Assembly (NCBI RefSeq): GCF_040712075.1
Contig: NZ_JBFCVL010000007.1
Location: 1 to 64,000, forward strand
Direction: 5' to 3'
DNA length: 64,000 bases
Origin: Fodinicurvata sp. EGI_FJ10296
Lineage (GTDB): Bacteria > Pseudomonadota > Alphaproteobacteria > DSM-16000 > Inquilinaceae
The notes under the pieces are model-generated. The model did no database searches, was not told the DNA's origin, and saw only the letters and a list, made by a program, of their open reading frames with translations. This document shows positions 1 to 64,000 of this stretch, piece by piece (within the stretch, counting starts at the first letter, position 1; each line of letters starts with the position of its first letter). The translations under genes were made by a program, and so were the position numbers.

Positions 1-424
1 GTTCGCGGTGAAAATCAGGCTGGAAAATCAGGCGGCATAGGGCCAGAAAAGAGACCCGGGACTCTCCAAATTGCTGGAGGGAAGACGGGGCTCAGGTCAG
101 TCCGCTTCGCGTCACTCCGGCGCAATTATTCTGCCCGGTGATGCTCCGGATAACACCGCCTAAAATATCTATGATTTGAGGCAACGTCAAGATTTGGAAA
201 TCGCAGATCGGAGAGGACCGAACAAACTAGGGTAATTTCGCGCCCGACTATACCGTATCAGCTATCTTTGGCGCACCCTCCAAGCATTTGTCTATGGTGA
301 CAATGTTACCTGCACACGCCCTCACGAATCCGCATTCTAGGCGGGCCCTACCCTCCTCCTAACACGCCTTTTAAAAGCATTTCTAAATCAAAAAACAACC
401 TGTTGTACCGACAGAGTCCTTTCG
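1..424. other. non-coding stretch at window start
   Basis: No convincing gene on either strand; the short reading frames lack ribosome sites and family resemblance. The base composition is less GC-rich than the genes nearby. One imperfect palindrome, GTGACAATGTTAC (297-309), resembles the Crp/Fnr-type sites near 13.9 and 14.9 kb (11 of 13 bases match the reverse complement of the 13.9 kb site), but no promoter was recognised beside it. The end of this stretch leads into the structured RNA. Confidence 0.5.
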
Positions 425-650
425 ATAGCATGCACGGTGGGGGTGGCAGCCGTCGCCCCTGGGAGGGTCGAAGCTCCCGGCTTAACGGATGGCATCGCCG
501 TAACTTGATGCTGGAATCCTGACCGTCGGCGCGGGATCATGGTAATGATTTGCCGTGTTCGCGGTCGGGGAGCCGTTGGCGTATGTCCAAGTGGTTCGCC
601 ACCAAAGGCCAATGGGGCCGTTTAAGTCCGGCTTTTCGACCTCCCCGACT
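425..650 (+). ncRNA. multi-hairpin structured RNA, copy 1
   Basis: Successive hairpins are visible. H1: GGGGTGGC 440-447 with GTCGCCCC 452-459. H2: GGGAG 461-465 with CTCCC 474-478, 8-nt loop ending GAAG. H3: GCATC 492-496 with GATGC 507-511, extended by GGAT 487-490 with ATCC 516-519. H4: ATCAT 536-540 with ATGAT 545-549. A 10-bp closing helix P1 pairs 563-572 with 641-650. It encloses P2 (573-580 with 608-615), P3 (GTGG 591-594 with CCAC 599-602, TTCG loop) and P4 (GCCG 617-620 with CGGC 629-632). The P2/P3 internal loop holds GTATGTCCA (581-589) and CAAAG (603-607). The same architecture with different stem bases occurs at 25255-25512. Orientation follows the downstream gene at 720. I do not recognise the Rfam family; the ends are approximate. 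Confidence 0.7.
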
Positions 651-719
651 GTGACATCGGGCGGTCCGCACCCTCATTCACGAGCGGCGCGGGCCGCCCC
701 TTATCTAGGCGGGTTTTCA

Positions 720-1172
720 ATGCAGCGGGTTTATTCGGGCGTGGGCGCGCGCAAGACGCCGTCGGCTGTGCAGGACCACATGCGCCGGATCGCGGAGTCT
801 TTGCGCGATCAGGGCTTTGTCTTGCGCTCCGGCGGCGCGGACGGGGCCGACCGGGCGTTCGAGTCCGGCGCCGGTGCGGCGAAAGAGATTTATCTGCCCT
901 GGGCCGGGTTCAACGGCTGCATCGACGGCGCGGTGCCGCCGGACATGGGCCGCGCGATGGAGATTGCCGCCCGCCATCATCCGGGCTGGCGAAACTGCAA
1001 CGCGGCGTCTCGCGCTATCCATGCCCGCAATGTCTGCATCGTTCTCGGCCCCGACCTCGAAACCCCGTCAGCATTCCTGATCTGCTGGACGGCCGATGGC
1101 CGGGCCTCAGGCGGCACGGGTCAGGCCGTGCGCGTGGCGCGCGCCTATGGCGTGCCGGTGATCTTTCTTTGA
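720..1172 (+). CDS. DprA/SLOG-like Rossmann nucleotide-binding protein
   Basis: A 150-residue protein. Near the N-terminus are YSGVGAR and SGGADGAD, and near the C-terminus CWTADG and GGTGQAVRVA, the pattern of the SLOG/LOG-DprA Rossmann superfamily as found in small phage and mobile-element proteins. By family analogy it binds a nucleotide or single-stranded DNA; the actual ligand is unknown. The ATG at 720 is chosen because it starts at the conserved YSGVGAR block and follows a GGCGGG-like site; an upstream in-frame extension would run through the structured RNA. It begins 69 nt after the last paired base of that RNA, so cis-regulation by it is possible. Confidence 0.7.
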   Translation: MQRVYSGVGARKTPSAVQDHMRRIAESLRDQGFVLRSGGADGADRAFESGAGAAKEIYLPWAGFNGCIDGAVPPDMGRAMEIAARHHPGWRNCNAASRAIHARNVCIVLGPDLETPSAFLICWTADGRASGGTGQAVRVARAYGVPVIFL

Positions 1173-1339
1173 TGCCGGGTCCTCGCTGCCCAATGAACCG
1201 GTCGCACACCTGAGACTCCGCACCCTGACAATTGGGAGTCAGCGTCCGGGAATCTGGGAGTGTCAGAACCTTTGTACACCGGACGGCAGATGGCCGGGCG
1301 CTTGATGCGGAGAATAGCGCCGCTAATCGCCGCACAATT

Positions 1340-1405
1340 TGCGGAGATTAATCTTGCCGCTTGCGGTGAATATCGGGCATAATCTCCGCAAGGAGTGCGG
1401 AGATT
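1340..1405 (+). promoter_or_regulatory. fic promoter with three TGCGGAGATT operator half-sites
   Basis: Exact half-site TGCGGAGATT occurs at 1340-1349 and 1396-1405, and its reverse complement AATCTCCGCA at 1381-1390. The last two form an inverted repeat around AGGAG (1391-1395), the probable ribosome site of the Fic gene. The first lies in a second palindrome centred on AGATTAATCT (1345-1354). A likely promoter is TTGCCG (1354-1359) and CATAAT (1378-1383), 18 bp apart. A repressor bound here would cover promoter, ribosome site and start. The Fic protein ends in a probable winged helix, so autoregulation is plausible (inference). Confidence 0.65.
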
Positions 1406-2513
1406 GCCAACCTATATACACGAACTCAGCGACTGGCCGGAATTCCGGTGGAACGAAGGGCGGATCACCCAGCGGCTCGCTGCCGTACGCCACCGCCAAG
1501 GCCGCCTGATCGGGCGGATGGAGGCTCTGGGGTTTCCGCTGCGGGCCGAGGCGGTGCTTTCCACGCTGACCGAAGACGTGCTCAAATCCAGCGAAATCGA
1601 GGGGGACATCCTCGACCGCGATCAGGTCCGGTCCTCGATCGCGCGGCGGCTCGGTCTCGACATCGGCCCGCTGACACCCGCCGACCGCGATGTCGAGGGT
1701 GTGGTCGAGATGATGCTCGACGCCACCCAGAAATTCGCCGACCCGCTGACGCGCGAGCGGCTGTTCGCGTGGCACGCCTCGCTCTTTCCCACCGGGCGAA
1801 GCGGCATGACCAAAATCGCTGTCGGCGCGTGGCGCACTGACGCCACCGGCCCGATGCAGGTGATTTCCGGGCCGATCGGCAGGGAACGCATCCATTTTCA
1901 GGCGCCCGCAGCCCCCCGCCTTGATGACGAGATGTCCGTTTTCCTGAAATGGTTCGACGCGAATGATCCGCTCGATCCGGTGCTCAAGGCGGGGCTGGCG
2001 CATCTCTGGTTCGTGACCATCCACCCTTTCGACGACGGCAATGGGCGGATCGCGCGCGCCATCGCCGATCTGGTGCTGGCCCGCGCCGAGCAAAGCCCGC
2101 AGCGATTCTACAGCATGTCGGCGCAAATCCGGGGGGAGCGCAAAGCCTATTACGACATCCTCGAAGCCACGCAGAAGGGCGGCCTCGACATTACCGCGTG
2201 GTTCGAGTGGTTTCTGGCATGCCTCGACCGCGCCATCGACGGTGCAGAGCACACGCTTTCCACCGTACTGCGCAAGGCGCGGGTCTGGGAGGCCATCAGG
2301 GACCACCCCCTCACCGACCGCCAGCGCGCCATGATCAACCGGTTGCTCGACGGCTTCGAGGGCAAGCTGACAACGTCGAAATGGGCGAAGCTCTCGAAAT
2401 GTTCGCCCGACACGGCGCTGCGCGATATCACAGGCCTGATCGACCGCGGCATTCTCGTCCGCGATTCGGGCGGCGGCCGCAGCACGAGCTATTCACTGAA
2501 AGCTGCGGAGTAA
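1404..2513 (+). CDS. Fic family protein with N-terminal DUF4172 and C-terminal winged helix
   Basis: A protein of 369 residues, full length for DUF4172-Fic proteins, which start with a YIHE-DWP-F-W block as here. The Fic motif HPFDDGNGR lies near residues 207-215 with all catalytic positions intact, so AMP or another nucleotide monophosphate transfer is expected. SSEIEG near residue 62 matches the inhibitory (S/T)xxxE(G/N) helix, implying self-inhibition. The C-terminal 60 residues look like a winged-helix domain. The start is uncertain: GTG 1395 is in frame but overlaps the AGGAG site, whereas TTG 1404 sits 8 nt after AGGAG and matches the family N-terminus, so TTG is preferred. Confidence 0.85.
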   Translation: MPTYIHELSDWPEFRWNEGRITQRLAAVRHRQGRLIGRMEALGFPLRAEAVLSTLTEDVLKSSEIEGDILDRDQVRSSIARRLGLDIGPLTPADRDVEGVVEMMLDATQKFADPLTRERLFAWHASLFPTGRSGMTKIAVGAWRTDATGPMQVISGPIGRERIHFQAPAAPRLDDEMSVFLKWFDANDPLDPVLKAGLAHLWFVTIHPFDDGNGRIARAIADLVLARAEQSPQRFYSMSAQIRGERKAYYDILEATQKGGLDITAWFEWFLACLDRAIDGAEHTLSTVLRKARVWEAIRDHPLTDRQRAMINRLLDGFEGKLTTSKWAKLSKCSPDTALRDITGLIDRGILVRDSGGGRSTSYSLKAAE

Positions 2514-2535
2514 CCACGCATGGTCATTCCTGCAG

Positions 2536-3198
2536 TCAGCCCCCGCGCCGCCGCCCTTCCAGCCCGGCGGCTTCGGCCTCGGTGGACTCCGGGATGCGCA
2601 TCTCGAATATGTTGTCGATGACCGTATAGTCGTAATAGCCCAGCCGGGCGATGGGGCGGATTTTCAGGACGTCGAGCTTGCCCTCGGGCGTCAGGGCGTC
2701 ATCGTTCACATGAATGCGCACGACCTCGCCGACGATCAGGTCGGTGGTGCCGACATCGGTCTTGCCGGGAAGGCGCAGGGTGGTGACGTATTTGCATTCG
2801 AAATGACAAGGCGACTGCGCCACCCGCAGGCAAGGGGCATCAACCGATGGCAGGGTGTCGAGGCCGGCGCGCTCGAACTCATCCACGCCATGCGGCAGCG
2901 CCATGGCCGAGATGTTCACCGCCTCGCGCAGGTCCCAGGTGGCCATGTTCCAGACGAACCAGCCGGTCTCCTCGATGTTGCGCACGCTGTCCTTGCGCCC
3001 GCCCAGAACCGACTGGTTGGCCGCCAGCATCACCATCGGCGGATCGTATGTCAGGTTCTGCCATTGGCTATAGGGGGCAAGATTGTGCTGACCCGCCCCC
3101 GATACGGTGGAAAGCCAACCGATCGGACGCGGCACCGTGCACGCCTTGAACGGGTCGAATGGCAAGGGGCACGCTTCGGCACCCGGAGCGAAATGCAT
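2536..3198 (-). CDS. flavin reductase-like, FMN-binding split-barrel protein
   Basis: 220 residues of the flavin reductase-like domain (PF01613). Visible are PRPIGW near residue 22, the NLAPYSQWQ stretch and YDPPMVMLA, which together form the FMN-binding edge of this fold. Such proteins bind FMN and serve as flavin:NAD(P)H reductases or as partners of oxygenases and hydrolases; no specific substrate can be assigned. The start at 3198 (MHFAPG) is taken because the longer in-frame extension overlaps the next gene upstream and lacks family resemblance. It lies 22 bp downstream of the DUF4864 gene on the same strand. A related protein is encoded at 51509-52150. Confidence 0.82.
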   Translation of the reverse strand: MHFAPGAEACPLPFDPFKACTVPRPIGWLSTVSGAGQHNLAPYSQWQNLTYDPPMVMLAANQSVLGGRKDSVRNIEETGWFVWNMATWDLREAVNISAMALPHGVDEFERAGLDTLPSVDAPCLRVAQSPCHFECKYVTTLRLPGKTDVGTTDLIVGEVVRIHVNDDALTPEGKLDVLKIRPIARLGYYDYTVIDNIFEMRIPESTEAEAAGLEGRRRGG

Positions 3199-3220
3199 GG
3201 ATGATGCCCCTTTTGTCGGA

Positions 3221-3628
3221 TCACGCGCCGGATTCACGGCCCGGCAATGGATAGACAGCGTTGATCTGCCAGCCGGCATCGGTCTCGATCATCAGATAAC
3301 CCAAGAAATGCAATTCCCCCTCGGCGTCGCGAACCATGACATGCTGCGCGATGCCATGCGGCGTCATGTGCTGGTCGAGCATCGTGACCTCTGCCGGACG
3401 ATACACCATCGGATAGCCGCTTTGCACCATCCGGCCGAACCGTTGCGGGGTGCCGAATTGGCGTTTGATCATCGGGCTGGCGAATTCGAAGGCGGCGTCG
3501 AAATCGTCGGCCTGAAACGCGGCGATCTGACCCGTGATCACCGAGGCTATGGCAACCTCATCGGCGTGTGCATAAGCAGGCAGCGAGAGCCCGCAAACCA
3601 GAACCAGGGCAGCGAAATGTTTGCGCAT
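3221..3628 (-). CDS. exported DUF4864 protein
   Basis: 135 residues. An N-terminal signal peptide (MRKHFAALVLVCGLSLPAYA, then HADE) indicates export. The rest matches the DUF4864 pattern: an FxADDFDAAFEFASP block, IKRQFGTPQRF, PMVYRPAEV and a C-terminal GYLMIETDAGWQINAV segment, an NTF2-like fold of unknown function common in alphaproteobacteria. The start at ATG 3628 places the signal peptide at the N-terminus; longer in-frame starts do not. It probably shares a transcript with the flavin-reductase-like gene just downstream, though no functional link is known. Confidence 0.8.
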   Translation of the reverse strand: MRKHFAALVLVCGLSLPAYAHADEVAIASVITGQIAAFQADDFDAAFEFASPMIKRQFGTPQRFGRMVQSGYPMVYRPAEVTMLDQHMTPHGIAQHVMVRDAEGELHFLGYLMIETDAGWQINAVYPLPGRESGA

Positions 3629-3752
3629 GGCATGCTCCAATGATCGAGTGCACCCAAACGCTATACGCAACCTGCCCCGGAATGGATGTGCCGAATGGCT
3701 GAATACATGAGGCCGTCGCATTTCTCATCGGCAACAGCGCATATTTGAATTT

Positions 3753-3806
3753 TATGGGCTAATCACGATATTGACTATTTATCGGGTTCAGCCCATAGTT
3801 TGATCA
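3753..3806 (+). promoter_or_regulatory. hipBA promoter and operator, probably leaderless
   Basis: TTGACT (3771-3776) and CATAGT (3794-3799) are 17 bp apart and form a sigma-70-like promoter. The arms TATGGGCT (3753-3760) and AGCCCATA (3790-3797) are inverted repeats, the second overlapping the -10 box, as expected for a HipB autorepression site. The -10 position predicts a transcript starting at about 3806, the A of the hipB ATG, and no ribosome site is present; this implies a leaderless message (inference). Confidence 0.6.
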
Positions 3807-4057
3807 TGACGGAATTGGGCCGCACACCAAAGCAGATCGGCAACGTGATCCGCCGCGCCCGCAAGCGGCGGGGGTGGAGCCAGACGCAGCTCGGCGACAA
3901 GGCCGGCCTGCGCCAGGAAACGATTTCGCTCATGGAAACCGGCAATCCGGCCGCACGCATCGACACCATCCTTACCGTGCTGGCGGCACTCGACCTGGAA
4001 TTCCGGATCGCGCCCCGCACCCGGGGCGAGTCCGCCGACATCGAGGCGCTGTTCTGA
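3806..4057 (+). CDS. hipB: HipB-like XRE-family antitoxin
   Basis: 83 residues with a Cro/C1-type helix-turn-helix (IGNVIRRARKRRGWSQTQLG, then AGLRQETISLMETG) and a short C-terminal tail, the standard layout of HipB. It should bind DNA as a dimer, repress its own operon and neutralise HipA. The ATG at 3806 is preferred over the in-frame TTG at 3800. The stop codon overlaps the hipA start (TGATG), which couples their translation. The inverted repeat over the promoter is the likely operator. Confidence 0.88.
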   Translation: MTELGRTPKQIGNVIRRARKRRGWSQTQLGDKAGLRQETISLMETGNPAARIDTILTVLAALDLEFRIAPRTRGESADIEALF

Positions 4058-5367
4058 TGGCCCGTCGGCGCCGATACGCCCCGCTGAGCGTGCATCTGAA
4101 CAACCGGCTCGTCGGCCACCTGAACAAGGAACCCAGCGGCGCGATCCATTTTCGCTATGACGAAAGCTGGCTCGCGTGGGAGCAAGCCTTTCCCGTCTCA
4201 CTCTCACTGCCGCTCCGCGAGGACGCTTACCGCGGTGAACCGGTCGCAGCCGTGTTCGAAAACCTGCTGCCGGACTCCGAACCGTTGCGCCGCCGCGTAT
4301 CCGAACGGGTCGGCGCCGACGGCACGGACGCCTATAGCCTGCTGGCCGCGATCGGCCGCGACTGTGTCGGGGCGCTGCAATTCATCGCGGACGGAATCGA
4401 GACAGCCGACAGCACCGCAATCGAAGGAGAGCCGGTCGACGACGCGGCGCTCGACCGGCTTCTGCGGAACCTTGCTCAGACCCCGCTTGGCTTGAATCGC
4501 GACGACTCGTTCCGCATTTCGGTTGCCGGCGCGCAGGAGAAAACCGCCCTCCTCCGCCACGGGAACCAATGGCTCAAGCCGCACGGAACAACGCCCACGA
4601 CGCATCTCTTCAAGCCGCAGATCGGCCAGTTGCCAAACGGGATCGACCTCTCCAACAGCGTCGAGAACGAATACTACTGCCTCAGAATACTCGCCGCCTT
4701 CGGCATGCCGGTCAACAATGCCGAGATCCGCACATTCGGGGAGACGACGGCATTGGTCGTCGAGCGGTTTGACCGGCGCTGGACCCGGGATGGCCGACTT
4801 CTCCGCCTGCCGCAGGAAGATTGCTGCCAGGCGTTGTCAGTCCCGCCGTCCCGCAAATATCAAAGTGATCGCGGACCGGGATTGGTCGATATCCTGCAAT
4901 TGCTCAAGGGCAGCGACACGCCGGCGGAAGACCAGAAGCTTGTGCTGAAAGCACAGATCCTTTTCTGGCTGATCGGCGCGACAGACGGCCATGCCAAGAA
5001 CTTCAGCATCTTTCTACGCCCCGGCGGAAGCTTCTCGCTCACACCCTTCTATGATGTCCTCAGCGCGCAGCCGAGCCTTCACGCACGCCAGATCGAACCA
5101 AAGCAGATGAAGCTGGCAATGTCCGTCGGGGACAACAACCACTATCGCATCGACCAGATCCACGCCCGGCACTTCCTCCAGTCAGGTGACCGCGCGGGCT
5201 TGCCGAGAGCGCTGGTGCGTGAGGCGATCGAAGACGTTCGGGCGCAGACTGATGGTGCAATAGCGCATATGGAACGCAGCCTTCCTGCTGACTTCCCGGC
5301 ATTCATCCACGATGCGGTCACCACCGGTCTGCGCGCGCGGCTTTCTGCCCTGCAAAGCAAGGTGTAA
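4057..5367 (+). CDS. hipA: HipA-like serine/threonine kinase toxin
   Basis: 436 residues, normal for HipA. The N-terminal subdomain includes PVSLSLPL and ENLLPDS (HipA_N). The kinase core has VAGAQEKTAL (about residue 157, P-loop/Ser region), GATDGHAKN with catalytic D310 and N315, and the metal-binding FYDVLS (D333). All key residues are present, so the kinase should be active. Known HipA proteins phosphorylate aminoacyl-tRNA synthetases and cause persistence; the target here is not known. The start overlaps the hipB stop by one base. The longer open frame back to 3874 lies over hipB and is rejected. Confidence 0.9.
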   Translation: MARRRRYAPLSVHLNNRLVGHLNKEPSGAIHFRYDESWLAWEQAFPVSLSLPLREDAYRGEPVAAVFENLLPDSEPLRRRVSERVGADGTDAYSLLAAIGRDCVGALQFIADGIETADSTAIEGEPVDDAALDRLLRNLAQTPLGLNRDDSFRISVAGAQEKTALLRHGNQWLKPHGTTPTTHLFKPQIGQLPNGIDLSNSVENEYYCLRILAAFGMPVNNAEIRTFGETTALVVERFDRRWTRDGRLLRLPQEDCCQALSVPPSRKYQSDRGPGLVDILQLLKGSDTPAEDQKLVLKAQILFWLIGATDGHAKNFSIFLRPGGSFSLTPFYDVLSAQPSLHARQIEPKQMKLAMSVGDNNHYRIDQIHARHFLQSGDRAGLPRALVREAIEDVRAQTDGAIAHMERSLPADFPAFIHDAVTTGLRARLSALQSKV

Positions 5368-5404
5368 AGTTTCAACGAGGTTTCGCGATGTGGCTCAGCC
5401 GGGG

Positions 5405-6424
5405 ATGGATTCGATGCGCTTTCGCCTGATCGCCGCTGTTGCCGCCACGGTCGTCGCCCTGGGCGCGGCGGGCGCTTATGCGATGTTCCTGAAGGATATG
5501 CAGGACATTCGCGCGCGTATGGCGGCCGAGGCTGAGGGCGCCGAAACCCGCCACGGTCCGGTTCGTTTTGTGCGCGGCGGCGCCGGGCCGGGAACGGGGA
5601 CAGGAACGCCGGTCCTGTCGATCCACGGTGCCGGTGGCGGCTACGATCAGGGCCGGCTTCTGGCCGAGGCGTTTCTGCCCGACGGCGTCGCCTGGATCGC
5701 CCCGTCGCGCTTCGGCTATCCGGGGTCGCCCCTGCCGGAAAATCCCTCCACGGCTGCTCAGGCCGACGCTTTTGCCGATCTTCTGGATGTGCTCGGCGTC
5801 GAGCGGGTGGCGATTCTCGCCATGTCCGGCGGCGTCCCTCCGGCTCTACAATTCGCCACCCGCCACCCGGAGCGGACAGCGGCGCTGATCCTGCTTTCGC
5901 TTGCGCCCTATGCCCCGTTGACCGCCGAAGAACAGGACCTGCCCGTGCCGCTCTGGCTCTATAACGCCTTGTTCGGCTCCGACTTTCCCTATTGGGCGAT
6001 GCTGCGGGTGGCGCCGGGCAGCCTGTCGCCGCTGTTCGATGCAAGGCCGGAATTGCGCGCCGACATGACGGCGATGGAGCAGGATTTCCTCGACGCGATG
6101 ATCCGCCTGTTTCTGCCGGTGACAAAGCGGTTCGACGGGCTGCGCAACGAGGGCGCGGCAATCGATCCGGCTGCGACCGATCCACGGGCGGGCATCACGG
6201 CGCCAACGCTGATCGTCCACGCCCGTGACGACCGCATCACGCCGTTCTCGACCGCCCGGTTCACCGCCGACGGCGTCGATGGCGCCGAATTGACCGCGTT
6301 CGACACCGGCGGTCATCTGCTGCTGGGCCATCATGCCGAGGTCCGCGACCGCATTGCCGGCTTCCTGAGCCGCCACGGGATAGGGCTTCAGGCTTCGATC
6401 AACCCGGATTCCACCAGCCGGTGA
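5405..6424 (+). CDS. alpha/beta hydrolase, membrane-anchored or exported
   Basis: About 339 residues with an N-terminal hydrophobic segment (residues 5-25) serving as signal or anchor. The fold motifs are oxyanion block SIHGAGGG, nucleophile AMSGG (a variant of GxSxG, with A in the first position), acid HARDDRITP and histidine in GGHLLLGH. This matches a serine hydrolase acting outside the cytoplasm, substrate unknown. ATG 5405 and ATG 5414 are both possible; GGGGATGG just before 5414 could serve the latter. Its 3' end overlaps the convergent lipoprotein gene by 37 bp. Confidence 0.8.
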   Translation: MDSMRFRLIAAVAATVVALGAAGAYAMFLKDMQDIRARMAAEAEGAETRHGPVRFVRGGAGPGTGTGTPVLSIHGAGGGYDQGRLLAEAFLPDGVAWIAPSRFGYPGSPLPENPSTAAQADAFADLLDVLGVERVAILAMSGGVPPALQFATRHPERTAALILLSLAPYAPLTAEEQDLPVPLWLYNALFGSDFPYWAMLRVAPGSLSPLFDARPELRADMTAMEQDFLDAMIRLFLPVTKRFDGLRNEGAAIDPAATDPRAGITAPTLIVHARDDRITPFSTARFTADGVDGAELTAFDTGGHLLLGHHAEVRDRIAGFLSRHGIGLQASINPDSTSR

Positions 6425-7491
6425 AGGGCGCGGACATACTGACCGCCCGCCGACGGCGGGGTCGGGTCGGAGGTGATGACGACGGTCAGGTCCAGGTCGG
6501 GCACGACGTGAAGAAGCTGCCCGCCATAACCGCGGCCATAATAGACGATATGGCCGCCCAGTTCGGTCATGAACCAGCCAAAACCATAGGCATGGTTGGA
6601 GAACGGCGATACCGCGCGCGGGCGCCAGGATGTTTCGATCCAGTCGCGGCTGACCACCTGCCGGCCATCCACGACGCCGCCGTTTCTATACATCTCGCCA
6701 AAGCGCAGCAGCCCGCGCGGTGAAATTAGCATGTCGTTGCCGCCGAAATAGATCCCGCGTGGGTCGCGCGGCCAGGGCGGTATGGTGACGCCCAGCGGTT
6801 CGCCCAGCCAGTCGCGCGCCAGTTCATGCGTGGTGCGACCCGACTGCCGGGTCAGAATTTCCGACAGGATATGCCAGGTCCCGGTGGAATATTGCAGCGC
6901 CGTCCCCGGCTCGGCCACGAACGGCCGCGACAGCGCAAAGCGCACCCAGTCGCTGCTGGTCACCCAGCGGCCATAATTCGAGCCGGATGTCCGCTCCAGC
7001 CCCGCGCGCATCGACAGCAGATGATCGACGGTCACCCGCCGGATGGCCGGATCGGCGTCCGACGGCACGCGGTCGCCCAGCAGGTCGACGATCGGCTGGT
7101 CGGGTCCGGCGATGACGCCGCGATCGATGGCGATGCCGACCAGCGCCGAAAGCAACGTCTTTGACAGCGATTTGATATTGGCCGGCGCGTCCGGACTCGG
7201 CCCGGCATAATGCCGTTCGGCGACAATGGTGCCGTTGTGGGCGGCGATGATGGTGTGGACCGGCCCCAGATCGGGGGCGCGTGACAGCATGGCGTCGATA
7301 CGTTCGCGGCTCGGACGGGCGGCATCGGTGCCGGGGCTGTCGGTGCCCCCGTCCTGCCCCCACGCGTCCTGCCCCCACGCGTCCTGCCCCCACGCGTCCT
7401 GCCCCCACGCGTCCTGCCCCCACACAGATGGAGTGCAGGCCGTGATCGCCAGTCCCGCCATCCCCGTCAGAACCAGCCGTCGCTTGACCAT
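6388..7491 (-). CDS. serine hydrolase of the beta-lactamase/PBP4* family, lipoprotein
   Basis: 367 residues. Signal peptide MVKRRLVLTGMAGLAITAC ends in a lipobox-like ITAC, so a lipid-anchored periplasmic protein is likely. Five WGQDA-type pentapeptide repeats follow the cysteine as a spacer. The catalytic domain has SLSK (SxxK nucleophile and base), a YST tyrosine motif and GYGGQ near the C-terminus, as in class C beta-lactamase-like esterases and peptidases (PF00144). Substrate unknown. The ATG at 7491 follows GAGGATG. It lies 47 bp downstream of cobD on the same strand and may be read with it, but nothing in the protein suggests a cobalamin role. Confidence 0.85.
   Translation of the reverse strand: MVKRRLVLTGMAGLAITACTPSVWGQDAWGQDAWGQDAWGQDAWGQDGGTDSPGTDAARPSRERIDAMLSRAPDLGPVHTIIAAHNGTIVAERHYAGPSPDAPANIKSLSKTLLSALVGIAIDRGVIAGPDQPIVDLLGDRVPSDADPAIRRVTVDHLLSMRAGLERTSGSNYGRWVTSSDWVRFALSRPFVAEPGTALQYSTGTWHILSEILTRQSGRTTHELARDWLGEPLGVTIPPWPRDPRGIYFGGNDMLISPRGLLRFGEMYRNGGVVDGRQVVSRDWIETSWRPRAVSPFSNHAYGFGWFMTELGGHIVYYGRGYGGQLLHVVPDLDLTVVITSDPTPPSAGGQYVRALHRLVESGLIEA
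7351..7425 (-). repeat. 15-bp tandem repeat, five units, coding for WGQDA
   Basis: The unit GTCCTGCCCCCACGC (plus strand) is repeated at 7351, 7366, 7381, 7396 and 7411; the first four are identical and the last ends CAC-AC. Read on the minus strand each unit adds one WGQDA pentapeptide directly behind the lipoprotein cysteine. Because the unit is a multiple of three, copy-number change keeps the frame and alters only linker length. Confidence 0.95.
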
Positions 7492-7538
7492 CGTCACATC
7501 CTCACCCCTGTCTGCCAGACAGCAATTGGACCGGGTGC

Positions 7539-8528
7539 TCAGAACATCAAGACGCCGGCGACGATCAGAAGGGTCCAGACGAGAAGGCTGGCGACCACCG
7601 TCAGCCGTAGCGAACGCGCAATATCGCGCGCGCCGGCATCGCGTCGGCCATCCGCGTTCATCCACGCCCCGGCGACCGCTTCGGTGCCATAGGTTCGCGG
7701 TCCGGCGAGCGCCAGATCGAGAGCGCCCGCCATGGCGGCTTCCGGCCAGCCGGCATTGACCGAGGTGTGGCGGCCAGCGTCGCGCAGGCAGGCCCGGATC
7801 GCCTGGACCGGCGAGGTCCGGGGCACGATCGCCGCCGCTGCCACGAACAGCAGCGCCGTCAGCCGCGCGGGCGGCCAGTTCGCGACGTCGTCCAGCCGCG
7901 CCGCCGCCCAGCCGAAGTCGCGATAGCGGGGCGAGCGATGGCCGATCATGCTGTCCAGCGTGTTGACGGTCTTGTACCCGACAATGCCCGGCAGCCCCAG
8001 CACCAGGAACCAGAACAGCGGTGCAATGACGCCGTCTGCATAGTTTTCGGCATTGGATTCGATGGCCGCCCGGCCGACGCCGGCCTCGTCCAGCGTGTCC
8101 GGCGACCGGCCGACGATCAGTGCTACTGCCGCCCGCCCGGCGGCCAGCCCTCCCCCATCCAGCGCGCGCCGCACCGCCGCCACATGTTCGTGCAGACTGC
8201 GCCCGGCCAGCAGAATGGCCACGACAACGATCTCGCCCACGATGCCGAGGCCAAAGGGGATCAACGCCAGCAGCCGGTGCAGACCGGCCGCCAGCAGCCC
8301 GCCGCCGAGAACGATCAGCGCGACGGTCAGGACGCCCATCATCCGGCGGCGCGAGGGCGAGTCCCCGGCCCTGTTCCACTGCTCCTCCAGCCAGCCGACG
8401 GCCTGGCCGATGACGACGACCGGATGCCGGACCCGCGACCACAGCCAATCCGGCTCGCCCAGCCAGGCGTCGAGCGCCAGCGCCGCAATGGAGACGAGCA
8501 GGATCGACAGCGGATCGGCGATCAGCAT
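7539..8528 (-). CDS. cobD: adenosylcobinamide-phosphate synthase (CobD/CbiB)
   Basis: 329 residues with several membrane segments, typical of CobD/CbiB. Family signatures are LDAWLGEPDWLWSRVRHPVV at the N-terminus, AIESNAENYADGVIAPLFW, YKTVNTLDSMIG and HTSVNAGWPEAAMAGAL. It joins the aminopropanol phosphate arm to adenosylcobyric acid. The start ATG (8526-8528) overlaps the cobC stop in TGATG, so the two are translationally coupled. It is separated from the main cob cluster by about 18 kb. Confidence 0.93.
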   Translation of the reverse strand: MLIADPLSILLVSIAALALDAWLGEPDWLWSRVRHPVVVIGQAVGWLEEQWNRAGDSPSRRRMMGVLTVALIVLGGGLLAAGLHRLLALIPFGLGIVGEIVVVAILLAGRSLHEHVAAVRRALDGGGLAAGRAAVALIVGRSPDTLDEAGVGRAAIESNAENYADGVIAPLFWFLVLGLPGIVGYKTVNTLDSMIGHRSPRYRDFGWAAARLDDVANWPPARLTALLFVAAAAIVPRTSPVQAIRACLRDAGRHTSVNAGWPEAAMAGALDLALAGPRTYGTEAVAGAWMNADGRRDAGARDIARSLRLTVVASLLVWTLLIVAGVLMF

Positions 8529-9601
8529 CACATCGCCCCATCGCCGAGCGCCCGGCGCAGCCGCTCCTCGGCCTCGCCGTCCGGACACAGCCCAAAGCGC
8601 AGCCAGTTCGGCTGATCGTCGAACCGCCGCGTCCACAAGCCGTGACGGGCCAGACGGATATGCAAATCCGCCGCCGACGGCACGTCGACAAGCCGATAGA
8701 GATCGGTACCGCCAACCACGGCGATACCGGCGCCCTCTAAGATCCGGTCGAGGCGCCGACGTGCCCCGGCCACCGTCTCGCGCGCCGCCACCGCCCATTG
8801 ACGGTCGTCAAGCGCGGTTTCGCCGACGGCCAGCGCCGGGCCGGAAACCGCCCACGGCCCCATGCGCCGAGCGACCGCTGCCGCCAGAGCCGCGTTCCCC
8901 AGCAGGAACCCGAGCCGGACCCCGGCCAAACCATAGAATTTGCCGAACGAGCGCAGGATCGCAACGCCCGGCGTGTCGGCCAGCGCCGCCGCTGACCGGT
9001 CTGGCGTCAGATCCATGAACGCCTCGTCGATGACCAGCAGACCGCCCCGCTGGCGCATCGCCTCGGTGGCGGAGACGAGATCGGGACCCGCCCAGGTTCG
9101 GCCATCGGGGTTGTTGGGGTTGACCACGACCAGCACATCCGCCTCCGACGCGTCTGCGTCGGCCGGGTCGGCGACCGGCACAACCTCGTGCCCCCAATCG
9201 GTCCAAGCTGCCGCATGCTCGGCATAGGTCGGAATCACAATGGCGACGCGCCGACCGGGCTCGACAATGGACGGGAGGATCTGGATCAGCGCCTGGGTCC
9301 CCGGTGCGGCCACAACGCCGGCGGCGGGCGCAACGCCATAGGCCGCGCGCGCCGCAGCCAGCAACCGGCCCAACGCATCGCCCTGCGGCAACGCGGTCCA
9401 GGAACGCTCCGAAATCTCCGGCACCGGATAGGCGAAGGGATTGATGCCGGTCGACAGATCGACCCACGGCGCCGACGGATCGGCCACCAGCGCCGCCGCC
9501 TCGGCCAGGTTCCCGCCATGGGCGGGCGCGCCGCCGCCATCCGCAAAGTTGTGTGTGTTCCGCGCCAAAAGCGGCCATCCCCGATCAATATATCCGCCCA
9601 A
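8528..9601 (-). CDS. cobC: threonine-phosphate decarboxylase (CobC)
   Basis: 357 residues from a TTG start, class I/II aminotransferase fold. Motifs seen: HGGNLAEA at the N-terminus, LSTGINPF, VNPNNPDGR, and the PLP-lysine block SFGKFYGLAGVRLGF. It makes (R)-1-amino-2-propanol phosphate for the lower ligand linker. No ATG is available near the conserved N-terminus; TTG at 9601 is the best start, but an alternative close by cannot be excluded. First gene of the cobC-cobD pair. I looked for a cobalamin riboswitch upstream and saw none. Confidence 0.92.
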   Translation of the reverse strand: MGGYIDRGWPLLARNTHNFADGGGAPAHGGNLAEAAALVADPSAPWVDLSTGINPFAYPVPEISERSWTALPQGDALGRLLAAARAAYGVAPAAGVVAAPGTQALIQILPSIVEPGRRVAIVIPTYAEHAAAWTDWGHEVVPVADPADADASEADVLVVVNPNNPDGRTWAGPDLVSATEAMRQRGGLLVIDEAFMDLTPDRSAAALADTPGVAILRSFGKFYGLAGVRLGFLLGNAALAAAVARRMGPWAVSGPALAVGETALDDRQWAVAARETVAGARRRLDRILEGAGIAVVGGTDLYRLVDVPSAADLHIRLARHGLWTRRFDDQPNWLRFGLCPDGEAEERLRRALGDGAM

Positions 9602-9877
9602 GGCTTACGCCACCATCCACTGCCCTGCCAAGGGTGCTTGGCCGAATTCACGCGAGCGGCGCGGAAAGCGCCCGATATACGAACCTTGATTGCCGATCGA
9701 CGATATTGTTATTCCTTTCTGCCGCATCAACCATTCATAGCCCATTGAACAGCCGAACAAAAACAAGCACTTCGTACGCCAATCTCCAATACCAACTCGC
9801 GTTGAATGAAGCTCACTATGCGGATTCCCATAGCGGTCAGTTTGTGATTCATCGTGACAAACAGCAGGAGGTTTGTC
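9602..9877. other. intergenic region between cobC and transposase relic
   Basis: Promoter region of cobC on the minus strand and the probable left margin of the IS630 relic on the plus strand. No gene, no cobalamin riboswitch box and no convincing terminal repeat could be identified. Confidence 0.4.
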
Positions 9878-10441
9878 ATGGCGGCACCTGTTCCGCTGCG
9901 TGGGGACTATGATGGGCCAGAACTTCGTAGTCTCACGCGGACGTCGAGTGATACGAACCAGACGCGGCGTCTGTTGGCGCTGGCTTTGATTTACGATGGT
10001 GGCAAACGGCGGGCGGCGGCAACGGCCGGCGGTGTCACACTTCAAGTGGTTCGTGACCGGGTTCTGCGTTTCAATGCCGAGGGTCCTGCCGGTCTCATCG
10101 ATCGCAAGGCGCCGGGCAAGGTCCCGAAACTTCAGCGCCAGGCGCTGGCTGCCCGTTTGGAAGAAGGTCCGATTCCGGCGGTACACGGGGTGGTGCGCTG
10201 GCGGTTGCGGGATCTCGCGCATTGGCTCTTTGAGGAATTCGAAATCGTCGTAACCGAAACGACGGTAAGCGCGACGCGGACCCCCTTCTGTCATTACCGG
10301 GCTGATCCTGCCAAGGCCGCGGCATGCGGCAAATCCGATCTTGAAGTTGTCGTGCGCGACGTCGTGATCCGTGTTGGCGCCGGCGTGGATGAAAGACAAC
10401 TGACACGGGCCATCCGCGCTGCCCGGGCATCAGTGTCGTGA
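9878..10441 (+). pseudogene. chimeric transposase relic, IS630 N-terminus joined to IS66 TnpA C-terminus
   Basis: 187 codons in one open frame after a good AGGAGG site. The first about 130 residues match the helix-turn-helix region of IS630-type transposases (TRRLLALALIYDGGKRRAAA, then VVRDRVLRFNAEGPAGLIDRK). After about position 10265 the sequence changes to the C-terminal end of an IS66 TnpA (ACGKSDLEVVVRDVVIRVGAGVDERQLTRAIRA, here split for length: SDLEVVVRDVV, RVGAG, LTRAIRA). The IS630 DDE catalytic domain is missing, so it cannot transpose. Confidence 0.75.
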
Positions 10442-10761
10442 TGTTCGGCCAGAGTGGGCCGGTGAAGGTTTTCGTGGCGACACGACCTATGCCATCACTC
10501 TGGTAACGAACATATTATGATATTAGATGTATTGATTCAGAACTTCTTTTAAAGGCCAACTCGAAAGGAGTTGAGCGGTTTCAGTAGCCTGTGATTCCCT
10601 CCGGTTGCCAGCCTGGACGGAACCTACGATCTCATGGACTTAAACCGCTCGCCGGGAGTATCGGCAGGATGCTCTACGGCGATCGCGGCCGCAATCGAGG
10701 GCGGAACAAATTCTGGCAGCTATAGGCGGCGCGGGCTGCCTCCGGTGACGGCAGCAAGCTC
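10442..10761. other. IS66 TnpB fragment and non-coding remainder
   Basis: Starting at ATG 10441 (overlapping the preceding stop) about 12 codons, MFGQSGPVKVFVATRP, match the start of IS66 TnpB, then the frame is lost and stops at 10506. The rest to 10761 has no recognisable gene. A weak hairpin CAACTC/GAGTTG (about 10559-10575) lies downstream of the sulfide gene on the minus strand and could act in termination, but it has no clear T-run. Confidence 0.5.
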
Positions 10762-12441
10762 TCACTTTGCCGTGGCCTTTACCTGTTCGGGCTTTGCCAG
10801 CCATTCCTTGCCCTTCAACATGGCCCGCCAATAGATTGGCGGAAGCATCTTTTCCTTCAGGAACCACGCTGCGCGGGTTGGTTTTGTTCCGTCCAGAATC
10901 CAGGCTGGGAACGAGGGCTTCAGCGCACCGCCATAGCCGAATTCGGCCAGGACCACCTTGCCACGCTCGACTGTCAACGGACAGGACCCGTACCCGTCAT
11001 ATTGAGCCACGGCCGATCGACCGGCAATGTCGGCCGCGATGTTTTCGGCCACAGTGGGCGCCTGCTTCCGCGCCGCAGCGGCTGTCTTGGCATTGGGGGC
11101 GTTCATTACGTCGCCCAGTGACCAGATGTTTTCGAAACGCTTGTGGCGCAAGGTAGCCTGATCGACATCGACCCATCCCGCCGCATCGGCGAGCGGCGAG
11201 ACCCGAATGAAGTCGGGCGCTACCTGCGGCGGGCAGACATGCATCATGTCAAAATCGACTGTGACTTCTGCCGGATCGGTGTCGGGATTGGCAACCTTGA
11301 AGGTCGCCTTTTTGGCCGGGCCATCGACCGCAACGAGATTGTGGAAGAAGTTCAAAGTTGCATCGTATTTCTCGACGTATTTCATCAGCGCAGGGACGTA
11401 GTCCTTGACACCGAACAAGACACCGCCGGCGCTCATGAACTGTATGTCGATGTTGTTGAGCACGCCTTTGCGGCCCCAGGCGTCACCAGACAAGTACATC
11501 GCCTTTTGCGGTGCGCCGGCGCATTTTATAGGCATGGAGGGCTGGGTGAAGACTGCCCGGCCTTTGTTCATCTCCTGCACCAGTTGCCAGGTGTAGGGCG
11601 CAAGATCGTAGCGGTAGTTCGATGTTACACCGTTGCGGCCAAGGGTCTCCTCGAGACCTTGGACCTTCTTCCAATCAAGCTTCAGTCCGGGGCAAACGAC
11701 GAGACGGTCGTATTTCACCACGCGACATCCATCGAGAATTACGGCATCGTTTTCGGGCTCGAATGCCGCGACGGCGGATTTGATCCATTTCACGCCTTTG
11801 GGGATAAGCGATCCCATCGTCTTGGCGGTCTGCTGCGCCTCGAAGATCCCGCTACCGACCATTGTCCAGCCGGGCTGATAGTAGTGGATGTCCGCCGGAT
11901 CAATCACCGCGATCGACAGATCCGGCTTGCGGGATTGCAGGCTGGCCGCAACCGAGATACCCCCGGCACCGGCGCCGACAATCACGACATCGAACTTGGC
12001 GTCGCCCGTATCAGCGGGTGTTTTTCCTCCGTTCGCGATCCGTCGGGCAACACCGTTTATGTCGAAACCTGCCGCCTTGGTCGCGGCGAGAATTTCCGAA
12101 ATCGGCCGTTTTTTGGCCTCATGGAACGACCAAAGCGTGACGGACCGTGTGCCCGTGCGGCAATAGGCCAAGAGCGGGCGTGGCAGGCTCCTAAGCTCCT
12201 CACCGAAGGCGCTCACGTCGTCGTCCGTGACCACGCCACTTTGCACCGGGACATAGCGGGCCTCTATGCCATGGGCCTTCGCCGCCGCTTCGATGTCCGC
12301 GAAGCTTGGCTGGTCCGCCACTTCACCATCCGGGCGATTGCAAATGATCGCGCGGAAACCTTCGGCCTCGAGCAATGGCATGTCGTCGGCCGAGATTTGC
12401 GGGCTGACGGACACCTTGGGCGATATCCTTTTCAGATTCAT
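10762..12441 (-). CDS. DUF442 sulfurtransferase-like domain fused to sulfide:quinone oxidoreductase
   Basis: 559 residues. Residues 1-110 form a DUF442 (TIGR01244) domain with a phosphatase-like CRTGTRS loop (C94). Residues about 150-545 are a sulfide:quinone oxidoreductase with FAD motif GAGAGG (156-161). Cysteines C250 (VVCPG), C307 (IKCAGAP) and C403 (HVCPPQ) are candidates for the persulfide-forming cysteines. It should oxidise sulfide at the membrane and pass electrons to quinone, with the fused domain handling sulfane sulfur (inference). ATG 12441 follows GGAGGAGAT. It is the last gene of a Crp/Fnr, DUF2892, dioxygenase and SQR series. Confidence 0.88.
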   Translation of the reverse strand: MNLKRISPKVSVSPQISADDMPLLEAEGFRAIICNRPDGEVADQPSFADIEAAAKAHGIEARYVPVQSGVVTDDDVSAFGEELRSLPRPLLAYCRTGTRSVTLWSFHEAKKRPISEILAATKAAGFDINGVARRIANGGKTPADTGDAKFDVVIVGAGAGGISVAASLQSRKPDLSIAVIDPADIHYYQPGWTMVGSGIFEAQQTAKTMGSLIPKGVKWIKSAVAAFEPENDAVILDGCRVVKYDRLVVCPGLKLDWKKVQGLEETLGRNGVTSNYRYDLAPYTWQLVQEMNKGRAVFTQPSMPIKCAGAPQKAMYLSGDAWGRKGVLNNIDIQFMSAGGVLFGVKDYVPALMKYVEKYDATLNFFHNLVAVDGPAKKATFKVANPDTDPAEVTVDFDMMHVCPPQVAPDFIRVSPLADAAGWVDVDQATLRHKRFENIWSLGDVMNAPNAKTAAAARKQAPTVAENIAADIAGRSAVAQYDGYGSCPLTVERGKVVLAEFGYGGALKPSFPAWILDGTKPTRAAWFLKEKMLPPIYWRAMLKGKEWLAKPEQVKATAK

Positions 12442-12538
12442 CTATCTCCTCCCAGACAATCAGAGGCCGTTTACTGGCAATTTGAGCATTTGTATCGCCG
12501 CAGCGCGACTCAGACGAATTGGAATGTGAATATGCGGG

Positions 12539-13423
12539 CTAGAGGCGGTTGACCGGTACTTTCAGCATCGGGATGCCGTCCCTGTCGGTCGGCACCTCAC
12601 CCGCCCGCATGTTGATTTGGAGCGATGGGATGATGAGTTTGGGCATGGCGAGTTGCGCATCGCGTTCGGTGCGGAACTTGATGAACTCCTCCTTGGACCT
12701 TCCGCCGCCGACATGGATATTGTTGGCCTTTTCTTCGCCTACCGTGCTCTCCCAGGCGATGTCGCGGCCGTTGGGGGCGTAATCGTGGCACATGAAGAGC
12801 CGCATTGCGGCGGGCAGCGCCATCACCTTCTGGATCGAATCGTAGAGCGCACCTGCATCGCCGCCTGGGAAGTCCGCGCGCGCGGAACCGCCATCCGGCA
12901 TGAAGAGCGTGTCGCCGACGAAGGCCGCATTGCCCATGACGTGCACCATGCATGCTGGGGTGTGGCCGGGCGTGTGCATGGCGAACGCTTGCATGTTGCC
13001 CACCGTATAGGTGTCACCGTCCTCGAAAAGACGGTCGAACTGTGATCCATCCCGCTGGAACTCGGTTCCCTCGTTGAAGATCTTGCCGAAGGTGTTCTGC
13101 ACCACCAATATTTTTGATCCGATGCCGATCTTTCCTCCGAGCTTCTGCTGGAGGTAGGGCGCGGCCGATAGATGGTCGGCGTGGACATGGGTCTCGATGA
13201 TCCACTCCAGGTTCAGGCCCTGCGTCTCGATCTGACGTATCAACTCGTTGGCGTGATCGTAAGTAATCCGGCCGGCGGCGTAGTCGATGTCCATGACGCT
13301 ATCGACAATGGCGCAGGCGTCAGAGCTTGGGTCCTTTACGATATAGCTTATGGTGTTTGTCGCCGTATCGAAAAAGGCCTGAACGTCCGGCTGAACGTCC
13401 ATATTCACGAGGTGTTGTGTCAT
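12539..13423 (-). CDS. persulfide dioxygenase-like metallo-beta-lactamase-fold hydrolase (Blh type)
   Basis: 294 residues of the ETHE1/Blh group. The metal motif THVHADH (H79, H81, D83, H84), HTPGHT, FVGDTLF and the late MCHDY histidine are all present. Such enzymes oxidise glutathione persulfide to sulfite, the step after sulfide:quinone oxidoreductase. The start at 13423 (MTQHLVN) follows GAAGGAAC; the longer frame has no family match. It lies directly upstream of the SQR fusion with a gap of 97 bp. Confidence 0.88.
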   Translation of the reverse strand: MTQHLVNMDVQPDVQAFFDTATNTISYIVKDPSSDACAIVDSVMDIDYAAGRITYDHANELIRQIETQGLNLEWIIETHVHADHLSAAPYLQQKLGGKIGIGSKILVVQNTFGKIFNEGTEFQRDGSQFDRLFEDGDTYTVGNMQAFAMHTPGHTPACMVHVMGNAAFVGDTLFMPDGGSARADFPGGDAGALYDSIQKVMALPAAMRLFMCHDYAPNGRDIAWESTVGEEKANNIHVGGGRSKEEFIKFRTERDAQLAMPKLIIPSLQINMRAGEVPTDRDGIPMLKVPVNRL

Positions 13424-13646
13424 ATCCGTTCCTTCAGTTTCGGGACGATTGGCCAATTTGGTGCCCACGCACCCGTCCATCATCATTCATCATTTTGAAT
13501 AAGCCGCCGGCGAGCTGACGGACAGCCGCGAATGTTCGCATGCGCCGGAGCCGGATGCATTACACAGGCGATGGCCGATGCAGCGACCGACAATCGATAG
13601 CAAAGCGGCGCTAAAAAAGGCGAAAGAGGCGAAAATCATCTCCATC

Positions 13647-13862
13647 TCAGCACGTACGGCAGGTCTTGATGCCGAGGATCGAATAAAGGGGACACATCTT
13701 CAGGGCCGATGTCGCCAGCAGCACGATGCCAATCAACGCTGCGCCGTACGTGGCGAACGGCGTTTCGACCAGCGGCAGGCTGCTGAGAAAGGCAATATAC
13801 AGCAATCCTGCGCCAAAAACTGCGCGCAGAATCCGATCGATGATTCCAACGTTGGTTGTCAT
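13647..13862 (-). CDS. DUF2892 small membrane protein
   Basis: 71 residues, MTTNVGIIDRILRAVFG start and two hydrophobic segments, ending MCPLYSILGIKTCRTC. This is the DUF2892 (YgaP transmembrane-like) family, which often accompanies rhodanese and sulfide-oxidation genes. The cysteine-rich tail is typical. ATG 13862 is preceded by GGAGGAC. A role at the membrane in sulfane-sulfur handling is likely from context only. Confidence 0.88.
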   Translation of the reverse strand: MTTNVGIIDRILRAVFGAGLLYIAFLSSLPLVETPFATYGAALIGIVLLATSALKMCPLYSILGIKTCRTC

Positions 13863-13919
13863 GGCGTCCTCCAGATTCAGAAGCTAACCATGACGTACAG
13901 GTTTGAAGGTGCGGCTTCA

Positions 13920-13932
13920 GTGATATTGTCAC
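13920..13932 (-). promoter_or_regulatory. Crp/Fnr-type palindrome upstream of DUF2892
   Basis: GTGATATTGTCAC, a GTGA-N5-TCAC palindrome, lies 58 bp upstream of the DUF2892 start and just behind the Crp/Fnr gene. Almost the same site, GTGACCTTGTCAC, lies before the peroxiredoxin gene. The local regulator is the obvious candidate to bind both. Confidence 0.6.
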
Positions 13933-13958
13933 CCAGCGGAGATAGTTCCGGAAAACGT

Positions 13959-14624
13959 TCAGTCGCTATTAGCCAGCGCTCGAAGGGCCGGCTTGTCGAT
14001 CAGCGTGATCCGTTTACGGGATTGTGAGATCATCCCGCGCTTCTGGAAGTCGTGTAGAACACGCGAGATCACTTCACGCGCAGTTCCGAGTTCGCTGGCA
14101 ATGTTCTGGTGTGTCGCCAGAATCTCCTTGTCGCCGCCGGCCAGCGCCAGCAGACGATCGGCAAGACGCACGTCGATGCGCCCGAATGCAACATCGTCCA
14201 CCACACGAAGAAGATCGATCAAACGGCGGGAATAGGCTGCAAAGACGAAGGACCTAAATGCAGGCTCTTCGCCTACGATTCTGTCAAAGGCCGTTCGCGG
14301 CAGCGCCACGACCGTAATAGGGGTCTCGGCGATACCCTCTGCGTTATAAGCCTCCTCGGCCAGCATGCACGCCGTGGTCAGAACGCAACTTTCGCCGGCG
14401 TCGACCCGGTAGAGGACGATATCCCGCCCGTTATCGGATGTCTGGGATACACGAATCGTGCCTTCAAAAAGGAATAGCAAGCTATCGGGCACGTTCTCCG
14501 GTCCGAAGACTTCGTGGCCTTCACCGTAGCGCCTTACCTGTGCGACTTGAAGCAGCCGGTCCCGAACCGCACGCGGCAATGCTTTTGTTCCCTCAAACCG
14601 TTCGGTCCAGTCTCCAATGTTCAT
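13959..14624 (-). CDS. Crp/Fnr family regulator of the sulfide cluster
   Basis: 221 residues: an N-terminal cyclic-nucleotide-binding-like beta roll and a C-terminal winged helix (HQNIASELGTAREVISRVLHDF recognition region). It lacks the N-terminal cysteine cluster of FNR, so it is not an Fe-S oxygen sensor. Two cysteines, C80 and C86 (GESC, TTACM), sit in the sensor domain and could respond to persulfide (inference). ATG 14624 is chosen because the longer frame has no family match. It heads the sulfide genes and is divergent from the peroxiredoxin gene. Confidence 0.85.
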   Translation of the reverse strand: MNIGDWTERFEGTKALPRAVRDRLLQVAQVRRYGEGHEVFGPENVPDSLLFLFEGTIRVSQTSDNGRDIVLYRVDAGESCVLTTACMLAEEAYNAEGIAETPITVVALPRTAFDRIVGEEPAFRSFVFAAYSRRLIDLLRVVDDVAFGRIDVRLADRLLALAGGDKEILATHQNIASELGTAREVISRVLHDFQKRGMISQSRKRITLIDKPALRALANSD

Positions 14625-14952
14625 TGGGCCCTGCGCATCGGTGCAACGATGCCCTCTTCGATTGGGGTTATAGGCGCCACACGCTCGCCGTGGTTGCCGC
14701 GATGTCGGCAAGAGTCCGGCCCTCCACGCACGCGAACCACGTCATCCACATTGATCCGATCCGGGGCCTTGAAAGTAGGTCGTTGAAGCGACCGCAACAC
14801 GTTTTGGGAATACGCCATCAACTTCATATTTTCCGACGCGGAAGAAATATCTATTCGAAAGATCGATTATTTGCAAGTTCGGTGACCTTGTCACTGATGC
14901 GGCAAAGCCGCCCCGGCTATGATTTCGTCAGACGCATGGAAAGGATATACTC
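14625..14952. other. divergent intergenic region, regulator and peroxiredoxin promoters
   Basis: 328 bp without a gene. It holds the Crp/Fnr-type palindrome at 14882-14894 and a -10-like TATGAT at 14918-14923 for the peroxiredoxin gene. Nothing else was recognised. Confidence 0.6.
14882..14923 (+). promoter_or_regulatory. peroxiredoxin promoter with class II Crp/Fnr site
   Basis: GTGACCTTGTCAC (14882-14894) is centred at 14888. A -10 box TATGAT (14918-14923) predicts a start near 14930, which places the palindrome at about -42, the standard position of a class II Crp/Fnr activator. No good -35 box is present, which fits an activator-dependent promoter. Confidence 0.6.
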
Positions 14953-15585
14953 ATGACACTGCTTCTGGGGGACATCGTTCCCGATTTCAGCGCCGACACC
15001 ACAACCGGCCCGATTTCGTTCCACGACTGGATCGGAGATGACTGGGCTTTCTTCTTCAGTCACCCGGCGGACTTCACACCCGTCTGCACCACCGAGATGG
15101 GTCGAACCGCGCAGCTTGCCGACGAATTCGCCAAGCGCGGCGTCAAACCGATTGGCTTGAGCACCGACACGGTCGGTGAACATCTCAAATGGATCGAAGA
15201 CGTTAACGATACCCAGAATACGACGCTGCGCTTCCCCATCGTCGCCGACCCCGATCTCGAAATCTCAAAGCTCTACGAAATGATCCACCCGGCGGAATCG
15301 CAAACAGCAGCGGTGCGGTCCGTGTTCATTATCGACAGCGACAAGAAGCTGCGCCTGACGATGACATACCCGATGAGTGTCGGCCGGAACTTTGACGAGA
15401 TTCTGCGCGTTATCGACGCGCTGCAGGCCGGAGACAGGCACGGCATCGCCACACCCGCCGACTGGCGCCCGGGCAGCGAGGTCATCATCCCGCCCTCCAT
15501 CCCCGATGACGAGGCAAGGACCCTCTTCCCCCAGGGCTGGACTACGCACCGTCCCTACCTGCGCACGACCCGCGTGGGCGGTTGA
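14953..15585 (+). CDS. 1-Cys peroxiredoxin (Prx6 type)
   Basis: 210 residues. The peroxidatic cysteine lies in DFTPVCTTEM (C45), and the long C-terminal dimer extension (NFDEILRVIDALQ, TPADWRPGSEVII) is that of the Prx6/AhpC-TSA 1-Cys group. It reduces hydrogen peroxide and organic or lipid hydroperoxides; some homologues also handle sulfane sulfur. ATG 14953 follows AAAGGATAT. Its position next to the sulfide genes and the shared palindrome suggest co-regulation. Confidence 0.92.
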   Translation: MTLLLGDIVPDFSADTTTGPISFHDWIGDDWAFFFSHPADFTPVCTTEMGRTAQLADEFAKRGVKPIGLSTDTVGEHLKWIEDVNDTQNTTLRFPIVADPDLEISKLYEMIHPAESQTAAVRSVFIIDSDKKLRLTMTYPMSVGRNFDEILRVIDALQAGDRHGIATPADWRPGSEVIIPPSIPDDEARTLFPQGWTTHRPYLRTTRVGG

Positions 15586-15613
15586 TCCCCGGCGCCTCAC
15601 TTTCGCAGGCGTC

Positions 15614-16044
15614 TGAACCGTCCCGGAATTGCCGGAGGCTCCAACTCATGATTAGGGTGGAGCATTATGAGCAAATCAGCGAAGACATATTCGCCGGAAT
15701 TCCGGGAGCGGGCTGTTCGCATGGTCCTTGATAATCACGAGCAGCACGAGAGCCGTTGGGCGGCAATTCGGTCGGTTTCCTCAAAGATCGGTTGTTCGAC
15801 GAACGCGCTGCACATGTGGATCAGCAAATCCGAGGCGGATAGCGGCGGACAATCCGGCGTAACGACGAAGATGGGCGAGGTGCTGCCCCGCCGATGGGTC
15901 GTCGAGCGCAACTTCGCCTGGCACGGCCGGTGCCGCAGATTGACAAAGGACTGGGAGAAATCAGTCGCCTCGGCGGAGGCGTGGATCGACATCTCCCACA
16001 TCCGCCTCACCACCCGCCGCCTCGCAAGTTATTGTTACACCTGA
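15614..16044 (+). pseudogene. chimeric transposase relic, IS3 OrfA N-terminus joined to IS5 C-terminus
   Basis: An IS3-type left terminal sequence begins at 15614 (TGAACCGTCCCGG). The frame at 15667-16044 codes 125 residues. Residues 1-60 are an IS3 OrfA helix-turn-helix (YSPEFRERAVRMV, CSTNALHMWI). Residues from about 75 match the end of IS5 transposases (LPRRWVVERNFAWHGRCRRL, then a segment ending IRLTTRRLA). The frame is open across the join although both elements are truncated. It lies between peroxiredoxin and the IclR gene and marks a site of repeated insertion and deletion. Confidence 0.78.
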
Positions 16045-16087
16045 CCGAGTTTCGAGTCGGGCACTTAGCACCAGAAGAACACGTTGG

Positions 16088-16855
16088 TCAACACGCGCCG
16101 TACGGATAGGCCTTCGCGCCCATCGAGAACGACAGCCGCGTGGCGCGGTCACGCAGGATGGTGATGCATTTGCGCAATTCGTCGTCCGGCAGAAGATCCG
16201 CGGGGGCAACGATGCCCAGCGCCGCGAGCACCGCCTGCCTGTCGCCATAAACCGGCACCGCGCAGGCCGCGAGTCCGACCACGGTTTCACCAAGGGCGCT
16301 CGACCATCCGCGCGCACGAATAGCGTCCAGTTCGATTTGCAACGCTCCCGTATCGGTGATGGTGTCCGGCGTGAACCGTTCGAGGTCGGCACCGTCGAGC
16401 AGCGCCGCGCGTTCGTCGTCCGGCGCGATGGCGAGAAGCAACTTGCCCGACGCGGTCGCATGCAGGGCCAACGGAATACCGACACGCCACTGCGTGTCCT
16501 GGAAATGCGGCCCCTCGAACGCCAGAATGTGGCGGCATCGGCCCCCGTGACGAACGCTCAGATACACTGAATGGCCGGTCTCGGTCGAACAGGTCCGCAT
16601 CACCGGCAGCGCCTGACGCGTCATCGGGTTGTCCGCGATATACCGCTCGCCGACCGCAAAGGCTTCCAGATCCACACGATATTTCCGGCTGACCGGGTCC
16701 TGGCGCAGATAGCCGGCCGATCTCAGCGCCGCGAGTATCCGTGAGGCATGACCTTTGCCTAAACCCATGCGTGCGGAGACATCCATGACGCCAAGCGGAC
16801 CATCAGCATCCTTGAACAAGGACAAGACACCCAGTGCAGTCTCGACTGATTTCAT
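16088..16855 (-). CDS. IclR family transcriptional regulator
   Basis: 255 residues. The N-terminal winged helix (ALGVLSLFKDADGPLGVMDV, GKGHASRILAAL) and the C-terminal effector domain (HATASGKLLLA, GLAACAVPVYG) are those of IclR proteins. It is divergent from the cyclase and ABC-transporter operon and is the likely regulator of it; the effector would be a substrate or intermediate of that pathway. The palindrome at 16897-16911 is a candidate operator. Confidence 0.9.
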   Translation of the reverse strand: MKSVETALGVLSLFKDADGPLGVMDVSARMGLGKGHASRILAALRSAGYLRQDPVSRKYRVDLEAFAVGERYIADNPMTRQALPVMRTCSTETGHSVYLSVRHGGRCRHILAFEGPHFQDTQWRVGIPLALHATASGKLLLAIAPDDERAALLDGADLERFTPDTITDTGALQIELDAIRARGWSSALGETVVGLAACAVPVYGDRQAVLAALGIVAPADLLPDDELRKCITILRDRATRLSFSMGAKAYPYGAC

Positions 16856-16896
16856 ATGACCTAAACAACCCGCTGATGAAACATTAGGCAGCCTCT

Positions 16897-16925
16897 GCGC
16901 AATCTTTGCGCGATTCCGTTATACT
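16897..16925 (+). promoter_or_regulatory. putative IclR operator and promoter
   Basis: GCGCAA (16897-16902) and TTGCGC (16906-16911) form an inverted repeat with a 3-nt spacer. A -10 box TATACT (16920-16925) lies just downstream, so the palindrome covers the -35 region of the promoter for the cyclase operon. It is also about 45 bp from the IclR start, so it could serve both directions. Confidence 0.55.
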
Positions 16926-17038
16926 TTGCTTTTCACTGGGCGAGAACCGATACCCCCTTGACAGAGTACGGATGCATGCCCGACAATTTGAAAACTAAGT
17001 TGTCCATGCGGAAACCACAAGAGGGATCTGGTGCGCCC

Positions 17039-17737
17039 ATGCCGCAATTGATCGACCTTTCCCGTGAAATTCACCACCGGATGCCGACCTTTCCGACCCA
17101 CTCGCCGGTCGCGATCGCACCGTGGGGCACTCATTCGGAAATCAAGCAGGCCGAGGATGTGACGTTCACGTCTGCGTCCATGATGCTGACCATGGGCGAT
17201 CACGCCGGGACCCATGTCGACGCGCCGGCGCATTTCGATGCCGATCCCGATGCCATGACCGTGGAAAAGATGCCGCTGGAGTTGTTCTATGCCTCCGCCA
17301 TCTGCCTGGACTTCTCGCATCTGCCGCTGAAGAGCGACATCACCGTGGCGGAACTGGAAAAGGCCGAACGGGCCAGCGGCGAGAAAATCGGCGCCGGCGA
17401 CATCGTTCTTCTGAGCACCGTCTTCAATGCCCAGGTCACGCCCGGATCGCCGGCCTTCTACGCCGATTTCTGCGGCCTGACCGAAGAAAGCGCCACCTGG
17501 CTGGGCGAAAAGAAGATCACGGCGTTCGGCGTGGAAGCGATCAGCCCCGGACGGCCCGGGCGCAACAACTATCGCGTTCATCAGGTTTGCCGCGATCTCG
17601 GGTTCACTCATATCGAGGGGCTGGTCAATCTGGACCGGCTGGTCGGCAAAGGCCGCTTCCGGTTCATCGGCTTTCCATTGAAAATCCGTGGCGGCACGGG
17701 CAGCCCGATACGGGCCGTCGCTGTCCTCGAAGAATGA
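17039..17737 (+). CDS. cyclase-family (kynurenine formamidase-like) metal-dependent hydrolase
   Basis: 232 residues of PF04199. The metal motif DHAGTHVDAPAHF (H54, H59, D61, H65) is intact, preceded by LIDLSREI at the N-terminus. The family hydrolyses formamides, cyclic imides or isatin-like rings. Together with the amidohydrolase at the end of the operon it suggests breakdown of a nitrogen-containing cyclic or amide compound (inference). The start at 17039 fits the family N-terminus; in-frame ATGs at 16976 and 17006 are possible alternatives. Confidence 0.85.
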   Translation: MPQLIDLSREIHHRMPTFPTHSPVAIAPWGTHSEIKQAEDVTFTSASMMLTMGDHAGTHVDAPAHFDADPDAMTVEKMPLELFYASAICLDFSHLPLKSDITVAELEKAERASGEKIGAGDIVLLSTVFNAQVTPGSPAFYADFCGLTEESATWLGEKKITAFGVEAISPGRPGRNNYRVHQVCRDLGFTHIEGLVNLDRLVGKGRFRFIGFPLKIRGGTGSPIRAVAVLEE

Positions 17738-17839
17738 CTGCCGCCACGGCTTTCCGGGGCGTTTTCCGGAAAGCCAATGGCAGCAGCATCAATGAAAAAC
17801 AATAACAGTTTCAACAACTACTGACAGATGGAGGCTACC

Positions 17840-18835
17840 ATGAGACTCAAGACATCCGCTTTCGCCTTGCTGGCGGCCGCCCTTGCACCGATCGGCGCCG
17901 CCCATGCCGACGACATGGACGAGGTCACGTTCCAGACCGACTGGATCGCATCGGGCGAGCACGCCGCCTATTACGGCGCCTGGGAAAAAGGCATCTTCGC
18001 CGATCACGGCATCGACGTCACCGTCATCCGCGGTTACGGTTCGGGCGATACCGTGACCAAGGTCGCTTCGGGCAGCGCCGATTTCGGAATTGCCGATGTC
18101 GGTGCGGTTCTGACCGGACGCGCGCGCCAGGACGTCCCGGCGACGGTCATCTCGACCCTCTACACCCACTCGCCTCATTCGCTGTTCGTTCTGGAAAGCT
18201 CGGGCATTACCGACTTTTCCGATCTGGAAGGGCGCCGGATCGGCATCACCCCGGGCAACAGTCACCGGGTCTATTTCCCGCACATCGCTGAAATGTCCGG
18301 CACCGACCCCGACACCATCCGCTGGGTGAACATGGACGGCGGCGCCATGGCGACGCAACTTATCGCCGGCAACATCGATGCCGCTCCCTTCTATTCCATG
18401 CACCACTATTATCAGAACAAGGCCGCCGAGGGCGAAGGTGAGACCATCAACGTTCTGCCCTTCGTGGAGACCGGTTTTGCGATCTATGCCGCCGGCCTGA
18501 TCACGTCGGACTCGATGATCGAGGAAAACCCGGATCTGGTCGAGCGGATGACCGCCGCCGTGCACGACGCCTGGAACTGGGCCCACGAGAACCCGGAAGA
18601 GGCGTGCGAACTGCACATCGAACGGATTCCCGAAGTGGCGATGGACGATTGCATGGGCTCGCTGACGGCGACGCTGGACTTCGTCTTCAACGACCACACG
18701 GACGAAGTCGGCGTCGGCACCCTCGACGAGGAACGGCTGATGTCGACATGGGAAGCCGTCGCCGAAGCCGAGGAACTGGACATGGATTGGGATCCGCGCC
18801 AGGCCTTCGACATGTCCTTCCTGCCCGAAGAGTGA
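17840..18835 (+). CDS. ABC transporter substrate-binding protein (NMT1/SsuA type)
   Basis: 331 residues. Signal peptide MRLKTSAFALLAAALAPIGA ends before HADDMDEV. The mature protein has the NMT1/TauA layout (FQTDWIASGEHAAYYGAWEK, GSADFGIADVG, GRRIGITPG). It delivers a small organic molecule to the transporter made by the next two genes. ATG 17840 follows GGAGG. The family covers thiamine precursors, sulfonates, nitriles and pyrimidines; the neighbours favour a ring or amide compound. Confidence 0.88.
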   Translation: MRLKTSAFALLAAALAPIGAAHADDMDEVTFQTDWIASGEHAAYYGAWEKGIFADHGIDVTVIRGYGSGDTVTKVASGSADFGIADVGAVLTGRARQDVPATVISTLYTHSPHSLFVLESSGITDFSDLEGRRIGITPGNSHRVYFPHIAEMSGTDPDTIRWVNMDGGAMATQLIAGNIDAAPFYSMHHYYQNKAAEGEGETINVLPFVETGFAIYAAGLITSDSMIEENPDLVERMTAAVHDAWNWAHENPEEACELHIERIPEVAMDDCMGSLTATLDFVFNDHTDEVGVGTLDEERLMSTWEAVAEAEELDMDWDPRQAFDMSFLPEE

Positions 18836-18842
18836 GCCGTTG

Positions 18843-19604
18843 ATGATCACCATCGAGCAAGTCTCGAAGACATTTTCCTCGCGCGACGGCACGGCCGTCG
18901 TCGCGTTGGAAGACATCTCGCTGGAGATCGGCCGCGATCGGTTCGTCTGCCTGGTCGGTGCCTCCGGATGCGGAAAGTCCACCCTGCTCCGGCTCGTGGC
19001 CGGGCTGACCATGCCGACCAGCGGCCAGATCCGGATCGACGAGACGCCGGTGGTGGAGCCGCGATCGGATACCGGGATCGTGTTCCAGTCGCCCACGCTT
19101 TTGCCGTGGGCGACGATCCTGGACAATGTGCTGTTTCCGTCGCGGATGATGAATGTCTGCACGCCCGAGGCGGTTGACCGGGCGCACCGGCTGATCGACA
19201 TGGTCGGGCTGACGGACTTCAAGGGCAAGCATCCGCGCGAGCTGTCCGGCGGCATGCAGCAACGCGCCGGCATCTGCCGGGCGCTCGTCCACAACCCCGA
19301 CATCCTGCTGATGGACGAGCCGTTCGGCGCCCTCGATGCCCTGACGCGCGAGGAACTGACGCTGGAACTTCTGCGCATCTGGAACGACCAGCCGAAGACG
19401 ATCCTGTTCGTTACCCATTCCATCTCCGAAGCCGTCTTTCTGGCCGATCAGGTGCTTGTGATGTCGCCGCGCCCCGGCCGGGTGGCGGATGTAATCGATG
19501 TCGATCTGCCACGCCCGCGCACGTTTGATATGGAGTCGCATGATGAGTTCCAACGATCGACCCGACGAATCCGCAATCTCATCTTCGGCGATCGCGATCG
19601 TTAA
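18843..19604 (+). CDS. ABC transporter ATPase (TauB/SsuB type)
   Basis: 253 residues. Walker A GASGCGKST (39-47), Q-loop FQSPTLLPW, signature LSGGMQQR (133-140) and Walker B LLMDEPFGALD are all intact. It powers uptake with the permease that follows, whose start lies inside this gene's 3' end by 65 bp. ATG 18843 is taken rather than the in-frame TTG at 18840. Confidence 0.92.
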   Translation: MITIEQVSKTFSSRDGTAVVALEDISLEIGRDRFVCLVGASGCGKSTLLRLVAGLTMPTSGQIRIDETPVVEPRSDTGIVFQSPTLLPWATILDNVLFPSRMMNVCTPEAVDRAHRLIDMVGLTDFKGKHPRELSGGMQQRAGICRALVHNPDILLMDEPFGALDALTREELTLELLRIWNDQPKTILFVTHSISEAVFLADQVLVMSPRPGRVADVIDVDLPRPRTFDMESHDEFQRSTRRIRNLIFGDRDR

Positions 19605-20379
19605 ACCAAAGGGCATGCCGCCCTGGATGATCGACATCGGCATGCCTTTGCTGGCGATGATCATATTGCTCATCATCTGGGAGGCGGCGGTTCACGGTTT
19701 CGACATACCAGGCTATATCCTGCCGCCTCCCAGCGCCATCGGTGCCGAAATGGTCGACTCCTACGGGGTCATATTCGGACATACGATCGCCACCTCGCGG
19801 ACGATCCTGTTCGGATTTATCGCATCGATCATTGTCAGCCTGCCGCTGGCGGTGGCGATCACGTCTTCGCCGATCATGGCCAACACGATCTATCCGTTCC
19901 TGGTTCTGACCCAGTCGATCCCCAAGGTCGCGCTGGCGCCGATCCTGGTCGTGATCATGGGCGCCAACGAAATGCCGCGTGTCGTCATCACCTTCCTCGT
20001 GGCGTTCTTCCCGCTCGTCCTGTCGGTCGCAGCCGGTCTGCAATCGGTACCGGCGGAACTGATCGAACTGGGCCGCGCCTGCCGGGCGAGCCGGTGGAAG
20101 GAACTGATGCGCATCCGGCTGCCCTATGCCGTGCCGTTCATCTTCTCCGGCCTGAAAGCGGCAATCACGCTGTCGGTCGTCGGCGCCGTCGTTGCGGAAT
20201 TCGTCAATGCCGATCGCGGTCTGGGCTATCTGATCGTCACCTCGACCGCGTTCTTCGAGGTCCCGCTGGCCTGGGCGGCGCTGATCGTCCTGTCGGTGCT
20301 GGGCATCGTCCTGTTCCAGGCCGTCGCCCTGATCGAGCGGATCGCCTTCCCCTGGGCCGCATCGGCCGAAGCCCAATAG
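19540..20379 (+). CDS. ABC transporter permease (TauC/SsuC type)
   Basis: About 279 residues with six hydrophobic segments and the EAA loop (ELIELGRACRASRWKELMRI, followed by RLPYAVPFIF) of binding-protein-dependent permeases. It forms the membrane channel of the NMT1-type importer. Two adjacent ATGs (19540, 19543) follow GGAG; the overlap with the ATPase gene implies coupled translation. Confidence 0.9.
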   Translation: MMSSNDRPDESAISSSAIAIVKPKGMPPWMIDIGMPLLAMIILLIIWEAAVHGFDIPGYILPPPSAIGAEMVDSYGVIFGHTIATSRTILFGFIASIIVSLPLAVAITSSPIMANTIYPFLVLTQSIPKVALAPILVVIMGANEMPRVVITFLVAFFPLVLSVAAGLQSVPAELIELGRACRASRWKELMRIRLPYAVPFIFSGLKAAITLSVVGAVVAEFVNADRGLGYLIVTSTAFFEVPLAWAALIVLSVLGIVLFQAVALIERIAFPWAASAEAQ

Positions 20380-20421
20380 ATCCGACTGTCGCCCCGTCTG
20401 TTGCTTATTCTGGAGGAAACC

Positions 20422-21930
20422 ATGACCCAATCCAAAAAGATCATTCGGGGCGGCCGGCTGCTGGACACCCACCGCCATAGCGCCGAGTTCGCCGATATCC
20501 TGATCGTCGATGACACGATCGCGGAAATCGGCCCGGCCGGCATGGCCGCTCCGGACGATGCCGAAGTGGTCGACGCCGACCGTCGGCTCATGCATCCGGG
20601 GCTGATCAACGCGCATACCCACGGACATGGCGTGCTGGCCAAGGGGTTGGGCGATCTCTGGACGCTGGAACTGCTGCTGAACGCCGGCCCCTGGGCCAGC
20701 GGCGGCCGGTTGCTGGAGGACAAATACCTGTCCACCTATCTCGGCGCGATCGAGATGCTGATGAAGGGCTGCACGGCCTGCTATGACCTGACGGCGGAGT
20801 TTCCGCTGCCGACGGTCGAGGGGCTGGACGCCTGCGCCTCGGCCTATCAGGACGCGGGCATGCGCGCGGTCGTGGCGCCGATGGTGGCGGAGTATTCCTT
20901 TTACCAGGCCATTCCCGGCCTGATCGAGGCGACACCCAAAGAGTTGCGCGGCTATTGCGACCGCTTCAATCTCGGCCCGACCGAGGCCTGTCTGGCGGTG
21001 ATGCGCGAGTCGGTGAAGAACTGGCGCTTCGACCGCGACTGGGTCCGGCCCGCCATCGCCCCGACCATTCCGCATCACTGCTCGGAACAGTTCCTGCGCG
21101 ACTGCGGGGCGCTGGCGCGTGAATTCGGGCTGGGCCTGCACAGCCATGTGCAGGAATCGAAGGTTCAGGTGATCGCCGGACACCGGCTCTACGGCAAGAC
21201 CCAGACCGCCTATCTCGACGAACTGGGCCTGCTCGGACCGGATTTCACCGTCGCGCACGGCGTCTGGCTCGACGACGACGACATGAAACGCCTGGGCGAT
21301 CACGGCGCGTCGGTCGCCCATAACCCGGCCAGCAACATGCGCCTGGGCAGTGGATTAGCCGATTGCCGCTCGATGCTGAATCACGGCGTCAATCTGGGCA
21401 TCGGCACCGACGGGGCGAACTGCTCGGACAACCTGAACATGCACGAGGCGACGCATCTGGCCTCGCTCGTCTCGAAAAGCCGCAGCCCCGATACGCAGGA
21501 CTGGCTGACGACGGACGAGGTCTTCGACGCCGCCACCATCGGCAGCGCCCGCACCATGGGCATGCAGGACATCATCGGCCGGATCGCCAAGGGCTATAAG
21601 GCCGATATCGTGTTCCTGGACCTCGACCACCCCAACTGGATGCCGCTGAACGACGCGACGAACCAGCTTGTCCATACCGAGGACGGCACCGCCGTGCACT
21701 CGGTCATGGTCGGCGGTAAAATGCGGGTCGAGAACTACAAGCCGGTCGGCCTCGACCTGCGCAAACTGGGCGAGAAAGTCGAAGCCGCCCGCGCCCGCCT
21801 GCAGGACACGACCAAGGACGCCAAGGCCGTCAGCGAAAAACTGGCTCATGTGGTCAACGAATTCTGCCCCGGCCTCGCCCACAAGCCCTACCACATCCAC
21901 AGATACGGCGGTTGCGATCATTCCAGTTAG
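20422..21930 (+). CDS. amidohydrolase of the ATZ/TRZ deaminase group
   Basis: 502 residues. Metal ligands: HTH (H65, H67) in LINAHTHGHG, LHSHVQES, TVAHG and GTDGANCSD. This is the full pattern of the mononuclear-metal ATZ/TRZ/cytosine-deaminase-like amidohydrolases (PF01979), which remove amino groups from heterocycles or open cyclic amides. It ends the transport operon, after a TGGAGGAAACC ribosome site, and probably acts first on the imported compound (inference). The exact substrate cannot be read from sequence. Confidence 0.88.
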   Translation: MTQSKKIIRGGRLLDTHRHSAEFADILIVDDTIAEIGPAGMAAPDDAEVVDADRRLMHPGLINAHTHGHGVLAKGLGDLWTLELLLNAGPWASGGRLLEDKYLSTYLGAIEMLMKGCTACYDLTAEFPLPTVEGLDACASAYQDAGMRAVVAPMVAEYSFYQAIPGLIEATPKELRGYCDRFNLGPTEACLAVMRESVKNWRFDRDWVRPAIAPTIPHHCSEQFLRDCGALAREFGLGLHSHVQESKVQVIAGHRLYGKTQTAYLDELGLLGPDFTVAHGVWLDDDDMKRLGDHGASVAHNPASNMRLGSGLADCRSMLNHGVNLGIGTDGANCSDNLNMHEATHLASLVSKSRSPDTQDWLTTDEVFDAATIGSARTMGMQDIIGRIAKGYKADIVFLDLDHPNWMPLNDATNQLVHTEDGTAVHSVMVGGKMRVENYKPVGLDLRKLGEKVEAARARLQDTTKDAKAVSEKLAHVVNEFCPGLAHKPYHIHRYGGCDHSS

Positions 21931-23498
21931 GACCGGGTGCTGGCGCCCTTCAGCGGCTTGTCCTCAAAGCCCTCGAAGGCTTCTCGGACGACCTCTTGAA
22001 GTCGGGCCACCTCGTCATCCTCAAGCGTCTTGAAGACGCCTTCGCGGCGGCGCTTTGACAGCGTACCGCCATTCTGGCGGATGAACATGATGAGGTCTTC
22101 GGCCAGCCGATCCGGCATTTCGACGGTATCCATGAGCCGCCTCATCGCCTCGTCATGGCGGCGAAGATAGTCGATTTCACGCGGGAGGTCGTGGTCGACG
22201 GTATGGGCGACACAGCCACAAAGAAACTCGGTCGCCGCCGAAAAGTCGACATAGCGGTAGAAGTCGGCGGTGTCGTTGAGCACTTCGACATTGCGGTCAG
22301 GCGTCGGGCGCCATTGGATGAACGGCATGAGCGGCCCCGTGTCCGCCCGCAGTGTCTCGCGATAGTCGTCGATCCGGTCGAGCATGACGGACGAGACGGG
22401 AAACACCATACCCGGCGGCGAAAACTTCCGCTCCGAAAGCACGTGATGGATCAGGAGGCGGTGAAGACGGCCGTTCCCGTCCTGAAGCGGGTGAATGTAG
22501 ACGAAGCCAAAGGCCGTCACCGCCGCCTGAAGGACGGGATCAAGGCTCGCCCCTCCCATTCGGTTATTCGCGGCGATGAGGCCATCAAGCAGCGAACAGA
22601 GATCGTCCGGTCGCGCACCAATGAATTCGGGCAGCGGGTCGCCGAAGCGATCGCGCTCGCCCAGATACACACCATCCGGCCGGATACCAACCTGAACGAA
22701 GCGGCTGTCCTCGATCAGAATGCGATGGAGACGGGTGATTTCGTCCACCGAAAGCGAATGGCTCCCGGCCTGAAGAATGGCCCGGCCCCACCGCTCGATG
22801 CGGTTGCGTGGCGGCCGCTCCCCTTCGATCTCGAAGCTGGCGCGACTGTCGGCAAGCAGCATGAAGCTGGCGGCGCGCGAAACCAGATGACCGCCGGTCC
22901 GCCCGATCGTGTCTCGGGCCTTGTCCGCGAGCTTCCGCTCAACAAACGCGTTCAGGGTTTCGGTCCGGCGGATGACCGGACAGAAGGCCGGCGTTCCCAG
23001 CAGATTGTTGCGAACCCGATGCCGCCGCGAAAGCTCCCCCTCCGCTGTAAAGTATGACTCGGGATCAAGCAGATCGATGGCGGAAGCGGTCGGCGCATCA
23101 GGCAGGTTCAACCGACGGTCCAGCAGCCATTCGTAAAGGAACCAGATACAGCGCGATGACGCGCCCGTCGGCGCTGCGCGGACCATCTCCTCGACGACCG
23201 TCGGCGAGACCGCCTCAAACGCCCGCTTGAGGACGAGAAGGTCGAGCCCCTCATGACGAAGGGCGAAGACCAGATGATCGGCGAAATCGGTGCCGGGCCA
23301 ATAGCGCTTGTCGAAGACCCGCCAACCGCCCTCTTCCCGTTGACTGCCCCGAATGTGCTTCTCGGAAACACAACTCGGCCGCCGCACAGGTGCGGCAAGC
23401 GACAGCCCGTGCACCAGCGCCGCCCAACCCGCAACACGCGCACCTGGCGGCATCGACGCGTCCTGAAAGCCTTGGTCGTTTGACAGATTAAGCTGCAT
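21927..23498 (-). CDS. Fic family protein, long form
   Basis: 523 residues. The Fic motif HPLQDGNGR lies near residue 335 and an inhibitory helix SFEIEGE near residue 220, so a self-inhibited nucleotidyl transferase is expected. The first about 150 residues are an N-terminal region of the long Fic group, and the C-terminal part (DLIMFIRQNGGTLSKRRR) resembles a winged helix. It is unrelated in domain order to the DUF4172-Fic protein at 1404. ATG 23498 is chosen; TTG 23510 is also in frame. Its stop overlaps the convergent amidohydrolase gene by 4 bp. Confidence 0.85.
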   Translation of the reverse strand: MQLNLSNDQGFQDASMPPGARVAGWAALVHGLSLAAPVRRPSCVSEKHIRGSQREEGGWRVFDKRYWPGTDFADHLVFALRHEGLDLLVLKRAFEAVSPTVVEEMVRAAPTGASSRCIWFLYEWLLDRRLNLPDAPTASAIDLLDPESYFTAEGELSRRHRVRNNLLGTPAFCPVIRRTETLNAFVERKLADKARDTIGRTGGHLVSRAASFMLLADSRASFEIEGERPPRNRIERWGRAILQAGSHSLSVDEITRLHRILIEDSRFVQVGIRPDGVYLGERDRFGDPLPEFIGARPDDLCSLLDGLIAANNRMGGASLDPVLQAAVTAFGFVYIHPLQDGNGRLHRLLIHHVLSERKFSPPGMVFPVSSVMLDRIDDYRETLRADTGPLMPFIQWRPTPDRNVEVLNDTADFYRYVDFSAATEFLCGCVAHTVDHDLPREIDYLRRHDEAMRRLMDTVEMPDRLAEDLIMFIRQNGGTLSKRRREGVFKTLEDDEVARLQEVVREAFEGFEDKPLKGASTRS

Positions 23499-23557
23499 GT
23501 CGAAATTCAATCACCAGTGTCGAAAATCGGCCCATTCGTGGCCAACCTGTCGAAAAC
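23498..23557 (-). repeat. TGTCGAAA direct repeats upstream of the long fic gene
   Basis: TGTCGAAA occurs at 23498, 23518 and 23548, i.e. spaced 20 and 30 bp, close to two and three turns of the helix. A diverged copy, TGTTGAAA, lies at 23626. The first overlaps the start codon. Such phased repeats upstream of a gene with a probable winged-helix domain suggest an operator array. Confidence 0.6.
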
Positions 23558-23604
23558 TACTGTACCGGGATGCACGGTCGAATCCGAATAGATCTCGTCG
23601 AAGA

Positions 23605-23760
23605 TCAGCCGAAATTCGACGCCGGTGTTGAAAATCGATAAACCATATCGCGGCCGCCGGACAGATCGAATTTTTTAACATACTGATGCTTGCCATCGGG
23701 CAATATGACGGTCAACGCCTGGACAAGACTCAATCAGCGAGCGGCCGTCAAATATAATCG
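23605..23760 (-). pseudogene. gene remnant, two frames
   Basis: On the minus strand the reading IFDGRSLIES is followed, in a different frame, by ALTVILPDGKHQYVKKFDL and SGGRDMVYRFSTPASNFG then stop. Both stretches read like real protein, so this is probably the frameshifted end of a lost gene. The family is not recognised. The surroundings from about 23660 onward are AT-rich. Confidence 0.35.
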
Positions 23761-23933
23761 CGTCTAAACAGTGAAAACTGAATTTTTTGCATAAGGACCG
23801 ATTTTTATAATATTGAATTAGTTATAAAACTATTCATTAAAAAAGAGCTTCTAATGATTTACCAATATTGACTATTACATCGTATATGTTCTATTTGTTA
23901 TATCGATATGCTAATCAACGTCTGGAGATTTTT
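23761..23933. other. AT-rich intergenic region
   Basis: Markedly AT-rich sequence between the fic region and the membrane gene, presumably carrying the promoter of the latter. No gene, no clear promoter box pair and no repeat could be singled out. Confidence 0.4.
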
Positions 23934-24413
23934 ATGAGCTTTCCAACCATGAGAGATGAACATGATTGGTCTTCCTATATATTAATACTTAATAGCGCAG
24001 GAACTTTATCAATATTTAACATAATGTCGCATAATAGTCCTGATTTCGAAATATTTTTATCATACAATTTATCGCTTATTTATTTTCTATTAGGCATGAT
24101 GACAATAATTACTATCTTCGTAGTGGAACTCGGCATCAAAAATCATTTGGAAAATTACAAATACGGATTTTTAAGTAAACTAATTAATAATAACCGGCAT
24201 AAAGATACAATTATTTCATGGGGGAAAAATTTTAAAATTATAATCAGATCGTCTTGTCTTTTACTTTTTGCACTAGGTTCTATTCAAGCCTATGGAACGC
24301 TAGTATTTTCTCATGAGTGTATCTACGAAGATACGCTACCTTCGTTTTTGGATAATTTTCTTTTTAATCTTCCGGTTAAGGATTTATCCCAAGCACAAAA
24401 TTCGTGGTGTTAG
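23934..24413 (+). CDS. AT-rich membrane protein of unknown function
   Basis: 159 residues from ATG 23934, 7 nt after GGAG. Three hydrophobic segments (around YILILNSAGTLSIFNI, YFLLGMMTIITIFVVELG and CLLLFALGSIQAYGTLVF) suggest an inner-membrane protein. The composition is strongly AT-rich with many ATA, TTA and AAT codons, unlike every neighbour, so recent acquisition is likely. Not recognised. Its 3' end overlaps the convergent next gene by 38 bp. The gene is too well ordered (good ribosome site, no internal stop) to be chance sequence. Confidence 0.6.
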   Translation: MSFPTMRDEHDWSSYILILNSAGTLSIFNIMSHNSPDFEIFLSYNLSLIYFLLGMMTIITIFVVELGIKNHLENYKYGFLSKLINNNRHKDTIISWGKNFKIIIRSSCLLLFALGSIQAYGTLVFSHECIYEDTLPSFLDNFLFNLPVKDLSQAQNSWC

Positions 24414-24969
24414 ATGCTAACAGTGCAATGAGATCATCGGAATAGTAAAAACTTTCTCCCCCTCGCGACTCAGGGTCGAAATCCCAGACCAAATCCGTAA
24501 GGCGACCCCGATGGCGGGCGAGCATCTTTCCATTCTTGCGCACCTCTTTGCGAATGCGCTTCGCCGCTTCGGCGATTTGCCGTTGCGGAGGCGATGACAC
24601 ATCGCCCTTATAACCTGAATACCGGTCAGCTAACGCCTTTGCGGCGAGAATACGACGATCCAGCCCGTCGATGACACCCGGAATGGCGTCATGGGTGAGG
24701 TAGACCAACACGTCCCTATCGTTGGCCTGCCCCGCTGTTTCCAGCATCTCGCGAATCGACATGATCGCCAGCTTCAGCCGATGATCGACGCTGATAACCT
24801 GTTTGCGATACTGATCCAACGCGGCTTCGAAATTCTGCGCAGACTGCCGATATCGACCGAGAATCGCGACTGCGTCGTCGGTGGATGGCACTACCGCCAA
24901 GGGGCGTGTAGCCTCCTCCTTTATCGCCGTCGGCACAAAGCCCATCGGATTGACCTTCCTGATGCCCAT
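24376..24969 (-). CDS. hypothetical protein, helical, unknown family
   Basis: 197 residues, GC-rich, rich in predicted helix (EAALDQYRKQVISVDHRLKL, AAKRIRKEVRKNGKMLARHR). No signal peptide or membrane segment. No family recognised. The start at 24969 (MGIRKVN) or 24945 is uncertain; a GAGGG sequence lies about 15 nt upstream. It converges on and overlaps the AT-rich membrane gene, which is odd if the two arrived together. Confidence 0.55.
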   Translation of the reverse strand: MGIRKVNPMGFVPTAIKEEATRPLAVVPSTDDAVAILGRYRQSAQNFEAALDQYRKQVISVDHRLKLAIMSIREMLETAGQANDRDVLVYLTHDAIPGVIDGLDRRILAAKALADRYSGYKGDVSSPPQRQIAEAAKRIRKEVRKNGKMLARHRGRLTDLVWDFDPESRGGESFYYSDDLIALLASNTTNFVLGINP

Positions 24970-25254
24970 TCAAATGACGACAAATCACCCTCGCTCCCCA
25001 AATATATATCTCATCAACGGAATACTTTCATCCCTGTTGCCTGGCCGATATTGCCCGGCCCACGCCTGAGCGGCGGCAGGAGCAGATCGCTGCTCAGGCC
25101 GATGCCGACCTGCAAAAATTGCAGGACCCAATGCTGGCCGACCTGAACGACGAATGAGGCAGGGGTGACCTCCGCAATGCACAGCTTCTCGGGCTTAGTC
25201 TGAGTCTGACTACGTGTTCCACAATTTATTGGCGAATAATACCCCGGCTTGGTA
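24970..25254. other. region with a possible gene remnant
   Basis: No intact gene. A plus-strand frame ending at 25156 reads DIARPTPERRQEQIAAQ and ADADLQKLQDPMLADLNDE, a plausible charged C-terminal tail, but it has no start codon after the previous stop. It may be the stump of a deleted gene. Family unknown. Confidence 0.3.
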
Positions 25255-25512
25255 GCATTTTTGGCGGAACCGCAGCATGCGGTTCCGGGGTTTGAAAGCC
25301 CCTACTCCATAGGTTGGCGCCGCCTGTCTGGCGCCCTGAACCCTGGCCGTGGAACGGTTGACAGGCAATGGGGATCGTGTACCCACACTGATCTTGCTTG
25401 TGCTTTGTCATGTCTCCGGTCGGGGGGCCGTCTGCGTATGTCCAGGCGCCCCGGTAACGGGCGCTAAAGGCAGGCGGAGCCGCCTTGGAGTCGGCCTTTC
25501 AACCCCCCGACC
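25255..25512 (+). ncRNA. multi-hairpin structured RNA, copy 2
   Basis: Same order of elements as at 425-650. H1: GGAACCGCA 25266-25274 with TGCGGTTCC 25278-25286. H2: GGGG 25287-25290 with CCCC 25299-25302, 8-nt loop ending AAAG. H3: GGCGCC 25316-25321 with GGCGCC 25330-25335, extended by GGTT 25312-25315 with AACC 25339-25342. H4: GATC, GTGT (25373-25380) with ACAC (25385-25388), GATC (25390-25393). P1: 25418-25427 with 25503-25512, ten perfect pairs. P2: 25428-25435 with 25470-25477. P3: GCGCCC 25446-25451 with GGGCGC 25459-25464. P4: GCCG 25479-25482 with CGGC 25492-25495. Internal loop GTATGTCCA (25436-25444) is identical to copy 1 and TAAAG (25465-25469) differs only in the first base. 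Boundaries are approximate. Confidence 0.72.
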
Positions 25513-25584
25513 ATTATTGCTGCCTGCCGTCCCCTCGCCCCATGGCGTCGGAACGGCGGGCAGTCATCGAGAACGGGGGCACGA

Positions 25585-26007
25585 ATGCCAGCACCACACC
25601 TGACGACGACACCGGCCGATTTCCTTCTTGCGCCCGAGAGCCCATGGCGCGGCACGCCGGTCGAACGCGAAATCCGCCGCGCCGTCGCCTATAACATGAT
25701 CCGCTGTCGCCAGAAGCGTGGCTGGTCGATGCGCAAGATCTCCATCTGGCTGAATTCAACGCCGGAGCGCGTCGCCGCCCTCGAACTGGGGCACGAGACC
25801 GCGTCCGCCGCCGAATTGTTCTGTCTGGCCGGATTGTTCGATGTGACGCTGGAACGCATGGTCATGCCGACCGCCAGCCCGCCAGCCCCATCGGCCGAAT
25901 TTCTCGCCGCCCCCAACCCGGTCCCCGACCCGGAGCATGAGGAACTGATCTTCGACGACCCCACCCTGCCCGATCTTCGGCAGCTTCTCGAAAGCAGGGG
26001 GCGATAG
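25585..26007 (+). CDS. XRE-like helix-turn-helix protein
   Basis: 140 residues. The middle (YNMIRCRQKRGWSMRKISI, WLNSTPERVAALELG, ELFCLAGLFDVTLERM) has the layout of a Cro/C1-type helix-turn-helix. The proline-rich C-terminal third is unlike known regulators. It starts at ATG 25585 after GGGGG, 72 nt past the last paired base of the structured RNA. A phage or mobile-element regulator is likely; targets unknown. The next feature downstream is the cobalamin riboswitch. Confidence 0.65.
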   Translation: MPAPHLTTTPADFLLAPESPWRGTPVEREIRRAVAYNMIRCRQKRGWSMRKISIWLNSTPERVAALELGHETASAAELFCLAGLFDVTLERMVMPTASPPAPSAEFLAAPNPVPDPEHEELIFDDPTLPDLRQLLESRGR

Positions 26008-26112
26008 CCAAAGCGGGCGTCGTTCAATTCCGACTGAATCACCTCAAGCCAGCCCTGCACCACCGGGCTTTCCCTTGCAAATGACGGCCGTCCCTGCAAG
26101 GATCGGGCATCA

Positions 26113-26300
26113 GGATGGTGCCTGGCCCGAGCGACCGACGGGCCGGGAGAATAGGGAATGCGGTGCGGAGCATGATGGCTCCAATGCCGCGGCTGCCCCC
26201 GCAACTGTGGTCGGGAAGCCTCACCCCGCGGAACCACTGGCCATTGGCCGGGAAGGTCGGGGGAAAGGCGATGATCCGAGAGCCAGGAGACCTGCCATCC
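26113..26300 (+). ncRNA. cobalamin (adenosylcobalamin) riboswitch
   Basis: Clear consensus blocks in order: GAATAGGGAATGCGGTG (26149 on), GGCTGCCCCCGCAACTG (26191-26207), CGGGAAGG (about 26247 on), GCGATGATCCGAGAG, and the B12 box AGCCAGGAGACCTGCC (26281-26296). GGATGG (26113-26118) pairs with CCATCC (26295-26300) as P1. It precedes cobG by about 50 nt and should switch off the corrin operon when adenosylcobalamin is plentiful. No T-run terminator is evident before the ATG, so translational control is more likely. Confidence 0.93.
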
Positions 26301-26348
26301 ACCCCCATTTTGTCCGACCGTCGGGTGTGGCGGTGGAAGGATGTGACA

Positions 26349-27899
26349 ATGATGGCGTCTCCGGCGTTTCGTTCCGGTGTCAATTCCGATCAGGCTTTTC
26401 GCGGCGCTCCGGCCTCGCGACGGGGATGGTGTCCGTCTGCTCATCGGCCGATGGAGTCGGCCGATGGCTGGCTGACCCGCGTGCGTCCGACCGCCGGTAT
26501 CCTCAGCGCCGATCAGGCATTTTGGCTGGCCGATCAGGCCGCAAACGCCGGCAGTGGCGCGATGGATCTGACGCGCCGCGCCAATTTGCAAATCCGCGGT
26601 CTGGATCCGGCGGCCGCCGCTGATTTCGCCGACAGTCTGGTCGCCATGGGTCTGGCCGCGTCGTCACCGGCGGCCGAAGCCCGGCGCGTCGTTCTGGCCG
26701 CCGCACCCAGCGATCGCGACCCTGCGGCCGAAGCGGCGGTCCGCGCCCTCGCCACCGCGCTGGATGACGGGCTGCGCGCCCTGCCCGACACCCCGGCCCC
26801 CGACTTCAAGACACTGCCGGAGAAAGCCCTGATCGTCGTCAATGGCGGTGGCCGATTCGCCTTTTGCGAGCATTCCGCCGATCTGCGTCTGGACCCCGCC
26901 GGCACCGGCTGTCAGCGGCAATGGCGCTTGTCGGTCAACGGAACCCGCTCGACCGCGACGCCGGTCGCCATGCTTCCAGCCGATGACCACATCGCAGCCC
27001 GGGCGGCGCTGGACGTTCTGAGCCGCGCCCTGACCGCCATGCCCGCCGATAGCGGACGGGCCGGACTGCGCGCCGCCCTCGCGGCGCTGGCCGACGACAT
27101 GCCCGCTTCCGCACTACCCCCCGGCTCAACCTTACCGTGTTCACAAATTGGTATCGATTGCAGGAAAAATGATCTCCACACCCTGATCGTCCCGGGCGGA
27201 GCGCGGCCACGAAGTGACGCGCTGCAGACCCGGGACCTCGCGCAGCAACTCTCGGGCTTGACACACGAACCGGGTACATCCGGATCGGGGTCCCCGATCG
27301 GTGTCGGGGACGATCAGGGTGGGGGCGTGGATGCGCGAAAGGTCCGTGAATCTCGTAGCGGCTCAACCGGAGGCCCAACCATCGTTCCAACCATCGGCCC
27401 CTTGGCCGACATCGGCCTGGGCGTCGGCTTTGCCTTCGGTGCGTTGGACAGCGACATGCTGCGCGCGCTCGCCACCCTGGCGCGAGACTGCGGCGACGGC
27501 ACGCTGGCCCTTCTGGCCAATCGAACGGTCGTGCTGCCCGGAGCGCCAGCGGCGTTTGAGCATCACCGGGCCTTGCGGGCATTGGCCGACGCTGGCGCCA
27601 TCACGGCCCCGGACGACCCACGCCTTGGCCTGTACGCCTGTCGGGGCCGCAATGGCTGCCCCAAAGGCACGACCGATACCCGCGCCGATGCCCTGGCGCT
27701 GGCCGGGCCGCTGTCCGGCTATCTGAGCGCTGGAGGCCGGGTCCATGTTTCCGGCTGCGACAAGGCCTGCGCCAGACCGGCAGCAACCGCCGGCATCACG
27801 CTGACCGCCGCCGACGGCGCCTATCACGTCTCCGGACCCGACGCCCACCGTCTTGAACACCGAACCCTGCCCAGCAAAACCAACATCAACGGGGCCTGA
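26349..27899 (+). CDS. cobG: precorrin-3B synthase (CobG) with in-frame insertion
   Basis: 516 residues, longer than usual for CobG by about the length of a 79-residue insertion at roughly residues 262-340. The nitrite/sulfite-reductase-like halves are seen in GAMDLTRRANLQIRGL and in the Fe-S and siroheme-type motifs ACRGRNGCPK and VSGCDKAC (Cx5C then Cx3C). It makes precorrin-3B by oxygen-dependent ring contraction preparation, the mark of the aerobic pathway. ATG 26349 lies just past the riboswitch after GGAAGGATG. Without the inserted element the reading LPPGST-GGPTIVP would be continuous. Whether the enlarged enzyme is active is unknown. Confidence 0.88.
   Translation: MMASPAFRSGVNSDQAFRGAPASRRGWCPSAHRPMESADGWLTRVRPTAGILSADQAFWLADQAANAGSGAMDLTRRANLQIRGLDPAAAADFADSLVAMGLAASSPAAEARRVVLAAAPSDRDPAAEAAVRALATALDDGLRALPDTPAPDFKTLPEKALIVVNGGGRFAFCEHSADLRLDPAGTGCQRQWRLSVNGTRSTATPVAMLPADDHIAARAALDVLSRALTAMPADSGRAGLRAALAALADDMPASALPPGSTLPCSQIGIDCRKNDLHTLIVPGGARPRSDALQTRDLAQQLSGLTHEPGTSGSGSPIGVGDDQGGGVDARKVRESRSGSTGGPTIVPTIGPLADIGLGVGFAFGALDSDMLRALATLARDCGDGTLALLANRTVVLPGAPAAFEHHRALRALADAGAITAPDDPRLGLYACRGRNGCPKGTTDTRADALALAGPLSGYLSAGGRVHVSGCDKACARPAATAGITLTAADGAYHVSGPDAHRLEHRTLPSKTNINGA
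27122..27368 (+). mobile_element. 237-bp palindromic element in cobG with 10-bp direct repeats
   Basis: CGGCTCAACC occurs at 27122-27131 and 27359-27368, with 237 bp from one copy to the next (79 codons). Between them are CACCCTGATCGTCCC (27179-27193) and its exact reverse complement GGGACGATCAGGGTG (27307-27321), plus an inner GTCCCGGG/CCCGGGAC hairpin (27189-27236 region). No stop codon arises. This fits a small non-autonomous element or REP-type palindrome with a target duplication. The ends, TTACCGTGTTCAC and (reverse complement) CTACGAGATTCAC, are only weakly inverted repeats. Confidence 0.75.
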
Positions 27900-27908
27900 C
27901 GCCAACCC

Positions 27909-28556
27909 ATGCAACCGACCCTGACCTTCGATTACGAGAAGGACGGCGCGGCGATCTATCGGCAATCCTTTGCCACGATCCGCGCCGAAGCCGATCTTTC
28001 CGCCCTGCCCGACGACATCAAGCCGGTCGCCGTGCGCATCATTCATGGCTGCGGCATGGTGGAGGTCGCCCGGCACATCCGCCACTCTGCCCGGCTTGGC
28101 GCGGCGGCCCGCGCGGCGCTGCGCGGTGGTGCGCCGATCCTGTGCGACAGCCAGATGGTCGCCCACGGCGTCACCCATTCCCGCCTTCCGGCAAGGAACG
28201 ACGTGATCTGCACCCTGCATGATCCGGGCGTGCCGGAACTGGCGCAGCAACTGGGCACGACCCGGACAGCGGCGGCGATGGATCTGTGGGGCGAGCGTCT
28301 GGGCGGCGCGGTCGTGGCGATCGGCAACGCGCCGACGGCGCTGTTCCGGCTGATGGAGATGATCGCCGCCGGCGCGCCAAAGCCCGCCGCGATCCTGGGA
28401 CTGCCCGTCGGCTTCGTCGGCGCGGCGGAGAGCAAGGACGCCCTGATCGCGCATCATCGCGACCTCGGCGTGGAATATCTGACAGTAACCGGTCGGCAGG
28501 GCGGCAGCGCCATGACGGCCTCGGCCCTTAATGCCCTGGCGAGTGACGCTGAATGA
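27909..28556 (+). CDS. cobH: precorrin-8X methylmutase (CobH)
   Basis: 215 residues, normal length. The catalytic-histidine block VRIIHGCGMVEVARH and the LCDSQMVAHGVT and GLPVGFVGAAESK motifs are intact. It moves the C11 methyl group to C12 to give hydrogenobyrinic acid. It follows cobG by 9 bp, and its stop overlaps the cobI start (ATGA). Confidence 0.95.
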   Translation: MQPTLTFDYEKDGAAIYRQSFATIRAEADLSALPDDIKPVAVRIIHGCGMVEVARHIRHSARLGAAARAALRGGAPILCDSQMVAHGVTHSRLPARNDVICTLHDPGVPELAQQLGTTRTAAAMDLWGERLGGAVVAIGNAPTALFRLMEMIAAGAPKPAAILGLPVGFVGAAESKDALIAHHRDLGVEYLTVTGRQGGSAMTASALNALASDAE

Positions 28557-29386
28557 CCCCGACCCTGACTGCCCCTTCCCTTTCCAATCCCTCGCTGTCC
28601 GGCACCGGCACGGTGGGGCGCCCGATCTCCAGCCGCCATCTGCCGATCGCAGCGCCCGGCGAGACGGGGATTCTGTACGGCGTCGGCACCGGGCCGGGCG
28701 ATCCGGAACTGCTGACGGTCAAGGCCGTCCGCGCGATCACGGCCAGCCCGGTGGTCGCCTGGTTCTGCAAAAAGGGCAAGCCGGGCAATGCCTATGCCAC
28801 GGCGGCCGATCACATCACGGGCGACCACCAGACCCTGCCGATGGTCTATCCGGTGACGAACGAGCGTCCGCATGGTGAGCAGGAATACGTCGACGCGATC
28901 GAAACCTTTTTCGACCAGTGCGCCGCCGATATCGAGGCTCATTTACAGGCCGGACGGTCGGTGACGGTGCTGAACGAAGGCGATGCGTTCTTCTACGGCT
29001 CGTTCATGCATGTCTATCTGCGCCTGAAGGACCGGTTTCGCACCAGCATCGTGCCGGGCGTCACTTCGGTCACGGCGGCGTCGAGCCTGCTGTCCCGGCC
29101 GCTGACCATGCGCGACGACATTCTGAGCATCATTCCCGGCACGCTGCCGGCCGAACACCTGACCCGCGCGGTGGAACAGGCCGACGCGCTGGCGATCATG
29201 AAGGTGGGCAAGAACCTGCCGAAAATCGTCGATGTCCTGCGCAAACTCGGCCGTCTGGACCGGGCCTGGTATGTCGAGCGCGCCAGCATGGAGACGGAAA
29301 CCGCCATGCCGCTGGCCGACGCGCCGGTCGACCGCGCGCCCTATTTCTCGATGGTGCTGATCCATGGCCGTGGGGACCGGCGATGA
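28553..29386 (+). CDS. cobI: precorrin-2 C20-methyltransferase (CobI)
   Basis: 277 residues; the tetrapyrrole methylase domain begins at about residue 40 (LYGVGTGPGDPELLTVKAV). The serine- and proline-rich N-terminal extension of about 38 residues is longer than usual, but the ATGA overlap with cobH supports this start. EGDAFFYGSFMHVY and the PGVTSVTAAS loop are typical of CobI. It uses S-adenosylmethionine to make precorrin-3A. Confidence 0.93.
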   Translation: MTPTLTAPSLSNPSLSGTGTVGRPISSRHLPIAAPGETGILYGVGTGPGDPELLTVKAVRAITASPVVAWFCKKGKPGNAYATAADHITGDHQTLPMVYPVTNERPHGEQEYVDAIETFFDQCAADIEAHLQAGRSVTVLNEGDAFFYGSFMHVYLRLKDRFRTSIVPGVTSVTAASSLLSRPLTMRDDILSIIPGTLPAEHLTRAVEQADALAIMKVGKNLPKIVDVLRKLGRLDRAWYVERASMETETAMPLADAPVDRAPYFSMVLIHGRGDRR

Positions 29387-30195
29387 CAGACGACGCTGAA
29401 CAACCTGGGGCCGGACAAACCGGGTCCGTCGCCATAATCGGGCTGGGACCGGGGCGCGATGACTGGATGACGCCGGAAACCCGCGCGATCCTCGACCGGG
29501 CGACCGATCTGGTCGGCTATATCCCCTATCTGGATCGGGCCGGGCAGCGCGAGGGGCAACGCCGCCACGCCTCGGACAATCGCGTGGAACTCGACCGGGC
29601 GCGGTTCGCGCTCGACCTCGCCCTTGACGGCGGCGCGGTGGCGGTGGTTTCCGGCGGCGATCCCGGCATCTTCGCCATGGCCGCCGCGATTTTCGAAGCC
29701 ATCGAGGGCGACACCACCGGCCGCTGGTCCGAGGTGCCGGTCAGCGTCCATCCGGGCATCACTGCCGCCCAGGCGCTTGCGGCCCGCGCGGGCGCGCCGC
29801 TGGGCAACGATTTCTGCGTCATGTCGCTGTCGGACAATCTGAAGCCCTGGGACCTGATCACCCGGCGCCTGCGGCTGGCGGCGGAGGGGGATTTCGCGCT
29901 CGCCCTCTATAACCCGATCTCGAAGGCACGGCCCTGGCAATTGGGCGCGGCGCTGGACTGCCTGCGCGCGGTCAAGGCCGGAACCACGCCGGTCATTCTG
30001 GGCCGCGACGTCGGCCGCGACGGCGAAACCATCCGCATCACCGACCTCGCCCATGCCGTCGCCGAGGACGCCGACATGCGCACCGTGATCATCATCGGCG
30101 CCTCGACAACGCGGGTGCTGAACCGGCCGTCCGGCCCGGCGGTCGCCTATACGCCGCGATGGCACGACGGCACCGTCACGGACGTCGCGTCATGA
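29383..30195 (+). CDS. cobJ: precorrin-3B C17-methyltransferase (CobJ)
   Basis: 270 residues from the ATG overlapping the cobI stop (ATGA). Motifs: IGLGPGRDDWMTPET, SGGDPGIFAMA, HPGITAAQALAARAGAPLG and DFCVMSLSDNLKPW, with LYNPISKARPWQL, all diagnostic of CobJ. It methylates C17 and contracts the ring to precorrin-4. The longer open frame back to 28918 is in cobI and is rejected. It ends 2 bp before the convergent cobK. Confidence 0.95.
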   Translation: MTDDAEQPGAGQTGSVAIIGLGPGRDDWMTPETRAILDRATDLVGYIPYLDRAGQREGQRRHASDNRVELDRARFALDLALDGGAVAVVSGGDPGIFAMAAAIFEAIEGDTTGRWSEVPVSVHPGITAAQALAARAGAPLGNDFCVMSLSDNLKPWDLITRRLRLAAEGDFALALYNPISKARPWQLGAALDCLRAVKAGTTPVILGRDVGRDGETIRITDLAHAVAEDADMRTVIIIGASTTRVLNRPSGPAVAYTPRWHDGTVTDVAS

Positions 30196-30197
30196 CC

Positions 30198-30929
30198 CTA
30201 AGGATGCAACCATCTTATGGCTTCATCGACGGAGGCCAGCGCGTGAGCCGGGGGCAAGACCGGCCGGTCGACCATGACCACCGGCAGGCCGAGATCGCGG
30301 GCGGCGGACAGTTTGCCCGCCGTAGCCTTGCCGCCGCTGTTCTTGGTTACCAGCACGTCGATGCGATAGCGGGTCATCAGATCGCGCTCGGCCTCGGCCG
30401 CAAAGGGTCCGCGCGCCTGAAGATGCTCGAACCGGGGCAGGTTCGGCGGTTCGGCAATCGGGTCGACGGTGCGCGCAAGATAGGTCTTGTCCGGCATGGC
30501 GGCAAAGGCATGCAGCGTCTGGCGCCCGGTGGTCAGGAAGACTCGATCGCCCATGGGGCCGAGGGCCCGGGCGGCGGCATCGATATCCGGTACGACGACC
30601 CAGCGGTCGCCGGGAACGGGCACCCAGGCCGGGCGCGACAGCCGGGCCAGCGGCACTTCGACGGCGGCGCAGGCCTCGACCGCGTTGGTCGACATCTGGG
30701 CCGCGAACGGATGGGTGGCGTCGATGACCGCCTTGACGCCGACCGTGCGCAGATAATCCGCCAGTCCCTCGACACCGCCGAACCCGCCGATCCGGGTCGG
30801 CAGGCCCGACTGGATCGGCCGGACCGTGCGCCCGGCGAGAGACAGCACCGCATTGACGCCGCCAAGCCCCGCCAGCCGCTGGGCGAGCGCCGTCGCCTCG
30901 GTCGTGCCGCCAAGTATCAAAATCGTCAT
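30198..30929 (-). CDS. cobK: precorrin-6A reductase (CobK)
   Basis: 243 residues: N-terminal LILGGTTEATALA nucleotide-binding loop, VIDATHPFAAQMS, RPAWVPVPGD and VTKNSGGKAT, the CobK/CbiJ pattern. It reduces precorrin-6A with NADPH. It is the only gene of the first half of the cluster on the minus strand, converging with cobJ and divergent from cobL with 32 bp between starts. Confidence 0.94.
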   Translation of the reverse strand: MTILILGGTTEATALAQRLAGLGGVNAVLSLAGRTVRPIQSGLPTRIGGFGGVEGLADYLRTVGVKAVIDATHPFAAQMSTNAVEACAAVEVPLARLSRPAWVPVPGDRWVVVPDIDAAARALGPMGDRVFLTTGRQTLHAFAAMPDKTYLARTVDPIAEPPNLPRFEHLQARGPFAAEAERDLMTRYRIDVLVTKNSGGKATAGKLSAARDLGLPVVMVDRPVLPPAHALASVDEAIRWLHP

Positions 30930-30961
30930 CGCCTTGCACCGTCGGATCCGGGGGTTTCATC

Positions 30962-32251
30962 ATGAACTCACCCGATATGGCCGGTCTGCCACCGAACGGC
31001 AAGGCAAAGGACAGCGTTCAGGCACCATGGCTGACAATCGTCGGTATCGGCGAAGATGGCTGGGACGGCCTGTCACCCCGCGCCCGCGCCGTGATCGCCG
31101 ACCCGTCGGCACCGATATTCGGCGGCGATCGGCAACTGGCACTGATCCCCGACGGCATCGGCGGCGAGCGGATCGCCTGGCCATCGCCGTTCAGCGACGG
31201 CATCCGCCGCGTTCTGGCCGCCCGGCCATCGCCGGTCACGGTATTGGCCAGCGGCGACCCATTCTGGTACGGCGTCGGCGCCACGCTCGCCCGCCATGTG
31301 CCGCCGGATGAAATGACCGTCATTCCCGGCGCCTCGTCCTTTGCCCTGGCCGCCGCCCGAATGGGCTGGCCGCTGCAATCGGTCCGCTGCCTGTCGGTTC
31401 ACGGCCGCTCGCTGGAACGGGTGATCCCCGCCCTTCACGACCGCGCCCGGCTGGTGATCCTCAGCTGGGACGGCTCGACGCCGGGGGCTCTGGGCCGTCT
31501 GCTCGCCGACCGGGGATTCGGCGCATCGCCGCTGACCGTGCTGGAATGCATGGGCGGACCAACCGAACGCCGCACCACGGCGCCGGCGGCCGATTGGGCC
31601 GCCGATACCGCCCTGAACCGTCCCGTCGACGCGCTGAACACGATCACGCTCGACTGCCGGGCCGACGAAACCGCAAATTCGATAGCAGCGGCCGCCGGGC
31701 GGCCCGATGCCATGTTCGAGCATGACGGTCAGATCAGCAAACGCGAGATCCGCGCCGTCATCCTGGCACTGCTCGCCCCCGGCCGGGGCGAGACGCTGTG
31801 GGACATCGGCGCGGGATCCGGCGCTGTCGGGATCGAGTGGATGCTGGCGGACGCGGCCAACCTTACTGTCGCGGTGGAACGCCGCGCCGAGCGGGCCGAG
31901 CGCATCCGCCGCAATGCGCTGGCCATGGGCGTGCCCGATCTGGCGATCGAAGGCTGCGATGCCGCCGACTTTCCGGCCTTCTCCATGACGTCACCCGACG
32001 CCGTTTTTCTGGGCGGCGGGATTACCGGCGCCGGCATGGTCGACAGATATTTCGCGGCCGTGAAACCGGGCGGCCGCCTCGTGGCCTCGGCCGTGACGGT
32101 GGAATCCGAAGCCGTGATTCTGGCCGCGCACGCGCGCCTCGGCGGCACGCTGACCCGCCTGCAGGTCGCGCGCGACGACCGGCTGGGCGGATTTACCGGC
32201 TGGACCGCGCTGCGCCCGGTGACGCTCTGGTGCACGAGGAAACCGTCATGA
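30962..32251 (+). CDS. cobL: precorrin-6B C5,15-methyltransferase and decarboxylase (CobL)
   Basis: 429 residues, a natural fusion. The N-terminal half is a CbiE-like methylase (IVGIGEDGWDGLS, SGDPFWYGVG, IPGASSFALAAARMGWPL). The C-terminal half is CbiT-like (DGQISKREIRAVIL, LWDIGAGSGAVGIEWM). It methylates C5 and C15 and decarboxylates the C12 acetate. It is divergent from cobK, and its stop overlaps the start of cobE. Confidence 0.94.
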   Translation: MNSPDMAGLPPNGKAKDSVQAPWLTIVGIGEDGWDGLSPRARAVIADPSAPIFGGDRQLALIPDGIGGERIAWPSPFSDGIRRVLAARPSPVTVLASGDPFWYGVGATLARHVPPDEMTVIPGASSFALAAARMGWPLQSVRCLSVHGRSLERVIPALHDRARLVILSWDGSTPGALGRLLADRGFGASPLTVLECMGGPTERRTTAPAADWAADTALNRPVDALNTITLDCRADETANSIAAAAGRPDAMFEHDGQISKREIRAVILALLAPGRGETLWDIGAGSGAVGIEWMLADAANLTVAVERRAERAERIRRNALAMGVPDLAIEGCDAADFPAFSMTSPDAVFLGGGITGAGMVDRYFAAVKPGGRLVASAVTVESEAVILAAHARLGGTLTRLQVARDDRLGGFTGWTALRPVTLWCTRKPS

Positions 32252-32643
32252 TCGCGATCGGATTCGGCACCGGCGGCGGCTGTCCGATCGACAGCCTGAT
32301 CCACCTTCTGTGCGGGTGCCGGGACGAGGCCACCCGGACAAATGACAAAGCCCGGTTCTCGGGCCTGTTCACTGTCGACCGAGCGCAGCATCGCGACCTC
32401 CGCGCGGCGGTCGAGCAGGCGCTGGCCCTGCCGGTGACACTGATTGCACCGGAGCAACTGATCGTCATGGCCGACCGCGTGGTCACCCGATCCGCGCGCA
32501 GTATCGAGCATTACGGCGTCGGCTCGGTCGCCGAAGCCGCCGCCCTGCTGGGCGCCGGACCGGGCAGCCGGCTGCTGATGCCGCGACGGATATTCGACAA
32601 GGCCACCTGCGCTACAGCAATACAACGGGGGAAAGCCGCATGA
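32248..32643 (+). CDS. cobE: cobalamin biosynthesis protein CobE (CbiG C-terminal-like)
   Basis: 131 residues from ATG 32248, overlapping the cobL stop (ATGA). [19 protein letters not shown], a GLFTVD segment and late [11 protein letters not shown] are typical of the CobE/CbiG_C family (PF01890). Its biochemical step is not settled; it is a regular member of aerobic cob operons. The stop overlaps cobM. Confidence 0.85.
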
Positions 32644-33404
32644 CCGTTCACTTCGTCGGCGCCGGACCGGGCGCGCCCGACCTCCTGACCCTGCGCGGCC
32701 GTGACATCATCGCCCGCTGTCCGATCTGCCTCTATGCCGGATCGCTGATCCCGGCCGAGGTGGTCGCCCACGCGCCAAAGGACGCACGCGTGGTCGACAC
32801 CGCGCCGCTAACGCTGGATGAGATCATCGCCGAATTCGAGGCCGCCCACGCGGCAGGCCATGACATCGCGCGCCTGCATTCCGGCGACCTGGCATTCTAC
32901 AGCGCGGTCGCCGAACAGATCCGGGCGTTGGAGGAACGCGGCATCCCCTATACCGTCACCCCCGGCGTGCCGGCCGTGTCCGCCGCCGCCGCTGCGTTGG
33001 GGCGCGAACTGACGGTGCCGGAAGTCGCGCAGAGCGTCGTTCTGACCCGGACATCGGGCCGCGCCTCGAAAATGCCCGAAGCCGAAACGCTGGAGGCCTT
33101 TGCCGCCACCGGCGCCACCATGGCCGTGCATCTGTCGGTCCATGTGATTGATCAGGTGGTCGAAAGGCTGGTTCCGCATTACGGCGGCGATTGTCCGGTC
33201 GCGGTGGTGTTCCGGGCGTCGTGGCCCGACGAGATGGTCATCCGGGGCCGGCTGGATGATATCGAGGCCAGGGTCAACGATCTGCCGACCCGGCGGACGG
33301 CTCTGATCCTGATCGGCCCCGCCCTCGCCGCCGCCGATTTCCGCAACAGCGCGCTTTACGACGGCCGCCATGCCCGCCGGTTCCGGGGGCTCGACCTGCC
33401 ATGA
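32640..33404 (+). CDS. cobM: precorrin-4 C11-methyltransferase (CobM)
   Basis: 254 residues, start overlapping the cobE stop (ATGA). [47 protein letters not shown] and [18 protein letters not shown] are diagnostic of CobM. It makes precorrin-5. Last gene of the cobL-E-M run; it converges with cbiD across a strong hairpin. Confidence 0.95.
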
Positions 33405-33438
33405 CCGCGACCCGAACCGCAGCGCCCCCCTGCCCCAT

Positions 33439-33466
33439 CCCCGGAGGCGCGAAGCGCCGTCCGGGG
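33439..33466. terminator. hairpin between convergent cobM and cbiD
   Basis: CCCCGGA (33439-33445) pairs with TCCGGGG (33460-33466), and GGCGC pairs with GCGCC around a GAA loop inside it. No T-run on either side, so it may work as a Rho-assisted or bidirectional terminator. Confidence 0.6.
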
Positions 33467-33490
33467 TCCACAGGTTCCGCGAGAGCGTTG

Positions 33491-34672
33491 CTACCGCCCG
33501 GCCCTGCCCACGATCGTGCCCGCCCGGTCGACGACCAGTACATCGACCGCGATACCGCATTCGGGGCCGAGCGTGTCGAGCGCCGTTCGCCTTGCGCCAT
33601 CGGCAATGGTATCGCCAAGCGGCATTCCCGCCGCCGCCGCGATCGCGACGGCCTGATTGGCGGTATTCGCCGTGCGTATCGCCGCAATCAAGTCGTCGTC
33701 GGCGCCAAGATCGGCCATCCGCGCCGAAAGCCAGTCATAATCGACGGCATGGCGTTTGGAATGAAGATCCAGCCGGCCCTGGGCCAGCTTGCTGAGCTTG
33801 GCGACGCCGCCGGCGATGGTCAGGCGCGCGACCGGGTGGCGGCGCAGATATTTCAGCGTACCGCCGGCGAAATCGCCCATGTCCAACAGCGCGATCTCGG
33901 GCAGATCATAATGGCGGGCGACGGCGCGTTCCGAGACATCGCCGGTCGAGGCGGCCACATGGTCCAGCCCCGCCGCCCGGGCGACGTCGATCCCCCGATG
34001 GATCGAGGCGATCCAGGCCGCGCAGGAATAGGGAATGACGATGCCGGTCGTCCCGAGCACCGACAGGCCGCCAAGAATGCCCAGCCGGCCGTTCATGGTC
34101 TTGCGGGCGAGTTCCTCGCCGTGATCGATGCCGATCCGGATCACGAGATCGGCGGCGACACCCGCCCGCTCGGCCATTGCGGTCGCGGCTTCGGTCATCA
34201 TGCGCCGTGGCACGGGGTTGATCGCGGGTTCACCGACAGGCACGGGCAGCCCCTCGCGCGTGACCGTGCCCACGCCCGGTCCGGCGGCAAAAACGATGCC
34301 GGTGCCCGGTGCGCCCCTGAACACCCGCGAGCGGATCATGGCGCCATGGGTGACGTCGGGATCGTCGCCGGCATCCTTGACCACGGCGGCTTCCGCCCAC
34401 TCCTGGCCGGCAGATGCACCGTGTGCTCCCTGACCGGTCTGGGACAGCGCGAAATCGACATCGTTCCCGCCCGGCAGTCGAATGGTGACCGGATCGGGGA
34501 AACCCATACCGAACAATGCCGAACAGGCCGCGGCGGTTGCCGCCGTGGCGCAGGCGCCGGTCGTCCAGCCGCGCCGCAACGTCCGGCCGTCCGCCTCTTG
34601 CCCCGCGTCCTCATCCGGTTCAGAAACCGGCGGTGCCGCGTGTCCTTTTTCGAATTGCGAGTCTTGTCCCAT
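33491..34672 (-). CDS. cbiD: cobalt-precorrin-5B C1-methyltransferase-type protein (CbiD)
   Basis: 393 residues from ATG 34672. LRRGWTTGACATAATAAAC, followed by VTIRLPGG, INPVPRRMM, ILGGLSVLGTTGIV and YSCAAWIASIHRGIDVA are the CbiD signature. CbiD carries out C1 methylation; here it stands in for CobF, which is absent, in an otherwise aerobic (CobG, CobE) set. Such replacement is known in some alphaproteobacteria. Its start codon overlaps the cobA start on the other strand in a CATG. Starts further upstream would run inside cobA. Confidence 0.92.
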   Translation of the reverse strand: MGQDSQFEKGHAAPPVSEPDEDAGQEADGRTLRRGWTTGACATAATAAACSALFGMGFPDPVTIRLPGGNDVDFALSQTGQGAHGASAGQEWAEAAVVKDAGDDPDVTHGAMIRSRVFRGAPGTGIVFAAGPGVGTVTREGLPVPVGEPAINPVPRRMMTEAATAMAERAGVAADLVIRIGIDHGEELARKTMNGRLGILGGLSVLGTTGIVIPYSCAAWIASIHRGIDVARAAGLDHVAASTGDVSERAVARHYDLPEIALLDMGDFAGGTLKYLRRHPVARLTIAGGVAKLSKLAQGRLDLHSKRHAVDYDWLSARMADLGADDDLIAAIRTANTANQAVAIAAAAGMPLGDTIADGARRTALDTLGPECGIAVDVLVVDRAGTIVGRAGR

Positions 34673-35525
34673 GCCCCAGCCTATGCCCCCGTCTGATCCC
34701 AGTCGTGTCGGCGTATCCGGCGGCGCCACCGGTCTCGACCTTGGTGCCCCGTTCCATCCGGGCACGGTATGGCTTGCCGGTGCGGGTCCCGGCGATCCCG
34801 GATTGCTCACGCTGCTCGCGGTAGAGGGTTTACGCCATGCCGATGCCATCGTCCATGACGCCCTCGTCGACCGCCGCATATTGACGCTCGCCCGCCCTCA
34901 TGCCGAGATCTACGATATGGGCAAGCGCGGCGGCAAACCATCCCCCCGGCAACCGGAAATCACCGCGCGGCTGATCGATCTGGCCCGCCGCGGGATGCGT
35001 GTGCTGCGTCTGAAAGGCGGCGATCCGTTCGTCTTCGGACGCGGCGGCGAGGAAGCGCTGGCCCTGGCCGAAGCCGGCATCGGGTTCCGGATCGTGCCCG
35101 GCATTACCGCCGGCATCGCCGCGCCGGCCTATGCCGGCATTCCGGCCACCCATCGCGACGACAACCAGGCGGTCATTTTCGCCACCGGCAAATCGGATTC
35201 CGGCGGTCCGAACTGGCGGGCGCTGGCGGCAGCCAATGCACCCATTGTGCTTTACATGGCCTGGCGGACGTTTCCGGTTATCGCCCGCGAACTGAGTGCC
35301 GGGGGCATGCCCGGCACGATGCCCGTCGCGGTGATCAGCGACGCCACCACCGACCGCCAGAAGGTACTGGTGACCACGCTGGCCGAGGCCGAGGAACAGC
35401 TGGCCGCCTGCGGCCAGCGCCCGCCCGCCGTCATCGTCATCGGGTCGATCGTCCGTCTGCGGCCGAGCCTGGATTGGCTCGACATGCAGCGGGTCGCCGC
35501 GCTGCAAATGGCCGACCCGGCATGA
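34671..35525 (+). CDS. cobA: uroporphyrinogen-III C-methyltransferase (CobA)
   Basis: 284 residues. GTVWLAGAGPGDPGLLTL, YDMGKRGGKPS, LRLKGGDPFVFGRGGEE and VPGITAGIAAPAYAGIP are diagnostic of SUMT. It commits uroporphyrinogen III to precorrin-2. ATG 34671 shares its bases with the divergent cbiD start; ATG 34683 is an in-frame alternative, since the conserved domain starts about 25 residues in. Its stop overlaps cobB. Confidence 0.93.
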   Translation: MPQPMPPSDPSRVGVSGGATGLDLGAPFHPGTVWLAGAGPGDPGLLTLLAVEGLRHADAIVHDALVDRRILTLARPHAEIYDMGKRGGKPSPRQPEITARLIDLARRGMRVLRLKGGDPFVFGRGGEEALALAEAGIGFRIVPGITAGIAAPAYAGIPATHRDDNQAVIFATGKSDSGGPNWRALAAANAPIVLYMAWRTFPVIARELSAGGMPGTMPVAVISDATTDRQKVLVTTLAEAEEQLAACGQRPPAVIVIGSIVRLRPSLDWLDMQRVAALQMADPA

Positions 35526-36874
35526 CGGGTACGGCAGCCAGAGGACTCATAATCGCCGCCCCGTCATCGGGTACCGGCAAGACCACGGTTACACTGGGCC
35601 TGCTGGCGGCGTTGCGCGATGCCGGGCTTCGGGTCGGGTCGGCCAAGGTGGGGCCCGACTACATCGACCCGTCGCTGCATCGGGCCGTGACCGGCCGCCC
35701 GGCGCTGAACCTGGATGGCTGGGCGATGGACGCGGCGCAGATTTCGGAACAGATCGCAGCGGCCGGCAACGAGACCGACCTGATCCTGTGCGAGGGGGTC
35801 ATGGGGCTGTTCGACGGCGCCGCGGCGCCCGGCAAGCTCGGCCATGGCTCAACCGCCGATATCGCCGCGCTGACCGGCTGGCCGGTGGTGCTGGTGATCG
35901 ACCCCAAGGGCCAGACCCGTTCGGCGGCAGCGCTGGTGAAGGGGTTTGCCGCCTATCGCGGCGATGTCGAGATCGCGGGCGTGATCGTGAACAATGTCGC
36001 GAGCGACCGCCATCGCGCCCTCGTCGCCGGACCGATCGAGGAGACCGGCGTTCCGGTTCTGGGTGCCATTCCCCGCGATCAGGCCGTTGCCCTGCCCAGC
36101 CGGCATCTGGGTCTTGTTCAGGCCGGCGATGACGACAGCCTGGACGACCGACTGGCGGCCCTGAGCGCGCTGACACGCAAGTCGATCGACCTCGATCGCC
36201 TTCAGGCAATCGCGCGTCCCGCTGTTGCCGGCACCACCGCCCCCCAAACTCACTCCGTAACGGGCGCGCTGAAACCGCTCGGCCAGCGCATCGCCGTCGC
36301 CCGCGATGCGGCGTTTACCTTTTGCTATGACCATGTGCTTATGGGCTGGCGGGTGGCCGGGGCCGAAATCGCGTTCTTCTCGCCGCTGGCCGATGAACCG
36401 CCGCCGGAAACAGCCGACGCGGTCTATCTGCCCGGCGGATACCCCGAACTCCACGCCGATACCCTGGCCGCTGCCAGCCGGTTCAAGTCCGGGTTGGCGC
36501 GATTTGCGCTGGCGCATCCGGTCTACGGCGAATGCGGTGGATACATCGTCATGGGTGAAATCCTGGAAACCGAAGACGGCCGGACCGTGCCGATGACCGG
36601 CCTGCTGCCGCTCAGGACCAGCTTCGCCGCGCGCAAGCTGCATCTCGGGTATCGCCGCACGACGCTGCGTGCCGGCTGCGCGCTGGGGCCGGCCGACACA
36701 CGACTGCTGGGGCATGAATTCCACTATGTCGCCATCCGAGGGTCCGAGAACGACCCGGATTCCGCCTGGATCGACGCCGAAACCGCCGACGGCCGCCCGC
36801 TGCCGGCCATGGGGCTGCAGCGCGGCCACGCCTTTGGCTCATTCCTGCATATCCTTGGGAACGAAACGGATTAA
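35522..36874 (+). CDS. cobB: hydrogenobyrinic acid a,c-diamide synthase (CobB)
   Basis: 450 residues from the ATG overlapping the cobA stop. The ATP-binding loop APSSGTGKTTV and GPDYIDPSLH lie in the N-terminal half; the glutaminase half has LPGGYPELHADTLAA and GECGGYIVMGE with the catalytic cysteine, then LLGHEFHY. It amidates the a and c side chains with glutamine and ATP. Last gene of the corrin cluster. Confidence 0.95.
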   Translation: MTGTAARGLIIAAPSSGTGKTTVTLGLLAALRDAGLRVGSAKVGPDYIDPSLHRAVTGRPALNLDGWAMDAAQISEQIAAAGNETDLILCEGVMGLFDGAAAPGKLGHGSTADIAALTGWPVVLVIDPKGQTRSAAALVKGFAAYRGDVEIAGVIVNNVASDRHRALVAGPIEETGVPVLGAIPRDQAVALPSRHLGLVQAGDDDSLDDRLAALSALTRKSIDLDRLQAIARPAVAGTTAPQTHSVTGALKPLGQRIAVARDAAFTFCYDHVLMGWRVAGAEIAFFSPLADEPPPETADAVYLPGGYPELHADTLAAASRFKSGLARFALAHPVYGECGGYIVMGEILETEDGRTVPMTGLLPLRTSFAARKLHLGYRRTTLRAGCALGPADTRLLGHEFHYVAIRGSENDPDSAWIDAETADGRPLPAMGLQRGHAFGSFLHILGNETD

Positions 36875-36939
36875 TCGGATAGAGTTGCTTCCATGCACAG
36901 CGGTTCGTCGCTCAATGCCCTCCGGAGGATGCCCATCCG

Positions 36940-37293
36940 ATGAGAGCCCAATTCAGCAAACTCTGGTCCCGGCACAAACTGCTGTTGGTATCGTTTCTGG
37001 TCTCGACTGCGGTCGTCGTATTTCTGGCCGCCCGGCTGACGGTCGTGACGCTGTATTGGTCTGACCCGGCACACCAGGAACAAACGATCGAAGGCTGGAT
37101 GCCCCTTCGATACGTGGCGCATTCCTGGGAAGTACCGCCCGAGATTCTCGGTGATGCCCTTGATCTGGAGCGCCCGGTCGGGCGTCGGCGAACCATCGCG
37201 CAGATTGCGGAAGAACGGGAAGCCACCGTTCAGGAGATCATCAATACTCTCGACACAGCCATTGCGACCTACCGAAGTGACGGCGATGACTGA
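36940..37293 (+). CDS. small membrane-anchored protein paired with DedA
   Basis: 117 residues. One hydrophobic segment (LLLVSFLVSTAVVVFLAA, residues about 14-33) is followed by a soluble domain with a DNA-binding-like helical pattern (TIAQIAEEREATVQEIINTL). No family name is known to me. It overlaps the next gene, dedA, by 8 bp, so the two are coupled and it may be an accessory subunit or regulator of the DedA transporter. Confidence 0.7.
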   Translation: MRAQFSKLWSRHKLLLVSFLVSTAVVVFLAARLTVVTLYWSDPAHQEQTIEGWMPLRYVAHSWEVPPEILGDALDLERPVGRRRTIAQIAEEREATVQEIINTLDTAIATYRSDGDD

Positions 37294-37876
37294 TCTCCTG
37301 CTCGATCAGGTGTCGACCTATGGCATCATCATCATACTGGCCGCGACCTTTCTTTCGTGCCTGGCCGTTCCCATGCCCAGCTCGCTCATCATGCTGGCCG
37401 GCGGCGCCTTCATCGCCTCGGGCGATCTCGGCGCATCTTCGGTTTTGCTGGCGGCCTATGGTGGTGCCGTCATTGGCGACCAGACCGGATATCTGATCGG
37501 TCGAACCGGCGGCGGCGCCCTGGTCGACCGTCTCTCCGGCGAACCACGCCGGCAAGCCATGCTGACCAAGGCGAAATCGGCGATAGACCGGTGGGGCGGC
37601 GCCAGCGTCTTCTTCAGTACCTGGCTGTTCAGCCCCCTGGGCCCCTATGTAAACGTGATCGCCGGCGCCGCCAAACTCGGCTGGCGGCGTTACACCTTCT
37701 GGGATATGGCCGGCGAGGCCATATGGGTGACTTTCTATGTTGGCCTTGGATATCTGTTTTCCGATCGCATCGCCCAGGTCGCCGATATCGCCGCAAACTC
37801 CATTGCCCTCGTCGTTGCCGTTCTGGCAACCGCTGCCATCGGCATCGTGCTCTTTCGGAAAATCCGCCACTCATAG
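37286..37876 (+). CDS. DedA family membrane protein
   Basis: 196 residues, with ATG 37286 inside the end of the preceding gene. Hydrophobic segments and the motifs LAVPMPSSLIMLAGG, GDQTGYLIGR, FFSTWLFSPLGPYVNVIAG are those of the SNARE-associated/DedA family (PF09335), undecaprenyl phosphate or phospholipid translocases. The usual F-x-x-R-[FY]-x-P-x-x-R-motif is changed to FSTWLFSPLGPYVN, i.e. the arginines are not at the standard places. Confidence 0.82.
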   Translation: MTDLLLDQVSTYGIIIILAATFLSCLAVPMPSSLIMLAGGAFIASGDLGASSVLLAAYGGAVIGDQTGYLIGRTGGGALVDRLSGEPRRQAMLTKAKSAIDRWGGASVFFSTWLFSPLGPYVNVIAGAAKLGWRRYTFWDMAGEAIWVTFYVGLGYLFSDRIAQVADIAANSIALVVAVLATAAIGIVLFRKIRHS

Positions 37877-38068
37877 CTTCACGAAGCCTATGGCGCGGAT
37901 GGATGGCAGCGCATCATGGATGATTGGTCAGAATTGTGGGACGATATCGGCATACGCGGCTACGACGAGCGGAAGAGCCATCAGATCAGCATGACACGGC
38001 CTCTGCCGAACCAGACCCCGTGAGCCCAGAAAATGAATTCATCTATTCCCGAGGAAGAGCACCAGGCC
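37877..38068. other. intergenic region with open frame of unknown status
   Basis: Directly after the dedA stop a frame runs to a stop at about 38023 reading HEAYGADGWQRIMDDWSEL and WDDIGIRGYDERKSHQIS. It looks protein-like but has only an internal ATG (35 codons) and no ribosome site. It may be the tail of a lost gene. The rest is the leader of the UxaA-type gene. Confidence 0.3.
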
Positions 38069-39601
38069 ATGAACACTGAAGCCAGACTGACAATTCGTCT
38101 CCACCCCGACGACAACGTTATTGTCGCAAGGACCGAGATGCTGCCCGGCGTCACCGTCGCGGACGACAAGGTGACGACTCGGGCCGTCGTTCCCGCCGGT
38201 CACAAGATCGCGACCACCGCGATCGCCGTGGGTGATCCCATCCGCAAATTCGGGCAGATCATCGGCTTCGCCACAGAATCCATCGAACCCGGCGACCATG
38301 TGCATGTTCATAACGTCGAAGTGACGGCGTTCGACCGGGACTATGCCATCGGGCAGGAGGCGAGGCCGACGCGGATGGTGCCCGAGGCCGAACGCGCGAC
38401 CTTCGAAGGCTATGTCCGCAAGGATGGCCGAGTTGGCACCCGCAACTACATCGGCCTGCTGACTTCGGTGAACTGTTCGGCAACGGTTGCCAATTACATT
38501 GCCCAGGAGGTCGAGCGGTCCGGCGTTCTCAACGACTTCCCGAACATCGACGGCGTCGTGGCCCTGACCCACGGGACCGGTTGTGGCATGGCCGACACCG
38601 GCGAAGGTTACGACAATCTGCAGCGCACGTTGTGGGGATATGCCCGGCATCCGAATTTCGGCGGCATTCTGATGGTCGGCCTCGGCTGCGAGGTCAACCG
38701 CATCGACTTCCTGCTCGAAGCCTATGGCATTGAACGCGGCCCGTTGTTCAAGACCATGAACATCCAGGACATGGGCGGCACGCGCCTGACCGTGGAAGCC
38801 GGCGTGCGAGAGGTCGCGGCGATGGCGCCGGCGGTCAATGACGTCAGCCGCACGACCGTGCCGGTCAGCAAACTGACCGTGGCGCTGCAATGTGGCGGTT
38901 CCGACGCCTATTCCGGGATCACGGCCAACCCGGCCCTGGGACGCGCCGTGGACATGCTGGTGGCCCAGGGCGGCACCGGCGTTCTCGGCGAAACGCCGGA
39001 GATCTACGGCGCGGAGCATCTGCTGACCCGCCGCGCCGAATCCCCGGAGATTGCGGAAAGGCTGATCGCCCGCATAAAATGGTGGGAGGACTACTGCGCA
39101 AAGCATGGCGGACAGATGAACAACAATCCGTCGCCCGGCAACAAGGCCGGCGGATTGACGACCATTCTGGAAAAATCGCTCGGCGCGGCCGCCAAGGGCG
39201 GCACCACCAACCTGACCGGCTTCTATCGCTATGCCGAACAGGTCACGACGCCGGGCTTCGTCCTGATGGACACACCCGGCTATGACCCGGTATCGGTCAC
39301 CGGCCAGATCGCCGGGGGATGCAATCTGGTCTGCTTCACGACGGGGCGCGGGTCGGTCGCCGGCTACAAACCGGTTCCGTCGGTGAAACTCGCCACGAAC
39401 ACGGCCATGTACGACCGGATGTCCGAGGACATGGACATCAATTGCGGCACCATCGTCGACGGCACCGAGAGCATCGACGATGTTGCCGGGCGGATCCTGA
39501 AAATGTTCATCGAGACGGCGTCCGGCATACCCAGCAAGAGCGAGCAGCTCGGCTTCGGCGACCATGAATTCGTCCCGTGGCAGGTTGGTGCCGTGATGTA
39601 G
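38069..39601 (+). CDS. UxaA family dehydratase (altronate/galactarate dehydratase type)
   Basis: 510 residues. An N-terminal SAF domain (residues 1-90: LTIRLHPDDNVIVA, GQIIGFATESIEPGDHVHVH) is fused to the UxaA catalytic domain (DGRVGTRNYIGLL, LTHGTGCGM, MVGLGCEVN, NNNPSPGNKAGGLTTILEKS, DTPGYDPVSVTG). These enzymes dehydrate sugar acids with an iron or Fe-S centre. The substrate cannot be fixed. ATG 38069 after GAGGAAGAG is preferred; ATG 38033 is an in-frame alternative without a ribosome site. Confidence 0.9.
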   Translation: MNTEARLTIRLHPDDNVIVARTEMLPGVTVADDKVTTRAVVPAGHKIATTAIAVGDPIRKFGQIIGFATESIEPGDHVHVHNVEVTAFDRDYAIGQEARPTRMVPEAERATFEGYVRKDGRVGTRNYIGLLTSVNCSATVANYIAQEVERSGVLNDFPNIDGVVALTHGTGCGMADTGEGYDNLQRTLWGYARHPNFGGILMVGLGCEVNRIDFLLEAYGIERGPLFKTMNIQDMGGTRLTVEAGVREVAAMAPAVNDVSRTTVPVSKLTVALQCGGSDAYSGITANPALGRAVDMLVAQGGTGVLGETPEIYGAEHLLTRRAESPEIAERLIARIKWWEDYCAKHGGQMNNNPSPGNKAGGLTTILEKSLGAAAKGGTTNLTGFYRYAEQVTTPGFVLMDTPGYDPVSVTGQIAGGCNLVCFTTGRGSVAGYKPVPSVKLATNTAMYDRMSEDMDINCGTIVDGTESIDDVAGRILKMFIETASGIPSKSEQLGFGDHEFVPWQVGAVM

Positions 39602-39910
39602 TACCCGACGTCGCCCCCCTTGGCCGCCCCGGATCCGGCCAAGGGGGCCGACATTCGCAGATCATTTGTACGGCCAGGAATCCCTCGTGATCGCCCATTT
39701 CAATCCCCGCGATTTTTCCCTCATCCCCGGCAACTGTATTTCGAAACAACAGGAAGCAGGAAGCGCTGTCCGGCCCCCACACACGCCGCGAGAACATTTC
39801 CCCGGAGAATGTTGCCGCACGGAACGTTGACCGTGCGGGCCCCGTTGACCGGCGGCCCGGGTGATTGTTAGCCTTTTGCCGCTGGAACAGACGCTGGGGA
39901 GGCGCGCACC
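39602..39910. other. intergenic region with hairpins
   Basis: Between the UxaA-type gene and the DUF4189 gene. It contains the terminator at 39615-39647, a hairpin AACATT/AATGTT (about 39793-39812) and CCGCACGG/CCGTGCGG (39815-39838). No gene was recognised. Confidence 0.5.
39615..39647 (+). terminator. terminator hairpin after the UxaA-type gene
   Basis: CCCCCTTGGCC (39615-39625) pairs perfectly with GGCCAAGGGGG (39637-39647), an 11-bp GC-rich stem 13 bp past the stop codon. No T-run follows. Confidence 0.7.
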
Positions 39911-40702
39911 GTGACTTTCACTGTTTTTCGGCATTTTTGTGCATCGCTTTTGGCTTTGGCGGCGTTGATGGCGGCATCCGCGTCAGCGCAGATCGGACCG
40001 AACCCGTGTAGCCCTGTGATTGATGCGCCGGCCAGCGACAGTACGGTGCCGCAGGATTTCCGCATTCGGATCCTGCCCGGCGACTTTTCAAACTGCCGCA
40101 TCGACGAGATCCGCTACGCGATCATCGAAACTGCCTCGGATGGGCAGAACCGCACTGTTTTTTTCCGCAAGTCCGACTGTTGCGAATTCATGCAGACCGG
40201 ACATCCATTGGTCGAACGTCGCGCCCCGGCCGACAAATTAAAACCTGGAACCAATTACGTGGTTCAGGCGCAGTTTGTCGATCGTACCGTCGATCTCTAT
40301 GGCGGGATCGATCACATGCGCGCCGAGTTGGGGCCTATCGCTGTCATTCCGGTCACGACTGAAAGCAGCGATATGCGAACGCGTCGGCACGGCGATGAAT
40401 CGACAAGACTGGATGCGATGGTCTTTGCACTCGATATGGCGGGGCGCTTCGGTCATGGGCGCGCCGCCTCAGAGGCCGACGCCAGGCGCACCGCGCTCGA
40501 TTTTTGCGACGCCACGAACTGCCGCATCGTTTCGGAGCCGACGCGGAACCGATGCCACGCGCTGGCGCAGCGGACTGAGGGCGGCTATTGGTGGGGCGTC
40601 GGCGCCGACGAGCGTTTGCCCGAGGCCGAAGGCAAGGCGCGCGGCTTTTGCGAACGCGGCCATGGCGGCACCTGCGACCTCGTTTATAGCTATTGCCAAT
40701 GA
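39911..40702 (+). CDS. exported protein with C-terminal DUF4189 domain
   Basis: 263 residues. Signal peptide MTFTVFRHFCASLLALAALM then AASASAQ. The middle part (residues 30-160) is a beta-rich region with paired cysteines (KSDCCEF). The last about 95 residues (MVFALDMAGRFGHGRAASEA, ALDFCDATNCRIV, YWWGVGADERLPEAEGKARG) match DUF4189. Periplasmic or secreted; function unknown. Its stop overlaps the next start (ATGA). Confidence 0.75.
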   Translation: MTFTVFRHFCASLLALAALMAASASAQIGPNPCSPVIDAPASDSTVPQDFRIRILPGDFSNCRIDEIRYAIIETASDGQNRTVFFRKSDCCEFMQTGHPLVERRAPADKLKPGTNYVVQAQFVDRTVDLYGGIDHMRAELGPIAVIPVTTESSDMRTRRHGDESTRLDAMVFALDMAGRFGHGRAASEADARRTALDFCDATNCRIVSEPTRNRCHALAQRTEGGYWWGVGADERLPEAEGKARGFCERGHGGTCDLVYSYCQ

Positions 40703-41145
40703 CGAACCCGCCGAGCGCTTTCGCACTGGCCTTCATGCTGATCGTTGGGCCTGCGCTGATCGCGTTTGGCGTTTTCATGCAGCGACGTCGGCATAAAATT
40801 CTGCGTCGCGCCCGCCAAACCACCGGCACGGTGATCGACGGGCACGTTCGCGAGATGCAGGGCGGATGCCAGCCGGTCGTGACGTACAACTACGCGGTGA
40901 ACGGTCAACACCACGTCGGCACCCGAGTGACACCGCCGCCGGGCGAGGAAACGATCAGGTCGTGTTTCACGGCACGACGCATCGTGAAGGCTTATCCGCC
41001 GGGTACGCAAGTCCGCGTCCACTACCTGCCGGACGTACCGGAAACGGCGTTTCTCAGGACAGAGGGAAGCTTTTTCTGGATAATTCCGATCGGGCTCGGC
41101 GTTGCCCTGCTCGTCATCGCGTGGAGGCGCACCATCGGCCTGTGA
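40699..41145 (+). CDS. DUF3592 membrane protein
   Basis: 148 residues. Two membrane segments (residues 8-25 and 122-142) flank a soluble domain with TTGTVIDGHVREMQGG, YNYAVNGQHHVGTRV and YPPGTQVRVHYLPDVPE, the DUF3592 pattern. Function unknown. The start at ATG 40699 overlaps the preceding stop, so the pair is cotranslated; the TTG at 40693 is less likely. Confidence 0.82.
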   Translation: MTNPPSAFALAFMLIVGPALIAFGVFMQRRRHKILRRARQTTGTVIDGHVREMQGGCQPVVTYNYAVNGQHHVGTRVTPPPGEETIRSCFTARRIVKAYPPGTQVRVHYLPDVPETAFLRTEGSFFWIIPIGLGVALLVIAWRRTIGL

Positions 41146-41417
41146 TCCAGCGCCCGCCCGGCGCAAAGCCTCAGGACCGGCGGATGCTTTCACATAAGAC
41201 CGGGTCCGGCGGGCCAAAGATAGAGCCGAACGCGCGGATGATTCGATAGACGCCGCTGTGGCCCGAGCGGGCGAGCCTGTCATGGGCGAAGCGCTCAATA
41301 TCCCGACGAATCGACGATAATGAAGAGGCCCCAGGGCGTAACGCCGGCCGCCACCGTCATACCGACGGCGGCCGGTGATCTAGGATGCCGGCATCATGGT
41401 CAGAGCACCGATGCCCC
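41146..41417. other. intergenic region with minus-strand open frame
   Basis: No gene with a start codon. On the minus strand 41356-41171 stays open and reads SSIRRDIERFAHDRLARSG and VYRIIRAFGSIFGPP, protein-like but without ATG, GTG or TTG. It could be a decayed gene. It also holds a GC-rich inverted repeat near 41342-41380 (GCCGGCCGCC/GGCGGCCGG) that could terminate the convergent transcripts. Confidence 0.35.
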
Positions 41418-42734
41418 TCACGGCAGCGAGCGGATTTCGACACGATCGAACTCGGCCACCGTCTGTTCGCTACCCAAGGTCCCGGCGAACAGCGCCGGAT
41501 CGCCCATGGTGCGCAAGACCTGCAATGGCTGGGTCTCGATCACCTCCGGTCCGTCGGGCTGCATGCGCCAGCCATTCATTTCCAACCGACCGGTATAGTC
41601 ACGGCCGCGTTTCGACAGCACGAGCCGGGCGCCCTTCTCCTCGAAGTCCCGCAGTATCCGGGCCAAATCATAGCCCCGCACATCGCCGGCGATCTCGACA
41701 TCCTCGACGGTTGCGTTGCCGCCGCCAACGGAACGCAGCCGAAGCCACATATCGTCGTTCGAGTTCCCCTGGCGAATGACATGAACCGAGATATGGTTCG
41801 CCTCGTCTTCATAGCGGCCAACCTGGATAATCGCCCGTCGACCGCCCAGGGTCTGCACTTCGCCCATGCTCGCGGTAAAATCGGCCGCGATCTCCCAGTC
41901 GCCCTCGGGCAATTCGGCGCCGGTCCAGCGAAAGATGTTGGCTTTCTCCGGGTCGTCACCCATCGCGCCCGGCTCGACCGTCATGGTCACAAGGGCGCCG
42001 GTATCGACGATAAAGCCCGACGGTTCCGGGAAATCTACCGTCCAGTCTTCGCCCAGCTCGGTGCGTTCGAATTCGTCGACGAAAAGCGGTTCCGACGGTG
42101 CCGTCGGTTGGGCGCTCACATCCCGCAAGGCGCCGGTCAGGCTTTCCGCATCCGCGGCGCTAAGGTAACGGCCCCCGGTCGCTTCGGCCAGGCAGGCGAG
42201 CTGGCCTTCGGAATCCTCAATGTCGAACCCGATCACATGGGCGGTCAGGCCCGTACCGCTCTCAGCCAGCCGGTCGCCCAGAGCGCACAGATCGGCGCCA
42301 CAGTTTTCCAGTCCGTCGGTCACCACGACAACGGAGGAAGGGACATCCACCCCCGCCAACCGGTCGGCCGCGGCCTCGACCGATGCGCCGATCGGTGTTT
42401 TGCCGCGCGGGTTGACCGACTGCATCGCTTGCTCGAATGCGTCCACGTCGAGGTCACCAGGTTCGATCAGCGTTTCGATGTCCGAACAGTCCCCCTCGCT
42501 GCGGTGGCCATAGGCCATCAAGCCGATCTCGTTCCCGGGTGACCAGTCGTTCAACAGGCGCCCGATCGCATCGCGCGCGACGGATATCTTGGGCGTACCA
42601 TCGATCTGGCCCCACATACTGCCCGATCCGTCGAGGACCAGCATCGTCCGGCGTGCAGGTTCTTCTTGCGCGCCGGCCACGGTGGCGACAAGCGTGGCGG
42701 CGGTGATCGTCAATCCGATCCTGACGAACTGCAT
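41418..42734 (-). CDS. exported von Willebrand factor type A protein
   Basis: 438 residues. Signal peptide MQFVRIGLTITAATLVATVA then GAQEEP. The VWA domain (residues about 30-215) has an intact metal-binding DGSGSM (35-40), TPIGASVEAAA and VTDGLENCGADL. The C-terminal half (residues 235-435) is a beta-rich, lectin-like region (FVDEFERTELGEDWTVDFPE). A periplasmic or surface adhesion or chaperone role is likely. ATG 42734 follows AAGGAGGAG. Confidence 0.82.
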   Translation of the reverse strand: MQFVRIGLTITAATLVATVAGAQEEPARRTMLVLDGSGSMWGQIDGTPKISVARDAIGRLLNDWSPGNEIGLMAYGHRSEGDCSDIETLIEPGDLDVDAFEQAMQSVNPRGKTPIGASVEAAADRLAGVDVPSSVVVVTDGLENCGADLCALGDRLAESGTGLTAHVIGFDIEDSEGQLACLAEATGGRYLSAADAESLTGALRDVSAQPTAPSEPLFVDEFERTELGEDWTVDFPEPSGFIVDTGALVTMTVEPGAMGDDPEKANIFRWTGAELPEGDWEIAADFTASMGEVQTLGGRRAIIQVGRYEDEANHISVHVIRQGNSNDDMWLRLRSVGGGNATVEDVEIAGDVRGYDLARILRDFEEKGARLVLSKRGRDYTGRLEMNGWRMQPDGPEVIETQPLQVLRTMGDPALFAGTLGSEQTVAEFDRVEIRSLP

Positions 42735-42858
42735 CGGCGGCACTCCTCCTTATTTTGCCCTCAATCTGGATGTGTTCGACCGTGCTCGAAGACAGGGAGC
42801 CGAAACATCGTGAACGATCAATACTGTCCTTTTAAACGGATAGCCATTGCCCCGCATG

Positions 42859-42878
42859 GTGCAGTTGCACTAGATAAT
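42859..42878 (+). promoter_or_regulatory. palindrome and -10 box before the LuxR gene
   Basis: GTGCAGTTGCAC (42859-42870) is a GTGCA-N2-TGCAC palindrome, directly followed by GATAAT (42873-42878), a good -10 box. Autoregulation by the LuxR protein is possible; no -35 box at proper distance was found. Confidence 0.4.
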
Positions 42879-42898
42879 GCTTCTGGCATAATCCGTTC

Positions 42899-43852
42899 AT
42901 GGATATCGGTTCGGATCTATTACGCCGTCTGACGGCGCTCCAACGCGGCTTTCTGTCGGTCCAACTCGACTCCGCCACGATCCGCGATATGCTGGCTGAA
43001 ATTGGAAAGCTCGTCGGGGCCGACGCCGCCTTCGCGGGATGGCTTGATGACGGCCGGCCGTGGATGGTTCCCTGGCGCGCCGGGCCGCAAATCGAAGCCT
43101 ATATGGCGCATACCTTCGCCGGCGTTGACCGGGACGGCAATATCCGCTGTCATGACCGCGACCTCGATACCATGAATCGAAGGCGCCGCAGTTTCGGCAC
43201 TGGAGTCTATCACGAAACCGAGCTCGCCGCGCGGCAGGAAATCGTCAAGACGGCCTATTTCAACGATGCCTTCGAACCCGCCGGCATGCCGCAGGTTATC
43301 GGAATGACGGCACGTCTGTCGGTTGGCGAGGCGATGTTCGCCTTCGGCTTTCAGGAACCCGACGCGCCAGGCTTCGTCAGCGGTGAAACCGAAATTGTTC
43401 TCGGTTTGCTACTGCCGAGTTTCGAAAGCGGATTTCAGGCCATCGACCGGCGCAACCGCCATCGGGAGCGACTTGACCAGGCGATTGCGGCGTCGCTCCT
43501 CCCCGCCCGCATCGTCAGCGCCGCGGATGAACCGGACGACGGGGATTTCCTCCAACTGCCACTGCCCGAACTCAGCCCAATAGGGGGGCCGGAACTGCGC
43601 CTTGCGCTCAGGCAGATGGATACAGCACGGATGGCCGGGATTCTCGCCGGAAAATTCGGACTGACCGCCCGGCAGCGGGATGTCGCCAAGCTGATTCTTC
43701 AGGGCGCATCTTCGGCCGCGATCGCCGCCGAATTGGGGATTAGTCACAATACGGCCCGTCGCCACTGCGAAGCTGTCCTTCAGAAAACCGAGATTTCCCG
43801 TCGCGACCAACTCAGCGCACTCGTACTTGACTGGCCGCTTGCCAGCCCTTGA
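42899..43852 (+). CDS. LuxR family regulator with N-terminal sensor region
   Basis: 317 residues. The C-terminal LuxR/FixJ helix-turn-helix (FGLTARQRDVAKLILQGASS, AAELGISHNTARRHCEAVLQ) is clear. The N-terminal about 230 residues are not a receiver or autoinducer domain that I recognise; they resemble a GAF-like region (LAEIGKLVGADAAFAGWL). No ribosome site is visible before ATG 42899. It is 170 bp upstream of the histidine kinase, which may or may not be a partner. Confidence 0.78.
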   Translation: MDIGSDLLRRLTALQRGFLSVQLDSATIRDMLAEIGKLVGADAAFAGWLDDGRPWMVPWRAGPQIEAYMAHTFAGVDRDGNIRCHDRDLDTMNRRRRSFGTGVYHETELAARQEIVKTAYFNDAFEPAGMPQVIGMTARLSVGEAMFAFGFQEPDAPGFVSGETEIVLGLLLPSFESGFQAIDRRNRHRERLDQAIAASLLPARIVSAADEPDDGDFLQLPLPELSPIGGPELRLALRQMDTARMAGILAGKFGLTARQRDVAKLILQGASSAAIAAELGISHNTARRHCEAVLQKTEISRRDQLSALVLDWPLASP

Positions 43853-44026
43853 CTGAACCCCAATCTACCCATTTCCGATATTCAATTCGTAGAGTTTCAC
43901 AGTGTGCCGGACACCGCCGCCCTCATAAGTCACAAGAGAACCTATCGTATGGTCGTTAGGCAATATTAACACAATGCGCGCACCATAGGCTTCGGTGATT
44001 GGTCAGACGGGGGACGATGGGACACG

Positions 44027-46084
44027 ATGACCGAGCGTCGCGGTGCGGCCGACAAGCATTGGAGGCCGACGCTACTGGTCGCGATCGCCGCGATCGGTTT
44101 TGTGATTTTGACCGGCTTCCTGCTCGATCGTGCCGCCGTCGACCGCGCCCGCGATCAGGCCGCGCTGACGACGCTCGATCAGCTCGGCCGGGTTCGGGCG
44201 GCACTGGAGGGGGCTGTCTGGCGCGATGTTGCGCTGGTTCGGGGCCTCGTCGTCGAAATCGGGACAGCGCCGGACATTTCGCGCGAGGCGTTTGCCGACT
44301 TCGTTGACGGCCTGCTGTCCGAGCGGACGGCGATCGTCCACATCGCGGCAGCCCAGGACATGGTGATCACCCATGTCCACCCCCTTGCCGGCAACGAGGA
44401 CGCGCTCGGCCTGGATTATCGAACGATCCCCGACCAGGAAGCCGCCGTTCGGCGCGCCATGGAAACCCTCAGCACCGTTGTCGCGGGCCCGGTCGACCTC
44501 GTTCAAGGCGGCGAACGCCTGATCATCCGATCGCCGGTCCTCCTCCAGGTCGGCGAACCGCCCATCGATCGCCTGTGGGGGATCGTCGCAGCCGTGGTCG
44601 ACTACGAAGCCGTCCTGGAGCAGGCCGAACTCCTGGGCGGCGATATGCCGATTCAGGTCGGATTGCGGGGCGCGAACGCCCTTGGCGCCGAAGGAGAACC
44701 CTTCTTCGGCCCTACCGGTATTCATGATGCCGACCCCGTCGTCGCCGAAATCGATTTGCCGACCGGCTCATGGCAGGCGGCGGCGCTGCCGGTCGGAGGG
44801 TGGCCCACGTCGTCGGTCGTGTCGCCGATCATCTGGACAGTGGCCCTGCTCCTGGCCGTGTTCATCGCCGTCGTCGCCGCCCAGCGCCTGCGTCTCGACG
44901 CGCAGCGCTCAGGCAGCCATCGGTTGCTTGCGGACTCCGAGGCCCGGTTCCGTTCGGTTTTCGACAATGCCTATGACGGTATTCTGATCATCGGCGCCCA
45001 TGACGGGACCATCCGCGATGCCAACGAAAGTGCGGGCCGCCTGTTCAATCGCCCGCTCGATCGGCTGTGCGGCCGCCGGGCCGCCCCCATGATCGGCAGC
45101 GAACGATTCCTTCGCCCCGTTACCGACGGACAGCAGGGACGATCCGTCGATGATGGCGGGATTTTCCGGTCACGGATCGTGCGCGACGACGCGATCGAAC
45201 TGCCAGTCGAGATCAGCGCCACTCCTTTTGAAATCGGTGGAGAACCGGTCATTCTGGCCCATATCCGCAATCTGACGGAGCGGATCGAGCGCGAGACCGC
45301 GCTATCCAATGCCCTTCGCGAGGCAGAACGCGCCAACATGCTGAAGACGCGATTCCTCGCCAATATCAGCCACGAAATCCGCACGCCCCTCAACGCCATC
45401 GTCGGGTTCTCGGACGTGATGTGCCGGCAGGTCTTCGGCCCGCTTCAACCGGTTCGTTATCAGGAATACGCTTCCGACATTCATCGCAGCGGCTATCACC
45501 TGCTGACGGTCATCAACGACATTCTGGACCTGTCCCGGATCGAGGCGAACGAGATCAGCCTGGACATGCAGTGGGTCCCGCTGGCATCCGTCGTCGACGA
45601 AGGGCTGCGCATGGCCGACCCGCTGCCGCGCGAGCCGGGCGTAGCGCTGACATCCGACCCTCACCCGCCGGATCTCGAGGTCTATGTTGACGCAGGACGG
45701 CTGCGCCAGATGCTGCTCAACCTCGTCGGCAATGCCCTTAAGTTCACCCGCGCCGATGGCCGGGTCAACGTCTCGGCACGGCGATCGGCCGACGGCGGCC
45801 TTGCGCTTTCGATCTCCGACACAGGCGTCGGCATGACCCTGGACGAGATTGCCGACACATCCCGACCATTCAGCCGACGCGCCAGCAGCCGTTCGAAGCC
45901 CCAGTCCGGCACCGGTCTCGGCATCCCGATAACCCGCGCCTTCGCCACGGCCCAGGGAGTCGACCTGTCGATCGACAGCGAACCGGGCTCCGGCACCACA
46001 GTGACACTGACCTTTCCGCCAGACAGTGTGCGCGATGGAGAAACGGCACAATCGTACCGCAAGACAGCGTCGACTTCCGAATAG
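44027..46084 (+). CDS. membrane histidine kinase with CHASE, PAS, HisKA and HATPase domains
   Basis: 685 residues. Membrane segment at about 17-39, a periplasmic CHASE-like domain (GTAPDISREAFADFVDGLL, HVHPLAGNEDALGLDYRTI), second membrane segment near 265-288, a PAS domain (RFRSVFDNAYDGILIIGA), HisKA with H449 (NISHEIRTPLNAIVGFSDV) and an HATPase (NLVGNALKFT, SDTGVGM, SGTGLGI). CHASE domains bind small extracellular molecules. No response regulator is encoded next to it. Complete and probably active. Confidence 0.88.
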   Translation: MTERRGAADKHWRPTLLVAIAAIGFVILTGFLLDRAAVDRARDQAALTTLDQLGRVRAALEGAVWRDVALVRGLVVEIGTAPDISREAFADFVDGLLSERTAIVHIAAAQDMVITHVHPLAGNEDALGLDYRTIPDQEAAVRRAMETLSTVVAGPVDLVQGGERLIIRSPVLLQVGEPPIDRLWGIVAAVVDYEAVLEQAELLGGDMPIQVGLRGANALGAEGEPFFGPTGIHDADPVVAEIDLPTGSWQAAALPVGGWPTSSVVSPIIWTVALLLAVFIAVVAAQRLRLDAQRSGSHRLLADSEARFRSVFDNAYDGILIIGAHDGTIRDANESAGRLFNRPLDRLCGRRAAPMIGSERFLRPVTDGQQGRSVDDGGIFRSRIVRDDAIELPVEISATPFEIGGEPVILAHIRNLTERIERETALSNALREAERANMLKTRFLANISHEIRTPLNAIVGFSDVMCRQVFGPLQPVRYQEYASDIHRSGYHLLTVINDILDLSRIEANEISLDMQWVPLASVVDEGLRMADPLPREPGVALTSDPHPPDLEVYVDAGRLRQMLLNLVGNALKFTRADGRVNVSARRSADGGLALSISDTGVGMTLDEIADTSRPFSRRASSRSKPQSGTGLGIPITRAFATAQGVDLSIDSEPGSGTTVTLTFPPDSVRDGETAQSYRKTASTSE

Positions 46085-46100
46085 AATGGCGCCGCAAGTG

Positions 46101-49100
46101 CTATTGACAATGCGCCGTCAGAGAAAACGGCCGCGTCCCGGCCTGCCCCTGCGCGACCTGCCCTTGTTCGGCCATCAGCCCGGCCGCCGCGAAGCGCCCG
46201 TCTTCGGCCACCAGTAGCGGCCCCGCCTCGCCGCCTGCCCGGTCTCGCCACTGCCCGTTGGACCGGGTTCGCAGCGCCTGGAGCTGATCGCCGCCTAGCC
46301 GCACTGTCACTGAATCCATCAGACCGCCGCTCATATCCACCCGCTGCGCCGTGACCTGAAACGTTTCACCGGTGTCCGGATCGGTCCCCGTACCCCGGAT
46401 TTCGGTCAGCCCCAGCGTTGCCGCCTCCAACAGGCATTGGTCGACGACAAAGGCAAGTGTCCGACCTTCCAATACGAGCACGCCGTCGTGCGGCGACGGT
46501 CCCTCGCCCTGCTCAGGCACTTCGGCGGGGCGGGACGTGGCATCCGCGTGGCGGCGGTCCGGGTCCGGCGGTTCGACGCTGGATCGCCCACGACCCGGCG
46601 TCGGCGGCGGACCCCCGGGCAGTGTCTCGAACACGTCATGATGTTCCCGCACAGGCAACGCCGCCCCGGTCCGGAATTCCCACGATATGTCGGTCTCAAG
46701 GCGGTTGCCGAAGGCGTCGGCCACCCCGGCGCGCAACGTCGCGGTATAGTCGGCATCCGGTTCGAGACGTTCTTCGGGTGTCAGCAGGACGGCCCGCAAG
46801 GTCGGTTCATACCGGACGCCTGCATCGACGGCTTGTCCATCGGCGTCATGCAGATCAAACCGGCCGATGAAACTGTCAGAATCCATCGCCACGTCGAACA
46901 CCGCCTGCACTTCCACCATGTCACTTGCCGTTGTACCCGAGACAGGGCGCGTCAATGACGGTTCCGGTTCCCGAACCACGACGATTTCGATATCGGTGCG
47001 GGTCTCGTTAAAGCCGTCATTAGCGATGATACGCAGTGTCGGCGCCGGTCCGGGTGTCAGATCGGCGGGATCGAGAGACAGCTCCGTCCGGTCGCGACCC
47101 ACGGCCAGGAACCGCCATGGCGCCCGACCGTCGGGACTGAACAGCACCGTATAGGTGGCCTCGGCGTCGCTGGCCACAGACCAGGTCAAGAGCGCCGGTC
47201 CGTCCAGCGTCTCCTGCGGTTGCAGACCCTCGACGGTCAGTTCAGGTGGCGCAGCGCGTCGGTCGCGCGCAGCAAGAAGTTCGTCGCCGCGCCGGATTTC
47301 AAGGCGCCGGGCGTCGGCGTTACCGGGAAGAACTGCCGTGAACAGCGGCCAGGTCGCCGGGTCAGCGGGCTCGGCACCCTCGACATCGCCGATGGGGCCG
47401 AAGGATACGCGTTCTACCACCGTACCCTCGGCGTCGCGCAGCAGCGCCGTCAGCGCACCCTCGGGCGTCGTATACCCCCGCGGCACGGGCCGGACGGTGT
47501 CGATCCGCGCCCCGCCGTCGGGATCAAGCCTGCCGATAACACGCAGCCAGGTCCCGACATCGGTTTCCGGCATCCGGGCCACGATCATATCCGGCGACGG
47601 CGTCGCATAGTCGATTCGGTCATCGCCGAAGCCGCCCTGGCGGGTCCCGCCCAGGGACGCGAACCGGCGCAGGTACGGGACCGATTGAAGCGTATGATAG
47701 TCGTGATAGCGCATGAATGTCTCTGCGGTCGGGCGGGCACAGGGATGCATCAGCGAATGCAGGCGGCCCGGACGCTCGGCATTGCCATCCCGGTATGACT
47801 TGTTCCATCCGAACCTGCCGCCAAGCGAGATCCGAAAGCCTTCGATGTCCGATGGTTCGGCCCCCGGTGTCAGCCAGGCGGACACACCGCATTCCGTGTC
47901 CGGCGTGTGGCCCAGTCCGAAACCGTGGCCGATCTCGTGCGTCAGGGCCGAGGAGTCGCTCAAAGCAGGACTGATCGGTGCCTGAATGACAGACCCCAGC
48001 CACCGCAGGCCCTCGGCGCCGGGATCCTCGACTTCAAACCATTGCGCATCGGCCCCCGCAGCGGAAATCGACGATCCGTACGGGTGCCAGTCCAGCGGCG
48101 TGAGCAATAGCAGTATCTCCGCAACGCCCCGATCGATGACCTCCCATTGCAGCGCCATGAGTGTGTCCACGATGGTATCGATCGGCTCGCCCTCATCGCT
48201 GACCCGGCTGGTCTCCAGCACGCTGCCGCCAACGGTATTCATCCCCAGGATCGGCATTGTCTGTGTCGCGAACTCGCTTGCCCGCCAGACGGTCTGCCCT
48301 GCGGCGACGCGTTCGTCCGCCGGTACGCCCCCCGCCCAGGGTCCGACCGGCAACAGATACCAGGCCATTGACACGGTCCGCGGCTCGTAGGGCCACATGG
48401 CAATGCGGAAGTCGTCCTCCATGATGGGCGGCGCATCATCATCGGGATACGGATCGTGTGGTTCAAGTTCGACTTCGACCTCGACCTCCCCACGCGCCTG
48501 GGTTGGCCGCCAGTCGAAAAGATTGCTGGTGTTGAACGCCATACGCCGGTCGATCGGCGTGTGCTGGTCGGGGCGTTCGATGCGAAATACGCGGTCGAAA
48601 TCGGCCGGATACATCCAGCCGTCACGTTGATTCCACGGACGGATGGTGGCCGGGAAGCTCAGAGGCTGCCAATCCGGGTGGATATCGGGGCGTTCCTGCC
48701 AATCCAGGAAGACACGGCTCAGCGTCGGTTTTGTCCGCACGAGCGGCGCATCACGCATCGTCTGATAGAACGACACCTCCATCTCGGCGGTTTCAAGGTC
48801 GATCAGCGTGGAGAACCGCCACCAGAAGTCGGCTGCCAACGTGTTCCCCGCCCGATTCTCGATACCCTCATCGCCGCCGGTGATCCGGGCCTCGTAGATG
48901 GCTCCGACTTCGAGCGCCGGATCCGGAATGAATTCGAACGACCGCCGCCCGGTTCGCTCGATCGTCCCATCGGCAACCATGCGATCGCCAGCCGGATCGC
49001 GGGTAAAGACTTCCAGATGCTCCTCGACTTCGGCACGGGCGACCGGCGTCGAGAAAGCCACGTGAAGCGTCGCCCGGTCCGGAAGGACGTTCTCGCGGCC

Positions 49101-49883
49101 GTGCCGTGGCTGGTTATCAATCACCTGCAGCGGCGTGTCGTCCTGATACAGACAGGGCACCGAGCCCCATGCAACATCACGACCCTCCTCGATGGCGCGT
49201 TGCATGGCGTCCATGCCGACCTGGCAGAATTCGCCGGCAATGAGCCCGGACATGTCGCGGTCGTTCTCGTCGTACAGGCCATAGCGCATCGGCGCGGCGA
49301 ACTGCCCGCGCAAGCCGCCGTCGACATTCGTGATCACCACCTCGCCCTGGGTGGCGTGCCCGGCATAGTGCTCCTGCGTGTTCAGCGGCGAGTAGAACGC
49401 CACGAACGCCGAGTTCGGCGGCGGCGGTTCGGCCATGACGACCGGCAGACGAGTTTGGGTCAGTTCGCCGGGCATGTTCACGGCGATCACGATGGCCGAC
49501 TCCGACAGCGACAGGATATCGGGCAAACCGGCCAGGTCGCCAGGCGTCAGCGCGCCCGCCAATCCGCCCAGGAATCCACCCATCGGGTTGTCCCATCCCA
49601 TCGGATCCATGGACAGTATTATCCGGGGCAGCGCCTCATCGCCTTGCAGACCAGGTGCCATGGCTGGCAAATCGAGGTAAGCGGCGTGGCCGGTATGCTC
49701 GATACCGGCGATGTTGGCGCGCCAGACCATCATGTTTTGCGGCGGCGCGAACGGGTCGCTTCCCATGCCGCTCAGGAAGGTCACGATATCCGACGCGCCG
49801 ATTTCGTCGGCATAGGCCGGCAGGCTCGTCAGCAATGCAAAGCCGCTCAGTAGCGAAAGTCCCGTTGAATGCAAATGCCGCAC
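46101..49883 (-). CDS. giant exported metzincin with two SbsA-type Ig-like domains
   Basis: 1260 residues. Signal peptide MRHLHSTGLSLLSGFALLTS ends at about residue 25 (AYADE). An Ig-like (Big_5/SbsA) domain near residues 275-365 (LHVAFSTPV to ADFWWRFST) and a second near 1000-1085 (VEVQAVFDVAMDSDSF to DISWEFRTG). Between them is the zinc motif HEIGHGFGLGH (H649, E650, H653, H659), that of metzincin metalloproteases, with a downstream LMHPC Met-turn candidate. It is probably secreted or surface-bound and digests protein. The last about 150 residues are low-complexity plus a small globular end. Confidence 0.85.
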   Translation of the reverse strand: MRHLHSTGLSLLSGFALLTSLPAYADEIGASDIVTFLSGMGSDPFAPPQNMMVWRANIAGIEHTGHAAYLDLPAMAPGLQGDEALPRIILSMDPMGWDNPMGGFLGGLAGALTPGDLAGLPDILSLSESAIVIAVNMPGELTQTRLPVVMAEPPPPNSAFVAFYSPLNTQEHYAGHATQGEVVITNVDGGLRGQFAAPMRYGLYDENDRDMSGLIAGEFCQVGMDAMQRAIEEGRDVAWGSVPCLYQDDTPLQVIDNQPRHGRENVLPDRATLHVAFSTPVARAEVEEHLEVFTRDPAGDRMVADGTIERTGRRSFEFIPDPALEVGAIYEARITGGDEGIENRAGNTLAADFWWRFSTLIDLETAEMEVSFYQTMRDAPLVRTKPTLSRVFLDWQERPDIHPDWQPLSFPATIRPWNQRDGWMYPADFDRVFRIERPDQHTPIDRRMAFNTSNLFDWRPTQARGEVEVEVELEPHDPYPDDDAPPIMEDDFRIAMWPYEPRTVSMAWYLLPVGPWAGGVPADERVAAGQTVWRASEFATQTMPILGMNTVGGSVLETSRVSDEGEPIDTIVDTLMALQWEVIDRGVAEILLLLTPLDWHPYGSSISAAGADAQWFEVEDPGAEGLRWLGSVIQAPISPALSDSSALTHEIGHGFGLGHTPDTECGVSAWLTPGAEPSDIEGFRISLGGRFGWNKSYRDGNAERPGRLHSLMHPCARPTAETFMRYHDYHTLQSVPYLRRFASLGGTRQGGFGDDRIDYATPSPDMIVARMPETDVGTWLRVIGRLDPDGGARIDTVRPVPRGYTTPEGALTALLRDAEGTVVERVSFGPIGDVEGAEPADPATWPLFTAVLPGNADARRLEIRRGDELLAARDRRAAPPELTVEGLQPQETLDGPALLTWSVASDAEATYTVLFSPDGRAPWRFLAVGRDRTELSLDPADLTPGPAPTLRIIANDGFNETRTDIEIVVVREPEPSLTRPVSGTTASDMVEVQAVFDVAMDSDSFIGRFDLHDADGQAVDAGVRYEPTLRAVLLTPEERLEPDADYTATLRAGVADAFGNRLETDISWEFRTGAALPVREHHDVFETLPGGPPPTPGRGRSSVEPPDPDRRHADATSRPAEVPEQGEGPSPHDGVLVLEGRTLAFVVDQCLLEAATLGLTEIRGTGTDPDTGETFQVTAQRVDMSGGLMDSVTVRLGGDQLQALRTRSNGQWRDRAGGEAGPLLVAEDGRFAAAGLMAEQGQVAQGQAGTRPFSLTAHCQ

Positions 49884-50106
49884 CGCCCCACTCCCCCGCC
49901 GTCTTGCGCGGCGCTTTCAGGATAGTCTGTCATCAGGATACTGCCTTGGCGGCCAGAAATGAACCCACCGGTTGGCTATCGGAGGACGAAAGCACCGCGG
50001 CAGATGCAGGTTGCCCCTTCACGACGCCGGAAATGCCGGTAGTATTCCAGATGCCGACACGTCCGACGTCGGGTGTCTCGATTACTCACCGGAAGGCCCG
50101 ATCGCC

Positions 50107-51498
50107 ATGCGCCGTTGCCCCGTGACTTTTTCAGTCTCCCGCCGCCATCTGCTGCAGGGACTCGCCGTTTCGCCGCTTGCCTTCGGCATCGGCGCACCGC
50201 TGCTGGCGTCGACGGCGCAGGCCGATTTTCTGCTTGTCTCGCTGGCCGATCTGCATTCGCCCTATCGCAATCTGCCGGCGGTTCTGCAGACAATCCGCGA
50301 CCTTCGCGCGGAGAGCCCCGACACGCCGATGGCGATCACGATCAATGGCGACATTTTCGAACGCGGCAATGTGGCGGCCCTGCGCTCCGAAGCGGCCGCC
50401 GACTGGCAATTCGTCGAGGCACTTACCGGAATTGCGCCCTTGATCATCAATCTCGGCAACCACGAAACGGCGATCATCGATGACATGGCATCATTCGTGG
50501 CAAGGGCCGAGGCCACCGGGGCCGTCGTTGTTTCCAACATTCTCGACCGCCGCACGGGCCGCCTGTTCGCCCCGTCGACGGCCCAACTCGATATCGGCGG
50601 ACAGCGTCTCGGGTTCATTGGCCTCGCCGCCACCAACCCATTTGTTTATCGCGAGGCCGTTCGCGACACGCTCGGACTGCTTGATCCGGTCGATTTCGCC
50701 CGCGCCGCGCTTGGCGACGCCATGGCCGGCGTCGATGTTCCCGTGATCCTGAGTCATGCCGGCGTCGTTGCCGACCGCGCGACCCTGCAGGATCTGAGCG
50801 CGGGAACACTGATCATCGGCGGGCACGACCATCTGATGCTGGATCACGAGGGTGACGGCACCCGCTATTTCCACGGCGGCTCGTGGGGCAATACGGTCAC
50901 GGTGGTGGGCATCCGGCGGAGGTCGTCCGGCCCGGAGTTCAGCGTCGACACAGTGCCGATGACGGCTGATCGCCCACGGGACGAAGATCTGGACGCCACG
51001 ATCCGCGCGATACTGGCCGAACATCTGACCGACGAGGACCGCGCGGTGATCGCTGAGCTTTCACGGCCGCGCGATCTGGCCGAAAGCATCCTGTTCGCGA
51101 CTGACGCCGTCCGCTCGGCGGTCGAAGCGGATGTGGCATTCCTAGGTCATACGACCTTCGGAACGGGACTTCCGGCCGGTGACGTCACCCGTTACGACTT
51201 CGACGCCTTCGTTCGGTTCGACGGCGAGATCAGGACCGCGACGGTCACCGGCGAACGACTGGCGGCGATCATGACGATGGCCAACCAGCACCGGGCGTCA
51301 AACCTTGATCAGCGTACCGGCGATTTCGTTCATGCGCGCGAGATCGACATCGATCCCTCGGCCAGCTATCGCATCGCAACCAACGACTGGACAGCGCAGA
51401 ACCAGCAGGCCTATCTCGGCACATCGGACATCGCGTTCGAGACGGTCGACGGCCTGATGCTGAAGCCGACTGTCGAAGCCGCGCTGGGACGGCTATAG
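50107..51498 (+). CDS. exported metallophosphatase of the 5'-nucleotidase family
   Basis: 463 residues. A Tat-like signal peptide (VSRRHLLQGLAVSPLAFG) is followed by a calcineurin-like metallophosphoesterase domain: SLADLHSPY, TINGDIFERGN, NLGNHET, LSHAG and GGHDHLML, then a 5'-nucleotidase C-terminal domain (VTGERLAAIMTMANQ, IATNDWTAQNQQAYL). It hydrolyses phosphate esters or nucleotides in the periplasm. The first metal ligand motif has DLH, as usual in this family. ATG 50107 after GGAAGG places the twin-arginine motif correctly. Confidence 0.88.
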   Translation: MRRCPVTFSVSRRHLLQGLAVSPLAFGIGAPLLASTAQADFLLVSLADLHSPYRNLPAVLQTIRDLRAESPDTPMAITINGDIFERGNVAALRSEAAADWQFVEALTGIAPLIINLGNHETAIIDDMASFVARAEATGAVVVSNILDRRTGRLFAPSTAQLDIGGQRLGFIGLAATNPFVYREAVRDTLGLLDPVDFARAALGDAMAGVDVPVILSHAGVVADRATLQDLSAGTLIIGGHDHLMLDHEGDGTRYFHGGSWGNTVTVVGIRRRSSGPEFSVDTVPMTADRPRDEDLDATIRAILAEHLTDEDRAVIAELSRPRDLAESILFATDAVRSAVEADVAFLGHTTFGTGLPAGDVTRYDFDAFVRFDGEIRTATVTGERLAAIMTMANQHRASNLDQRTGDFVHAREIDIDPSASYRIATNDWTAQNQQAYLGTSDIAFETVDGLMLKPTVEAALGRL

Positions 51499-51508
51499 GT
51501 CAGCCGCC

Positions 51509-52150
51509 CTACGTCCGCGATTTCCATTCTTCAACACTGATTCGTGGCATCTCGAAACGATCGGATTGTCGCGAGTAGAAGCCGGCGAAAAGGCGGCCCA
51601 GGGGATCGTAGTGATCGAGGTCGAGTCCCAGCGTCTCCGGATCGATCAGCTTGTCCCTGACGTGAATATGCGACACCTCACCGATGACGATGTCCCGGCG
51701 CTCACTGAATTTCAGAGTCTTGACCTCGCGACACTCAAGCGCCGCGGGTGATTCCACGATCCGCTTCGGGGCGATCGACACGCTTTGGGCCAGGGTCAGA
51801 CCGGCAGCGTCGATCTCGCTTTCGTCCGGCGGCATATCGATCGCACAGATATTCATGGCCTGCGCGAGGGCGTCATCGACCAGATTGATCACGAACTCGC
51901 CGGTTCGGGCGATGTTGACAGCCGTATCCTTGCGCTGACCCGCGGGGCTGATCTGTAGCCCCAGGACGACCAGCGGCGGATCTTCCGACACGACATTGAA
52001 GAAGGAATACGGTGCGGCATTGTTCGTGCCGTCCGGGCCGATCGTCCCGACAAGCGCGATCGGCCGGGGCACCACCAGACTGGACAACAATTTATAGCGT
52101 TGGCGCGGCGTGTAATCGGTCAACGCAAAGGATTGGACGGCATCGGTCAT
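51509..52150 (-). CDS. flavin reductase-like, FMN-binding split-barrel protein
   Basis: 213 residues, PF01613 (PRPIALVGTIGPDG, NNAAPYSFFN, EDPPLVVLGLQ, FVINLVDDALAQAMN). Related to the protein at 2536-3198. Members often act with ring-opening amidohydrolases and oxygenases. ATG 52150 follows AGGAA; it is 71 bp downstream of the amidohydrolase on the same strand, so probably one operon, divergent from the TAXI/TRAP transport genes. Confidence 0.85.
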   Translation of the reverse strand: MTDAVQSFALTDYTPRQRYKLLSSLVVPRPIALVGTIGPDGTNNAAPYSFFNVVSEDPPLVVLGLQISPAGQRKDTAVNIARTGEFVINLVDDALAQAMNICAIDMPPDESEIDAAGLTLAQSVSIAPKRIVESPAALECREVKTLKFSERRDIVIGEVSHIHVRDKLIDPETLGLDLDHYDPLGRLFAGFYSRQSDRFEMPRISVEEWKSRT

Positions 52151-52221
52151 GACTGTTCCTGTCGATACGGCTCGAAAAAGGAGCGCCGGGATAACCTCAG
52201 GCTGGTGACAACCGGATTGCG

Positions 52222-53115
52222 TCACCCATAGAGTTTCTGGGGTGTCTCAACGAGTATCTTGCGCAGCAGGGCCTGATCCCCGTCGCACCACTCGGCCAGT
52301 ATTTCCAGAAGGTCGGCGTCGTCGGGCATCGACGATTTGCAATTCGGATGCGGCCAATCGGTGCCCCAAACCAATCTGTCCGGAGCGGCTGAGATCAGGG
52401 CCTGCGCAAAAGGCTTCACATCGCCATATCGGGGGTATTCATCGGAAATCCGATACGCGCCGGAAATTTTTGCGTAGGCCTCCCCCTCGGCCAGCATCGC
52501 GCGCAAGGTCTCGAAGCCCGGATCGTCGATACCGCGTTTCGTCGGCGTCCGGCCAAAGTGATCGATCACGCAGGGAAGCGGCAATGCACCCAGCTCTGCC
52601 CGCAATTCCGGAAGATCACTGGAATCGCACCAAAGCTGGGCATGCCAGCCCAGCGCCGCCGTCCGTTCGGCAAGTGGCCGCAGCGCCTCGTGCCCGACGC
52701 CGCCACGAAACTGTTCCCCGCGTGAACGATAGATCAGATTGATGCGAAAGGCGCGCACGCCAGCCCGGTGCATGATGTCCAACTCGGCGTCGGTAACCGA
52801 GTTGTCGATAACCGCCACTCCGCGAAGCCAGTCACCGGCGGCCTGTAGAGATTCGATCAGAAGACGGTTGTCCGTGCCATAGACGGTGGATGTGACCACG
52901 ACGCCTTTCGCGAGGCCCAGCCGGTCCAGCAGCGATCGATAATCGGCGACGGTTGCGGTCGGGGCGGTATGCGTGGCGCTCTCCGCAGCAGGATATTCCG
53001 TCAGCGGTCCGAAGAGATGGCAATGGCAGTCCCATCCGCCCTGCGGGATCGATGCGGCTGGCTTGCGATCGCTCACCAGAGGCGGTTCGCACATTGGTTT
53101 CGTTGTGGATGGCAT
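52222..53115 (-). CDS. amidohydrolase 2 family hydrolase (LigI-like)
   Basis: 297 residues of a TIM-barrel amidohydrolase (PF04909). DCHCHLFGP (29-37), VIDHFGRTP and WGTDWPHP give the metal and catalytic residues typical of 2-pyrone-4,6-dicarboxylate lactonase and relatives. It hydrolyses a lactone or dicarboxylate intermediate of aromatic or related breakdown (inference). ATG 53115 is preferred to the TTG at 53130. Confidence 0.85.
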   Translation of the reverse strand: MPSTTKPMCEPPLVSDRKPAASIPQGGWDCHCHLFGPLTEYPAAESATHTAPTATVADYRSLLDRLGLAKGVVVTSTVYGTDNRLLIESLQAAGDWLRGVAVIDNSVTDAELDIMHRAGVRAFRINLIYRSRGEQFRGGVGHEALRPLAERTAALGWHAQLWCDSSDLPELRAELGALPLPCVIDHFGRTPTKRGIDDPGFETLRAMLAEGEAYAKISGAYRISDEYPRYGDVKPFAQALISAAPDRLVWGTDWPHPNCKSSMPDDADLLEILAEWCDGDQALLRKILVETPQKLYG

Positions 53116-53181
53116 ATCGTCAATTTTCAATTTCAGTTAATGGCAACTGGCTATTAATATTTTACATTCTGCGGATGCGCC

Positions 53182-53189
53182 TGTATACA
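53182..53189. promoter_or_regulatory. TGTATACA palindrome, GntR-like operator
   Basis: CTGTATACAAC at 53181-53191 fits the yGTA-TACr core of GntR-family operators and lies between the divergent amidohydrolase and TAXI transporter genes. No GntR gene occurs in the window, so the regulator is unknown. Confidence 0.35.
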
Positions 53190-53256
53190 ACGATTTCTCG
53201 GCTAATCCAGCCGTTTCCAATTTCCAAAAAATATCCCGAGGGGGGATCATCGCATT

Positions 53257-54210
53257 ATGAGAACCGCAGATATCTCAAAGTCGATCGTCATCGCAGGCAT
53301 CGGCGCGGCATTCGCGTTGACCGGCAGTGTCGCATCAGCCCAGGATCGGATTACCATTGGCACCGGCAGCACCGGGGGCGTCTACTATCCGCTCGGCGGC
53401 GGCATGGCGGAAATTTTCTCGGACGAGATCGAGGGCCTGAGCGCCACGGCCGAAGTCACGGGGGCTTCGATTGAAAACTCCCGCCGCGTTGGTAATGGCG
53501 AGATGACCCTGGGCATCGGCAATGCCAACACGGTCTATTTTGCCACGATGGGCACGGAAGGCTTCAACGAAAGCTATCCGCTGCAGGCTCTGGCCTCCCT
53601 CTATCCCAGCACTTTTCACCTCGTCGTTCGTGAAGATTCAGGCATCGACTCCGTCAGCGATCTCGCCGGCAAGCGTGTCGCCGTTGGACCTCCGGGTGGC
53701 GCGACGCGGGTAATGGCCGATATCGTCTTCGACGCACACGGCATCGCCGACGACATCCAGTACGAATACCTGGACTTCACCGAAGCGACCGAATCGATGA
53801 AGGACAGAAATCTCGACGCAAGTGTCGTTCTGGCCGGCTTTCCAACACCCACCATCATCGATTTGTCGACGACGGCAGATATCGTGATCCTTGACCTTGA
53901 TGAAGCGGCCATCGAGGCCGTGGGCGAAGACCATCCCTACTATCCGCGTGGCACAATTCCAGCCAATACTTATGAGGGGCAGGACACGGAAGTGGTCACC
54001 CTGAACATCTGGAACGTGCTGTTTGCGAACGAGAACGCCGATCAGGACATGATCTATGGCATGACGAAGGCCCTCTTCGAGAATGTCGAAGATCTGCGCG
54101 CCATTCACCCTGCCGCGAACATGATCAACCCCGAAACGGCGATCGATGTTCCGATCGCCCTGGCGCCGGGTGCCGAACAATACTACCAGGAAGTCGGCGT
54201 CCTCGACTGA
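53257..54210 (+). CDS. TAXI family TRAP transporter solute receptor
   Basis: 317 residues. Signal peptide MRTADISKSIVIAGIGAAFA ends at about ASA-QDR. The TAXI pattern (ITIGTGSTGGVYYPLGGGMA, ENSRRVGNGEMTLGIGNANT, GKRVAVGPPGGATRVMAD) is clear. It captures a small carboxylate for the fused permease 100 bp downstream. The neighbouring divergent hydrolases suggest an aromatic or cyclic acid as substrate (inference). Confidence 0.92.
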   Translation: MRTADISKSIVIAGIGAAFALTGSVASAQDRITIGTGSTGGVYYPLGGGMAEIFSDEIEGLSATAEVTGASIENSRRVGNGEMTLGIGNANTVYFATMGTEGFNESYPLQALASLYPSTFHLVVREDSGIDSVSDLAGKRVAVGPPGGATRVMADIVFDAHGIADDIQYEYLDFTEATESMKDRNLDASVVLAGFPTPTIIDLSTTADIVILDLDEAAIEAVGEDHPYYPRGTIPANTYEGQDTEVVTLNIWNVLFANENADQDMIYGMTKALFENVEDLRAIHPAANMINPETAIDVPIALAPGAEQYYQEVGVLD

Positions 54211-54310
54211 CCGGCGAAACCTGACGATCCACGCCGCCGCTGACCCGTGAACGATCGGGCAGCGGCGGTCGGGAGCGCCCTGACTCCATTGTTCATAGCG
54301 GAATGCCACA

Positions 54311-56203
54311 ATGACGACTATGTACGGTCTCAACGCGCCAGACCAAAAGGCCGGCGCTATTGGTCTTGCATTCAAGTTCGCGCTGGGCGTGCTGGTCGTC
54401 GGAATGGCGCTGTTCCACCTGTATACGGCCTACTACGGTCCTTACACGGCCCTTCAGCAGCGAATCGTCCATCTGAGTGCAATCTGCGGATTTCTGTTTC
54501 TGCTCGCCGCCTCCCGCGCGGGCCTTTTCAAGTCTATATTGTTTCTCGCCCTGGGCGTCGCGATTACGCTGCCGAGTTTCTATATCGGTCTGAACTTCAA
54601 TGAAATCATCATGACCGCCGGTCTGGTCACGGACCGGCAGGTCATTCTCGGCACGATCACGATCGTCGCCGTGCTGATTGCAACCAGGATGGTCATCGGA
54701 TGGCCCTTGGTCATCATTGCTCTGACGGCGCTGTCCTATGCCTTTCTCGGTCATCTTCTGCCGGAATCCATCGGGCATACCGGCTACTCCGTGTCCCGGG
54801 TCGTTTCTCACCTGTTCCTGACCACCGAAGGCGTGCTGGGCACGCCCGTCGGGTCATCGGCCACCTATATTTTCGTCTTTGTCCTGTTCGGCGCCCTGTT
54901 GCAGAAGACGGGCATGGGCGACATCTTCATCGGTCTGGGCCATGCCCTGACCGGCAAATACGCGGGCGGCCCCGCCTATGTTGCCGTGTTGTCGAGTGCC
55001 ATGTTCGGCTCCATCAACGGCAGCGCCGTGGCCAATGTCGCCAGCACCGGCACCTTTACCATCCCCTTGATGAAAAGGGCCGGCTACAAGCCACAGACGG
55101 CCGCCGCCATTGAAGCCGCCGCTTCGTCCGGCGGTCAGATCATGCCGCCGATCATGGGCGCCGCCGCGTTCCTGATGGTCAGTTTTACCGGCATTCCCTA
55201 TATCGAAATCACCGCCCACGCCCTCGTACCGGCACTCCTGTTCTTCGGTGCGATCTTCGCGGCTGTGCACTTCGACGCTGCCAAGTACAATGTGCAGCCG
55301 GTTTCCGCAGACGAGATCCCGGATTTCTGGAAATTGCTGACGAGCAAGGGCTACATGCTCTTGCCCATTCCAATTCTGATTTACTTCCTGATCGACGGAT
55401 ATACGCCTTATCGGGCGGGGTTCTATGCGATCGCCATCGCGTTTGCGCTCTCGCTGTTCTCGAAAGACACCCGCCTTACGCCGTCGAAACTGGTCGAAAC
55501 CTGCCATGATGCGGCGGTGAATATCCTGCCGGTCGCGGTTGCCTGCGCCTGTGCGGGAATTGTGATCGGAATCCTGACCCTGACCGGCCTGGGGCTCAAA
55601 CTTTCGGGGCTCATCGTCGACGCCAGCGGCGGATACCTGTTTGTCGCGTTGGTCCTGACGGCGCTTACTTCGATCGTTCTGGGCATGGGCTTGCCGACAG
55701 TCGGTGTCTATCTTTTGCTGGCCGTTCTCGTTGCCCCCGCCCTGGTTCAGATGGGCGTTCCGATGATCGCCGCGCATCTGTTCATCTTCTATTACGGGCT
55801 GGTGTCCGCGATCACGCCGCCGGTGGCGCTGGCTTCTTACGCAGCAGCGGCGATCGCCGGATCGAAGCCGCTGGAGACATCGGTCGAATCGTTCATGATC
55901 GGTTTGGCGAAGGTGATCGTCCCATTCCTTTTCGTTTATGGGCCGGAATTGCTGCTGATCGGTGAACCGCTCGACATCGGCCTGGCCGTCATTACCGGCG
56001 GGCTCGGCGTTTATGCGCTCGGCATCACCACGACCGGCTGGTGGAAAGGGCCCATTAGCTGGTGGCGCCGCCTTGTCACGGGCGCCGGCGCCATCTTGTT
56101 GATGTATCCCGGACTGTGGTCAGATCTGGCTTCCATTCCCATCATCCTGGCGGGGTGCTGGGCGTTCCGGGATCAGCAGCAGTTGGTGTTGCGCAAGCAC
56201 TGA
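54311..56203 (+). CDS. fused TRAP transporter permease (4TM/12TM)
   Basis: 630 residues, very hydrophobic, the DctQM fusion typical of TAXI systems. GSINGSAVANVASTGTFTIP, AAIEAAASSGGQIMPPIMGA and LTGLGLKLSGLI with LGMGLPTVGVYLLLAVLVAP are the family blocks. It forms the ion-driven importer with the TAXI receptor. Confidence 0.94.
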   Translation: MTTMYGLNAPDQKAGAIGLAFKFALGVLVVGMALFHLYTAYYGPYTALQQRIVHLSAICGFLFLLAASRAGLFKSILFLALGVAITLPSFYIGLNFNEIIMTAGLVTDRQVILGTITIVAVLIATRMVIGWPLVIIALTALSYAFLGHLLPESIGHTGYSVSRVVSHLFLTTEGVLGTPVGSSATYIFVFVLFGALLQKTGMGDIFIGLGHALTGKYAGGPAYVAVLSSAMFGSINGSAVANVASTGTFTIPLMKRAGYKPQTAAAIEAAASSGGQIMPPIMGAAAFLMVSFTGIPYIEITAHALVPALLFFGAIFAAVHFDAAKYNVQPVSADEIPDFWKLLTSKGYMLLPIPILIYFLIDGYTPYRAGFYAIAIAFALSLFSKDTRLTPSKLVETCHDAAVNILPVAVACACAGIVIGILTLTGLGLKLSGLIVDASGGYLFVALVLTALTSIVLGMGLPTVGVYLLLAVLVAPALVQMGVPMIAAHLFIFYYGLVSAITPPVALASYAAAAIAGSKPLETSVESFMIGLAKVIVPFLFVYGPELLLIGEPLDIGLAVITGGLGVYALGITTTGWWKGPISWWRRLVTGAGAILLMYPGLWSDLASIPIILAGCWAFRDQQQLVLRKH

Positions 56204-56218
56204 CAGACCTGCCGGGGG

Positions 56219-56995
56219 TCAGCCGCCCTCATACGCAGCGATGATCGGGCCCATGGGCCGGCGCCGATCCTCGCGGCCCATGGCCGGAGCGTAAAGACTG
56301 GACATCGAACCGTCCAGAAACAGGGCATTGTCGGTCCCCAGCCGATCCCGGAATAGCCGCCCGAAATCCCAGAAATTCACAAAGCCGTCGGATATGGCGA
56401 ATACGACTTCGCCATCGTCCGTGACGCCGACGCCGTTGCGGCGTTTGCGCGATGTGCCGCCGGGAATGAACCGAGGGTGAATTTCTCCGTCGATGACCAG
56501 CATCGGCCCTGATTGCGTGGCCAGATCGACGGCCGGCGCTTCTCGCGCAAACCGCTCGGTCTCCATCACGCCGGCGCGGCCATCGGCGATGAAGAACACG
56601 CCGTTGGGCAACAGGTGAAAATTGCCTGGACCGTCATTGGTATTGAGCGATTTGCGTTCCTGCCCGTTCGCGACGTAAAGGCCGACCGGCGCCAGATCGC
56701 CGTCATACATGCCCGCATTCATCGCGAACGCGATCCTGCCGCCGCTGGAAATTCGGGGCAGATCGCGGAACCAGCGATAGGGCTCGCCGGCAGGATCGTC
56801 CCAGAACAGCCGCAGTTCATAGCGCTCCGGATCGATTGTGCAGACCGTATAGGCGTTGCCCTCGTGCGAGACCGCCGCGCAGGGCCCGGCAACGGAGGAG
56901 TCGGCTTCGGCGTCCAGCGGGAACAGCAGCGAAGCCACGACCAGCCCTGCAATCGCCATCCCCGCACTCGCAACACAGCGTGCAGATCGAAACAT
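56219..56995 (-). CDS. exported phosphodiester glycosidase family protein (NAGPA/DUF2233)
   Basis: 258 residues. Signal peptide after MFRSARCVASAGMAIAGLVV. The body has AFAMNAGMYDGDLAPVGLYV, GVFFIADG, SGPMLVIDG, RNGVGVTDDGEVVFAISDG and ALFLDGSMSSLYAP, the pattern of PF09992 (phosphodiester glycosidase, related to YafE/NAGPA proteins). It may cleave a glycosyl phosphodiester in the envelope. ATG 56995 follows GAGAGGAGG. It is next to a glycosyltransferase gene on the same strand. Confidence 0.85.
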   Translation of the reverse strand: MFRSARCVASAGMAIAGLVVASLLFPLDAEADSSVAGPCAAVSHEGNAYTVCTIDPERYELRLFWDDPAGEPYRWFRDLPRISSGGRIAFAMNAGMYDGDLAPVGLYVANGQERKSLNTNDGPGNFHLLPNGVFFIADGRAGVMETERFAREAPAVDLATQSGPMLVIDGEIHPRFIPGGTSRKRRNGVGVTDDGEVVFAISDGFVNFWDFGRLFRDRLGTDNALFLDGSMSSLYAPAMGREDRRRPMGPIIAAYEGG

Positions 56996-57041
56996 TCGCG
57001 GCCAGGCCTCCTCTCTGTGACGGTGATGGCAAAAATACCGC

Positions 57042-57776
57042 CTATTCTTTCCAGTGATCGGCGACCCAGGGCGCCGGGCGAAAATACTTCTTCGGATGGA
57101 GAGGTCCGTGGGTCGCTGTGTCCGGTGGGTTCGGCCGCCCGTGAAAGGCAATGACCCTGGCCCCTTCGGGCTTTCGCGGCGCGCGGACCCAGTTCAATGG
57201 AAAGACCGGCCGGCAGTGGTATTTGAAGCTGCGGACCCAGGCGTCGGGCCAGAATGCCAGTCGGTGTCCGGCAGCGGCCACCTGGTGCGAAAGATAGGTC
57301 TGCTCATTCGGCACGTCCCTGATGATCCCGTCGGGATCCTTGCGGAAGTCATTGTATATACTGTCGTGCGCACCCGCCACCCATCGGAACACGCTGCTGT
57401 TGCCAATGCCCTGGCCCCGCTGGGTCCAGTTCTCGATGATCACGACGTCGCCCGGAACGTCGAAGAACGGGTCGAGGGCATCGACGACGACGACATCCAG
57501 GTCCAGATACAGGCACGGCCCCGCCAGATCGGCAACACCGGGCGCGAAAAGCGCCAGCTTGCGCCACGGCCTGTCTTTCTTGTGGGGCGGCAGCGGAACG
57601 TCTGGAATCGCGAACGTCTCGATCTCCGGATGAAGACCTGCCGTGTCGTCGGTGAGGCAGACAAATCGGTGAGGACGCGCCAGGTGGCGGGCCGTCATTG
57701 CCCGCAGAATGTTGACATACCGGGACGAATAGGCAGTCCCCCATTTCATGCACACGACCGTTACCGTTGCCGTCAC
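57042..57776 (-). CDS. glycosyltransferase-like protein (GT-A fold)
   Basis: 244 residues from GTG 57776 after AGGAG. VVCMKWGTAYSSRYVNILRA, CLTDDTAGL, YLDLDVVVVDALDPFF with the DxD motif (92-94), and GNSSVFRWVAGAHDSIYNDF are those of a nucleotide-sugar transferase of the GT8/DUF-type group. Cytoplasmic. It probably modifies an envelope polymer; 46 bp upstream of the phosphodiester glycosidase. Confidence 0.78.
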   Translation of the reverse strand: MTATVTVVCMKWGTAYSSRYVNILRAMTARHLARPHRFVCLTDDTAGLHPEIETFAIPDVPLPPHKKDRPWRKLALFAPGVADLAGPCLYLDLDVVVVDALDPFFDVPGDVVIIENWTQRGQGIGNSSVFRWVAGAHDSIYNDFRKDPDGIIRDVPNEQTYLSHQVAAAGHRLAFWPDAWVRSFKYHCRPVFPLNWVRAPRKPEGARVIAFHGRPNPPDTATHGPLHPKKYFRPAPWVADHWKE

Positions 57777-58011
57777 GTTTTTCTCCTCAGCGCCGCTCAC
57801 GGAATCCGACCGCCCGCGACGGAGCGATAGATTTCGCCCCAATCCCTACAAAACCGGTCGCCACCGCGTATGACCCAAGGCTGGATCACGCTCAAGGGAA
57901 ATCCGATCGGCGACCGCAACGGCCGGGACGCTGCGGCTTGATAAAATTACTATTCAAATTTATTTATTTAATATTAATAATGCATTCGAATGATTTCAGC
58001 GGGAGACGACC
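57777..58011. other. AT-rich leader of the autotransporter gene
   Basis: From about 57940 the sequence turns strongly AT-rich (runs such as TTATTTATTTAATATT) immediately before the autotransporter gene, in contrast to its GC-rich surroundings. No box pair can be fixed with confidence. The composition suggests a silenced, regulated or imported promoter. Confidence 0.4.
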
Positions 58012-60456
58012 ATGACGAGCGTCAAATCGACATCGGCATTATCACTGGTTGTTGCGTGCTGTGGGGCCTTCGCAGCAGGCATCGTCGCGCCCGCACCCCC
58101 CGCACTGGCCGACACGCCAATATGGGGCCCCTCGGTGGAGATCGGCGGCCGGTTCGGCTCGTCCCGTTCATATGGCGACATTGATCTCTTCGTTCCGCTG
58201 GTCCAAACGGACCGTTCGCTGCTGTTCGGCAATATCAGGGCGGCATTCGATGACAGGGACTCACAGGAAGGCAATTTCGGTCTCGGGGTCCGGCACATGC
58301 TGGACAATGGCTGGAACCTGGGCGCCTATGGCTTTGCCGATATCCGCAACTCGCCCAACGACAACACGTTCACCCAGGCGACGCTGGGGGTCGAGGCGCT
58401 AAGCGCCGACTGGGATCTGCGGGTCAACGCCTATCTGCCGTTCGGCAACACCACCCAGACCAGCGGCCGCTCTACCACCACCGCGACGCGGCTGGTCGAT
58501 GCCGGCCTGGTCGTTGACGACAGCCGCCTGCTGCTGGAAACACAGCACCGCGACCAGACAACCATCGTGGAACGGCGCGAGCGGGCGCTGTCCGGCGTCG
58601 ACGCGGAAATCGGTTATCGTCTGCCGATCACCGCGCCCGAAAGCGGTCTCGACCTCAGGGTTTACGCTGGCGGCTATCATTTCGACGCGTCCGGCACCGA
58701 TGCTGTCACCGGTCCACGGGGCCGCGCCGAATTGACATGGCACGATGTGCCCGGCCTCGGCACCGGCAGCCGGCTGACCGCCGGCGTGGAAAGCCAGGGC
58801 GACGACGTCCGGGGCGGCCAGCATTTCGCCGGCGTGCGACTGCGTCTTCCCCTGCAGGAGGCCGGCACCGACCGTCGCCAGTCGACAACGCAAGAGCGGC
58901 GTATGACCGATCGCGTCATCCGCGACGTCGATATCGTCACCGGTGCCGCTCCGTCACAGACGACAACGAACACAGCCACCCGGACCGAGCGGGAAGAGGC
59001 GCTCGACGGCGACGGCGAAAGCTTCGGCCATGTGGCCATTGTCCGGGGCAACGGCGCGGACCTGAAGAACGCCGTCGAGAGCGGTGACCGTCAGACCATC
59101 GTGGCCTCCGGCGAGAACAATCCCTATGACGGGAACATCACCCTGCGAGAAGGCCAGCGGCTGCTCGGCGGTGCATACGACATCGAAGTCATGGGCGCGG
59201 ACGACGGCCAGCGGTTCGTCCTTACAGTACCGGGCACCCGGCCGACGATCCGGGCCACGCAAGGAAATCCAGGGATCGTTGCCGCCTCGCGGACGACGAT
59301 CGACGGCGTTCGCATCGTCGGCGACGGCTCTGCCGACGGCATCGTCATTCCGGAAGGCAGAACGACGGTGCGGGTCACCGACAACGACATCATATCCTCA
59401 GGCGATTACGGTATCTCCGTCGGCAACCGGTCCTCCGACATACGCCTGCGCAACAACACCGTGACCGGCGCCGGGACCAACGGGATATTCATCGGATCGG
59501 AGACATCCCGCGTCACCGTCGCGGGTAACACCGTTCGCGATACCGGCCAGTCCGGCATCTTTGCCAATCTGAACAGCCGCTCGCTGACGATCGCCGACAA
59601 CACTGTCAGCGATACCGGGCGGCAGGGAATCTGGGTCAACCCATACAGCCGGTCCGTGACAATCACCGGCAACACGGTGTCGAGGACCGGCGACGGCGGC
59701 ATCGCGCTCAATCCGGAAATCAGGGACGCCGTGATCGCCGACAACACCGTCACCGACGTTGTCGGCAACGGCATCCAGATTGCACAAGCGAACAACGGCA
59801 TCACCGTGCGCGACAACACCGTCAGCCGATATGGCGGCGCCGGTATCTCGATCGCAGAGGCGACAACCGAAACCATCGTCACCGGCAACAGGGTCAACAA
59901 CGGGTTTGGCGGCATCGATGTCGCCTCGGATGTCAGCGGCATCACGATCAGCGGCAATACGATCGATATGATCGGCTCGCACGCTGTCTCGTTCGGCCAT
60001 GATGTCAGCGACATCACGGTGCGCGAAAACCGGATCGGACCGATCGGCGGGTCGGGTGTGCGCGTCGGCAACGATGCCGTCGGCGTCACCGTCGCCGATA
60101 ACGCGATCGACCGCGCCGACGGCAATGCCGGTATCGAGATCGGCTGGGATAGCGACGACGTCTCGATAGCCGGCAACCGGATCTCGACCATCTTCGGCTC
60201 GGGCATCCTTGTCGGTCACAGGGCAGATAACGTTACCGTTGCCGACAACCGGCTGAGCGAATCCTTCGGGTTCAGCGGCTTCGTCCTGGGAACCGGCGAC
60301 TTCTCCGGCAGCGGCAACCGTCTTGGGTCCGACACAACGACCGGCGGCGGTGGCAGCGCGTGTTTCGAAATCCCTGCATCCACGATGACCGGCCCCGGCT
60401 TCACGATCGTCGACGAGCGGGACGGATCGACTATCCAGTGCGCGGCGGCCCCGTAA
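58012..60456 (+). CDS. inverse autotransporter with N-terminal barrel and beta-helix passenger
   Basis: 814 residues. Signal peptide about 1-34 (ending PALADT). Residues about 40-285 (GPSVEIGGRFGSSRSYGDI, NFGLGVRHMLDNGWNLGAYG, GVEALSADWDLRVNAYLPFG) match the inverse autotransporter (intimin-type) beta domain. After a linker, residues about 400-790 consist of repeats of about 22 residues with the pattern [VI]T[VI]xxNT[VI]xxxGxxGI, a right-handed beta-helix. It should be held in the outer membrane and show the helix at the surface. A polysaccharide- or adhesion-related role is likely. Confidence 0.85.
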   Translation: MTSVKSTSALSLVVACCGAFAAGIVAPAPPALADTPIWGPSVEIGGRFGSSRSYGDIDLFVPLVQTDRSLLFGNIRAAFDDRDSQEGNFGLGVRHMLDNGWNLGAYGFADIRNSPNDNTFTQATLGVEALSADWDLRVNAYLPFGNTTQTSGRSTTTATRLVDAGLVVDDSRLLLETQHRDQTTIVERRERALSGVDAEIGYRLPITAPESGLDLRVYAGGYHFDASGTDAVTGPRGRAELTWHDVPGLGTGSRLTAGVESQGDDVRGGQHFAGVRLRLPLQEAGTDRRQSTTQERRMTDRVIRDVDIVTGAAPSQTTTNTATRTEREEALDGDGESFGHVAIVRGNGADLKNAVESGDRQTIVASGENNPYDGNITLREGQRLLGGAYDIEVMGADDGQRFVLTVPGTRPTIRATQGNPGIVAASRTTIDGVRIVGDGSADGIVIPEGRTTVRVTDNDIISSGDYGISVGNRSSDIRLRNNTVTGAGTNGIFIGSETSRVTVAGNTVRDTGQSGIFANLNSRSLTIADNTVSDTGRQGIWVNPYSRSVTITGNTVSRTGDGGIALNPEIRDAVIADNTVTDVVGNGIQIAQANNGITVRDNTVSRYGGAGISIAEATTETIVTGNRVNNGFGGIDVASDVSGITISGNTIDMIGSHAVSFGHDVSDITVRENRIGPIGGSGVRVGNDAVGVTVADNAIDRADGNAGIEIGWDSDDVSIAGNRISTIFGSGILVGHRADNVTVADNRLSESFGFSGFVLGTGDFSGSGNRLGSDTTTGGGGSACFEIPASTMTGPGFTIVDERDGSTIQCAAAP

Positions 60457-60463
60457 GTGCGGG

Positions 60464-60757
60464 CTACCCCAGTACCGCGCGCAATGCGACCACCGCGACA
60501 ACGCCGATCGCCACGACGGCGATGATCGGCAGGCGCAGGGCCGCCAGCGCGGCAAGAGCGGCGGCGATCATCTCCGCCGGCCCGCCCAGCAGCACCGCCG
60601 GCGCGACAACGGCGGTCAGGACGGCCGCCGGGACCGCCTCCAGCCCCGCCGCCAATCGGCCGCGCGGTCGAAAGCCGTCCAGCGCCACGAATCCGATGAC
60701 GCGGGTCGCATATGTAACGGCCGCCATGATGGCGATCAGCAGCAATGTCGCGTTCAT
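60464..60757 (-). CDS. azlD: AzlD branched-chain amino acid exporter subunit
   Basis: 97 residues, three to four membrane segments, AVTYATRVIGFVALDGF and the VPAAVLTAVVAPAVL block of AzlD (PF05437). It forms an export pair with AzlC. Its start overlaps the azlC stop (ATGA). Confidence 0.9.
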   Translation of the reverse strand: MNATLLLIAIMAAVTYATRVIGFVALDGFRPRGRLAAGLEAVPAAVLTAVVAPAVLLGGPAEMIAAALAALAALRLPIIAVVAIGVVAVVALRAVLG

Positions 60758-61485
60758 GCCCTTTCCTCCTCCGCGCCAGCGGCGGGCGCATATTCCTCGC
60801 TCCCGGCCGGCGCGATCATGGCCACGGCAATGCCGGCCATCGCGCCGGCCAGAATTGACAGCGCTCCCGGCACCAACAGATGCACCACCGTTGCCGCAAC
60901 CGCGCTGGCAACGACCGGCAGAACCGCCGACGCCGAACCGACGAACGACACGATCAGCGCGATAAAGATGGCGGTAAAGGCAAAGTCGAAGCCAAGCGCG
61001 GCCGGATCGGCGATGACAGCCCCGATTGCCGTGCCCAGCCCGGTGAACAGCAGCCAACTGGTATAAAGCACGACGGCAAGCCCGAAATAATAGGACAGGC
61101 TCAACCGGCCGGACCGCGCGCGCCGCTCGGCCAGCGCCCAGATCTCGTCGGCCATGAAGAACGCCGCGATCAGCCGATGACGCCGCGGGACGGTTTGCAG
61201 CGACCGCGCCAGCGATGCCCCCATCAGCACATGGCGGGCATTGACCAGCAGAACCGACGCCGCAATGCCCAGCCACGGCAGGGGGTCGTTCCACAGCGAA
61301 ACCGCCACGAACTGCGACGATCCGGCAAAGACCAGGCCCGACATCGCAAGCACGTCGACCAGCGTCAATCCCTTGTCTGCCGCCACGCTGCCCAGCAGCA
61401 GCCCAAAAGGTGCGACGCCGAGTGCGACCGGCAGCATCAATCCGGCCGCCTCGCCGAAGTCGCGCGTGCTGTCATTCGTCGTCAT
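60754..61485 (-). CDS. azlC: AzlC branched-chain amino acid exporter subunit
   Basis: 243 residues, PF03591. GEAAGLMLPVALGVAPFGLL, MSGLVFAGSSQFVAVSLW, NARHVLMGASLAR and FFMADEIWAL are the family blocks. Large subunit of an amino acid exporter (LIV-E family). The AraC gene just upstream on the same strand is the likely regulator. Confidence 0.92.
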   Translation of the reverse strand: MTTNDSTRDFGEAAGLMLPVALGVAPFGLLLGSVAADKGLTLVDVLAMSGLVFAGSSQFVAVSLWNDPLPWLGIAASVLLVNARHVLMGASLARSLQTVPRRHRLIAAFFMADEIWALAERRARSGRLSLSYYFGLAVVLYTSWLLFTGLGTAIGAVIADPAALGFDFAFTAIFIALIVSFVGSASAVLPVVASAVAATVVHLLVPGALSILAGAMAGIAVAMIAPAGSEEYAPAAGAEEERA

Positions 61486-61531
61486 TGCGATACCCGTTCT
61501 GTCTGGCGCTTTGGAAAAGGTTTGGCGGTCG

Positions 61532-62392
61532 CTATGCACTCGGCCGATAGCGGCCGGGCGTGACGCCGACCCGGGCCTTGAACGCCCTGTTGAGGTGGCT
61601 CTGGTCGTAGAATCCGCAGGCGGTCGCGGCGTCGGCCAGGTCGGCGCCATGGCGCAACAACCGGCGGGCCGTCCGGACCCGAAGGTCGAGCAGATAGGCA
61701 TGGGGCGTCAACCCGACATGGGCTTTGAAGGCGCGGATCAGATGATAGCGCGTCAACCCCGCGACCGCCGCCAGATCGCCCAGATCGATGTCCGATGCCA
61801 TGTGCTCGTGGATATAGTCGCGCGCCCGACGGATCGCCATGGGCTCCCGGCCGACGGGAATGGCCGATCCGATATGGCCGTAGCGCCGGAGCACGTCGCC
61901 GTAGACGCCGATCAGCCGGCTGTCGGCCTCCAGTGTCGGGGTACCGGCATCCTCGGCCGCGCGATGGGCGGCGACGAATGCCGCCGCCAGTTCCGGGTCG
62001 TCGAACAATGGCCCGTCGCAATAGGGAGTATCGACGCGCCGCGCGAAGACCTCCGACGCGATATCGGCGATCAGGGCGCGGTCCGGATAGGTCATTCGGT
62101 AGACATAGCCCGTATCGGCCGGCTCGCCGTCATGCACCTCCTCCGGGTTGACGATGGTCAGTGCGCCGGGACCAGCATAGTGCCGGACACCACGGCACCG
62201 GAAGGTCTCGCACCCATGGGTGATGACGCCGATGACATAGGTTTCGTGGGTATGGGGCGCATAGCGATGGCGCCGGAAGCTGGCCCGCAGGCACTCCAGG
62301 CCGTTATGCCGGGGCACGCGCCACAGCGTGGCCGCCTCGTCGCGCGACAGGCAACTGGTGTCCAGTACGGAGGCTTGTGAACCAGGCATCAT
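61532..62392 (-). CDS. AraC family transcriptional regulator of azlCD
   Basis: 286 residues. N-terminal cupin-like effector domain (PHTHETYVIGVITHG, IVNPEEVHDGEP) and a C-terminal double helix-turn-helix (DLAAVAGLTRYHLIRAFKAH, ATACGFYDQSHLNRAFK). This type is often paired with AzlCD exporters and probably senses an amino acid. It lies 46 bp upstream of azlC. Confidence 0.9.
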   Translation of the reverse strand: MMPGSQASVLDTSCLSRDEAATLWRVPRHNGLECLRASFRRHRYAPHTHETYVIGVITHGCETFRCRGVRHYAGPGALTIVNPEEVHDGEPADTGYVYRMTYPDRALIADIASEVFARRVDTPYCDGPLFDDPELAAAFVAAHRAAEDAGTPTLEADSRLIGVYGDVLRRYGHIGSAIPVGREPMAIRRARDYIHEHMASDIDLGDLAAVAGLTRYHLIRAFKAHVGLTPHAYLLDLRVRTARRLLRHGADLADAATACGFYDQSHLNRAFKARVGVTPGRYRPSA

Positions 62393-62482
62393 GGCGGCAT
62401 CCTATGCGGGATCGGCCGCCCGCGTCTTGGACAGAATTGCTGTTTCGGATGGGTCGACCGTAATTCTGTCAGCGTGAGGGTC

Positions 62483-63292
62483 ATGCGCACCGTGACCACC
62501 ATCGCCCTCGGCGCACTCGCCGTCTATCTGCTGCTACTGGGTGGCCTTTTCGGGTGCCAGAGGCAGATGATGTATATGCCGATTGGCAATCTGCCGGCGC
62601 CGGCCGACGTCGGATTGCCCCGGGCCAACCTCCTGACCGCCCGGACAAGTGACGGGCTGGAACTGATCTCGTGGCACGTACCGGCACTTGATGATGAGCG
62701 GCCGACAATCGTCCTGTTTCAGGGCAATGCGGGCAATATTTCCCACCGCGCCTTCATCGCCAAGGCACTGGCCGAGGCCGGCTATGGCGTCGTTCTGGCC
62801 GGCTACCGGGGCTATGGCGGCAATCCGGGGTCGCCCGGCGAGCCGGGTCTGCTGGCCGATGGTCGCGCGCTGCTTGACGTTCTGGCCGAGCGCGGCGTCA
62901 GTGCCGAGAGTACCGCCCTGATGGGCGAGTCGCTCGGATCGGGCGTGGCCGTGCGCCTGGCTTCGGAACGGCCGGTCGCCGCCGTCATTCTGATTTCGCC
63001 ATTCACCTCGGCCGTCGATGTCGCCGCCCGGCACTATCCGATCTTTCCCGTCCGGCTGCTGATGACCGACAGGTTCGACAATCTTGGCCCGATCCGTGAG
63101 ATCGACGCCCCGTTGCTCGTCGTTCACGGCGATGCCGACACGATCGTCCCGACGGAACTGGGATGGCGCCTGTTCGATGCGGCGTCCGACCCCAAGTCGC
63201 TGGAAATCATCCCCGGCGCCGGCCACAACGACATTTATCAGTATGGGGCGCTAGAGCGAGTGCTGGCGTTTCTCCGGAGGCTGCAAGATTGA
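62483..63292 (+). CDS. alpha/beta hydrolase with N-terminal anchor (BEM46/ABHD13-like)
   Basis: 269 residues. A hydrophobic N-terminus (residues 3-22) is followed by a serine hydrolase domain: FQGNAGNISHR, GYRGYGGNPG, nucleophile GESLGSG, VVHGDADTIVP and GAGHND, the catalytic triad complete. Membrane-attached, possibly periplasmic; substrate unknown. ATG 62483 after GAGGG is preferred to GTG 62474. Confidence 0.85.
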   Translation: MRTVTTIALGALAVYLLLLGGLFGCQRQMMYMPIGNLPAPADVGLPRANLLTARTSDGLELISWHVPALDDERPTIVLFQGNAGNISHRAFIAKALAEAGYGVVLAGYRGYGGNPGSPGEPGLLADGRALLDVLAERGVSAESTALMGESLGSGVAVRLASERPVAAVILISPFTSAVDVAARHYPIFPVRLLMTDRFDNLGPIREIDAPLLVVHGDADTIVPTELGWRLFDAASDPKSLEIIPGAGHNDIYQYGALERVLAFLRRLQD

Positions 63293-63309
63293 TGATGCGC
63301 ACATCGCTG

Positions 63310-63339
63310 TTGACATTTACCTACAATCGTGCGTATTTT
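63310..63339 (+). promoter_or_regulatory. sigma-70-type promoter of the Alg8-like gene
   Basis: TTGACA (63310-63315) and TATTTT (63334-63339) are 18 bp apart at the point where the sequence becomes AT-rich, about 110 bp before the predicted start. Confidence 0.55.
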
Positions 63340-63449
63340 AATTTCTTTTAATTGATATTGTCTTTGCCTGGCGAATTGGCCACCTCGCGAAGAGCGCCGG
63401 GATGCGAATGAGCGAAAGTGCCTCGATACATCGTGCAAAGGAAAAAACC

Positions 63450-64000
63450 GTGAAAGTCAATCCGACTTTCGCGCCTCCTCTTCATAATATATTATTCGGT
63501 ATTATATACATATCTATTGCAATATTAGTTGCTATTCATCTTCCACCAGGCACCTTCGATCCAGAATCTCAGATCTTCATCTTTGTGATCGGTGCAATAG
63601 GTATATGGCGATATAGCTGGTGGCTTATTCATCTTGTTCGCTCTGTCATATATCGAATTCACACGTTTCCGAATATAAAGAGGAAAGCGCTACATAATAA
63701 TCACACTCCGAAAGAAATATTTATCCTGGTTACGTCATATCGAATCGATCCCATACACACGTGCCAAGTATATTCATCAATCATAGAAAATTGCATTAGC
63801 TGCAATATACCAACGACGATTTATGCTTCTGTGAGCGACAGATCTGATGTCGATATACTCTCGAACATCATTGAGCAATCGAATCCTCCGAGTTGGCTGA
63901 AGATCCGCTACATGTTTCAGCGTGGTGACGGAAAGCGCTCTGCCATGGCCGAAGTGCTGCGCGCCATTTCAAGAACGATCCCGCAGAAAGACTCTCTGGT
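63450..64000 (+). CDS. Alg8-like polysaccharide synthase, N-terminal part, cut by the window end
   Basis: About 184 residues are visible, the frame being open to the window end. Two membrane segments (NILFGIIYISIAILVAI; FIFVIGAIGIWRYSWWLIHL) precede a GT2 domain with ILVTSYRIDPIHTCQVYSSI, TIYASVSDRSDVDILSNI and GDGKRSAMAEVLRAISRTIP. This matches my recollection of Alg8, the mannuronan (alginate) synthase. GTG 63450 follows AAAGGA by 7 nt and is preferred to ATGs at 63402 and 63408. The DNA is much more AT-rich than the rest of the window, suggesting acquisition. The catalytic Asp blocks would lie beyond the window. Confidence 0.75.
   Translation, partial: MKVNPTFAPPLHNILFGIIYISIAILVAIHLPPGTFDPESQIFIFVIGAIGIWRYSWWLIHLVRSVIYRIHTFPNIKRKALHNNHTPKEIFILVTSYRIDPIHTCQVYSSIIENCISCNIPTTIYASVSDRSDVDILSNIIEQSNPPSWLKIRYMFQRGDGKRSAMAEVLRAISRTIPQKDSL

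Follow-up and report, generated by a model that had tools for sequence, protein, structure and literature searches.

The 64,000-nucleotide stretch of Fodinicurvata sp. EGI_FJ10296 DNA analysed here (the window) carries the same multi-helix RNA at ~432–650 (copy 1) and ~25259–25512 (copy 2), and comparison with homologues strongly supports this element as a selected structured RNA. It is best read as a leader rather than a free-standing gene, probably one that acts in cis, in the manner of a riboswitch, and keeps the accessory gene just behind it off by default. Of such RNAs, the final third alone had been catalogued before, as a small RNA of unknown function.

Two copies of one RNA in the window

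Both copies lie on the plus strand and share one order of parts: promoter-like boxes, the RNA, an 11-bp hairpin and a gene. In copy 1, the boxes TTGTAC-N17-TAGCAT (403–431), a putative promoter, are followed by hairpin H1 (GGGGTGGC/GTCGCCCC, 440–459), hairpin H2 (GGGAG-GGTCGAAG-CTCCC, 461–478, with an 8-nt loop of the type NKTNRNAA) and the anti-P1 strand TCCTGACC (517–524), which forms 8 of 8 pairs with 563–570 to give helix P0; these three were checked pair by pair. Between H2 and anti-P1 lies an H-type pseudoknot (485–512; S1 485–488/498–501, S2 491–497/506–512), seen in the pair check, a per-sequence search and an alignment. Where the earlier note had described 'H3' (GCATC/GATGC with GGAT/ATCC), this pseudoknot is the better explanation. 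The 3' domain (563–650) comprises P1 (563–572/641–650), P2 (573–580/608–615), an internal loop (581–590 and 603–607), P3 (591–595/598–602) and P4 (617–620/629–632); its stems covary among relatives, and it scores 90.0 bits with R1, our covariance model of the 3' domain (87 positions), and 17.9 bits with the Rfam family RF02221. The 11-bp hairpin 3' of P1 (659–699) occupies the position of a terminator and is followed by CTTAT, without a real U-tract. The gene behind it (720–1172), whose product was compared with Pfam, PHROGs and PADLOC, encodes a phage-type DprA-like DNA recombination-mediator protein (phrog_768, E 3.8e-52; weak match to PF02481).

Copy 2 begins with the boxes TTGGCG-N18-TAGCAT (25229–25258), again a putative promoter, followed by a 9-bp H1 (25266–25286) confirmed by pair check, H2 (GGGG-TTTGAAAG-CCCC, 25287–25302) confirmed by pair check and by the count of H2 hairpins, and an H-type pseudoknot (25309–25335; S1 25309–25313/25323–25327, S2 25316–25321/25330–25335) confirmed by pair check and per-sequence search. 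Its anti-P1 strand, CCCTGGCC (25341–25348), forms 8 of 8 pairs with 25418–25425 as P0, in agreement with the own-versus-swapped test described below. The 3' domain (25418–25512; R1 88.3 bits, RF02221 23.8 bits) contains P1 (25418–25427/25503–25512), P2 (25428–25435/25470–25477), the internal loop GTATGTCCAG/TAAAG, P3 (25446–25451/25459–25464) and P4 (25479–25482/25492–25495), and is followed by an 11-bp hairpin without U-tract (25520–25563). The downstream gene (25585–26007) encodes a small protein with a helix-turn-helix-like sequence that matched no family in family searches and has paralogues behind two other elements, L002 and L044. Directly 3' of this gene, on the same strand, lies a cobalamin riboswitch (RF00174, 117 bits, 26099–26313).

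The earlier note's claim of two structured RNAs with shared stems was borne out base pair by base pair: the stems it quoted are present in both places, and H1 measures 8 and 9 bp in copies 1 and 2, P1 10 and 10, P2 8 and 8, and P3 5 and 6. It had also described the loops correctly: the internal loop GTATGTCCA has the same letters in both copies, and the YAAAG opposite reads CAAAG in copy 1 and TAAAG in copy 2. Each copy folds better than every one of its dinucleotide-preserving shuffles (fold energy z = -5.0 for copy 1 and -7.3 for copy 2). That account did not include the location immediately 5' of genes, the pseudoknot, the alternative pairings or the genome's other five copies.

Covariation and strand of the RNA

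Homologues of the 3' domain keep its pairs while changing its letters. Across 85 homologues, 96.3% of paired cells can pair, as compared to 68.6% after shuffling and 34–49% when partners are slid, and 25 of the 26 pairs have changed on both sides. Tested on 160 sequences against a null in which substitutions are placed anew along the tree, 17 of the 26 pairs are significant at E ≤ 0.05, and so is a single pair beyond the model, which lengthens P4 by one base pair; this test is our own script after the manner of R-scape, not R-scape itself. Apart from this and the corresponding test of the 5' domain (32 sequences), the statistics in this work take no account of shared ancestry. These data strongly support the original proposal of a selected RNA with covarying stems. 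Moreover, on the plus strand 212 cells hold a G-U pair and 19 an A-C pair, which identifies the plus-strand RNA as the selected molecule. The internal loop is near-invariant (A21 in 158/160 sequences, T22 in 159/160, G23 in 156/160, and the opposite AAA in 160/160), figures to be read with the bias of the second half of the 160-sequence set, which was fetched with a motif containing the loop; the 85 sequences of the alignment (A7) come mostly from R1.

The 5' domain was aligned in 32 sequences across H1, H2, the pseudoknot and P0. H1 covaries in this alignment and is variable, with 72% of cells pairing, while P0 is paired in 93.9%. An H2-type hairpin precedes 94 of 162 elements, as compared to 1.0 expected. 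For the pseudoknot we relied on per-sequence searches and pair counts: S1 pairs in 91% and S2 in 95% of cells, and a single-sequence search finds it in 56% of H2-bearing elements, both window copies included, versus 5–11% of shuffles. Under the tree-preserving null, the 5' domain alone gave no significant pairs, because its 32 sequences are too few and too similar. Promoter-like boxes stand immediately 5' of H1/H2 in 25% of relatives versus 6.6% of shuffles.

Relation to sRNA-Xcc1

At the gathering threshold, an Rfam 15 scan of the window matched one family, the cobalamin riboswitch, at a site apart from both copies. The earlier note could not assign the RNA to a known family, which holds at Rfam's curated thresholds, but not below them: RF02221, sRNA-Xcc1, aligns with the 3' domain over its full length (1–87/87), and the 17.9 and 23.8 bits of copies 1 and 2 fall below its gathering threshold of 53. 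Scr3920, 6C, SAM-Chlorobi, adapt33_4 and c4-a1b1, which appeared at E ≤ 10, were weak and not common to both copies, and were set aside.

Intermediate sequences join the two groups. The best RF02221 score among the other copies in the source genome is 29.8 bits, plasmid intermediates reach 33–35 bits, and some alphaproteobacterial genomes hold copies above threshold; conversely, R1, built only from sequences near the window copies, reaches canonical sRNA-Xcc1 members weakly, at 27–28 bits. The internal loop is graded as well, with intermediates UAUGCAACA (L008, L009) and UAUACAACA (L055). From the full-length sub-threshold alignment, the intermediates and the weak reciprocal matches, we conclude that the 3' domain and sRNA-Xcc1 are divergent relatives, with the window copies outside the family by Rfam cut-off and by loop sequence.

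For the 5' half (promoter-like boxes, H1, H2, pseudoknot and anti-P1 strand) Rfam has no counterpart; pieces of it also stand ahead of sRNA-Xcc1-type loci. Since H2-type hairpins precede 14 of 42 loci found with RF02221 (0.2 expected), the Rfam model probably covers just the 3' third of these RNAs. The same loci tend to be followed by a gene start, in 22/42 cases versus 8/41 on the mirror side. In Xcc, sRNA-Xcc1 was mapped by RACE as a discrete 88-nt RNA and ran at ~100 nt on Northern blots (PMC2996969), and an independent study reports it 5' of symE, within integron cassettes of Xanthomonas (PMC12444791).

Distribution

R1 finds seven copies of the 3' domain in the source genome. Of 385 alphaproteobacterial genomes searched, 47 have matches, the richest of them 9 copies. 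A further pattern match in the source genome (L005) is not found by R1 and was taken as a chance match. Among 398 genomes sampled across the phylum, 35 have R1 matches, 18 of them outside Alphaproteobacteria. Among the matches listed by a motif scan of named genomes are loci in Sphingomonas, Rhizobium, Rickettsia, Micavibrio, Magnetococcales and others; nearly all of the 80 loci listed are confirmed by R1. Matches to the closing hairpin domain lie in 76 plasmid records, of which 65 are typed conjugative, and copies also stand upstream of genes without sign of a plasmid. Rhizobium etli has several copies, one of them on plasmid p42d at 193181–193263 (gene RHE_RS30285); in the main text of the R. 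etli tiling-array paper we found no mention of the p42d loci. A viral origin was rejected: just 9 of 80 viral loci bearing the sequence motif hold a true element, and two queries of phage records gave 0 and 2 matches.

Some elements stand in close tandem or divergent pairs (L069, L156, L206 and L018/L138); the copies at L069 (1382–1465 and 1501–1585) are 35 nt apart. One genome of 1.4 Mb (G094; loci L017 and L122–L131) holds thirteen sRNA-Xcc1-type copies, several of them ahead of genes for small paralogous proteins with a common motif such as ELAHYDIK.

Position before genes of many kinds

An open reading frame starts within 200 nt downstream of 173 of 179 distinct elements, at a median distance of 56 nt, and 133 elements are followed by an ATG with a Shine-Dalgarno match of at least 4, as compared to 14/172 when the other strand is read outward from the 5' end. 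Where there is a terminator, its stem lies a median of 30 nt from the start codon (within 45 nt in 35 of 44), a gap so short that it leaves no room for a separate promoter. The element thus has the 5'-leader location by which riboswitches and cis-acting attenuators are recognised, and a leader rather than a free-standing gene appears to be the best reading of its position.

The downstream proteins form 111 clusters, many of them accessory. They include DNA methyltransferases (EcoRI-type, C5, type IIG and type III), a restriction enzyme resembling GmrSD, DUF4268 and PD-(D/E)XK proteins, phage antirepressors, Rha, ORF6N and AntA regulators, plasmid regulators, HTH and DUF2285/RovC-type proteins, adhesins, autotransporter-like proteins, pilin-like proteins and glycosyltransferases. 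Genes for Rha-like or antirepressor phage regulators recur behind the element in prophage-like loci (L045, L049, L014, L132–L134, L277 and L267), with both window-type and sRNA-Xcc1-type versions.

Alternative pairings of P1

Two mutually exclusive pairings are supported over the family: anti-P1 would compete with P1, and the 3' tail of P1 would be shared with an intrinsic terminator. A U-tract terminator follows 32% of 166 elements versus 9% of shuffles; 47 of 53 terminators start inside the 3' tail of P1, and the stem across P1 tail and downstream sequence averages 3.8 bp with an element's own sequence versus 1.3 bp with a swapped one. Counted in isolation, pairing of P1's 5' strand with upstream sequence separates poorly from shuffles (7.8 versus 6.4 bases), and an own-versus-swapped test was substituted for it: the anti-P1/P1 duplex has -13.5 kcal/mol with its own partner and -10.6 with swapped partners (125 of 166 elements better, 26 worse). 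In nearly all of 47 cases, folded without the pseudoknot or any factor, the state with P0 and terminator is predicted to be the more stable; the mean advantage is 6.2 kcal/mol.

The window copies keep both P0 and P1, and their 11-bp hairpin, without U-tract, does not overlap P1. A duplex of the P1 3' strand with the Shine-Dalgarno sequence is slightly better with its own partner (-9.3) than with swapped ones (-8.4), which is suggestive at best of masking of this site by P1. A plasmid subfamily (L006–L011, L052–L054) has a conserved hairpin, GCGGGGGCGYACCGC, between P1 and the start codon, likewise without U-tract.

Discussion

Computational analysis establishes a conserved structure, the strand that is the RNA and a site in front of genes, and supports exclusive pairings across the family, with P0 and the terminator as the predicted default state. 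The element probably functions as a cis-acting, riboswitch-like leader of the accessory gene just behind it. Transcription would start just 5' of H1; H1, H2 and the pseudoknot would fold first, and the anti-P1 strand would then pair with the 5' strand of P1 as helix P0. Were P0 to persist, the 3' strand of P1 would remain free, and in lineages with a U-tract its last 4–5 nt would form the base of the terminator stem and transcription would stop (OFF). Were something to stabilise the P1–P4 domain with its near-invariant loop UAUGUYCAR/YAAAG, P1 would displace P0, the terminator would lose its base and RNA polymerase would read into the gene (ON). We infer this direction of switching from three observations: terminators share the P1 tail, anti-P1 pairs with P1, and P0 with the terminator is the favoured state. 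Against the leader model stands the U-tract terminator itself, which our own scan finds in only about one third of elements and in neither window copy; copies of this kind may use another read-out, such as masking of the ribosome-binding site or a different mode of termination. Because the downstream genes are so varied, the data suggest that a general signal or factor for accessory genes, rather than feedback from one metabolite, would be sensed.

Among the alternatives, a processive antitermination RNA like HK022 put, free of ligand and binding RNA polymerase so that later terminators and pauses in acquired operons are passed, would account for the site ahead of terminators and accessory operons, for downstream genes as unrelated as those of phage, plasmid, polysaccharide and adhesin functions, and for the conserved internal loop; put itself works by direct contact of nascent RNA with RNA polymerase (PMC9378689). 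The exclusivity of P0, P1 and terminator, which points to a switch at the adjacent terminator of which put has no need, makes this account rather improbable. It is also unlikely that the element acts in trans as an independent small RNA, the annotation given to sRNA-Xcc1, with an incidental or co-inherited gene behind it: the detection of the discrete 88-nt RNA (PMC2996969) and the strong terminators that close the element in many lineages speak for this reading, but it leaves unexplained the same-strand, Shine-Dalgarno-bearing reading frames at tight distance (133 versus 14 on the other side) ahead of 111 clusters, the gap from terminator to start codon offers a separate promoter no space, and no conserved single-stranded seed was noticed. 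The 88-nt RNA fits a stable small RNA, though processing or termination of a leader could also yield it. Folded DNA in the leading region of conjugative plasmids, such as a single-stranded-DNA promoter of the Frpo type, suggested by the preponderance of conjugative types among matched plasmids, is very improbable, being largely refuted by the G-U and A-C counts, which show selection on the plus-strand RNA and not on its DNA complement, and by copies ahead of genes without plasmid signs.

Bacteria must control the plasmid, prophage and defence genes that reach them, and to our knowledge RNA-level gates for incoming mobile genes are barely known. A single RNA architecture ahead of many unrelated accessory families would be a shared switch of mobile DNA. 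We tentatively propose, as a possibility somewhat short of an even chance, a new riboswitch-like class, common among Alphaproteobacteria and found in other Pseudomonadota too, by which a single common signal or transcription factor gates horizontally acquired genes collectively: a leader of 200–300 nt with a pseudoknot, whose 3' third has been mistaken for a stand-alone sRNA. The unexplained sRNA-Xcc1 family would gain a testable function, with catalogued boundaries that our data suggest are too short, and the strand-exchange model makes direct predictions for mutants.

Among known systems, HK022 put resembles the element in role only, being a leader on mobile DNA that acts as nascent RNA before terminators are reached (PMC9378689), and as described lacks the local strand exchange proposed here. 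Riboswitches that attenuate transcription by exchange between P1 and terminator share with the element a P1-closed domain, an anti-P1 strand, a start codon right behind and, where a U-tract terminator is present, its use of the 3' tail of P1; whereas those precede genes of one pathway, the element precedes 111 clusters and has no detected U-tract terminator in about two thirds of cases. With sRNA-Xcc1 it shares the P1[P2-internal loop-P3][P4]-P1 architecture over the whole model, with covarying P1–P4 here, an A-rich conserved internal loop, and a Shine-Dalgarno sequence and ATG behind. The loop of sRNA-Xcc1 is AUACAA/GAAUA, whereas the window copies have UAUGUCCA/YAAAG; the RF02221 model lacks their 5' half; and sRNA-Xcc1 is annotated as a free sRNA, whereas we read the window RNAs as leaders.
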